Part shown: positions 1-37,725 of the stretch, one piece after another
Layout: every line of letters starts with the position of its first letter
Numbering within the stretch: the first letter of the stretch is position 1
Assembly: GCA_003020945.1 (NCBI GenBank)
Contig: PXRU01000016.1
Coordinates: forward strand, 102,561-140,285
Reading direction: 5' to 3'
DNA length: 37,725 nt
Source of the DNA: Halobacteriales archaeon QS_6_71_20
Lineage (GTDB): Archaea > Halobacteriota > Halobacteria > Halobacteriales > Haloferacaceae
Program-made: the position numbers and the translations under genes
Notes under the pieces: generated by a model
The model's input: the letters and a program-made list of their open reading frames with translations, nothing else
Told to the model about the DNA's origin: nothing
Database searches by the model: none

Positions 1-1747
1 CCGCCTCGACGTCGTCGTAGTCGTCGATGCGGAACCCCTTCGCGCCGAACGCCTCCGCGAGCGTGTCGAACTCGGGCATCCAGTCGTACTGCGACGCCAT
101 GTGTCGCCCCTCGAAGAAGGCGTCCTGCCACTGGCGCACCATCCCGACGTACTCGTTGTTGAGCACGACGACCGTGATGTCGAGGTCCTCGCGCACGGCG
201 ACCGACAGCTCCTGGATCGTCATCAGGAACGAGCCGTCGCCCTCGAAGCTGATCACCTCGCGGTCCTCGTCGGCGGCGACGCGGGCGCCGATCGCGGCCG
301 GCAGTCCGTACCCCATCGTCCCCAGGCCGTGCGAGGAGACGAACGTCCGCGGCGTGGTGAACGTCCAGTACTGGGCGGCCCACATCTGGTGTTGCCCGAC
401 GCCGGTTGTCACGTACGCGTCGTCGTCGGCCGCGGCGTCGAACGCCTCGACGACGAACTGCGGCTTCACCGGCTCGTCGGGGTCGATCGCGTAGTCCATC
501 GGGTACGCCTCGCGCCACTCCGCGCACCGGTCGCGCCATGCGGCCGTGTCGGGCGCGTCGCGGATCTCCGCGTCGATCTGGTCGAGGACGGTGCCCGCGT
601 CGCCGACGACCGGGTGGTCCGCGTGGACGTTCTTGGAGATCTCCGCGGGGTCGATGTCGACGTGGACGATCTCCGCCTCCGGGGCGAACGTGTCGAGGCC
701 GCCGGTGAGGCGGTCGTCGAAGCGCGTCCCCACGGCGATCAGGCAGTCGGTGTGGGTGATCGCCATGTTGGCATAGCCCGTGCCGTGCATACCCGCCCAC
801 GAGAGACACAGGTCGTCGTCCTCGGGGACGCTCCCGATGCCCGGCATCGTTGTCACCACGGGGACGCCGTACTCGCGGGCGAACGCCCGCGCCTCCTCGG
901 TCGCGTCGCCCTTGATCACGCCGCCGCCGAACAGACACAGCGGGCGCTCGGCGTCCTCGATGGCGCGTGCGGCGGCCGCGACCTCGTCGGCGTCGGCCTT
1001 CGGCTCCGGGATCGACCGCTCGGGCGGCGTCGGCTCGCCGACCGGCCGCTCGGTCCCGTCGAAGGAGACGTCCTTCGGCAGGTCGACCAGCGTCGGCCCC
1101 GGACGGCCCGTGCCCGCGAGCGCGAACGCCTCGCCGACGGTGCTGCCGACCTCGTCGGCGTCGGCCGCGAAGTAGTTGTGTTTCGTGATCGGCGCGGTGA
1201 CGCCGACGGTGTCGGTCTCCTGGAACGCGTCCGAGCCGACCATGTCCGAGGGCACCTGCCCCGTCAGCGCCAGCATCGCGTCCGAGTCCATCGACGCGTC
1301 CGCGATGCCGGTGACGAGGTTCGTCGCGCCCGGCCCCGAGGTGGCCATGCAGACCCCGGGGTCGCCGCGGACGATGCCGTAGGCGTCGGCGGCGTGGACG
1401 GCGCCCTGCTCGTGGGCCATCGTCACATGGTGTATCGAGGAGCCGACGAGCGCGTCGTAGACGGGCATGATCGCCCCGCCCTGGACGCCGAAGGCGGTCT
1501 CCACGCCGGCCGCCTCCAGCGACGCGACGACGGCGTCCGCACCCGTGCCCGGGGACCTGGTCGCCGCCTCGCGACGGGCGGCCTCCGCGGCCGACTCGCC
1601 CCCGTCGGCCGGGTCGCTCCCCGCTCGGTCCGGGCCGTCCTCTCGGTCGGCCCCGCCCTCGGCGGTCGTCGCCTCCCGTTCGGTATCGGTTCGCCCCTCC
1701 CCGCCCTCCTCGGGCGACTCCGTGTCGGGGGTCGCTGGCTCGCTCAT
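1..1747 (-). CDS. ilvB: Acetolactate synthase large subunit (3' end outside window)
   Basis: This ThDP enzyme condenses two pyruvates, or pyruvate with 2-oxobutyrate, as the first common step of Val/Leu/Ile synthesis. The reading frame is open from ATG 1747 down to the window edge, about 582 residues, and the C-terminus lies outside. The first ~65 residues are an acidic Ala/Glu/Gly/Asp-rich extension absent from bacterial enzymes. The PYR domain follows, with the ThDP-activating glutamate in AHEQGAVHAADAYG (Glu113). The PP domain near the end has GDGSF at about 503-507 followed by NNEYVGMVRQW, the Mg-ThDP binding motif. An AGGAGG Shine-Dalgarno sits 9 bases before the ATG, unlike the leaderless neighbours, so ilvB is read from a leadered or polycistronic mRNA. 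leuA lies upstream on the same strand. The catalytic motifs are intact. Confidence 0.96.
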   Translation of the reverse strand, partial: MSEPATPDTESPEEGGEGRTDTEREATTAEGGADREDGPDRAGSDPADGGESAAEAARREAATRSPGTGADAVVASLEAAGVETAFGVQGGAIMPVYDALVGSSIHHVTMAHEQGAVHAADAYGIVRGDPGVCMATSGPGATNLVTGIADASMDSDAMLALTGQVPSDMVGSDAFQETDTVGVTAPITKHNYFAADADEVGSTVGEAFALAGTGRPGPTLVDLPKDVSFDGTERPVGEPTPPERSIPEPKADADEVAAAARAIEDAERPLCLFGGGVIKGDATEEARAFAREYGVPVVTTMPGIGSVPEDDDLCLSWAGMHGTGYANMAITHTDCLIAVGTRFDDRLTGGLDTFAPEAEIVHVDIDPAEISKNVHADHPVVGDAGTVLDQIDAEIRDAPDTAAWRDRCAEWREAYPMDYAIDPDEPVKPQFVVEAFDAAADDDAYVTTGVGQHQMWAAQYWTFTTPRTFVSSHGLGTMGYGLPAAIGARVAADEDREVISFEGDGSFLMTIQELSVAVREDLDITVVVLNNEYVGMVRQWQDAFFEGRHMASQYDWMPEFDTLAEAFGAKGFRIDDYDDVEA

Positions 1748-1756
1748 CGTCGTCGG

Positions 1757-1762
1757 CCTCCT
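1757..1762 (-). promoter_or_regulatory. Shine-Dalgarno of ilvB
   Basis: AGGAGG on the minus strand with a 9-base spacer to ATG 1747. Most genes in this window have no such motif and appear leaderless. A canonical site here supports internal initiation on a longer mRNA that also carries the 31-codon ORF upstream. Confidence 0.75.
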
Positions 1763-1840
1763 GCCGTGTGTGTCATGCGTTCGCGTCGTCGGTCGCCGAT
1801 CGCTGGTCGTGTGTGGTACTCCGTGTCGATGGGGTGGATG

Positions 1841-1862
1841 GTGGGGGCGCTCACGCCCCTAC
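1841..1862 (-). other. Hairpin over the stop codon of the ilvB leader ORF
   Basis: On the minus strand GGGGCG and CGCCCC form a 6-bp all-G/C stem around the loop TGAG. The loop contains the TGA stop of the leader ORF. One mismatch outside the stem, two more pairs (GT/AC) can form. A ribosome finishing or stalling in the leader would cover or melt this hairpin. No U-tract follows, so a terminator role is not shown. Confidence 0.45.
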
Positions 1863-1946
1863 GATACCCACGATCGCGGCGAGAAGGGCGACGACGCAGC
1901 CGTCGAGCGTCGACGGGCCGGACTCGGCACGGTGTCGCGTCGTCAT
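1851..1946 (-). CDS. Putative 31-aa leader peptide upstream of ilvB
   Basis: A small ORF starts at ATG 1946 and ends at TGA 1851-1853. Its last 14 residues are VVALLAAIVGIVGA, with eight Val/Leu/Ile, the end products of the pathway encoded next door. A TATA-like box is centred about 30 bases before its ATG, so a leaderless transcript would begin at or next to this ORF. The ORF ends 103 bases before ilvB, and ilvB has its own Shine-Dalgarno. The arrangement resembles bacterial ilv leader peptides, where ribosome stalling at branched-chain codons controls expression. That comparison is inference. It could instead be a short independent hydrophobic peptide, or chance. Confidence 0.5.
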   Translation of the reverse strand: MTTRHRAESGPSTLDGCVVALLAAIVGIVGA

Positions 1947-1970
1947 CTCGCTCCGGGGTACCTGCCCGGC

Positions 1971-1980
1971 GGGTATAACG
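1971..1980 (-). promoter_or_regulatory. TATA-like box for the ilvB leader transcript
   Basis: The minus strand reads CGTTATACCC, an A/T-rich island in very G/C-rich sequence, centred about 30 bases before ATG 1946. This spacing fits haloarchaeal leaderless promoters. It lies inside the leuA-ilvB gap, so ilvB can be transcribed independently of leuA. Confidence 0.5.
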
Positions 1981-2063
1981 GTGACGCGCGTGGCAACGAT
2001 TGCGCGTCGACCCGCCGTCGAGCCGGGGTCGGATGTCGCGGGCGGGGCGCGAGCGCCGGCCGC

Positions 2064-3269
2064 TCAGAGCCGTGCCCCCTGCTCGCGCTCCTCGTCCACC
2101 TCCGCGACGCCCTCCTCGCGGGCGAACCGCCGGACGTCGGCCATCGTCACGCGGCCGTCCGCGCCGGCGTCTTTCACCCGGCGGGTGATCGCGCGGACCT
2201 GCGACTCCGTCGGGTCGAAGCCCGCGTCGGTGAGTCGCTCGCGGACGGAGTGGGTGCCGGTGTGTTTCCCCATCACCAGCTCCCGGGTCGCGCCGACCAT
2301 CTCCGGGGTCATGACGCCCGGCTCGAACGTGTCGCTGTTCTCGATGACGCCGGCGGCGTGGATGCCGGACTCGTGGCTGAAGGCGTTGGCGCCGACCACG
2401 GGCTTGTTCGGCGGCACCGAGATGCCGCTTGCCTCCTCGACCATGCGCGAGACCTCGGTGATCTCGCGCGTGTCGATGCCGGTGTCGGCGTCGTACAGCG
2501 ACTCCGCGGCCATGACGACCTCCTCCAGCGCCGCGTTGCCCGCGCGCTCGCCGATGCCGTTGACCGACACCTGCATCTGGTGGGCGCCGGCCTCGACGCC
2601 GGCCAGCGCGTTCGCGCCCGCCAGCCCGAAGTCGTCGTGGGTGTGGACGTCGACGCGTGCGTCGGTGTTCGCCAGCACCACCTCGATGAGGTCGCCGAAG
2701 CGCCGCGGCGTCGCCACCCCGCAGGTGTCGGGGATGTTGATCCAGTCGACGCCGACCTCGTCGACGGCCTCGATCACCTCGATCAGGAACGACTCCTGCG
2801 TGCGGGTGGCGTCCATCGGCGAGAACATCACCTCCGCGCCGGACTCCTTGGCCTGCCGGACGGCCTCGACCGCGCGCTCTTTCACCTCCCGGCGCGTGGC
2901 GTGCATGGAGTCTTCGATCTGCACGTCGCTCGTCGAGACGAACGTGTGGATCATCCCGACGCCGCTGTCGATCGCGGCCCGGATGTCGCCCTCGACGACG
3001 CGGGCGAGCCCGCAGACGGTCGTCTCGGTCGACGCCGCGATCTCCGAGACCGCCTCGAACTCCGCGTCGGAGTTGACCGGGAACCCCGCCTCGATGACGG
3101 AGACGCCCAGTTCGTCGAGGGCGGCTGCTATCGCCCGTTTCTCCTCGTAGCCGAACGACGTGCGTGGCGACTGCTCGCCGTCTCGCAGCGTCGTATCGAA
3201 TATCCTGACAGAATCGAACTCGTCAGTTGCACTCAGCGTGCCCTGGAAGAACTCGTTCCGCCGGACTGG
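2064..3269 (-). CDS. leuA: 2-isopropylmalate / citramalate synthase family protein, 5' end disrupted
   Basis: The enzyme condenses acetyl-CoA with a 2-oxo acid for leucine (or citramalate-route isoleucine) synthesis. The TIM-barrel signature DTTLRDGEQSP lies at about 3167-3199 and the metal-binding HTHDDFG near 2640, followed by the linker subdomain (HTGTHSVRERL). The open frame is about 401 residues, so the C-terminal LeuA regulatory domain of ~500-residue enzymes is missing. This predicts weak or no leucine feedback and leaves open citramalate or another homologous reaction. The first in-frame ATG (2954) would remove the catalytic DTTLRDGEQ, so it is not the start. No ATG, GTG or TTG lies between the upstream stop (3270-3272) and that motif. 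The natural start is probably ATG 3300 in another frame, which implies an indel. Confidence 0.88.
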   Translation of the reverse strand, partial: PVRRNEFFQGTLSATDEFDSVRIFDTTLRDGEQSPRTSFGYEEKRAIAAALDELGVSVIEAGFPVNSDAEFEAVSEIAASTETTVCGLARVVEGDIRAAIDSGVGMIHTFVSTSDVQIEDSMHATRREVKERAVEAVRQAKESGAEVMFSPMDATRTQESFLIEVIEAVDEVGVDWINIPDTCGVATPRRFGDLIEVVLANTDARVDVHTHDDFGLAGANALAGVEAGAHQMQVSVNGIGERAGNAALEEVVMAAESLYDADTGIDTREITEVSRMVEEASGISVPPNKPVVGANAFSHESGIHAAGVIENSDTFEPGVMTPEMVGATRELVMGKHTGTHSVRERLTDAGFDPTESQVRAITRRVKDAGADGRVTMADVRRFAREEGVAEVDEEREQGARL

Positions 3270-3300
3270 TTACCGACGAGTCCTGGTTGTGGGACATCAT
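3223..3300 (-). other. Probable original 5' end of leuA in a different frame
   Basis: ATG 3300 opens a 25-codon frame (begins MMSHNQDSSV, ends at TGA 3223-3225) overlapping the 5' end of the leuA frame. A TATA-like box lies about 24 bases upstream of this ATG, where a leaderless leuA start is expected. Changing frame between 3255 and 3269, by one extra or two missing bases, would join it to the leuA frame just before EFFQGTL, which I recall as the conserved haloarchaeal LeuA N-terminus. The alternative is an overlapping short leader ORF with a non-standard leuA start. Confidence 0.5.
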
Positions 3301-3319
3301 CCCACCGCACGGGGAGCGA

Positions 3320-3328
3320 CTTGTAAAG
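3320..3328 (-). promoter_or_regulatory. TATA-like box of leuA
   Basis: The minus strand reads CTTTACAAG, centred about 24 bases before ATG 3300. This is leaderless promoter geometry and supports 3300 as the authentic leuA start. Confidence 0.45.
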
Positions 3329-3550
3329 CCTTGTGGTCCGACAGCGCGTGGCAAGCATTGCGACGCGGCGCGAGCCGGCCGATCCCGCGGGAGCAACGGC
3401 GATGAGGGCCGATGACCACCACTGAGCAGAGTTCGTCGGTGGCCGGCGAGGAGACGCGGTCCGCCGGTTCCGGCCGCGGGACGCCGCCGGTCGGACGCGC
3501 GTCCGACGCGGGTCCGAACGCTTTTGAGAGAACACGCCCTCCGCGGCCAC

Positions 3551-3841
3551 ATGAGCGATTTCGGGCTCGACCTCCGGGAGGCCGAGGACATGATCGAGTC
3601 GGAGGGGACGGTCGGGGACGTGGTGCTGGGCGTCCTCGACGGGGAGACGGAGCCCGAGCAGTGGGTGCGCAACGTCGAGTACGGCAACGTCCTCGTGCTC
3701 TCGATCGAGGGCGACCTGAACGAACTGGCCAGCGGCTTCGCCCGCCAGGTGAACGAGTTGGGCGGGGAGCTCACCCACTTCCGCGGCTTCCTCGTCGTCT
3801 CGCCGCCGAACGTCGGCATCGACACCGACCGGCTCGGCTGA
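3551..3841 (+). CDS. Small conserved haloarchaeal protein (DUF5779-like)
   Basis: A 96-residue acidic protein, MSDFGLDLREAEDM at the N-terminus and GIDTDRLG at the C-terminus. ATG 3551 is chosen over the in-frame ATG at 3524 because the similarity I recall starts with MSDF and an A/T-rich CTTTTGAG box lies about 30 bases upstream. It has alternating hydrophobic strands (VLVLSIEGDL, FRGFLVVSPP) and no membrane segment, signal or cysteine. It appears monocistronic and divergent from leuA. I associate the pattern with the haloarchaeal family DUF5779 from memory only. Function unknown. Confidence 0.8.
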   Translation: MSDFGLDLREAEDMIESEGTVGDVVLGVLDGETEPEQWVRNVEYGNVLVLSIEGDLNELASGFARQVNELGGELTHFRGFLVVSPPNVGIDTDRLG

Positions 3842-3904
3842 GCGGTCGGAGCGCCGCCCCGTCGGTGGCGCGCCCCGCACCGTTCCGCCGTCGCCCGCGA
3901 CGGC

Positions 3905-4441
3905 TCACGCCGAGAACCGGTCGGCCTCCGCGCCGCAGTCGGCACAGTAGAGGACGTACTCCTCCACGTCCGGGCGCTCCCCGTCGCCCTCGTTCTCGAC
4001 CTCGTACTCGCGGTCGGTCTCTGCCCCGCAGGCCGGACACGGCTCGCAGATGACCGCGCCGTCCGACTCCTTCGGCGCGCCGATCGCGAGGAACCGGCAG
4101 GGGTCGTCGCCGACGGCGACGGCGCGGTTGGGCGCGTCCTCTGGGACGAAGAACGCCTCGTCGGCGCCGACGCGGAACTCCCCGTCGGGCGTTTCGACGG
4201 CCAGCTCCCCCGACAGCACGAGGAACAGCTCCTCGTGGTCCGGGTGGCGGTGGCGCCCCCACGGCACCCGCTCGCCGGAGTCGGCCTCGTAGTAATTACA
4301 GCCGAACGCCGAGACGCCCAGCGCCTCGTCGAGTTCGCGTTTCACGCGCGTCGGGTTCGGCGTGTTCGCCACCTCGTCGATGTCGACCGTCCGATAGCCG
4401 TACCCCTCGTCGGCGTCGGCCTCCTCGGGAGCGTCGCTCAT
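3905..4441 (-). CDS. Cupin-domain protein with C-terminal zinc ribbon
   Basis: 178 residues. A cupin_2 beta-barrel spans about residues 45-125, with the metal-binding motif around HRHPDHEELFLVLSGE, then GADEAFFVPEDAPNRAV. The C-terminal ~45 residues contain two Cys pairs (CPAC and CADC), a zinc-ribbon or rubredoxin-like knuckle. Cupins of this size often bind a small ligand or metal, and the substrate cannot be read from sequence. The ATG 4441 start has a GCTTTTCA box about 28 bases upstream (leaderless). Probably cytoplasmic, with no signal peptide. Confidence 0.85.
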   Translation of the reverse strand: MSDAPEEADADEGYGYRTVDIDEVANTPNPTRVKRELDEALGVSAFGCNYYEADSGERVPWGRHRHPDHEELFLVLSGELAVETPDGEFRVGADEAFFVPEDAPNRAVAVGDDPCRFLAIGAPKESDGAVICEPCPACGAETDREYEVENEGDGERPDVEEYVLYCADCGAEADRFSA

Positions 4442-4529
4442 AGGGCCGGGTACGACTGTCGTGATGAAAAGCCGGACGCCGCCGTCGCGTCGGAACCCAC
4501 GGGCGCCTGTTCGGTCTCGGGCGCCGCCC

Positions 4530-5279
4530 TCACTCCGCCGGCAGCAACACGAGGTGGTGGCCGTCGTGGTCGTACAGCTCGACGGAGCCGTCGGCCGACT
4601 CCCGCGTCGTCACCGACGGGAGGTCGCCGAACGCGTGATCCGCGAGCGCGCTCGGCTCCCGCACTCGGATTGAGAGGTCGACGTGAACGCCGCCGCGGGC
4701 GCCCGCGAGCCCGAGCTGGGGCTCCCACAGCTCCACGTCGAACTGGCGGTCGGCACCCGCGGGGCCGCGCATCCGGATCCGGCGGCGCTGGTCGCCCCGG
4801 TCGACCGCCGAGAAGCCCAGCGCCGACCAGCAGTCGCTCGCCAGGTCGACGTTCGCCACCTCCAGCACCACCTCGAACACGCCGGTGAGCCCGGCGCCGG
4901 AGTCGGCGAGCCCGCCGATCTCCGGGGCGTGACCGTCCGCGTCCTCCAGATACAGCGAGCGGAAGGAGCCGAAGTCGACCTCCGGCGCGTCCGGGAAGCG
5001 CGCCCGCCAGGCGTCGTACTCCCGCCCGGGCGCCTCGAACGCGAAGTGGGTGTGGAGCCCGCCGCGGGGCACCGAGTCGGGACGACGGAGGACCAGCTCC
5101 GTGCCCCCAACGTCGAAGGCGCACTCCGTGGCCGTCCGGCGCGACGGAACCAGCCCGAACGCGTCGGCGTACCACGCGGCCGAACGCCCGAGGTCGGTCA
5201 CCTCCAGCGCGAGCGACGCGAGCGCGGGACGGGGTGTGTCGCCGCCGTCCGTCGTGTCCGTCTCCGTGTCGGCGACCAT
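4530..5279 (-). CDS. Two-module VOC (glyoxalase/extradiol-dioxygenase-like) protein
   Basis: 249 residues with two vicinal-oxygen-chelate modules, about 20-130 and 140-247. The first has the usual opening LALEVTDLGRSAAWYADAFG, a His in GGLHTHFAFE and a Glu in GHAPEIGG, as expected for metal ligands. The second has VHVDLSIRV and ends GHHLVLLPAE. Tandem VOC modules occur in CatE-like dioxygenases and in many uncharacterised haloarchaeal proteins. The reaction is not predictable here. ATG 5279 is chosen because the frame also runs open upstream without protein-like sequence, and a shared A/T box lies 28-31 bases away. It is divergent from the gene at 5337. Confidence 0.85.
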   Translation of the reverse strand: MVADTETDTTDGGDTPRPALASLALEVTDLGRSAAWYADAFGLVPSRRTATECAFDVGGTELVLRRPDSVPRGGLHTHFAFEAPGREYDAWRARFPDAPEVDFGSFRSLYLEDADGHAPEIGGLADSGAGLTGVFEVVLEVANVDLASDCWSALGFSAVDRGDQRRRIRMRGPAGADRQFDVELWEPQLGLAGARGGVHVDLSIRVREPSALADHAFGDLPSVTTRESADGSVELYDHDGHHLVLLPAE

Positions 5280-5306
5280 TACGTCGGTCGTTCCGACGGC
5301 ACCCCA

Positions 5307-5312
5307 CTTAAG
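5307..5312. promoter_or_regulatory. Palindromic CTTAAG box shared by two divergent genes
   Basis: CTTAAG is centred about 30 bases from the minus-strand ATG 5279 and about 27 bases from the plus-strand ATG 5337. It is the only A/T-rich stretch in the 57-base gap, so it probably serves as the TATA element for both leaderless genes. Confidence 0.5.
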
Positions 5313-5336
5313 CCCGCGGCGCTCCACGCATCGTTC

Positions 5337-6017
5337 ATGCCCATGAAAGGATCCGGCCCGACCGAGCTCGCCGTCGTCGACGAGTTCGACGGCGGCGTCG
5401 GCTGGCTGGCCTACCCCGACGAGACGATGGAACGCGCGAGCCACGCCCTCTCGGTCGACGGCGACGTCTGGGTGCTCGACCCGGTCGACGCCGACGGCGT
5501 CGACGACCTTCTCGCGGGGCTGGACGGCGAGGTCGCGGGCGTCGCGGTGTGTCTCGACCGCCACAAGCGCGACGCCGCCGCGATCGCGACGCGCCACGAC
5601 GCGCCCGTGTTCGTCCCCGACTGGATGACCGGCGTCGCCGGCGAGATGGACGCGCCGGTCGAGCGCTTCGGCCGCGAACTCGGCGGGCTCCGCGCGATCA
5701 CGGTCCGGGACTCCTCGATCCCGCCGTGGCAGGAGGTCGCCCTCCACGACGAGGCCGGCGGGACGCTGTACGTCCCCGAGGCGGTCGGCACCTCCGCGTA
5801 CATGCGCGCCGGGAGCGAGCGCCTCGGGGTGCATCCGATGCTCCGGCTGACGCCGCCGCGCCGGGCGCTGTCGGGGCTCGACCCCGAGCGCGTTCTGTGC
5901 GGCCACGGCGCCGGCGTCCTGACCGGCGGCGCCCGCGCCCTCGCGACGGCGGTTGACGGCGCCCGCGGGAACGCCCCGGGGCTGTACGCCAAGAGCCTCC
6001 GGCTGTTCCTCGGGTGA
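5337..6017 (+). CDS. Metallo-beta-lactamase-like protein with degenerate metal site
   Basis: 226 residues. The fold pattern resembles MBL proteins: an early strand pair (ELAVVDEF, GGVGWLAY), VWVLDPVDADGVDDLL, then VCLDRHKRDAAAIA at about 71-84 in the place of the HxHxDH motif, and CGHGAGVLTGG near 186 like the C-terminal MBL glycine-rich segment. HxHxDH is not present, so hydrolase activity is doubtful. The HxxRDA remnant is seen in related haloarchaeal MBL-like proteins. The start is MPMKG at 5337, 27 bases after the CTTAAG box; ATG 5343 is possible. The next gene follows after 10 bases, so they are likely co-transcribed. Confidence 0.7.
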   Translation: MPMKGSGPTELAVVDEFDGGVGWLAYPDETMERASHALSVDGDVWVLDPVDADGVDDLLAGLDGEVAGVAVCLDRHKRDAAAIATRHDAPVFVPDWMTGVAGEMDAPVERFGRELGGLRAITVRDSSIPPWQEVALHDEAGGTLYVPEAVGTSAYMRAGSERLGVHPMLRLTPPRRALSGLDPERVLCGHGAGVLTGGARALATAVDGARGNAPGLYAKSLRLFLG

Positions 6018-6027
6018 GCGATCCGGG

Positions 6028-6588
6028 ATGGCCGACGGCGAGGGCACCCCGGTGAGCGACGACGCGACCCGTGCGGCGGGCGCCGAGGGGGACGGCGAGG
6101 AGTGGGACGATCCGGCCGGAGCGACGGCGTCGTCGGACGCCGGCGGCGACGACCCGCAGCCCGTCCACATCACGGCGGACCTGCTCTCGCTGCTGCTGGA
6201 GCGGGCGGCCGACGCCGACCCCGACGACGAGAACGTCGTTCTCGACGCGACCGCCGCCGGCGACCTCGTCGACGCGCCCGCGAACCTGGACCCCTCGACG
6301 CCCGTGTTGACCCACTTCTACTTCCCGACCGCCGGCGGCTCCGTCTCGGCCGTGTTCGGGATGGACCTGGGTCGGCCCTCGGGGTCGGCGCGGTTCCTCT
6401 CGCACCCCGACGCCGACCGCCGGCTCACCGAGGAGGACGACCTCGCGGCTGCCGTGCTGGTGGCCGTGCCGCCGTACGACGTGGACGACGTCGTCGCGTA
6501 CGACCGGCGCGGCCGACGCCGCCGGCTGGTGGTCGTCGACGCGGCGCCGCCGGAGGAGCGCGTCGAGGAGGGACCGGAGGAGAGCTGA
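6028..6588 (+). CDS. Conserved hypothetical acidic protein
   Basis: 186 residues from ATG 6028. An in-frame GTG at 6052 is an equally plausible start, because the first ~45 residues are low-complexity Gly/Asp/Glu/Ala. The folded part begins around HITADLLSLLLERAADADP and contains FYFPTAGGSVSAVFGMDLG and VAVPPYDVDDVVAYDRRG. No catalytic motif, membrane segment or cysteine is seen. It follows the MBL-like gene by 10 bases and is probably in the same operon. I do not recognise the family. Confidence 0.7.
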   Translation: MADGEGTPVSDDATRAAGAEGDGEEWDDPAGATASSDAGGDDPQPVHITADLLSLLLERAADADPDDENVVLDATAAGDLVDAPANLDPSTPVLTHFYFPTAGGSVSAVFGMDLGRPSGSARFLSHPDADRRLTEEDDLAAAVLVAVPPYDVDDVVAYDRRGRRRRLVVVDAAPPEERVEEGPEES

Positions 6589-6663
6589 GCCGACGATCGG
6601 CAGCGCTGTCGAACCGCCGTGGCTCGGCCACGGTGACCGGCGGCAGCGGTCGACTCGGGCCGA

Positions 6664-6873
6664 CTACTCCAGGTAGCCGAGGTCGTGAAGCTGGTCGGTG
6701 ATCTCGTCGAACTCGGCCTCCGACAGCGTCCCCTCCTTCTGGTGTTGGATGACGATGCTGCGGAGGAGGAACCGAACCAGGTCGGAGGTGGACGAGAAGC
6801 TCGTCCCCTCGATGGTCTCCTCGACCCGCTCGGCGAGGTCCTTCGGGATGGAGACGGTGGTGTACTCTGTCAC
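6664..6873 (-). CDS. Ribbon-helix-helix (CopG/MetJ-type) transcriptional regulator
   Basis: 69 residues. The N-terminal strand TEYTTVSIPKDLAERV is followed by two helices (SSTSDLVRFLLRSIVIQH), the canonical RHH dimer fold in which the strand contacts the DNA major groove. The start is GTG 6873: a CTTATCGG box lies about 28 bases upstream, and the frame before it is not protein-like. The C-terminal helix ends QLHDLGYLE. It is conserved in haloarchaea as a single small regulator, and its target is unknown. Confidence 0.85.
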   Translation of the reverse strand: MTEYTTVSIPKDLAERVEETIEGTSFSSTSDLVRFLLRSIVIQHQKEGTLSEAEFDEITDQLHDLGYLE

Positions 6874-7023
6874 GTCCGGAGGGAGGTGGGCACGGCCGAT
6901 AAGCCCGACGGAGGCCGTCGGTCCCTTCCCGACGAGCCGATCCGTGTCCGGGTCGCTCGTCGGGCGGGCGGGGCCGACCGCGGGTCCCGTCCGCTTTAGT
7001 CCCCCGGGAGTCAACGCGGGGTA

Positions 7024-7350
7024 ATGGCAGCCAGACCGCCCCAGAACGACTCCTCGGAACCCGACTCGATCGAGTTCGGGATCGCGGCGCTCGACGCGCG
7101 GCTCGACCGGGCCGGCGTACGATTTCCCGCGACGACCGAGGAGCTGATCGAGTCGATGGGCGACACCGACGTGTCGTACGACGCCGCGGGCAACACGCTC
7201 GACGTCGCCGAGGTGCTGCGCGAGCTCCCCGAGGAGCGGTTCGAGACGGAGCGGGACCTGCTCAACAGGCTGCACCCCATCTTCGAGGACCGGCGCCGCA
7301 GCGGCGCCGGCTCACTGCTCGGGCGGGTCCGCGCGCTCCTTCCCTTCTGA
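7024..7350 (+). CDS. Small haloarchaeal protein of unknown function
   Basis: 108 residues with the pattern IEFGIAALDARLDRAGVRFP, TTEELIESMGDTDVSYD, then LLNRLHPIFEDRR. It looks like a compact all-alpha or mixed fold similar to small haloarchaeal DUF proteins seen in several paralogues per genome; I cannot assign the DUF number with certainty. A CTTTAG box about 28 bases upstream of ATG 7024 fits a leaderless start. Its last 39 bases overlap the 3' end of the convergent aglJ gene, so the two transcripts are antisense to each other there. Confidence 0.75.
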   Translation: MAARPPQNDSSEPDSIEFGIAALDARLDRAGVRFPATTEELIESMGDTDVSYDAAGNTLDVAEVLRELPEERFETERDLLNRLHPIFEDRRRSGAGSLLGRVRALLPF

Positions 7351-8319
7351 GTCGGCCGCGTCGCCGGCGGCAGTTCCTCCGTCGTCGGAGCCCCCGTCGA
7401 CCGCGACCGCCCCCTCCAGTCGCTCCACGCGGTCGAGCGTCTCGCCGTGGAGCGTGACAAGCAGGTCGGACAGCACGCCGAAGATGAGCAGCTGAACCGC
7501 GAGGATGATCCCGACGCCCGCGACGATCGCGAGTACGTTGTGCGGGATCCCGTTGACGAACCAGTCGTACGCGACGTACGCGGCGACGAGCGCTCCCGAG
7601 AGGCCCGCGACCACGCTCGCGCTCCCGAAGTAGAACAGCGGGTTCGACGTCTTCGCCTGTCGGTAGATCGCCATCAGGATGATCCCGCCGTCCTTCACGG
7701 GATGGAGGTTCGTGTTCGAGCCGCTCGGTCGGGGGAGGTAGGTGATCGGCACGACGACGGTGCGGACGCCGTGGCGGGCGCACTCGACGGCCATCTCCGT
7801 CTCGATGCCGAAGCCGTCGGCGGCGAGGCGGAGCCGGCGGAACGACTCGACGGTGAACGCGCGGTACCCCGAGAGGATGTCGCCGTACTCGGCGCGGTGG
7901 ATGAGCGAGAACAGTCCGTTGAAGATCCCGTTGCCGGCGCGGTTCAGCCCCGTCATCGCGTCCTCGTGCATGTCGGCGAAGCGGTCGCCGATGACGTGTT
8001 CGGCGGTGCCGTCCCTGAGGGGTTCGACCATCGCGTCGGCGTCTTCGGCGCGGTAGGTGCCGTCCGCGTCGGCCATCAGGACGTACTCGGCGTCGACGTG
8101 GTCGCGAACTGCCTCACGGACCGCCTGGCCCTTTCCGGAGCCGGACTGGATCACCACGCGTGCGCCCGCCTCGCGTGCGAGGTCGCGTGTGTCGTCCGTG
8201 GAGCCGCCGTCGATCACGAGGACGTCGATGAAGCCGTGGTCTCGGAAGTCGGTGACGACGTCCGCGACGGTGGCGGCCTCGTTGAACGTGGGGAGGAGCA
8301 CGCAGACGTCGTCGGTCAC
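7312..8319 (-). CDS. aglJ: Dolichol-phosphate glycosyltransferase, AglJ-like (GT2)
   Basis: AglJ transfers the first hexose from a nucleotide sugar to dolichol phosphate in haloarchaeal N-glycosylation. The 335-residue protein has the GT2/DPMS motifs VLLPTFNEA (about 8-15), VIDGGSTDDT (35-44) and DADGTY (84-89). The long conserved stretch EYGDILSGYRAF follows, and two transmembrane segments lie near the C-terminus (about 220-245 and 250-275). A charged, low-complexity tail ends the protein. The start is GTG 8319: a CTAATACT box lies about 28 bases upstream and similarity starts there, while an ATG at 8544 would add 75 unrelated residues. It stands alone on the minus strand, facing away from the main glycosylation cluster. 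Confidence 0.88.
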   Translation of the reverse strand: MTDDVCVLLPTFNEAATVADVVTDFRDHGFIDVLVIDGGSTDDTRDLAREAGARVVIQSGSGKGQAVREAVRDHVDAEYVLMADADGTYRAEDADAMVEPLRDGTAEHVIGDRFADMHEDAMTGLNRAGNGIFNGLFSLIHRAEYGDILSGYRAFTVESFRRLRLAADGFGIETEMAVECARHGVRTVVVPITYLPRPSGSNTNLHPVKDGGIILMAIYRQAKTSNPLFYFGSASVVAGLSGALVAAYVAYDWFVNGIPHNVLAIVAGVGIILAVQLLIFGVLSDLLVTLHGETLDRVERLEGAVAVDGGSDDGGTAAGDAADSEGKERADPPEQ

Positions 8320-9068
8320 ACTTGCACCTGTTGCAGGGGCAGTATTAGTGGCTTCGGGAACGGCTCGGGGTGAGAAACGTATATCGGCCCGAAGATCCGG
8401 TGTCTGACCTTTGTGGTGGGAGATAGCCTGTTCGGACGGTCGAGCCACATCGATCGGAGAGTCGTCCGGCTCACGGTCGCGTAGAACGCGGTTTTCAGGG
8501 CAGCATACGCCGGAATCACTGAGAAGGCTGAACGGCCGAATCACTCGATATGCTCGATTTCGAGCGTATACGCAGGGCCATGGTACTGATCCCGTCTCAC
8601 GGTACCGGGTCCTCGATTCGAGAAGCCGGCCATAGATTCGATCGATGTCACCGAGTTAGCCGCCAAAGCGACCAAAAGAAGCGTTTCGGTGGAAGTTACG
8701 GCCAGCAAAGCAGACGTTTGCGTATTACCCGTATTCCGAGTTTAGAGGTGCTCTCGCGGGGTGATAAGAGCTGAACGTCGACGACTGCCGTAGGCCGAAG
8801 AGATCCGTCAGGAGTAGATCCGACCACTGCGTGATGCTTTCGGTGGGATTCGGCGTCTTCACGTATCCACATCGAGTCCCACAATACTGGCGGCAGGCCC
8901 TCGCCCGCGGATACCACTATCTGAGATCCCATTCTCCAATTCTGGTCCCTACAAGCGGATATTTCGGGCGATGTACACCGCTATAAGTAGTAGTCCGTCC
9001 GGAGGAACCGATACATATCACGGGGTAGTGAGGCTAGAAAGGGGGTATAGGATTTCACCAATATGACC
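8320..9068. other. Gene-free, apparently decayed stretch
   Basis: Apart from the aglJ promoter at its left end I find no convincing gene here. GC is lower than in the flanking core genes, and short open frames on both strands (for example 8831-8986 plus and 8696-8932 minus) have no recognisable motif. It continues into two gene relics, so it is best read as degraded DNA at the edge of the glycosylation locus. Confidence 0.5.
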
Positions 9069-9347
9069 GATGGCGACTAAGTCGCTGACGAAGCTCTTCG
9101 AGAGGCCGTCGCGAGCCTCGCGGACCCCGTGGTCGAGGCAGTGACGGGGCGAGACGCCGAGATGCTCGGTGGGAGCGAGGTGGAGCGCGGCTACCGCGAC
9201 GTACAGGCGCGGGTTCAGACTCTGGGGTCGCGCTTCGATTCGACGTTCATCTCTCGCGGGCCGTTCTCAGCGTTCGAGCGCGAGTCGATCGTCGCGTTCG
9301 ATGAGGACTCTCACGGGCGTTGTCGAACCGACAATCTGAGTGGGTAA
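9069..9347 (+). pseudogene. Relic of a membrane GT2 paralogous to the gene at 11245
   Basis: Translation from 9081 gives VADEALREAVASLADP, then EAVTGRDAEMLGGSEVERGY and GPFSAFERESIVAFDEDS. This matches about 80 internal residues (roughly 140-220) of the intact glycosyltransferase at 11245-12396. A TAA stands at 9078 where the intact gene continues DCDSK, the aligned nucleotide-sugar motif is lost, and similarity stops at about 9311. Neither the N-terminal nor the C-terminal third is present. It is a fragment left by duplication or recombination and should not be functional. Confidence 0.85.
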
Positions 9348-9407
9348 GAACGGGGTATTGTTTATAATCATCCCAGGAACAACCGACACGAAGGCGCCGC
9401 AATCCCG

Positions 9408-9661
9408 CTAGCTCTCCTTCTCGATCTCCTCTCGAAAATACTCGATCGATAGCTCCAAGCCGTCCCGTAGCCCACGGTCGGCTTCCATTCGACCTCCGAC
9501 CGCGCCTTCGAAATATCCGGCCAACGCACCTCAGTATCCTGTGGAGGCACCTCCTCATGAGCTACCCCACTCGAAGAGCTAGTCAGTTCGATGATCGCCT
9601 CCGCGAGTTCGTTGATCGTCCGCTCATTTGGATTCCGAGCCGGGCCTCCGTCACCGGGAGG
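9408..9661 (-). pseudogene. C-terminal relic of an NAD-dependent sugar epimerase/dehydratase
   Basis: The minus strand encodes NPNERTINELAEAIIELT, then PQDTEVRWPDISKAR, EVEWKPTVG and, one frame over, GLELSIEYFREEIEKES with a stop at 9408-9410. This is the C-terminal end of extended SDR enzymes such as UDP-glucuronate decarboxylase or nucleoside-diphosphate-sugar epimerases. One missing base near 9470 separates the two frames (VGLRDGLE expected). The Rossmann part with GxxGxxG and YxxxK is absent upstream. It marks a lost sugar-nucleotide gene of this locus. Confidence 0.8.
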
Positions 9662-9813
9662 ATCGAGTTTCGAACCCGGCTACCGGGATCGTTGCTTTAG
9701 AGACATCCGTGGACCGAAGGTCGTGATCGGATCCTGCTGATACCCTCCCACTCGAACCGTAAATCTCCTCAGAAAGACGATCCTTCTTGTACTCCGGGAC
9801 GGCGATCCGTCGT

Positions 9814-11118
9814 ATGGATATCTCCGTTATCGGAAGCGGCTATGTCGGAACGACTATGGCCGCGTGTTTCGCGGACCTCGGGCACGAGGTCGTCAACATC
9901 GACGTCGACGAGGAGGTCGTCGAATCGATCAACGAGAGCGCCGTGCCGATTCACGAGGACGGACTTCCCGACCTCATCGAGCGTCACGCAGGCTCCGACG
10001 GGACCGGCCGCCTGCATGCGACGACCGAATACGAGGCGGTTCTGGACACTGACGTCACGTTCCTCTGTCTCCCGACGCCGCAGCGGGAGGACGGCAGTAT
10101 CGACCTGTCGATCATGGAGACGGGTGCACGGCAACTCGGCGAGGCGCTCGCTTCCAAAGACGACCGACACACGGTCGTCGTCAAGAGCACGGTCGTTCCC
10201 GGGTCGACGGCCGACGTCATCGGTCCCGCCATCGCGGACGCCAGCGGAAGGGCGGTCGGAGACGGGCTCAGCATCGGGATGAATCCGGAGTTCCTGCGAG
10301 AGGGGACCGCCGTCGACGATTTCCTCAGTCCCGACAAGGTCGTGCTCGGTGCGGACGACGACCGAGCGCTCGCCGACATGCACGATGTCTTCGATCCGCT
10401 CGTCGACCGGGCGGACGCGCCGGTCGTCGAGACGGACACACGGACGGCCGAGATGATCAAGTACGCGAACAACGGATTCCTCGCGGCGAAGATCTCGCTC
10501 GTCAACGACATCGGGAACATCTGCAAGCAGTTCGGCATCGACGCCTACGAGGTGGCCGACGCGATGGGGCTGGACGACCGGATCGGCGCGGAGTTCCTCC
10601 GGAGCGGGCTAGGTTGGGGCGGGAGCTGCTTCCCGAAGGACACGAACGCGATCGTCAACGCCGCTCAGGAAACCGGCTACGATCCGGCGATGCTCGAAGC
10701 GGCGGTGGAGGTGAACGACCTCCAGCCGCGCCGACTCCTCGCGCTCCTGGATAGACATGTCGAGGTAGCTGGAGAGCGAGTCGCCGTGCTCGGCCTGGCG
10801 TTCAAACCCGGGACGGACGACGTTCGCAACTCCCGTGCCATCGATGTCATCGAGGGACTGCACGAACGCGGCGCCGACGTGGTCGCGTACGACCCCGTCG
10901 CGACGGAGAACATGCGCGATCGCTTCCCCGATATCGAGTACGCCTCCTCGGCCGGTGAGGCGCTCGCCGACTCCGTCGGAGCTCTCGTCGCGACCGGCTG
11001 GGACGAGTTTCGGGCGCTGGACGACGAGTTCGACAGCATGGAGCAGAGAGTCGTCGTGGATGGACGGCGAGTCGTCGAGCGTCGGAAGGCTATCACCTAC
11101 GAAGGGCTAACATGGTGA
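9814..11118 (+). CDS. aglM: UDP-glucose 6-dehydrogenase (AglM-type)
   Basis: The enzyme oxidises UDP-glucose to UDP-glucuronate with NAD, supplying hexuronate for the N-glycan. The 434-residue protein begins [12 protein letters not shown], with the NAD-binding GxGYVG at 7-12, followed by [14 protein letters not shown]. The catalytic Cys272 lies in [11 protein letters not shown], and the C-terminal UDP-binding domain contains [17 protein letters not shown]. Length and motifs are complete. Start 9814 is preferred over in-frame 9787, which adds nine residues before the first Rossmann strand. It is upstream of the glycosyltransferase cluster, and GC and codon use match the core genome. Confidence 0.95.
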
Positions 11119-11244
11119 TCGGAGTCCTGCTCTCATGAGAGATGGGTCGTGTCGGAGTTGTGCAGGACTACGGGAGCCGAAGCCCGTGGCAGGGGGTTCG
11201 GTATCGCCGTCGTTTTGTAGTGTGTACGTCGACATGGGGTAGCA

Positions 11245-12396
11245 ATGCGTCTCCGCAGGCTCCTCTCCGCCCTGACAGGGCTCGTCGGGCTCACCGGATT
11301 GCCGTACCTTATCTACGCCGCCATGTACGTTCTGAAGTCGCCGAGAGGATCTCCCGCGCAGAAAGACTACGACACGGAACCGACCGTGAGTGTCGTTCTC
11401 CCCACGTACAACGAGGAGCGCATCGTCGAGTCGAAGCTCGCGGGGATCCGCGAGTGGGACTATCCGATGGAGAAGGTGGAAGTCGTCGTCGTCGATTCCA
11501 GCGACGACGCGACGCCCGAGATCGTTCGGGAGTTCTTCGCCGATCGAGAGGCCCCGGAGTTAGTGTTCATCGAGGAGACCGAGCGCCGTGGGCTGGCTGT
11601 CGCGCTCAACGAGGCGTACGCCGCCGCGAGCAACGAGGTAGTTGTGAAGACGGACTGCGACTCGAAGGTCGCCGAAGACGCGCTCAGAGAGGCGGTCGCG
11701 AACCTCGCGGACCCCGAAGTGGAGGCCGTGACGGGGCGAAACGCGGAGGTACTCGGCGGGAGCGAGGTGGAGCGCGGCTATCGCGACGTACAGGCGCGGA
11801 TCCAGACGCTGGAGTCACATCTCGACTCGACGTTCATCTTCCACGGACCCTTTTCGGTCTTCGAGCGGGAGTCGATCGTGGCGATCGACGAGGACTCGAT
11901 CGCCGACGACACCGAGTTGGCACTGAAGATCCGGAAGAACGGGGGGCGTGTGGTGTTCGATCCGGCGATTCGGTACAAGGAGGCAAGCCACTCGGAGTTC
12001 CGGAAGCGACGGACGCAGAAAGACAGGCGGGCAATGGGACTGTTACGGTTGTTGTGGCGTCAGCGCGGTATGTTGGGTGGGTACGGCGCGTACGGGTCCG
12101 TGGTGTTGCCCTTCAATTGGTGGTTCATGGGCGTGTCGCCGACGCTGGTGATGGCTGGTGTGGGATTGGCGGTACTGGGTGCAGTCGTGGTTGCCGGGCC
12201 GGTGGGGCTCGCGGCGCCGCTGGCGCTCGCGGCGTTCGTCGGGTTGGGTGAGCGTGACTCGCTGGGATCGCTCCAGTCGGCGTACGCACTGTTCGACACG
12301 CAGGTGTCGCTGTTCCGTGCGGCGGTGAAGTTACTCCGAGGGGAGGGTGACGGGACGTGGGACGTGGATTCGGAGCTGCGGGAGGCGTTTGACTGA
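11245..12396 (+). CDS. Membrane-anchored family 2 glycosyltransferase
   Basis: 383 residues. An N-terminal hydrophobic segment (about 8-30) is followed by a GT-A domain with VSVVLPTYNEERIVE, VVDSSDD and a DxD-type DCDSK at about 137-141, the acceptor-side IADDTELALKIRK, and a QKDRRAMGLLRLLW stretch in the position of the processive-GT QxxRW motif. Several transmembrane segments follow (about 285-345). It probably adds a sugar to the lipid-linked glycan at the cytoplasmic membrane face; donor and acceptor cannot be read. An internal piece of it is duplicated as a relic at 9069-9347. It is high GC, unlike the next genes. Confidence 0.88.
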   Translation: MRLRRLLSALTGLVGLTGLPYLIYAAMYVLKSPRGSPAQKDYDTEPTVSVVLPTYNEERIVESKLAGIREWDYPMEKVEVVVVDSSDDATPEIVREFFADREAPELVFIEETERRGLAVALNEAYAAASNEVVVKTDCDSKVAEDALREAVANLADPEVEAVTGRNAEVLGGSEVERGYRDVQARIQTLESHLDSTFIFHGPFSVFERESIVAIDEDSIADDTELALKIRKNGGRVVFDPAIRYKEASHSEFRKRRTQKDRRAMGLLRLLWRQRGMLGGYGAYGSVVLPFNWWFMGVSPTLVMAGVGLAVLGAVVVAGPVGLAAPLALAAFVGLGERDSLGSLQSAYALFDTQVSLFRAAVKLLRGEGDGTWDVDSELREAFD

Positions 12397-12420
12397 TTGA
12401 ATATACGTTATATTAGAACG

Positions 12421-13554
12421 ATGATGGACAAAAACAACAATTCTGGCCCGCAAGAGTCCGTAGCGATTCTTCACGACCGATTCCCTGGAATCGGTGGTGG
12501 TGAGAAGTTCGCTATTGAAGCAGCGCGCGTATTAGATGCGCCGATATACACGATGTACGTCCATCCGGGTACGGATATTCCGGAAGATATTGAAGTCATC
12601 CCGATTCGACAGGATAAGTACACAGGTTGGCTCTCCAAACGCGTACTCGGCTGGAAGAACGAGGGGGCAAATCCGCTCGAAACGTTGAGTGTTGCGATGG
12701 ACATGACGGACGCACATCCCGATCTCGTCAATTACGATGTCATCCTCTCCAGTGCACCGCTCAGCAAGAACTATGTTCCGACGACGGACCAGCGCGTAGT
12801 CCACTACCCACATAGTCCGCCGCGTTGGCTGTACGACCTGTTCCGCGACCGGATATCATCGTTCGACTATCCTGGGGTTCGGTTCGCGCTGAAGACGTAC
12901 GCGAAGTGGTGGCGTGCGCTCGACAAGGAGGCAAACGACCACGTGGATACGTTCGTCGCAAACAGTGAACTGATCCGCGATCGAATTCAGCGATACTACG
13001 ACCGAGATGCAGAGGTCGTTTATCCGCCGATTACTGGAAATTGGCAGAACGAGAGTAATGGCGGCTACTTCGTCACGTGGTCGCGGCTCGCCGCCGAGAA
13101 GCGGATTGACCTGATCGTCGAGGCGTTCACAGGCTTGGACGAGCGACTTATTGTCGCGGGCGATGGAGAAGAACGCGAGAAGTTGGAGCGCGTGGCCCAT
13201 AGATGCGATAACATCGAAATTCGAGGGTTCGTAGAGGACATCGAGTCGCTCGTAGCGAACGCCACAGCGGTCATCTACGCGCCCAAGCAGGAGGACTTCG
13301 GAATGGTCGGCGCGGAAGCGATGATGGCCGGGAAGCCGTTACTTGGCGTCGACGAGGGATTCACGCGATATCAGGTCGACACGGGCGTCACAGGCGAACG
13401 GTTCGAACCGACCGTCGAAAGTGTTCAAGAGACGGTCGAGTCGTTCGAGGCCGAGCAGTACGACAGTGATGAGATTCAGCGTCGCGCCGAGCGATACAGC
13501 TACAGCGAGTTCGAATCAGGACTGGTACGAGTCGTCGAGGGGGTGGCCGACTAA
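12421..13554 (+). CDS. Family 4 glycosyltransferase (GT-B fold)
   Basis: 377 residues from ATG 12421 (ATG 12424 or TTG 12397 are alternatives). The N-terminal acceptor domain has AILHDRFPGIGGGEKF. The linker has FVANSELIRDRIQRYY. The donor domain has FVTWSRLAAEKRIDLIVEAF, IRGFVEDIESLVANA and the retaining GT4 E-x7-E motif EDFGMVGAE (Glu291 and Glu299). Soluble or peripheral, with no transmembrane helix. GC drops abruptly from this gene onwards. It overlaps the next start by one base (TAATG), so the genes are translationally coupled. Sugar specificity unknown. Confidence 0.92.
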   Translation: MMDKNNNSGPQESVAILHDRFPGIGGGEKFAIEAARVLDAPIYTMYVHPGTDIPEDIEVIPIRQDKYTGWLSKRVLGWKNEGANPLETLSVAMDMTDAHPDLVNYDVILSSAPLSKNYVPTTDQRVVHYPHSPPRWLYDLFRDRISSFDYPGVRFALKTYAKWWRALDKEANDHVDTFVANSELIRDRIQRYYDRDAEVVYPPITGNWQNESNGGYFVTWSRLAAEKRIDLIVEAFTGLDERLIVAGDGEEREKLERVAHRCDNIEIRGFVEDIESLVANATAVIYAPKQEDFGMVGAEAMMAGKPLLGVDEGFTRYQVDTGVTGERFEPTVESVQETVESFEAEQYDSDEIQRRAERYSYSEFESGLVRVVEGVAD

Positions 13555-14225
13555 TGGGTATTGAGCGACCCATCACTCACGACAACCCGGACGTGTCGGT
13601 CGTAATTCCGACGATTCCTACGAACAGTCACAAACAGATCGTTGACAACTTGCGCGAACAGACGTTCGACACGTTCGAGGTACTCGTAGTAAACGACGGC
13701 ACCCTCGATATCTGCGAAGCGCGAAACGTAGGCATCGAGAAAGCGAATGCGGATATCGTGGCGCTCACTGATGACGACTGTCGGCCACCAAGGAACTGGC
13801 TTGAGCGCATTGTTAAGACGTTCAACCAACGACCAGACCTCGCCTGTCTAGAGGGTGCCATTCACGGTGGACGGAGGTACGACGGCTCTCAGAAGTACGT
13901 CGGCTGTAATTTGGCGTTTGACCGGGAGGCGGCACTTGCGGTTGGTGGATTCGACAGCACGTTTGCTGGCTGGCGAGACGACACCGAGTTCGGCTGGCGG
14001 ATGGAACGTAATGCCAGTGGTAAATGCATATTCCGAGCAGAAGTGGCAATGAATCATCCAGAGAAGCCACGAGCGAGCATTGACGACGCTCAAGAAGCAG
14101 AACTGCGAGATCGCTATCCAGATCGCTATGACGAAATAATTATACCAGATACATACCTCGAAAGAGTCAACGACTGGCTGTGGCGGCGTGGTTTCTGGGA
14201 TGCCGTTGACCAAATCAGAACGTAA
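13554..14225 (+). CDS. Family 2 glycosyltransferase, short form
   Basis: 223 residues. It has the GT-A motifs VSVVIPTIPTN, VLVVNDGT, ARNVGIEKANADIVALTDDDCRPP (Asp-rich metal site near 71-74) and FDSTFAGWRDDTEFGWRM. It is compact and soluble with a C-terminal basic/aromatic end (DWLWRRGFW). The ATG overlaps the TAA of the preceding GT4 gene by one base, and the next gene begins three bases after its stop. It is likely cytoplasmic, extending the lipid-linked glycan. Lower GC than core genes. Confidence 0.88.
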   Translation: MGIERPITHDNPDVSVVIPTIPTNSHKQIVDNLREQTFDTFEVLVVNDGTLDICEARNVGIEKANADIVALTDDDCRPPRNWLERIVKTFNQRPDLACLEGAIHGGRRYDGSQKYVGCNLAFDREAALAVGGFDSTFAGWRDDTEFGWRMERNASGKCIFRAEVAMNHPEKPRASIDDAQEAELRDRYPDRYDEIIIPDTYLERVNDWLWRRGFWDAVDQIRT

Positions 14226-14228
14226 ATT

Positions 14229-15467
14229 ATGACCAACATTGCACTCGTCGTTCTCGACACGCTAAGAAAGGATGCCTTCGACGAACACTTCGATTGGTTA
14301 CCCGGTCAGCGGTTCGAGAACGCGTGGTCAACAAGTCATTGGACTGTTCCCGCTCATGCGTCGCTGTTTACCGGAAAAATTCCTTCGGAAGCAAACGTTC
14401 ATGCGAAGGATTTCTACTATGACGAGAATGTCCCGACACTCCCGGCGAAGCTCGGCGAGAAGTACACTGCTTATGTATACACAGCGAACCCCAATATCTC
14501 GCCCCAATTCGGCGCGACGAAGGACTTCGACGAAGTAGTTGGCGACCTCCGCCTGTCCGCCATGGCTGGCGATGTTCTTAACTGGGATCGGTTCATTCAG
14601 GAGCACCTCAATGACGGTCCGTCTCGGTATCTGAAAGCACTCAGAGAGTGCTTCTTCAGCGACGTTAACACTCTCAAGTCACTGAAATATGGCCTGAATC
14701 TAAAGCTTGATGATATGAATATTGGGGGCACAGGGAATCAGAGTGGTGAGAAATTCCTCAACGACATCCGGGAAACGACGTTCAGTGACAACTCATTTGT
14801 ATTTATGAATCTTATGGAGGCACACGCGCCGTACAACCCGCCAGAAAAGTACGGTGCGCCAGACGTATCGATGGAGGGGCTTAGGTACACCTTCGGGGAA
14901 GGAGGCGACCCGAAAGCTGTCAGAGAAGCGTACGATGCTTCAGTCAGGTACCTCTCGGACCTGTACTCAGAGATATTCAACGAACTCCAGAAGGACTTCG
15001 ACACAATCGTTACCGTCTCAGACCATGGAGAGTTGCTCGGAGAACACGGCGGCTGGGAGCACCTCTACGGTATCTATCCGGAACTGAGCCATATCCCCCT
15101 CGTCGTGAGTGGCGACCCAATTGGACTCGAAGACGGCGTGGTGAACCTACAAGACATCCACGACGCGATAGTGGATGAAGCCGACAGTCGAACGGAGGCT
15201 CCGGTCGAGTACCACGGGCTGAACGAGCGAAACCGTATCGGAGCGGAGAACAAGGGAGTGACCGTCCCTGACTACATGGAGAAGACGTACGTCGGTGTCG
15301 CGACAGCAGATGGATACGCGTACGAATCGTTCGACGACGCTATTGTGTCGGATGGCGTTCCGGATGCCGAAGCTCTCATCGAGAAATATCAGTTCACACT
15401 AACGGAGGGTAATACGAGTGTGTCAAACGAGGTAGAGCAGCATCTCAAAGATCTCGGGTATGCCTGA
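14229..15467 (+). CDS. Alkaline-phosphatase-superfamily (sulfatase-like) enzyme with Thr nucleophile
   Basis: 412 residues. It starts directly with the first strand and metal Asp10 (ALVVLDTLRKDAF). The nucleophile motif TVPAHASLFTG begins at Thr39, where FGly sulfatases have Cys or Ser in C/S-x-P-S-R. Further metal/substrate motifs are EAHAPYN and SDHGELLGEHGG (Asp265, His266). No signal peptide or membrane helix is seen, so the protein is predicted cytoplasmic. With Thr, a phosphatase, phosphodiesterase or phosphotransferase reaction is more likely than sulfate hydrolysis. The C-terminus is QHLKDLGYA, shared with the two later AlkP genes. It overlaps the next gene by eight bases. Low GC, internal to the glycosylation operon. 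Confidence 0.85.
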   Translation: MTNIALVVLDTLRKDAFDEHFDWLPGQRFENAWSTSHWTVPAHASLFTGKIPSEANVHAKDFYYDENVPTLPAKLGEKYTAYVYTANPNISPQFGATKDFDEVVGDLRLSAMAGDVLNWDRFIQEHLNDGPSRYLKALRECFFSDVNTLKSLKYGLNLKLDDMNIGGTGNQSGEKFLNDIRETTFSDNSFVFMNLMEAHAPYNPPEKYGAPDVSMEGLRYTFGEGGDPKAVREAYDASVRYLSDLYSEIFNELQKDFDTIVTVSDHGELLGEHGGWEHLYGIYPELSHIPLVVSGDPIGLEDGVVNLQDIHDAIVDEADSRTEAPVEYHGLNERNRIGAENKGVTVPDYMEKTYVGVATADGYAYESFDDAIVSDGVPDAEALIEKYQFTLTEGNTSVSNEVEQHLKDLGYA

Positions 15468-16371
15468 TTCGCCGCTCGTTAGTGCTGTCGTACCGACACT
15501 TGACCGCCCTCGGCTCGTAGAATGTGCGGTTGAGAGCATCGACGCGCAGGAATATTCGGACATCGAAATAATCGTCGTCGACGACTCCACGTACGACGAA
15601 CAGCGACCGCCGTCATTCGAAGACGTAGACGTAGATCTGAAGTATATTCACAGCCAGAATCCGATGGGCCTCTCTGCCGCACGGAATCGAGGGATTCGCG
15701 AGGCGGCGGGGGAGTTTGTGGCGTTTCTCGACGACGATGACGCCTGGGAACCGGACAAGACCGCAAAGCAAGTCGAGACGTTGCAACGCGAGCGGGCAGG
15801 CCTGTGTACGTCATGGCGGTACATGATAGGACACGACGGGACGATTGAAACCGTCGCTGGAACGGATGTCAAGGGCGACATCGTTCGGAAACTGTTATGT
15901 CGAAACGTCGTCGGTCCACCGTCCGGTGTGCTTGTCTCTCGTCACGTTCTAGCCGATATCGGCGGGTTCGACGAGGATTTCGCCCTTTGGGAAGATCGAG
16001 AGTGGTATCTCCGGGTCGCACAGAAGTACGATATCGTGAGCGTTGAGGAGCCACTCTTGCGGTACGCTACCGACACGCCCAACAAGATGAGCGGCGATCT
16101 GCGGAAGGTCCGAGAGGAGACGTACGATAGGTTCCTCAATAAGTACAGTACGCATATCGAGAAGTACGGCCGTAGTTTCGTCGAGGGATGGCGGTATCGG
16201 AAGTTGGGGAAAATGAACTTCGACGCCGGTTCACGTCATAAGGCGGCATGCTTGGCCGGACGGGCAATTCTTTCATATCCATTTGAGTGGTCCTTTTATA
16301 GATTATTATTACGAGCAGCAGTAGGAGAGCGTATGTATAATTACCTTGACAAAATTAAGTCTTCGATTTAG
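15460..16371 (+). CDS. Family 2 glycosyltransferase
   Basis: 303 residues. Motifs are SAVVPTLDRPRLVECAVES, IIVVDDSTYDE, GLSAARNRGIREAAGEFVAF followed by LDDDDAWEPDK (metal site), and GGFDEDFALWEDREWYLRV. The C-terminal ~80 residues resemble those of EpsH/WcaA-like enzymes, with hydrophobic patches (LSYPFEWSFYRLLLRAA) that may associate with the membrane. It starts inside the 3' end of the AlkP gene (eight-base overlap), ends the first low-GC operon, and is followed by a 290-base gap with a new promoter. Confidence 0.9.
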   Translation: MPDSPLVSAVVPTLDRPRLVECAVESIDAQEYSDIEIIVVDDSTYDEQRPPSFEDVDVDLKYIHSQNPMGLSAARNRGIREAAGEFVAFLDDDDAWEPDKTAKQVETLQRERAGLCTSWRYMIGHDGTIETVAGTDVKGDIVRKLLCRNVVGPPSGVLVSRHVLADIGGFDEDFALWEDREWYLRVAQKYDIVSVEEPLLRYATDTPNKMSGDLRKVREETYDRFLNKYSTHIEKYGRSFVEGWRYRKLGKMNFDAGSRHKAACLAGRAILSYPFEWSFYRLLLRAAVGERMYNYLDKIKSSI

Positions 16372-16378
16372 AACAATA

Positions 16379-16615
16379 TCAGTCGTCGGGAATCGGGAGG
16401 ATAATCCCTGGCATCCTCAGACCACTTGGAACTCCGACCGAGAGATAGTCGAACGGACCGGACACTGAATAATAGCCTACTCCGGGCAGGTTGACGTGCA
16501 CACAGGGGGAACAGCCTGAATCAAACCGTTTCGGTAAGTTGATTGTCGCGTTACACAGTATGAGAAACGCTAAGATACCCAAGGTACATATAATGGGTTT
16601 AAACCAGTAGCAGAG
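16379..16615 (-). pseudogene. Short membrane-like ORF without a good start
   Basis: The minus strand stays open from just inside the TAG at 16616-16618 down to a stop at 16379. It has no ATG or GTG; TTG 16582 would give 67 residues. A hydrophobic segment (IICTLGILAFLIL) is followed by CSPC and PSGLRMPGIILPIPDD. It may be the truncated 3' end of a small membrane gene or a chance frame. It overlaps the promoter of the downstream plus-strand operon. I do not recognise it. Confidence 0.25.
16585..16596 (+). promoter_or_regulatory. TATA-like box of the second glycosylation operon
   Basis: TACATATAATGG, the strongest A/T-rich box in the 16372-16661 gap, is centred 27 bases before ATG 16618. That predicts a transcript starting at a 14-codon ORF which runs into the AlkP gene at 16662. 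Confidence 0.5.
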
Positions 16616-16617
16616 CT

Positions 16618-16662
16618 ATGAAGAGTCAGCTTCAAATTCTCCCGTCTAATGGTCTACGGTAA
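16618..16662 (+). CDS. 14-codon ORF coupled to the second AlkP gene
   Basis: ATG 16618, MKSQLQILPSNGLR, TAA at 16660-16662. The TAA overlaps the ATG of the next gene by one base (TAATG), the same junction used at 13552-13556. It sits exactly at the predicted start of a leaderless transcript, so a ribosome could load here and reinitiate at 16662. It may be a translation-coupling leader or a chance frame. Confidence 0.35.
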   Translation: MKSQLQILPSNGLR

Positions 16663-17762
16663 TGAAGACGCTTCTGGTCACTGTGGACTCTCTCCGGCGT
16701 GACCACTTCAAGTACATGCCGGAGACGCAGTCGTTTCTCGACACCACTCACGACCGGGCGTTCGCTCCCTCGACGGCAACACTTGGCAGTTTCCCGGGAA
16801 TCATTGGCGGAAATTTCCCAAATGGGGCGGGACTTACTGGAGAAAACGTTGCGACCAAGTTTGATGAACACAGCGTTGGACTAACAACCAACCATCTGAT
16901 TTCGGAGGAATATGGGTATCACGAAGGCTTCGACGTATTCGACTCACCAAAGGGAGGTGGTGATACAATTAAGGACAAAGGCGCAGTCTTCCTGACGCGG
17001 GGCTCATTCGCGTACCGGATCGCTTCCTGGGGATGGAATCAGTACCAGCGATTCACGAAGCTCACCGGCGACGTCAAGAAATCCTTCCGGCCAGCCGAAG
17101 ATGTCATCGCACAGTTCACGTCAGAGATCGACAGCCGCGAGGACTGGTTCGGATGGCTGCACTTCATGGAACCACACCACCCGTACGATCCCGATGGCGG
17201 CGACCTCAGCCGTGCAGCAACGCAGCGACTGACCCGGAAGGTGCTGGCCGGAGGTGGTGACGAGTCCGACCGAGAGCGAGTTCGAGAGCTCTACCGGCGA
17301 GAAGTAGTCGAGCTCGACGAGAAGCTATCGACAATCTGGGACGCGATTCCGGACGACACCCGGGTCGTGGTCTGTGGGGACCACGGAGAACTACTCGGCG
17401 AGGACGAGCTGTGGGGGCACCCCGGCGAAATGCGGCCCGAACTGCTCAACGTTCCATTCGGAACGAAGAACGCACCGGAGCTTGGGAACGTCGTTTCGCT
17501 CCTCGACGTTCCGTCGGTGCTGACCGACAGCGAACACAAACTCGGTAAACTCGATCGGGATGTCGCGTTCGCTACGTACGGAGAAAAGAAGGCAGCGATG
17601 AACGAAAACAACATCGCGACAGACGCCGGGGTCAGAACGCTCGACGGGGACGAACCAACAGAGGACCCCGACCTCGAACGAGCACTCGATCGGTTCGACC
17701 CGGAGCGAGTTGTCAAAAAGGACGCACTTGAAGAGGACTTGGAGGATCTCGGATACCTATGA
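16662..17762 (+). CDS. Alkaline-phosphatase-superfamily (sulfatase-like) enzyme with Thr nucleophile
   Basis: 366 residues. Asp9 lies in LLVTVDSLRRDHF. The nucleophile segment RAFAPSTATLGSFPGIIGG aligns without gaps to the first AlkP protein and places Thr40 at the catalytic site. Then come EPHHPYDP and GDHGELLGEDELWGHPG (Asp240), the metal site. No signal peptide or transmembrane segment is seen. The substrate is unknown; by position it acts on the glycan, the lipid carrier or a nucleotide sugar. The C-terminus DLEDLGYL matches the other two AlkP proteins. It overlaps the next gene by four bases (ATGA), so it is translationally coupled. It looks paralogous to, but diverged from, the gene at 14229. 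Confidence 0.84.
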   Translation: MKTLLVTVDSLRRDHFKYMPETQSFLDTTHDRAFAPSTATLGSFPGIIGGNFPNGAGLTGENVATKFDEHSVGLTTNHLISEEYGYHEGFDVFDSPKGGGDTIKDKGAVFLTRGSFAYRIASWGWNQYQRFTKLTGDVKKSFRPAEDVIAQFTSEIDSREDWFGWLHFMEPHHPYDPDGGDLSRAATQRLTRKVLAGGGDESDRERVRELYRREVVELDEKLSTIWDAIPDDTRVVVCGDHGELLGEDELWGHPGEMRPELLNVPFGTKNAPELGNVVSLLDVPSVLTDSEHKLGKLDRDVAFATYGEKKAAMNENNIATDAGVRTLDGDEPTEDPDLERALDRFDPERVVKKDALEEDLEDLGYL

Positions 17763-18664
17763 CCGTCGTACTCCTCGCACTCGATGCACTCGATGCCGGT
17801 CTTGTCGACCACTTCGACGCGACCGCGTTTGAACTCGAATCGAGTCAGCGAATCGAGACGTTCGCGTACGCCAAAGACACACCATATACTCCGGAGGTGT
17901 GGACGACGGTCGCCACGGGGCTCGGCCCGGAAGGCCACGGCATCACCGGTTCGGGAACGAGCGACTGGAGCAACCCAATTCTCGAACTCGGCTCGCGATT
18001 CACCGGACGACTGGACGAATCAACGAGAGGAACGCTCGGGAGATTCGTCCGAGACAAGACTGGAGAACGCGAGCAGATTGGTGAAACGAACGCTGAAACG
18101 ATTTTCGACCGTGACGGTGCAGTCGTCCATAACTGGCCGGGCGTCTACGACGGTAGTTACCTCCAGCAGGCGTGGGACCTGATGAACGCCGTCGCCGAGG
18201 GGAAACCCAGGCACGAGTTCGAGCGCGAACTGCTCGGTCTGGGCGCCCAACAGTTCAGTTGGGCTCGGGAAATGCTCAACCACGACGTCGCTCTCGCAGG
18301 TGTTCATGTTCATACACTTGACGCCGCCGGTCACGCCTACGCGGATGATGAGGAAGCACTCCGCCACATCTACGGACGCGTCGGCGGATTCGTCGACGAA
18401 TTGGTGGACTCACTCGGCCCTGACGATGAGTTGCTGTTACTCAGTGACCACGGAATGCGTACGTCGTTCTATGGTGAGCCAGATGAAAACGGGTCTCCTT
18501 CATCCCACTCCTGGCGGGCCTACGCGAGTTCCACTACGAACACTGTTCCGAGTGACGTCTTCGACATCGTCGACTGGATCGACGAACAAGTGGAGCACCA
18601 GATAGTGGAGCGCGAGCAGATCGACATCGACGAGGAGCAACTCAGAGATCTCGGCTACGTATGA
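17759..18664 (+). CDS. AlkP-superfamily type I phosphodiesterase-like protein
   Basis: 301 residues. It resembles the type I phosphodiesterase/nucleotide pyrophosphatase branch: Asp9 in LLALDALDAGLVDHF, nucleophile Thr44 in YTPEVWTTVATG, then DAAGHAY, SDHGM (Asp230, His231) and a late SHSWR histidine. All metal ligands expected of an active enzyme are present. No secretion signal is seen, so cytoplasmic. It could hydrolyse or transfer a phosphodiester of a nucleotide sugar or polyprenyl phosphate intermediate. The C-terminus EQLRDLGYV matches the other two AlkP proteins although the sequences are otherwise distant. It has four-base ATGA overlaps with both neighbours. Confidence 0.84.
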   Translation: MTVVLLALDALDAGLVDHFDATAFELESSQRIETFAYAKDTPYTPEVWTTVATGLGPEGHGITGSGTSDWSNPILELGSRFTGRLDESTRGTLGRFVRDKTGEREQIGETNAETIFDRDGAVVHNWPGVYDGSYLQQAWDLMNAVAEGKPRHEFERELLGLGAQQFSWAREMLNHDVALAGVHVHTLDAAGHAYADDEEALRHIYGRVGGFVDELVDSLGPDDELLLLSDHGMRTSFYGEPDENGSPSSHSWRAYASSTTNTVPSDVFDIVDWIDEQVEHQIVEREQIDIDEEQLRDLGYV

Positions 18665-20097
18665 GTGCTGGCGAGGCGGACTTCGGACTCGAAATTTCGA
18701 GGGGTGTGCTTGCGAAGTTCGCCATGGCGGCTATCGGGTTCGCTGGTTCAATTGTGTTCGCCCGAGCGCTGGGGCCAGGTGGTTATGGAGCGTTCTACAT
18801 CGTCATCACTCTTGTCAATATTCTTAATAATCCTGTAGTTGGTTGGGGGGTAGCCTGTAAGAAACGGATCTCTGAGACGGGATTTTCTACTTCCGAGGCG
18901 CTCGGGTCCGGATTGCTCGGCGCAGTTCTCTTGCCGCTTCTGATTCTGCCGCTCACCTACGTAGTTAATCAGTATACCGGCCTCTACGACCTTGAGGGGC
19001 TTTTAGTTCCGTTTTCGCTCCTCTTCGTCGCAATTTGTCTATTTGCAGCTACGAATCGAATTCTATCCGCACGTTCTAACTTCGCCGCCTCAGACTGGTC
19101 CGATACGCTTAGATCCCTCTTTACGACACTGCTACAGCTAGGGTTCGTCGCTCTCGGATTCGGAGCTGCGGGGATGGCATATGGACTGGCTCTGGCGACG
19201 GTACTAACTGTTCCATATGTTTTGTACCGTATCGGCGTCAGACCTGAATTCCCTTCTCAAAACACGCTCATCAGCATCGGCTCCTACGCCAAATACAGTG
19301 TCCCGAACGGATTTATTGGAACGGCTCAATCCCGTTTCGACATCCTCCTTCTCGGTGCACTACTGGCGTCTTCATCTGTCGGCAACTATCAGGTTTCGAT
19401 GCAACTCACGCTTGCAGGGACGTTTATCGGTGCCGTGGTATCGAAGGGGTTGATGGCCAGGGTGAGCGAGCACTGGAGTGAGGACGACCGAGAAGCAGTC
19501 ATCACCGATCTCACGAACTCCCTCAGTTACGCGAGTGTACTCGCGATCCCGATCTTCTTCGGAACTGTTGCGATGCCCAACGACCTCCTTGTGACTATTT
19601 TTGGACCAGAGTACAGCGGAATAGGCGGTGTTCTCGTCGGTCTATCCCTATTCAGAGTGTTGAAAGTCCAGTCATCACAGCTCAGATCGACAGTTGCCGG
19701 ACTGGACCGTCCGGACATAAATACGCGAATCGGATTACTCGTTCTTATTTTAAATGTCGGTCTTGGGTATCTTCTTATTATCGAATATGGGATACTAGGT
19801 ATTGTTACAGCAACTATCGTCTCGGAAATCATACGGTACGTATCTCTCGCATATATTATTAAACAGTACCTCCCGTCCGTTAGACTGCTCGCCCGTCCAA
19901 TTCGGCATCAACTATTCTCGGGTGCTTTGATGTTCGTAATTGTAGATCGAGTCCATACAAATGTGGGAGTTTCGTGGTGGGGGGAATTGCTACTTCTGAT
20001 AGGCCTTGGAGGAGCTATATACTTCTTAACACTTTTGCTAATCAGTAGATCGTTTCGTATCACTGTTAGAGGGGTGTTTGCTGACGCAAGAAGCTGA
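18661..20097 (+). CDS. aglR: Wzx/AglR-type polysaccharide flippase (MOP superfamily)
   Basis: 478 residues with about 12-14 hydrophobic segments and the N-terminal signature GVLAKFAMAAIGFAGSIVFA followed by RALGPGGYGAFYI, typical of the polysaccharide_synt / MATE-like lipid-linked oligosaccharide exporters. It would move the charged dolichol-phosphate glycan across the membrane before AglB. The gene symbol follows the Haloferax analogue by role, and orthology is not proven. It starts in a four-base overlap with the AlkP gene, ends the operon, and is the most A/T-rich gene here, a sign of transfer. A hairpin follows 84 bases after the stop. Confidence 0.88.
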   Translation: MSAGEADFGLEISRGVLAKFAMAAIGFAGSIVFARALGPGGYGAFYIVITLVNILNNPVVGWGVACKKRISETGFSTSEALGSGLLGAVLLPLLILPLTYVVNQYTGLYDLEGLLVPFSLLFVAICLFAATNRILSARSNFAASDWSDTLRSLFTTLLQLGFVALGFGAAGMAYGLALATVLTVPYVLYRIGVRPEFPSQNTLISIGSYAKYSVPNGFIGTAQSRFDILLLGALLASSSVGNYQVSMQLTLAGTFIGAVVSKGLMARVSEHWSEDDREAVITDLTNSLSYASVLAIPIFFGTVAMPNDLLVTIFGPEYSGIGGVLVGLSLFRVLKVQSSQLRSTVAGLDRPDINTRIGLLVLILNVGLGYLLIIEYGILGIVTATIVSEIIRYVSLAYIIKQYLPSVRLLARPIRHQLFSGALMFVIVDRVHTNVGVSWWGELLLLIGLGGAIYFLTLLLISRSFRITVRGVFADARS

Positions 20098-20181
20098 CTC
20101 CCTGACCTCACGAGCTGTCAACGAGAGATAATCAGGGATCGATAGATTTCTTCACAGTACCCGGCGAAACTTGGAAAGCAT

Positions 20182-20198
20182 GTATCTGTGCTAGATAC
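20182..20198 (+). terminator. Hairpin after the flippase operon
   Basis: GTATCT, loop GTGCT, AGATAC: a perfect 6-bp stem followed by TTTCC. It lies 84 bases after the flippase stop. A GAAA/TTTC pair could extend it across a bulge. A terminator role is plausible but archaeal termination usually relies on U-tracts, and this one is short. Confidence 0.35.
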
Positions 20199-20560
20199 TT
20201 TCCTCGTATTCCGGATGCGCGTGCAGACGTGACAAACATCCACGCTGGGCACCGAAGTATACTTTCCCAATGATGGTACGCACTACTATTTCTGGGACTG
20301 ATGTATGCAATCTAAGATCAGCGGCTGACCAGTTGACAGTAGCTAATGACTCTTCTGGATCGGTAGCCAATGATCATGGAGATATCGATCTCATTCTGTC
20401 AATCTACGGAGCGTGCGATGCTGCCAATTTCCGATTGTGCACGAGGTAATAGATCGTCGGAGTCAGGGAAGCAACCTCCGTCAGAACCGCTTGAGTTGTC
20501 AGGTAGACCGCGACCGGCGAACCTGGGCGTCGGTAGCCCCGTCTTGAGTCACTTCACAAG

Positions 20561-20568
20561 GCTTATCC
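20561..20568 (+). promoter_or_regulatory. TATA-like box of aglB
   Basis: GCTTATCC centred about 28 bases before ATG 20593, standard leaderless spacing. It gives aglB a promoter independent of the flippase operon. Confidence 0.5.
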
Positions 20569-20592
20569 TCGTTTTCCAAGTCCTACGATGCA

Positions 20593-23500
20593 ATGAGTCG
20601 AAGCGACAGCGACACGACCCCAGACGGTGGAAGGGCCACCACCTCCGTCCCGGGTTTCGACTACTCTTTCGAGGGGAAGTCGGTTACAGATATCCTCCAA
20701 GATTTCTACCATGTCCCAGCACTCCTCATGGTCGTCGCGTTCATGCTCTGGGTTCGGCTCCAGTCCTACAGTAACTTCGTCCGCGACGGCGAGGTATATT
20801 TCTCCGGAAACGACGCGTGGTATCACCTCCGCGAGGTCCGGTACACGGTCGCGAACTGGCCGTTCACAATGCCGTACGACCCTTGGTCGTACTACCCGTT
20901 CGGCACGACGCAGGGTCAGTTCGGTACTCTCTTCGACCAACTCGTCGCCACGGCCGCCCTGATCGTCGGCTTCGGGTCCCCCTCAGCGGAGCTCGTCGCC
21001 AAAACCCTCCTCGTCGCCCCGGCGGTCTTCGGCGCACTCGTCGCCGTTCCGACCTATCTCATCGGCAAGCGCCTTGGCGGTCGCCTCGCCGGCCTATTCA
21101 GCGCGGTCATCCTGATGCTCCTCCCGGGGACGTTCCTCCGCCGTGGCCTCGTCGGGTTCGCCGATCATAACGTCGCCGAGCCGTTCTTCCAGGGCTTTGC
21201 AGTCGTCGCGCTCATGATCGCGCTCGCGGTCGCACAGCGCGACCGCCCCATCTGGGAGCTCGTTGAGGCGAGCGAGTGGGACGAACTGAAGCCCACGCTC
21301 ACGTGGGGTGCCATCGCCGGCGTCGCCATCGGGCTGTACATCTGGACGTGGCCGCCGGGCGTCCTCCTCCTCGGTATCTTCGCCGCCTACGTCGCCTACC
21401 AAGCCGTCAGCGACTACGCCGGGCGCCACTCCCCCGACCACGTCGCGTTCGTCGCCGTCCCCGCGATGGTCGTGACGGCGCTGATGAGCCTCGTAAAGTT
21501 CCAGGAGGCGTCGTTCAGCCCCTCACAGTTCAGTCTCATCCAGCCCGTCTTCGCGCTCGCGATCGCGGCGGGCGCGGTCTTCCTCGCGTTCCTCGCCCCC
21601 GCGAGTTCGACGACGAGCGCGTGAACGAGTACGGCTTCGCCGGCGCAGTCGGCCTGTTCGGCGCGGTTGGCGTCCTCCTCGTCGTCTTCGTCGAGGCGAG
21701 CCCGTTCACCACCATCGAGTCGAACCTCCTCCGCTTCGTCGGCTTCTCTGCGGGCGCGGCGACCCGCACCATCGGCGAGGCACAGCCGTTCCTCCAGTCG
21801 GGGCTCGTCCAGTACTACGGCGGCTTCGGCGTCGTCCTCGCGGAGTACGGCTTCGCGTTCATCACCGCCCTCACGGCGGCGGTCTGGCTGCTCGTCAAGC
21901 CGCTGTGGAAGCGCGGCACCGCCGCCGACTACTACTACCTCGCCGCCTCGGCGCTGGTCGTACTGTTCATCTTCGTCGGCGCGCCCGTCTTCAACAGCGT
22001 CGCCGAGGGACTCGGACTCAACCCGCAGGTGGCGGGCCTCGCTCTCATCGCCCTGCTCGTGTTCGGCGCGGCCACACGGATCCGATACGACGCAGAGCAC
22101 CTGTTCGTGTTCGTCTGGGCGGCGTTCATCGCGGCGGCGGCGTTCACGCAGGTTCGGTTCAACTACTACCTCGCGGTGGTCGTCGCCGGGCTGAACGCGT
22201 ACTTCCTCCGGGAGATCCTCGCGCTCGTCGGCGTCGACTTCTCGGCGGATCTCTCGATGCCCGACATCGAGACGTATCAGGTCATCGCCGTCGCGATGGC
22301 GGTGCTGGTCGTGCTCGGTCCGGTGCTCGTGGTCCCGCTCAGCCTCGGCGACTCCGGCACGCCGTCGATCGACCGCACGAACACCGCCGTCGGCGTCGGC
22401 AACAGCACCGCCCCGGGTGCGGTGACCATCTGGGACGAGAACCTGGAGTGGATGAGCGACAACACGCCCGCGGAGGGGAACCTCGGCGGCGCGGGCAACC
22501 AGGACAGCCTGGACTACTACGGCACCTACGAGCGACCTCCGGAAAGCGACTACGACTACGCCGAGGGGAGCTACGGCGTGCTGTCGTGGTGGGACTACGG
22601 CCACTGGATCACCACGCGGGGCGAGCGCGTCCCGCACGCGAACCCGTTCCAGCAGGGCGCCACCTCCGCGGCGAACTACCTGCTCGCGCCCAGCGAGGAG
22701 CGCGCCGACGAGACGCTTCAGAGCCTCGACCCCGACGCCAGCGAGGCCGAACAGATGCGGTACGTGATGGTCGACTGGCAGATGGTGACGCCCGGCTCGA
22801 AGTTCGGCGCGCCGATCGTCTTCTACGACGACGGCAACGTCTCGCGGTCGAACTTCACCGCGCCGACCCTGCGGGGCCAGGAGGTGCAGGGCCAGACGCG
22901 GTACAGCGTCGCGTTCCGCGAGAAGAAGCAGCGCTACTACGAGAGCATGATGGTGCGGCTGTACCTGTACCACGGCAGTCGCGCCGACCCGAGCGTGCAG
23001 ACGCCGTTCGGCGACCGGACGGTCGTGTTCGACTACGACACCGTCACGAGCAATGACGGCTCCACGACCTACAAGGTGCTCCCGCGGGGGGAGAACGCCA
23101 CCCCGATCCGCACGTTCGGCAACGAGAGCGCCGCCCGCCAGTTCGTCGAGGAGGAGGGCAGCGCCCAGATCGGCGGCGTCGGGTCGTTCCCGCGGGAGAC
23201 GGTGCCCGCGCTGGAGCACTACCGGCTCGTGGCCACCACCGACACGTCGGCGTACGCCTCGGGACAGTACCAGCGGACGGTGCTGCGGGAGTCGCGGTCG
23301 CTCGGCCTCCGGCCGTCGCTGCTCCAGCAGACCCAGCCGCAGTGGGTGAAGACGTTCGAGAAGGTGCCCGGCGCGACCGTCGAGGGTGAGGGGGCCGACC
23401 CCAACGAGACGATCACGGCGACGGTCCGGATGCGCGTGCCCGAGGGCGGCTCGGGCGGCAACGCCTCGACGTTCACCTACGAGCAGCAGACGACCGCGAA

Positions 23501-23960
23501 CGAGGACGGCGAGTTCGAGTTCACGGTGCCGTACTCCACGACGGGGTACGACCAGTACGGGCCCGAGAACGGCTACACCAACGTGAGCGTCCGCGCGACG
23601 GGCGCGTACACCGTCACCGGCGAGGTCGAGACCAACGAGTCGTCGTACATCGTCCGAAACCAGGGGACGTTCAACGTCAGCGAGGGGCTCGTCAACGGCG
23701 ACCGCGACGGGACCGCGTCGGTCACGCTGGAGGAGGAGGTCCTCCGTGCGCCCGAGGGGGCACAGGAGGGGTCGGAGAACAACACGACCGACGGCTCCGA
23801 GAACTCCAGTTCACTCCCGGCTGCGTTCGACTCGCCCGAGGAACTGAGCGCGACGACCAGCGCTGGACCGGCGACCGGCGGCTGGGCCGACGAATCGGAC
23901 GCGACGGGCGAACTCGCCCCGGCGATCCGGGCGCCGACCCGGCGCACGGTCGCGCCGTAG
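20593..23960 (+). CDS. aglB: Dolichyl-phosphooligosaccharide-protein glycotransferase AglB, interrupted by a 1-base frameshift
   Basis: AglB (STT3 family) transfers the lipid-linked glycan to Asn in N-x-S/T on the cell exterior. The 5' part (20593-21624, 343 codons) has the N-terminal Asp74 in SGNDAWYH, FADHNVAEP and multiple membrane helices, but runs into TGA at 21622. From about 21600 the protein continues in another frame as REFDDERVNEYGFAG, then TIGE (TIXE motif) and the catalytic WWDYG at 22587-22601, to a stop at 23960. Adding one C to the CCCCC run at 21596-21600 restores a 1122-residue protein of normal family length with an acidic, Asn/Ser-rich tail. Everything else is intact, so the lesion is recent or an assembly error. 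Core-like high GC. Confidence 0.93.
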
Positions 23961-25031
<1,071 letters not shown>

Positions 25032-25133
25032 CGGCCGACAGGACCGCCGTGGACCAGTGTGTACATGTTCCCGGGTGCACCGCCGTCGGACGCGAGTCGC
25101 GAGCGTTTTGTCGCCGCCGGAGCGAGTCGTCGT

Positions 25134-25583
25134 ATGAGCGAGGACGCCGAATCCGAGTCGGCCGTCAGGGAGGTGACGGTGCGCGCCGAGGGGCACGAAC
25201 ACGTCGCCGCCGAGCACGGAAGCACGTTCGAGGTGACGAGCGACGATTGGCTCACGCCCGCGGGCAACTGCATCCTCGCGGTCGAGGCGGACACGACGCC
25301 CGCGGACGTCCCGCGGTCATTCGTCGCGGCGTGTCGCTCCCCCGAGGCGACGATCACGGCGGAGTTCGCGGCCGCCGACGCGACGGAGACGGTGACCGGC
25401 TCCGGCCACCCCGACCTGACGTTCGAGGGCGACCGCAGCATGGTCGGCCGCACGAGCGACTACGTCGACGAGCGGACGGTCATGGTCGAGGCCGACCGGG
25501 CGGCCGCCGACTTCGATCGCCGACTCGTGACGGCGCTGGAGCGGGGCGCGCCGCTCACGGTGACGCTGCGCGTGGAGCCGTAG
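25134..25583 (+). CDS. DUF371 family protein
   Basis: 149 residues. Signature elements are RAEGHEHVAAEHGSTFEVT, DDWLTPAGNCILAVEADTTP and GHPDLTFEGDRSMVGRTSDY, typical of archaeal DUF371. The single domain is beta-rich with no membrane segment. ATG 25134 is preferred to an upstream in-frame ATG (25059) because conservation starts after it and a GTTTTG box lies about 27 bases before. It is present in many archaea; function unknown. Confidence 0.85.
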   Translation: MSEDAESESAVREVTVRAEGHEHVAAEHGSTFEVTSDDWLTPAGNCILAVEADTTPADVPRSFVAACRSPEATITAEFAAADATETVTGSGHPDLTFEGDRSMVGRTSDYVDERTVMVEADRAAADFDRRLVTALERGAPLTVTLRVEP

Positions 25584-25667
25584 CGGGGGTTGTCACGGCG
25601 GGGTCGCGACCGCTGGTGCGGACCGCGCAGGCGACGGTTCTTGTGTGGTGACGACCCACGGGGAGCC

Positions 25668-26507
25668 ATGAGCGACGAGGAGCCGGCCGAGAACATCGGC
25701 GGCGGTGACGCCGGCGGGAGCCGTCCGGCCGCGTTCGAGGCGGCCGCGGAGCCGGCGACGCGCGCCGAAGCGGTCATCGACGCGCTCGGGGATCTGTACT
25801 GGCGGAAGGCGTACGGCGGACGGGACGCCTTCGGGTGTCTCGTGCGGACGGTCCTCTCACAGAACACCAGCGACAAGGCGAGCCAGCCCGCCCACGACGC
25901 GCTGCTGGCGCGGTACGGACCGGGCGACGAGTCGGAGGGGGAGGGAGGGCGGGACCTCGCCGCGTCGCTCGCGGACGCCGCGGTCGACGAGCTCGCGGAG
26001 ACGATCTCCGGCGCCGGGCTGTACAACGTGAAATCGGAGCGGATCGTCGCGCTCGCGGAGCACGTCGTCGGGACGTATGGCGGCGCGGAGGGGTTCGACG
26101 GGTTCGTGCGGAGCGGGGATCCGGATACGGTTCGGGAGACGCTGCTGGAGTTGGACGGCGTCGGCCCGAAGACCGCCGACTGCGTGCTCCTGTTCGCCGG
26201 CGGCCGCGAGGGGGTGTTCCCAGTCGACACGCACGTCCACCGGATCGCCCGCCGGACGGGGCTGGCGCCCGCCGACGCCGACCACGAGGGGGTGCGCGAG
26301 GCGCTTGCGGCCTCGGTGCCGCCCGAGAAGTGCGGCTTCGGCCACACGGCGACCATCCAGTTCGGCCGCGAGTACTGTACCGCCCGCGACCCCGCGTGTC
26401 TGGAGGGACCCGAGGCCTGTCCGCTGTACGACCGCTGCGACCGCGTCGGCGTTAACGAACTCACGGGGGAGGCGGTCGACCCGAGCGAGGCCGTCGACGA
26501 GGCGTGA
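25668..26507 (+). CDS. nth: Endonuclease III (DNA glycosylase/AP lyase)
   Basis: Removes oxidised pyrimidines and nicks AP sites in base-excision repair. 279 residues with an acidic ~30-residue N-terminal extension. The core has LVRTVLSQNTSDKA, the helix-hairpin-helix LDGVGPKTADCVLL with the catalytic Lys, and the catalytic Asp in FPVDTHVHRIARR. The [4Fe-4S] loop is CTARDPAC, then CPLYDRC. The spacing is C-x6-C-x6-C-x5-C, four residues longer in the middle than the E. coli C-x6-C-x2-C-x5-C. Start 25668 is chosen because the upstream frame is not protein-like. Confidence 0.93.
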   Translation: MSDEEPAENIGGGDAGGSRPAAFEAAAEPATRAEAVIDALGDLYWRKAYGGRDAFGCLVRTVLSQNTSDKASQPAHDALLARYGPGDESEGEGGRDLAASLADAAVDELAETISGAGLYNVKSERIVALAEHVVGTYGGAEGFDGFVRSGDPDTVRETLLELDGVGPKTADCVLLFAGGREGVFPVDTHVHRIARRTGLAPADADHEGVREALAASVPPEKCGFGHTATIQFGREYCTARDPACLEGPEACPLYDRCDRVGVNELTGEAVDPSEAVDEA

Positions 26508-26561
26508 GCCCGCGACGGCGTCGGGGCGACCGCCCGGGCCGCGCCGCTCCGGCGACCGGTC

Positions 26562-26762
26562 TCAGTCGACCGAACACTCCGCCTCGGGGACGCCCTCGAC
26601 GGGCACGTCCGACTGCTCGTCCGTCGACTCCCCGGCGGCGCCCTCGGGCACCGGCAGCGAGAGCCGGTAGCCGAACACGAGCGCGAACCGCGAGAACGGG
26701 TCCGCCGGGAAGTCGCGGGGGTCGCCGACGCCGCCGAAGGCGACGCCGGTCCGCAGGGCCAT
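26562..26762 (-). CDS. Small conserved-looking hypothetical protein
   Basis: 66 residues starting MALRTGVAFGGVGDPRDFP at ATG 26762 and continuing FSRFALVFGYRLSLPVPE, with an acidic tail. The frame is open further upstream to 26801 but that part is low-complexity. It lies 67 bases downstream of the aCPSF1 gene on the same strand. There is no signal, membrane segment or motif that I can name; moderate amphipathic strands suggest a small beta protein. Confidence 0.55.
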   Translation of the reverse strand: MALRTGVAFGGVGDPRDFPADPFSRFALVFGYRLSLPVPEGAAGESTDEQSDVPVEGVPEAECSVD

Positions 26763-26829
26763 GTTCCCCGGGGGGCCGACGAGCGAGCGCGACGGGGTCA
26801 CAGAGCGGGGCGGAGTCCCCGGCGGAGGG

Positions 26830-28755
26830 TCACTCGAACCGGAACGTCTCCAGGTTCTTCGGCGCGAAGGTGCGGAGGTCGTAGTCGTGGTACAGCGACG
26901 ACGAGAGGTCCTGTACCGAGCGCTCGTCGCCGTGGACGCACAGCACCTTGTCGGGCCGGGGACTCATCGTCCGCACGAAGTTCTCCAGCCCCTGTCGGTC
27001 GGCGTGACCGGAGAAGCCGTCGACCGTCTCGACATCCATCTCGAGGGAGAGCGTCTCCGTGCGACCGGCGTCGTCGCGGCTCCGGACCGAGATCTCGTCG
27101 CGACCGTTCTGGATCCGCCGGCCGAGCGTCCCCTGCGCCTGGTAGCCGACGAAGGCGAGCGTCGACTCCGGCTCGTCGCTCAGGTGGCGGAGCCAGGACA
27201 TGACCGGCCCGCCGGTGAGCATCCCGGAGGTCGAGAGGACGACACAGGGGCCGCCGTCGGCGACCTCCCGGCGCTCCGCCTCGCCGCCGTCGATCCGGTT
27301 GAACTGGTCGGCGAGGAACGGGTTCCCGTCGTCGTGGAGGATGCGGTCCCGGAGGTCGTCGCGGAGGTACCCCGGGTACGTCGTGTGGACCGCCGTCGCC
27401 TCCCAGATCATCCCGTCGAGGTGGACGGGCATCTCCGGAATGTCGCCGGTGCGCATCGCCTCCTCCAGCACCATCATGATCTCCTGTGATCGGCCGACGG
27501 CGAACGTCGGGATCAACACCTTCCCGCCGTCGTCGTACGCCTCGTCGATCGCCTCCAGCAGTTTCCGCTCGGAGTCCTCCTGGTCGGTCTGGTAGTCGTT
27601 GTCGCCGCCGTACGTCGACTCCAGCACGAGCGTCTCCACGCGGGGGAAGTCGTTGACCGCGCCGTCGAACAGGCGGGTGTCGTCGTAGCGGATGTCGCCC
27701 GAGAAGGCGACGTTGTAGAGCCCCTCGCCGATATGGAAGTGCGACACCGCCGACCCGAGGACGTGGCCGGCGTTGTGGAACGTGAGCTTCACGTCCGGCG
27801 CGATGTCGGTCACGTCGCCGTAGTCGATCGTGATCGTGTGTTTGATCGCCTCCCGCACCTGCGCGGACTCGTACGGCGGCGACCGTCCCTCCCTGTTCGC
27901 GACGTCGAGGTAGTCGAGCGTCAGCAGGCCCATCAGGTCACGCGTCGGCTCCGTGCAGTAGATCGGGCCGTCGTAGCCGTACTCGAACAGCAGGGGGACG
28001 AGCGCGGAGTGGTCGAGGTGGGCGTGGGTGAGCACGACCGCGTCGATGTTCTGTGCGCCCGCGCCCAGCGCCTCCGGCACCCGGAGGTGCGGTACCTCGC
28101 CCTCGGCGCCCGGCTTGTCGCCGCAGTCGACGAGTACGCGCGTCTCGGCGGTGTTGAGGACGAACGCGGCGCGGCCCACCTCCCGACAGCCGCCGAGGGC
28201 GGTGATGCGGACCCACTGCTCGTCGGCCATCTCCTCGCGGTGGATCGTGCGGCCGACGCGTTCGAGGATGTCGCGGCGCTCCTCGCGTTCCTGTTTCAGG
28301 AAGTCGCGGACGTTCGAGACGGTCGACGACTCGATGGGCGGCGTGCGGACGACCTCCGGCGTCCACCCCACCTCCCGGGTGATCTCCCGGAGGGTGGAGC
28401 CGCGGCGGCCGATCACCACTCCGGGCTTTTCCGCCTCGATGACGACCTCGCCGGTGTCCTCGTGGAACTCGAGGCTCGAAACGTCGGCGTCCTCGGGGAC
28501 GATCTCGCGGATCCGTTCCTCGGCCGTGCTCGGGTCCGAGAGCACGTCCGGGTGCGGGCGAACGGTGATGCGCTTGCGCAGCGAGGAGGCGAGCCGGCGG
28601 ATCAGGTCGTCGTTGCCGGCGAACTGCTTGGGGTGGCGCGTGTAGACGACCAGCTCCGGGCCCTCATACTTCACGTCGGTGACGGAGACGTGGTCGGGGA
28701 TCTCGGATTCGATCTGTGCTTTCGTCTCGTCCAACTGCTTCTCGACTTGACTCAT
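26830..28755 (-). CDS. Beta-CASP ribonuclease aCPSF1 / FttA (KH-MBL-beta-CASP)
   Basis: Archaeal homologue of CPSF73, reported to cleave nascent RNA at U-rich 3' ends and terminate transcription (aCPSF1/FttA). 641 residues. Two N-terminal KH-type RNA-binding domains come first (about 1-150, with GVVIGRRGSTLREI). The metallo-beta-lactamase domain follows with THAHLDH (244-249), HNAGHVLGSA and SGDIRYDD. The beta-CASP domain has PTFAVGRSQEI and VVLSTSGMLTGGP, and a late MBL His lies in FSGHADRQ. The C-terminus is PKNLETFRFE. ATG 28755 (MSQVEKQLDE) is the family start, and the longer open frame upstream to 29151 is not protein-like. A 200-base gap separates it from the divergent gene at 28958. 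Confidence 0.95.
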   Translation of the reverse strand: MSQVEKQLDETKAQIESEIPDHVSVTDVKYEGPELVVYTRHPKQFAGNDDLIRRLASSLRKRITVRPHPDVLSDPSTAEERIREIVPEDADVSSLEFHEDTGEVVIEAEKPGVVIGRRGSTLREITREVGWTPEVVRTPPIESSTVSNVRDFLKQEREERRDILERVGRTIHREEMADEQWVRITALGGCREVGRAAFVLNTAETRVLVDCGDKPGAEGEVPHLRVPEALGAGAQNIDAVVLTHAHLDHSALVPLLFEYGYDGPIYCTEPTRDLMGLLTLDYLDVANREGRSPPYESAQVREAIKHTITIDYGDVTDIAPDVKLTFHNAGHVLGSAVSHFHIGEGLYNVAFSGDIRYDDTRLFDGAVNDFPRVETLVLESTYGGDNDYQTDQEDSERKLLEAIDEAYDDGGKVLIPTFAVGRSQEIMMVLEEAMRTGDIPEMPVHLDGMIWEATAVHTTYPGYLRDDLRDRILHDDGNPFLADQFNRIDGGEAERREVADGGPCVVLSTSGMLTGGPVMSWLRHLSDEPESTLAFVGYQAQGTLGRRIQNGRDEISVRSRDDAGRTETLSLEMDVETVDGFSGHADRQGLENFVRTMSPRPDKVLCVHGDERSVQDLSSSLYHDYDLRTFAPKNLETFRFE

Positions 28756-28957
28756 ATCTGAGAGGGTCGCGGGCACCGGGGGGCGCGGCTGTCGGTCGCA
28801 TCGCCCCCGGTCGAACTGTGAGTTGAAGACTGCATGCGTACGGGAGGGTCGGTCGGTGGCCCGTCCGGACGACGGAGAACCCGCTTGCCTCAGCGTATCC
28901 TCTCCGCCTAATAAAACCCTTCGCAAACCACTACGGGGAGCGCGACGAGGGAGGGGT

Positions 28958-29461
28958 ATGCGTCTCACACCCGCCGCGGTCGCCGACGAGCGGGACCGAC
29001 TCCGCGACCGTGCCGACGTCGTCGTCCCGCTGATCAACGACGCGCGCGACGCGCTCGGCGAGGGGTTCGGCGTCGACGTCGACGCCGTGACGGCGCCGGA
29101 GTATCGCCGCGAGGTCGACCGCGTGTTCGCGGACGGCGACCGCGCCGTCAACGTCGCCGCGCTGGCCGGACTGCTCCGCGACCTCGACGTCGAAGGCGAC
29201 TACCCCGGCTTCGTCGTCGACGAACTGCTGGGCAGGCGGCTGGCCTCCACGGTCGCGGGCGGCCAGCCGCTGGCGCTGCTGGCGGAGGCGACGTTCCACT
29301 TCGCCGACACGCGGGTCCACGGCACTCTCGACGACGCCGCCGGCGCCGACGACCTGGACGCCGCGCTCGCGGCGGGGTTTCAGACCCGGCTCCCCGGCTG
29401 GGACTGGCGGGAGGGCGACAGCCCGTTCGCGGTGCCGCCCGGCGACGCCGGAAATCGGTAA
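28958..29461 (+). CDS. Conserved hypothetical acidic protein
   Basis: 167 residues, mostly helical: RLTPAAVADERDRLRDRADV at the start, then LINDARDALGEGFGVDVDAV, and ending FQTRLPGWDWREGD. No catalytic motif, cysteine, signal or transmembrane helix. It is divergent from aCPSF1; an A/T-rich CTAATAAAAC stretch at about 28907-28916 could drive it with a short leader. I do not recognise the family, although the regular haloarchaeal codon use argues it is a real gene. Confidence 0.7.
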   Translation: MRLTPAAVADERDRLRDRADVVVPLINDARDALGEGFGVDVDAVTAPEYRREVDRVFADGDRAVNVAALAGLLRDLDVEGDYPGFVVDELLGRRLASTVAGGQPLALLAEATFHFADTRVHGTLDDAAGADDLDAALAAGFQTRLPGWDWREGDSPFAVPPGDAGNR

Positions 29462-29583
29462 CGGTCGGGAGCGGCCGTCGCGGACGAGGCTCACGGCCCG
29501 AGGCGGGACCGCACCCGTCGCGACCGCCGGGGTCGCGACCCGAACGCACCGAGTTTAAGACGGACCTCCGATACCGAACAGAC

Positions 29584-31083
29584 ATGAGCGACGACGACGC
29601 CGACTCCGCCGCCGGCGAGGGGCAGGAGTTGGGGATCACGAAGTCGAAGCAGTACGACACCGGCGAGTGGTACGCCGAGATCGTCCAGAAGGCGGGCCTC
29701 GCGAACTACGCGCCCGACGGGATGTCCGGGTTCATCGTCACCCGGCCGCGCGGCTACGCGCTGTGGGAGCGCCTCAAGGGCTATCTCGACGCGAAGTTCA
29801 AGGACACCGGCGTGCGGAACGCCTACTTCCCGATGTTCATCCCCGAGTCGTATCTGGAGGCGGAGAAGGACATCGTGGAGGGGTTCGACCCCGAGGTGGC
29901 GTGGGTCACCCACGGCGGCCACGAGGAGCTCGACGAGCGCCTCGCCGTCCGACCCACCTCCGAGTCGATCATTACGCCGTACATCGCCCAGTGGGTCCGC
30001 AGCCACCGCGACCTCCCCTTGCGCGTGAACCAGTGGTGTTCGGTCGTGCGCTGGGAGGCGACGGAGACGAAGCCGTTCTTCCGCACGAAGGAGTTCCTCT
30101 GGCAGGAGGGCCACACCGCCCATGCCGACGCCGACGACGCCTGGGCGGAGACGATGACCCGGCTCGACCAGTACGAGTCGGCGTACGAGGAGTTCCTGGC
30201 GATCCCGGTGTTGCGCGGCCGGAAGCCCGAACACGACAAGTTCCCCGGCGCGGACACGACGACGACCGTCGAGGCGCTGATGCCCGACGGCAAGACCGTG
30301 CAGGGGGGCACCTCCCACTACCTCGGCACGAGCTTCGCGGAGGCGTTCGACATCACCTTCTCCGCGGACGACGAGGCCGACCGCCTCACCCACACCACCT
30401 CCTGGGGGATCTCCTGGCGCGCGCTCGGCGCGCTGATCATGACCCACTCCGACGACCAGGGGCTCGTTCTGCCGCCCACGGTCGCGCCCACGCAGGTCGT
30501 CGTCGTCCCCATCTGGCAGGAGGACACCAAAGACGAGGTGCTGGAGTACGCCGAGGGCGTCGCCGACGAACTCGAGGACGCCGGCGTCCGCGTCGAACTG
30601 GACGACCGCGACACGCGCAATCCCGGCTTCAAGTTCAACGAACACGAGCTCGACGGCGTCCCCGTCCGCTTCGAGATCGGCCCCTACGAGGTCGAGGACG
30701 GCGAGGTCACCGTCGTCCACCGGCCCGACGGCGCGGAGTCGACCGTCGACCGCGAGGGGATCGCCGCGACCACGCGCGACCACCTCGACGAGGTGTTCGC
30801 GAAACTGTACGCCGCCGCCGAGGAGAACCTTGAGGGCGAGGTGCGCGAGGCCGACTCTCGCGACGAGATCCTCGGCACCATCGGCCGGCACGGCGGCTAC
30901 GTGAAGGCCCCGTGGTGCGGCGACGAGCGCTGTGAGGCCGAGGTGAAAGACCAGATCGCCGCCGAGATCGTGATGGTGCCGTTCGAGGAGGAGGACGAGC
31001 GCCGCGGCACCGACCACGACGACGCCTGCGCGGTCTGTGCGGAGCCCGCGACGCGCACCGCCTACTTCGCGAAGTCGTACTGA
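29584..31083 (+). CDS. proS: Prolyl-tRNA synthetase, archaeal/eukaryotic type
   Basis: Charges tRNA-Pro. 499 residues. Class II motifs: motif 1 region YALWERLKGYLDAKFK, motif 2 FRTKEFLWQEGHTAH, and motif 3 in the TTSWGISWRALGALIM region. The anticodon-binding domain is PTQVVVVPIWQ to FNEHELDGVPVRFEIG. The archaeal-type C-terminal zinc domain has CGDERCE and CAVC and ends YFAKSY, a universal Tyr end for this class. A TTTAA box lies 28 bases before ATG 29584, so leaderless. Monocistronic. Confidence 0.97.
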   Translation: MSDDDADSAAGEGQELGITKSKQYDTGEWYAEIVQKAGLANYAPDGMSGFIVTRPRGYALWERLKGYLDAKFKDTGVRNAYFPMFIPESYLEAEKDIVEGFDPEVAWVTHGGHEELDERLAVRPTSESIITPYIAQWVRSHRDLPLRVNQWCSVVRWEATETKPFFRTKEFLWQEGHTAHADADDAWAETMTRLDQYESAYEEFLAIPVLRGRKPEHDKFPGADTTTTVEALMPDGKTVQGGTSHYLGTSFAEAFDITFSADDEADRLTHTTSWGISWRALGALIMTHSDDQGLVLPPTVAPTQVVVVPIWQEDTKDEVLEYAEGVADELEDAGVRVELDDRDTRNPGFKFNEHELDGVPVRFEIGPYEVEDGEVTVVHRPDGAESTVDREGIAATTRDHLDEVFAKLYAAAEENLEGEVREADSRDEILGTIGRHGGYVKAPWCGDERCEAEVKDQIAAEIVMVPFEEEDERRGTDHDDACAVCAEPATRTAYFAKSY

Positions 31084-31318
31084 CCCGGGGGCGTGCCGAC
31101 CGTGGGACGACTCGGATGCGAGCCGCGCTGGCGGCGCGGACCGAGTTGACGACGCGGGCCGCGCTGACGGCATGGGCCGCGTTCGCGTCGTCACACGGGC
31201 GTCGCGCGGGCGGATAGAACTCGCATTCGAGTTCCGATCACACAGCCTATATGAACTTTCCTCTCACTATCCGCTCATCGTGGGGCGATCGTTATATTTC
31301 CTAATATGGCAATAACAC

Positions 31319-31351
31319 ACCCTTAGCCGTTTAGGGTCAACCCTTTAGCCG
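31319..31351 (+). promoter_or_regulatory. Direct repeats with exact 21-base period in the gltB promoter
   Basis: ACCCTTAGCCG at 31319-31329 recurs as ACCCTTTAGCCG at 31340-31351, a 21-base offset (two helical turns). Between them AGGGT (31333-31337) is the inverted complement of ACCCT, forming AGGGT-CA-ACCCT. The second copy contains the CTTTAG box about 26 bases before ATG 31372, so a protein on these repeats would compete with TBP/TFB. Candidate operator for nitrogen control of gltB. Confidence 0.5.
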
Positions 31352-31371
31352 GGGGCTTCCAACGCACACAC

Positions 31372-34300
31372 ATGGCTGAGCCGGACGCATCTGCGTTCGA
31401 GGGGGGTCTGGCGGACCCCGCCGACGAACGCTCGAACTGCGGCGTGGGGGCCGTCGTCGACCTCGACGGCGGGCGATCACACGACGTAGTGACCGACGCA
31501 CTCGACCTGCTTGAGAACCTCGAACACCGGGGGACGACCGGGGCGGAACAGAACACCGGCGACGGCGCCGGGATCATGATCGAACGCCCCGACGCGCTCT
31601 TCGAGGCGGTCATCGACGACCTTCCGGACCGCTACGCGGTCGGCTCGCTGTTCATGCCGACCGACGACGACGCGCGTGCCGAGTTAGAGTCGCTCGTGGA
31701 ATCGACGCTGGCCGAGCGCGACCTGGCCGTCCGCTCGTGGCGCGACGTCCCCACCGACGCCGAGGCGGCCGACCTGGGGCGGACGGCGCTGGAGTCGGAG
31801 CCGGACGTCCGGCAGGTGTTCGTCGCCCCGACCGACGACGCCGACGACGACGCGTTCGACCGCCGGCTGTACGTCGCCCGCCGCGCGCTGGAGTCGGCGG
31901 CGGCGGGCCGCGACGGCGGCGAGCGCTTCTACGTCTGCTCGCTGGACCGACGCCGCGTCGTCTACAAGGGGCTGTTGAAGGCCGACCAGCTGCCCGCCTA
32001 CTACCCCGACCTCGACGACGAGCGGCTCGACTCCGGCGTCGCGCTCGTCCACGCGCGCTTCTCGACCAACACGCTGGGGGCGTGGCACCTCGCACACCCG
32101 TACCGTAACATCGTCCACAACGGCGAGTTCAACACCATCCAGGGGAACGTCAACTGGATGCGCGCGCGCCAGGCGGACCTGGCGGGCGGCGGCTTCACCG
32201 ACGACGAACTCGACGACGTGCGCCCGGTCATCTCGGACCCGAACCAGTCGGACACGGCCTCCGTCGACGAGACGCTCGACCTCCTCCTCCACGGGGGGCG
32301 CGAGCTCCCCCACGCGCTCCGGATGATGATCCCGGAGGCGTACCGGAAGGACGACGCCATGGGCGAGGACCGGCGCGACTTCTACGACTACCACGCCTCC
32401 CTCGTCGAGCCGTGGGACGGTCCCGCCCTCGTGATCGGCTTCGACGGCGACCGCGTCGCCGGCGTGCTCGACCGCAACGGCCTCCGCCCCTGCCGGTACG
32501 ACGTGACGACCGATAACCGTCTCGTGATGGGCAGCGAGATCGGCGCCCTGGAACACGACCCCGACGAGGTCAGCGAGCGCGGGCGGCTCCGCCCGGGCGA
32601 GACGTTCGTCGCCGACCGCGAGGCCGGGCGGGTGCTCGACGACGAGGAGGTGTTCGCCGACCTCACCGACGAGCCATACGGCGAGTGGGTCGACGCCGAG
32701 CAGCGCGACCTGGCGACGGTGACGGCCGAGGCCGACCCCGCGCCCGACGCCGGCGCCGGCGACGACCTGCGCAGCAGGCAGGCCGCCTTCGGCTACACGA
32801 CCGACCAGCTGAACCACCTCATCGGACCGATGGCCGAACAGGGGAAAGACCCCGTCGGCTCGATGGGCGACGACACGCCGCTGTCGGTGCTGTCGGAGTT
32901 CGACCGCCCGCTTTTCACCTACTTCAAGCAGCTGTTCGCGCAGGTGTCGAACCCGCCGATCGACTACATCCGCGAGGAGCTGGTCACGTCGATGGAGACC
33001 CGGCTCGGTCCCCAGCGCAACCTGCTGGGCGAGTCGCCCGAGCACGCCCGACAGGTGGTCAACGACTCGCCGGTCCTCACCGAGGCCGAGACCGCGACCG
33101 TCCGTGAGCTCGGAGCCGCGACCGACGGCGACCTCACCTCGACCACGCTCGACATGACGTTCGACCCGGACGACGACCTCCGGACGGCGGTCGAGGGCCT
33201 GCGTGTGGCCGCCGCCGAGGCCGTGCGCGAGGGCGCCGACGTGATCGTGCTCTCGGATCGGGACATGGGTGCCGACCGCATGCACGTTCCCAGCCTGCTG
33301 GCGACGGGCGCGGTCCACCATCACCTCGTCCGGGAGGGACTGCGCGCCCGCGCCGGGCTCGTCGTCGAGTCAGGCGACCCGCGCGAGGTCCACCACGTCG
33401 CCTGTCTCGTCGGCTACGGCGCGGGGGCGGTGTGTCCGTACCTCGCGTACGACACCGTCCGCGACATCGTCGCCGGCCCCGACGGCGCCGACGAGGGGAA
33501 GGCGCTGTCGGCGTACCGGGACGCCCTGGAGATGGGGCTGCTGAAGACGATGGCGAAGATGGGCATCTCGACGGTCGAGTCCTACCGGGGGGCGCAGATC
33601 TTCGAGGCGGTCGGGCTCGACTCCGATCTCGTGCGCGAGTACTTCGAGGGCACCGAGATCCGGACCGAGGGGATCGGCCTCGAGGAGATCGAGTCGGACC
33701 TCCGCGAGCGCTACCGTATCGGCTTCGGCGACGACCCCGAGCTGGAGACGCAGGGGGAGTACGAACACCGCTCGTCGGGGATCAGACACGGCTGGAACCC
33801 CCACTCGGTGAACGCGCTCCACACCGCCGTCCGCGAGGGCGACCGGGAGGCGTGGGACGAGTTCACCGGCCAGGTGAACGACCCCGAGGCGCCCGCGGAG
33901 CTGCGGAACCTCCTCGACATCGGCAACGACCGCGACCCGGTCGACGTCGAGGACGTCGAGCCGGTCGGGGAGATCGTCGAGCGCTTCTCCACGGCCGCGA
34001 TGAGCCTGGGGAGCCTCTCCCCGGAGCAACACGAGAACAACGCGATCGCGATGAACCGGATGAACGCGAAGTCGAACACCGGAGAGGGCGGCGAGCCGCC
34101 CGAGCGCTTCGACACTGAGCGGGGCTGCAGCGTGAAGCAGGTCGCCTCCGGCCGCTTCGGCGTCACCTCGAACTACCTCGCCGGCGCAGACGAGATCCAG
34201 ATCAAGATGGCGCAGGGCTCCAAGCCCGGCGAGGGGGGCCACCTCCCGGGCGAGAAGGTGAACGAGTACATCGCGCACGTGCGCTACTCCACGCCCGGCG

Positions 34301-35913
34301 TGGGACTCATCTCGCCGCCGCCGCTGCACGACATCTACTCCATCGAGGACCTCAAGCAGCTGATCTACGACCTGAAGGCGGCCAACCCCGAGGCCGACGT
34401 GAACGTGAAGCTCGTCTCCGAGGCCGGCATCGGCACCATCGCGGCCGGCGTCGCGAAGGCGGAGGCCGATACCGTCCACGTCTCCGGCCACTCCGGCGGG
34501 ACTGGCGCGTCGCCGAAGACGTCGATCAAGAACGCCGGCCTCCCGTGGGAGCTGGGCGTCGCCGAGGCGAACCAGATGCTCCGGGTGACGGGGCTGCGCG
34601 ACCGCATCACCGTCTCCGCCGACGGCGGCATGAAGACCGGGCGCGACGTCGCCGTCGCCGCCCTGCTGGGCGCCGAGGAGTTCGCGTTCGGGACGGCCGC
34701 GCTCGTCTCCTCGGGCTGTGTGATGGCCCGGCAGTGCCACCAGAACACCTGTCCGGTCGGCGTCGCCACCCAGCGCGAGGACCTGCGCGACCGCTTCCCC
34801 GGCGAGCCCGAGCACGTCATCAACTACATGCAGTTCATCGCCCAGGAGCTCCGGGAAATCATGGCCGATCTGGGCTTCGAGACGGTCGACGAGATGGTCG
34901 GCCGCGTCGACTGCCTCTCCCAGCGGGAGACGGGCCACCCCGAGGCCCGACACCTGGATCTGTCGGCGCTGGTCGCCGAGCCGTCGGACGACGGCCCCCG
35001 CCACAAGGTGCGCGAGCAGGACCACCCCGACCTCGACGAGGCGCTCGACTGGGACCTGCTCGACGAACTCGGCGGGGCCATCGAGACGGGCGAGCCCGCC
35101 GCGATCGCGGCCGAGGTGGACAACACCGACCGCGCGGTCGGCGCGACGCTATCGAACCGGATCTCGACGGCCCACGGGGAGGACGGCCTCCCGCCGGACA
35201 CGCTCGACCTCGACTTCCGGGGCGAGGCGGGACAGTCGTTCGGCGCGTTCCTCGCATCGGGCGTCGACGCCCACCTCGTGGGCGCCGCCAACGACTACGT
35301 CGGCAAGGGGCTGTCGGGCGGCACGGTCGTCGTCGAGACGCCCGAGGCCGCCGGCTTCGAGCCCGACGAGAACGTCCTGATCGGCAACGTCGCGCTGTAC
35401 GGCGCGACCGACGGCGAGGCGTACGTCAACGGGATGGCCGGCGAGCGCTTCGCCGTGCGCAACTCCGGCGTGAAGGCGGTCGTCGAGGGCGTCGGCGACC
35501 ACGGCTGCGAGTACATGACCGGCGGCGTCGTCGCGGTGCTCGGCGACGTGGGGCGGAACTTCGCCGCGGGGATGTCCGGCGGCGTCGCGTACGTCCACGA
35601 CCCCGACGACGAGCTCGACGCGAGGACGAACAAAGGGATGGTCACCCTGAGCGACGAGCTGACCGACCGGGACCGGGCGATGCTCCGGCGGCTCGTCGAG
35701 AACCACCGCGCCCGCACCGGCAGCGAGCGGGCGGCCGACCTCCTCGACGACTGGGCGGCCGTCGTCGAGGAGTTCACGCGCGTCCTGCCCGACGCCTACG
35801 CGCAGGTCATCGCGGAGGGCCGTGGCGACGACGTGCGCGAGGAGCTCCCCGACGCCGCGGAGCCGGTCGACGCGACTCCCGAATTCGAGGCGGGCATTGT
35901 CGGCGACGACTGA
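31372..35913 (+). CDS. gltB: Glutamate synthase large subunit
   Basis: Converts glutamine plus 2-oxoglutarate into two glutamates. 1513 residues, the usual length. The class II amidotransferase domain begins after a 22-residue propeptide: SNCGVGAVV places the catalytic Cys at 23, to be exposed by cleavage. Next come the central domain, the FMN/TIM barrel (NRMNAKSNTGEGGE, SGHSGGTGASPKTSIKNAG) and the [3Fe-4S] ligands C1116, C1122 and C1127 (C-x5-C-x4-C). The GXGXG beta-helix follows (DHGCEYMTGGVVAVLG). No small subunit (gltD) is next to it, so ferredoxin may be the electron donor. Its promoter carries the 21-base direct repeats. Confidence 0.97.
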   Translation: MAEPDASAFEGGLADPADERSNCGVGAVVDLDGGRSHDVVTDALDLLENLEHRGTTGAEQNTGDGAGIMIERPDALFEAVIDDLPDRYAVGSLFMPTDDDARAELESLVESTLAERDLAVRSWRDVPTDAEAADLGRTALESEPDVRQVFVAPTDDADDDAFDRRLYVARRALESAAAGRDGGERFYVCSLDRRRVVYKGLLKADQLPAYYPDLDDERLDSGVALVHARFSTNTLGAWHLAHPYRNIVHNGEFNTIQGNVNWMRARQADLAGGGFTDDELDDVRPVISDPNQSDTASVDETLDLLLHGGRELPHALRMMIPEAYRKDDAMGEDRRDFYDYHASLVEPWDGPALVIGFDGDRVAGVLDRNGLRPCRYDVTTDNRLVMGSEIGALEHDPDEVSERGRLRPGETFVADREAGRVLDDEEVFADLTDEPYGEWVDAEQRDLATVTAEADPAPDAGAGDDLRSRQAAFGYTTDQLNHLIGPMAEQGKDPVGSMGDDTPLSVLSEFDRPLFTYFKQLFAQVSNPPIDYIREELVTSMETRLGPQRNLLGESPEHARQVVNDSPVLTEAETATVRELGAATDGDLTSTTLDMTFDPDDDLRTAVEGLRVAAAEAVREGADVIVLSDRDMGADRMHVPSLLATGAVHHHLVREGLRARAGLVVESGDPREVHHVACLVGYGAGAVCPYLAYDTVRDIVAGPDGADEGKALSAYRDALEMGLLKTMAKMGISTVESYRGAQIFEAVGLDSDLVREYFEGTEIRTEGIGLEEIESDLRERYRIGFGDDPELETQGEYEHRSSGIRHGWNPHSVNALHTAVREGDREAWDEFTGQVNDPEAPAELRNLLDIGNDRDPVDVEDVEPVGEIVERFSTAAMSLGSLSPEQHENNAIAMNRMNAKSNTGEGGEPPERFDTERGCSVKQVASGRFGVTSNYLAGADEIQIKMAQGSKPGEGGHLPGEKVNEYIAHVRYSTPGVGLISPPPLHDIYSIEDLKQLIYDLKAANPEADVNVKLVSEAGIGTIAAGVAKAEADTVHVSGHSGGTGASPKTSIKNAGLPWELGVAEANQMLRVTGLRDRITVSADGGMKTGRDVAVAALLGAEEFAFGTAALVSSGCVMARQCHQNTCPVGVATQREDLRDRFPGEPEHVINYMQFIAQELREIMADLGFETVDEMVGRVDCLSQRETGHPEARHLDLSALVAEPSDDGPRHKVREQDHPDLDEALDWDLLDELGGAIETGEPAAIAAEVDNTDRAVGATLSNRISTAHGEDGLPPDTLDLDFRGEAGQSFGAFLASGVDAHLVGAANDYVGKGLSGGTVVVETPEAAGFEPDENVLIGNVALYGATDGEAYVNGMAGERFAVRNSGVKAVVEGVGDHGCEYMTGGVVAVLGDVGRNFAAGMSGGVAYVHDPDDELDARTNKGMVTLSDELTDRDRAMLRRLVENHRARTGSERAADLLDDWAAVVEEFTRVLPDAYAQVIAEGRGDDVREELPDAAEPVDATPEFEAGIVGDD

Positions 35914-36106
35914 CGCGAGATCGACCGAAGGGAGACATCGCCGCAGACAGGGAGCCGAAACACGAGCGAGATTATCCGGCCGTCGACCGACTCCTCTCCG
36001 GAGGGGCACGCCGACGCGACACTCGCCGGTACGGGCCCCCTCGCGCGGGCGCCAGCGGCGGTCCCGACACGACCGAGTTTAACCCACGGGGCGACCAACG
36101 CCGCCC

Positions 36107-37045
36107 ATGGACAGTCTCAATCGCATGGCGGTGGAGCTGGTCGACGAGGCGCTCGACTTCGCCGACGAGCTCAACGTCGCCGCCTACGAGCTCGACTCGG
36201 GCGCGACGGTGATCGACTTCGGCGTCGAGGCCGACGGCGGCCTGGAGGCGGGCCTCCTGCTCGCGGAGATCCAGACCGCCGGCCTCGCGACCCTCCAGAC
36301 GCGGATGGACGGGGTCGCCGGCGCGCCCACCCCGTTCGTCGAGCTGACGACCGACCACCCGGGGACCGCCCTGCTGGGCTCTCAGAAGGCCGGGTGGGAG
36401 CTCGACCTGGAGGGGTTCGCCGGCCTGGGGTCGGGGCCGGCCCGGGCGCTCGTCGGCGAGGAGCGGGAGTTCGCGGCGATCGACTACTACGACGAGTTCG
36501 ACCTCACGGTGCTTTGCGTCGAGAGCGCCACGCTCCCGGACGACGACGTCGTCGCCCACGTGGCCGACCGCGCGAACGTGAACGAGGGGGCGGTGTTCCT
36601 CCCGACGACGGCGCTGGGCTCGACGGCCGGCAGCGTCACCGCGGCGGCCCGCGCGGCGGAGCTTGCGGTGTTCCGGCTGTTCGAGCTGGGGTACGACCCG
36701 GGGAACGTGGCGTCGGTGGCCGGCTCCGCCCCGGTCGCGCCGGTCAGCTACGACGAGACCGAGGCGATGGGCCGGACGAACGACGCGCTGGCGTACGGCG
36801 GCGAGGTCCACCTCACCGTCGCGACCGACGAGCCCGACCTGTTCGAACAGCTCCCCTCCAGCGCGGCCGACGAGCACGGCCGTCCCTTCGCCGAGGTGTT
36901 CGCCGACGCCGGCTACGACTTCTACGAGGTCGACGAGTCGGTGTTCGCGCCCGCCGCGGTCACTGTCGACGTGCGCGACGGGGCGACGTACTCGTTCGGG
37001 GAGACCCGCGAGGACCTGCTCGCGGAGTCGTTCGACTACGAGTGA
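36107..37045 (+). CDS. mch: Methenyltetrahydromethanopterin cyclohydrolase family protein
   Basis: Interconverts methenyl- and formyl-tetrahydropterin. Haloarchaea lack methanogenesis, so here it most likely serves C1 metabolism with a folate-type cofactor. 312 residues, close to the family length (~310-320). Motifs: NRMAVELVDEALDFAD, GLEAGLLLAEIQTAGLA, TTDHPGTALLGSQKAGW, VNEGAVFLPTTALGSTAGSV and GSAPVAPVSYDETEAMGRTN. A TTTAA box 27 bases upstream supports ATG 36107 over the in-frame ATG 36125. Cytoplasmic. It is followed after 13 bases by the next gene, so probably an operon. Confidence 0.93.
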   Translation: MDSLNRMAVELVDEALDFADELNVAAYELDSGATVIDFGVEADGGLEAGLLLAEIQTAGLATLQTRMDGVAGAPTPFVELTTDHPGTALLGSQKAGWELDLEGFAGLGSGPARALVGEEREFAAIDYYDEFDLTVLCVESATLPDDDVVAHVADRANVNEGAVFLPTTALGSTAGSVTAAARAAELAVFRLFELGYDPGNVASVAGSAPVAPVSYDETEAMGRTNDALAYGGEVHLTVATDEPDLFEQLPSSAADEHGRPFAEVFADAGYDFYEVDESVFAPAAVTVDVRDGATYSFGETREDLLAESFDYE

Positions 37046-37058
37046 CGCCCGGCACGCG

Positions 37059-37607
37059 ATGAAGTTCAAACTCGTCCCCGAGCCGCCCGAGGACGTGGGG
37101 TTCGTCGCCGACGCGCAGGCGGCCGTGCCGCTCGTGCCCGGAACCGAGGACGACTGCTGTGCCCGACTGATGCGCCGTGTCGGCTTCCGATCGCGGGACG
37201 TCGCGCGGACGTGGCTCACCTTCCTCCGGGCGGTGGGGCTGGCTGCGGAGACCGACGACGGGTTCAAGCGACTGCGGACGGAGCCGTCGCCGGACCGCCT
37301 CCGCGACCGCCTCCTCTCGGGGGTGTACGGCGCCGACGACGTGGCCGACGCGCTGCTCGCGGCCGACGACCGGGGGACGGCGCTCGCCGCCGACGCGGCG
37401 TTCGAGCGGTTCGCCGACCGCGTGCCGGAGTGGGAGCGCTACCGGACGGACGACTGGGAGTCGGTGTGGCGCGAACGGGTCGACCGCCTGCTCGGGTGGC
37501 TCGTCCTGCTCGGCCTCGCCGGCGAGCGCGACGGCGGCTACGCGGCGACGACCGCGCTCCGTGCGCGTCGCGAGGGGGAGGGCGGGGAGGATGGGCCCGA
37601 ACCCTGA
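37059..37607 (+). CDS. Conserved hypothetical protein, helical
   Basis: 182 residues: MKFKLVPEPPEDVGFVADAQ at the start, then DCCARLMRRVGFRSRDVARTW, and GWLVLLGLAGERDGGYAAT near the end. The repeated helix-turn patterns (RDVARTWLTFLRAVGLA; RLLGWLVLLGLAGE) look like two winged-helix-like halves, which I can only suggest. It starts 13 bases after mch and its 3' end overlaps the next gene by 17 bases, so the three are probably co-transcribed. Family not recognised. Confidence 0.75.
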   Translation: MKFKLVPEPPEDVGFVADAQAAVPLVPGTEDDCCARLMRRVGFRSRDVARTWLTFLRAVGLAAETDDGFKRLRTEPSPDRLRDRLLSGVYGADDVADALLAADDRGTALAADAAFERFADRVPEWERYRTDDWESVWRERVDRLLGWLVLLGLAGERDGGYAATTALRARREGEGGEDGPEP

Positions 37608-37725
37608 GCGCGGAGGGGCCGGGGGCGGCGACGCCGCCGCGCTCCTCGCCGACGCGGCGGCGGTCACGTTCGACCTCGACGGGACGCTCGTCTCCTACCG
37701 GCGGTCGCCGGGCGAGGTGCTGGCG
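37591..37725 (+). CDS. HAD-superfamily hydrolase (3' end outside window)
   Basis: Only the first 45 codons are present. After a Gly/Ala-rich start, AVTFDLDGTLVSYRRSP gives HAD motif I DxDGT with the nucleophile Asp, typical of phosphoglycolate-phosphatase-like enzymes. ATG 37591 lies inside the 3' end of the previous gene. The substrate cannot be inferred from this piece. Confidence 0.85.
   Translation, partial: MGPNPERGGAGGGDAAALLADAAAVTFDLDGTLVSYRRSPGEVLA

What the first reader, a model, noticed from the sequence alone, without database searches (positions are those of the whole stretch)
14229..18664. Three AlkP-superfamily enzymes in one glycosylation locus, all with Thr at the sulfatase formylglycine position
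In each protein the catalytic residue lies exactly ten residues before the conserved Gly of the family motif: Thr39 (TVPAHASLFTG), Thr40 (TLGSFPGIIGG) and Thr44 (TPEVWTTVATG). Sulfatases need Cys or Ser there to form formylglycine. Metal motifs (Asp near residue 9-10, DHG) are intact. Active Thr enzymes of this superfamily act on phosphate esters or diesters (NPP, LtaS/Ept-type). None has a signal peptide or transmembrane helix, so they should work in the cytoplasm next to four glycosyltransferases and a flippase. This suggests an undescribed cytosolic phospho-modification or trimming step on the lipid-linked N-glycan, and annotating them as sulfatases would mislead.
Basis: partly seen in the sequence, partly recalled or inferred. 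Interest (0 to 1): 0.75.

Follow-up and report, generated by a model that had tools for sequence, protein, structure and literature searches.

The report
Likely phosphatase-fold sulfotransferases with LGY tails
Three "sulfatase-like" genes in a salt-loving archaeon's protein-glycosylation cluster probably attach sulfate to the sugar chain rather than remove it, and they end in the same short tail as a sulfate-activating enzyme of the same cell, which suggests one linked sulfation pathway.

Summary
In detail: three AlkP-fold genes (A 14229-15467, B 16662-17762, C 17759-18664) each have Thr ten residues before the motif Gly, an intact metal motif and no apparent membrane segment. The Thr is invariant in homologues (46/46, 34/34, 39/39). 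The phosphate reading is not the best one. In Halobacterium salinarum two AlkP-domain proteins of the aglB cluster (Agl30, Agl31) were shown in 2025 to be glycan sulfotransferases (PMC11980604); its primers show that both end in LGY, as do A, B and C. The pattern [DE]LGYx-stop in 18 haloarchaeal genomes left 91 hits: 62 AlkP, 20 CysD-like (sulfate activation), 9 in frames of at most 74 codons. APS kinases beside ATP sulfurylase carry the tail too (6 of 6). A and B are most likely cytosolic sulfotransferases acting on the lipid-linked glycan through Thr; C probably is, less certainly. APS is the likely donor: neither the window genome nor H. salinarum DSM 3754 shows a genuine APS kinase.

The parts
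14229..15467 (+). A: AlkP-fold protein, PF00884, 412 aa, Thr39, D10/D265/H266, ends HLKDLGYA
   Evidence: T39 in 46/46 homologues (49); AF2 pLDDT 87.5, pTM 0.85 (72); profile match over 422 columns to the soluble AlkP family of H. salinarum DSM 3754, E 4.9e-59 (62)
16662..17762 (+). B: AlkP-fold protein, PF00884 (weaker), 366 aa, Thr40, D9/D240/H241, ends EDLEDLGYL
   Evidence: T40 in 34/34 (49); orthologues in 32 of 292 genomes, then a gap in score (28); distant profile match to the 327-aa family over 220 columns, E 5.9e-17 (63)
17759..18664 (+). C: AlkP-fold protein, PF01663, 301 aa, Thr44, two-metal set D9/T44/D230/H231 + D188/H192/H250, ends QLRDLGYV
   Evidence: invariant set; nearest solved structures are NPP/ENPP enzymes; AF2 pLDDT 84.0 (84)
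15429..15464 (+). C-terminal LGY tail of A (last 12 residues)
   Evidence: low-confidence linker (residues 391-400) before a short helix 400-408 in the model (72)
17724..17759 (+). C-terminal LGY tail of B (last 12 residues)
18626..18661 (+). C-terminal LGY tail of C (last 12 residues)
   Evidence: linker 284-287 pLDDT <50, helix 292-298 (84)
11245..12396 (+). GT2 glycosyltransferase, in 20 of 21 conserved loci
12397..13554 (+). GT4 glycosyltransferase, in 21 of 21 conserved loci, 83% identical to the one in a Halobacterium-genus aglB cluster (L072)
13554..14225 (+). GT2-type glycosyltransferase, in 8 of 21 conserved loci
15460..16371 (+). GT2 glycosyltransferase; first 8 residues match 7 of 8 of VNG1062 as read from a published primer; in none of the 21 conserved loci
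18661..20097 (+). flippase (Polysacc_synt_3), in 20 of 21 conserved loci
20593..23960 (+). AglB oligosaccharyltransferase, in two reading frames
9787..11118 (+). AglM UDP-glucose 6-dehydrogenase (source of glucuronic acid)
   Evidence: over the NCBIfam cut-off

Best explanation
A, B and probably C are cytosolic AlkP-fold glycan sulfotransferases. Each would take a sulfuryl group from an activated-sulfate donor onto its invariant Thr at a divalent-metal site and pass it to a sugar hydroxyl of the dolichol-linked N-glycan, before the flippase and AglB act. The donor is probably APS itself rather than PAPS. The short C-terminal tail (xRLxxLGYx), on a flexible linker, marks the enzymes of this pathway and may dock them to a common partner or to the APS-making enzyme. 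Shown here: the genes, the invariant Thr and metal residues, the conserved gene module, the tail and its distribution in the genomes examined. Shown elsewhere (PMC11980604): sulfotransferase activity of AlkP-domain proteins in an aglB cluster. Inferred: activity of A, B and C, the donor, the Thr-sulfate intermediate, and what the tail does.
For: Agl30 and Agl31, AlkP-domain proteins in the H. salinarum aglB cluster, sulfate the glycan: shown by deletion and by gain of function in Haloferax volcanii; Agl31 is soluble. Their cloning primers encode ends HLEDLGYL and LEELGYT, the same tail as A, B and C (my reading of the primers). A matches the soluble AlkP family of H. salinarum DSM 3754 along nearly its full length, Thr39 against Ser43. 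These families share loci: 21 of 21 loci (chosen for close B relatives) hold B and C, 17 A, 14 the soluble family, 7 the 327-aa family. Tail: 62 AlkP + 20 CysD-like of 91 kept hits in 18 genomes; in the own genome the 6 stop-ended hits are 5 AlkP and 1 CysD-like. Of the 10 PF00884 proteins found in the own genome, the 8 without a CxSxR motif have an [LM]GY tail and the 2 with it do not. APS kinases beside ATP sulfurylase have an LGY tail in 6 of 6, E. coli CysC has none. In 3 of these 6 loci tail-bearing AlkP genes lie within about 10 kb, C homologues in two of them. No genuine APS kinase in the own genome or in G018 (H. salinarum DSM 3754); PF01747 ATP sulfurylase in 0 of 48 genomes, these two included, and not in the H. 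volcanii control; a CysD-like protein in both.
Against: No activity data for A, B, C or any close relative. A third tail-bearing AlkP protein, VNG1063H, had no effect on sulfation when deleted, and a basal sulfation remained without both Agl30 and Agl31 (PMC11980604). AglB lies in only 4 of the 21 module loci as cut (20 kb each). C looks like NPP phosphodiesterases and has no clear profile link to the 327-aa family (26% probability). E. coli CysD already ends in GYF, so the CysD end is old and the likeness could be partly coincidence. The reversed control pattern gave 48 unfiltered hits in the 18 genomes against 112 for the tail pattern; about 30 of the 112 are chance-like too. CysN, PAPS-type sulfotransferases and the formylglycine-generating enzyme were not searched for in the own genome. 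APS kinases of another kind (L249, L250) lack the tail. Bacterial AlkP proteins were not surveyed for the tail.
Confidence: 0.66

Rival explanations
1. Phosphotransferases or phosphodiesterases: the Thr enzymes add or trim a phospho-group on the lipid-linked glycan, as LtaS/EptA or NPP do elsewhere.
For: Thr is the nucleophile of known phospho-acting AlkP branches (recalled); A's profile also reaches phosphonate monoester hydrolases and EptA/MCR; C's nearest structures are NPP/ENPP.
Against: AlkP-domain proteins of an aglB cluster with the same tail are sulfotransferases (PMC11980604). The tail is shared with CysD-like and APS kinase proteins. I met no phosphorylated haloarchaeal N-glycan in the passages read; no search was made for one.
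Confidence: 0.17
2. Mixed set (overlaps the best explanation): A and B are sulfotransferases, C is a helper acting on a phosphate bond, for instance clearing the nucleotide product or editing the donor.
For: C has a complete two-metal NPP-type set and lies next to B in 21 of 21 loci; no such second Asp-x3-His set shows among the invariant columns of A and B.
Against: C carries the same tail in 44 of 44 homologues, and C-type genes are duplicated in several loci, which suits a glycan-modifying enzyme.
Confidence: 0.3
3. Formylglycine-independent sulfatases that remove sulfate from glycans or salvage it.
For: The fold and Pfam family are those of sulfatases; Foldseek's best hit for A is choline sulfatase.
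Against: Thr cannot form formylglycine (established) and there is no CxPxR motif; Agl30/31 add sulfate (PMC11980604).
Confidence: 0.07
4. The LGY tail is only a structural helix cap of AlkP proteins and says nothing about a pathway.
For: It is nearly universal in the haloarchaeal AlkP proteins read (312 of 320 without the Cys motif by a strict end pattern).
Against: It lies after a low-confidence linker in both models, spans two Pfam families, and outside AlkP its hits in frames over 74 codons in 18 genomes are CysD-like only; tail-bearing APS kinases also exist (103, 105).
Confidence: 0.25

Closest known systems
Agl30 (VNG1056C) and Agl31 (VNG1057C) of Halobacterium salinarum (PMC11980604)
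   Same: AlkP-domain proteins in an aglB-anchored cluster beside another AlkP gene; one soluble; C-terminal LGY tail (from primers)
   Different: Full sequences not seen here; Agl30 is membrane-bound; both begin with residues (MAGNLRG, MAESGSD from primers) unlike the starts of A, B and C; orthology of A/B/C to them not established
S1 formylglycine sulfatases (choline sulfatase 6G5Z, 6HHM)
   Same: Fold and Pfam family of A and B; best PDB hits for A
   Different: Cys/Ser in CxPxR replaced by Thr without Arg; no tail in the two own-genome CxSxR proteins
LtaS / EptA / MCR-type phosphotransferases
   Same: Thr nucleophile (recalled); transferase chemistry on the AlkP fold; EptA/MCR chains are weak profile hits of A
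   Different: Those are membrane proteins working outside the cell (recalled); A-C look soluble
NPP/ENPP phosphodiesterases (7MW8, ENPP6, ENPP7)
   Same: C has the two-metal ligand set and these are its nearest structures
   Different: Low identity (about 15-18% in the top Foldseek rows), no signal peptide apparent, small, LGY tail, glycosylation context

Membership tests
Formylglycine sulfatase (S1) | Cys/Ser in [CS]x[PAS]xR before TG | tested here: not met
   T39/T40/T44; +4 residue is H, F and W; invariant Thr
Formylglycine sulfatase (S1) | AlkP fold, PF00884 | tested here: met
   A and B; A by structure; C is PF01663 instead; B not modelled
LtaS/EptA phosphotransferases | Thr nucleophile with Asp/His metal site | tested here: met
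   (by alignment)
LtaS/EptA phosphotransferases | transmembrane anchor, catalytic domain outside | tested here: not met
   no hydrophobic segment
LtaS/EptA phosphotransferases | phosphotransfer activity | not testable with these tools
   -
NPP/ENPP (for C) | two-metal set D,T,D,H + D,H,H | tested here: met
   D9 T44 D230 H231 D188 H192 H250 invariant; the NPP set itself is recalled
NPP/ENPP (for C) | nucleotide phosphodiesterase activity | not testable with these tools
   -
Agl30/Agl31-type AlkP-fold glycan sulfotransferases | AlkP-domain gene in an aglB-anchored cluster | tested here: met
   window; AglB in 4 of 21 related 20-kb loci
Agl30/Agl31-type AlkP-fold glycan sulfotransferases | C-terminal LGY tail (my criterion; found in both by primer) | tested here: met
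Agl30/Agl31-type AlkP-fold glycan sulfotransferases | sequence homology to VNG1056C/VNG1057C themselves | tested here: inconclusive
   NRC-1 sequences not held; primers matched no fetched locus convincingly
Agl30/Agl31-type AlkP-fold glycan sulfotransferases | adds sulfate to the glycan | not testable with these tools
   -

The most novel reading that the evidence does not exclude
Haloarchaea have a PAPS-free sulfation pathway: APS made by a CysD-type enzyme is used directly by a family of Thr/Ser AlkP-fold sulfotransferases that includes sulfatase-type (A, B) and NPP-type (C) branches. A C-terminal LGY tail, shared by CysD, APS kinase where present, and the transferases, holds the enzymes together or hands over APS.
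Probability: 0.33. Interest if true: 0.87.

Novelty: new variant of a known kind. Interest (0 to 1): 0.7.

Why it matters
'Sulfatase' genes are common in haloarchaeal glycosylation clusters and are read as hydrolases. If the tail marks sulfate-transferring AlkP enzymes, a three-residue C-terminal signature would re-annotate many of them, help predict which S-layer and archaellum glycans are sulfated, and pose a direct question: how sulfate is transferred where no APS kinase, hence no usual route to PAPS, can be found. It also offers a simple test for substrate hand-over in a sulfation pathway.

Tried and rejected
Phosphate chemistry as the leading reading: set back by PMC11980604 and by the tail. 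'Agl30 = the 327-aa family' was a first label of mine and is not established: the VNG1063H primer reads VHYFQPH, a motif of that family, so VNG1063H probably belongs there; Agl30 may, judging only by a membrane segment and the alignment scores quoted in the paper. Reading a nucleophile from the VNG1056C qPCR primer: the reading frame is undecidable. Locating NRC-1-type agl30/31 in fetched stretches of the type strain by primer: no convincing match. Plasmid search for C gave one weak record and for B none. Searches of the held library for an LGY motif with sulfatase/archaea, for sulfotransferase plus AlkP superfamily, for haloarchaeal sulfate adenylyltransferase, and for Agl30/Agl31 listed no paper that I could see describing the tail (listings only); that library is open-access only. 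PF01583 'rings' in 292 of 292 genomes, but nearly all are weak P-loop hits; 20 hits in 19 genomes have E below 1e-30. Home-made gene calling missed genes in GC-rich loci, so the module counts use tblastn.
Full report
Observation. The three genes and all stated residues are there. A and B are PF00884, C is PF01663. Thr is invariant in 46/46 A-type, 34/34 B-type and 39/39 C-type homologues taken from the fetched loci. No transmembrane segment shows by hydropathy. AglM, four glycosyltransferases, a flippase and AglB surround them.

Conservation. In 292 genomes of the class, B has clear orthologues in 32 (47-100% identity, own included); the next match is at E 9.4e-26 and 34%. Twenty-one fetched loci (L155-L175), chosen because they carry the closest B relatives, were re-read by tblastn: B and C 21/21, the GT4 gene 21/21, flippase 20/21, first GT2 gene 20/21, A 17/21, a second soluble AlkP family ('F474', after H. 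salinarum DSM 3754 and a relative) 14/21, a 327-aa AlkP family ('F327') 7/21, and AglB only 4/21 within the 20 kb cut. Of the nine loci with more distant B relatives (L176-L184), seven hold AglB and seven F327. In a Halobacterium-genus aglB cluster (L072) B, F474 and F327 genes occur together. So A, B and C belong to a wider set of AlkP genes that come and go in glycosylation loci, many of them anchored by aglB.

What the set does. In H. salinarum, AlkP-domain genes in the aglB cluster were deleted one by one. VNG1056C (Agl30, membrane) and VNG1057C (Agl31, soluble) sulfate the third and fourth sugar; both confer sulfation when put into Haloferax volcanii; VNG1063H deletion had no such effect; a basal sulfation remained without Agl30 and Agl31 (PMC11980604; read: abstract, sections 3, 7, 17, 23 and passages). 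Sulfation occurs on the dolichol-linked glycan (section 3). The words threonine, catalytic, active site, formylglycine and PAPS do not occur in that text. An earlier study saw no sulfation by MS (PMC6591318, passages).

Link to A, B and C. H. salinarum DSM 3754 (G018, identified by contig) has adjacent F474 (459 aa) and F327 (327 aa) genes. A and F474 align over 422 columns (E 4.9e-59), with A's Thr39 facing Ser43; F474 has Ser in 35 and Thr in 3 of 38. B and F327 align over 220 columns at E 5.9e-17. C and F327 do not align convincingly (26% probability). Whether F474 is Agl31 and F327 is Agl30 is not proven: no fetched stretch of the type strain fits the published primers.

The tail. The cloning primers of PMC11980604 encode the ends HLEDLGYL (Agl30) and LEELGYT (Agl31), and a VNG1063H primer encodes KELGYIE (my reading). 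A, B and C end DLGYA, DLGYL and DLGYV. In the loci read, [LM]GY lies within the last 14 residues in 44/46 A, 33/34 B, 44/44 C, 40/40 F474 and 65/67 F327 proteins. Among 971 other predicted genes of at least 150 aa, 17 had it, several of these themselves AlkP-like by sequence and one the CysD-like protein (L182). The pattern [DE]LGYx-stop was then run over whole genomes: own and G018 and 16 more from 11 families, picked by me and including several known to carry the module. Dropped before counting: 1 of 10 hits (TGG, no stop), 16 of 102 hits ending in TGG and 4 with Phe. Of the remaining 91, 62 are AlkP, 20 CysD-like and 9 unclassified, all nine in frames of at most 74 codons; three of the nine (two in G157, one in G031) look like the tail itself and may be ends of broken genes. 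The reversed control pattern, unfiltered, gave 0 to 7 hits per genome, 48 in all, against 112 unfiltered. In the own genome the six kept hits are A, B, C, two further AlkP genes and the CysD-like gene. Of ten PF00884 proteins there, the two with CxSxR have no tail; the other eight have an [LM]GY tail and, where the motif was read, Thr (or Ser in one, L009) in place of Cys. The formylglycine-type comparison therefore rests on two proteins.

CysD-like protein and APS kinase. The CysD-like protein (PF01507; best NCBIfam model CysD, below its cut-off) was found in nine of the ten genomes (not in G021) and ends ...RAGRAQDKEDLMERLRDLGYM, with one residue changed in a second copy of G215. E. coli CysD ends ...[23 protein letters not shown], so the GY end is ancestral in CysD. 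Six of the eight APS kinase loci read (L243-L248) hold ATP sulfurylase (PF01747) next to APS kinase (PF01583), and each of these six APS kinases ends in an LGY tail such as ...RLKNLGYL. The other two (L249, L250) lack both the neighbour and the tail; the L249 protein has a further nucleotidyltransferase domain. E. coli CysC lacks such an end (103). In L243, L244 and L245 tail-bearing AlkP genes lie within about 10 kb of the pair, in L245 together with a gene of AglB size and AglB-like start; L244 and L245 hold C homologues. In L246-L248 I saw none.

Donor. Genuine APS kinase (E below 1e-30) appears as 20 hits in 19 of 292 genomes; own and G018 have only weak hits. PF01747 is absent from 48 of 48 genomes searched, own and G018 included, and does not ring in the H. 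volcanii control, although H. volcanii supports Agl30/31 sulfation. Four of those 48 (G118, G194, G196, G215) do have an APS kinase hit; the two looked at (L249, L250) are the other kind. So APS from the CysD-like protein is the simplest donor. CysN was not searched for and the CysD-like protein's activity is unproven.

Structure. A: pLDDT 87.5, pTM 0.85; nearest solved structures are choline sulfatases and related sulfatases and phosphonate monoester hydrolases. C: pLDDT 84.0, pTM 0.83; nearest are NPP/ENPP. In both, the tail is a short helix after a low-confidence linker, as a docking peptide might be; in C the tail itself is also of low confidence. B was not modelled.

Verdict. Observation confirmed; not formylglycine sulfatases; phosphate unlikely for A and B; sulfotransfer most likely. 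The kind of enzyme is known since 2025; I saw no account of the NPP-type branch, the module or the shared tail in the listings.

Noticed in passing
window 20593-23960: AglB is read in two frames: tblastn residues 16-321 at 20677-21594 and 323-1043 at 21600-23786 in another frame; a sequencing error or a real break.
   Followed up: partly
window 9081-9311: Partial second copy of the GT2 gene at 11245 (82% over 77 aa), upstream of AglM.
   Followed up: no
L298/L279 (G215), L319/L320 (G258), L323/L324 (G078): Two CysD-like genes, both with the tail, lie about 1-1.5 kb apart in these genomes.
   Followed up: no
L161, L163, L171, L173, L174: A second C-type gene on the opposite strand between C and the flippase.
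   Followed up: no
window 15460-16661: The GT2 gene at 15460 lies between A and B and was seen in none of the 21 conserved loci; a 290-base stretch without a listed gene follows it. Its start resembles VNG1062 of H. salinarum.
   Followed up: partly
L243 6797-7657: A P-loop sulfotransferase (PF00685) near the ATP sulfurylase/APS kinase pair also has ELGY close to its end.
   Followed up: no
L244 2102-7045: Small contig with two tail-bearing AlkP genes, then (after one gene on the other strand) ATP sulfurylase and APS kinase.
   Followed up: partly
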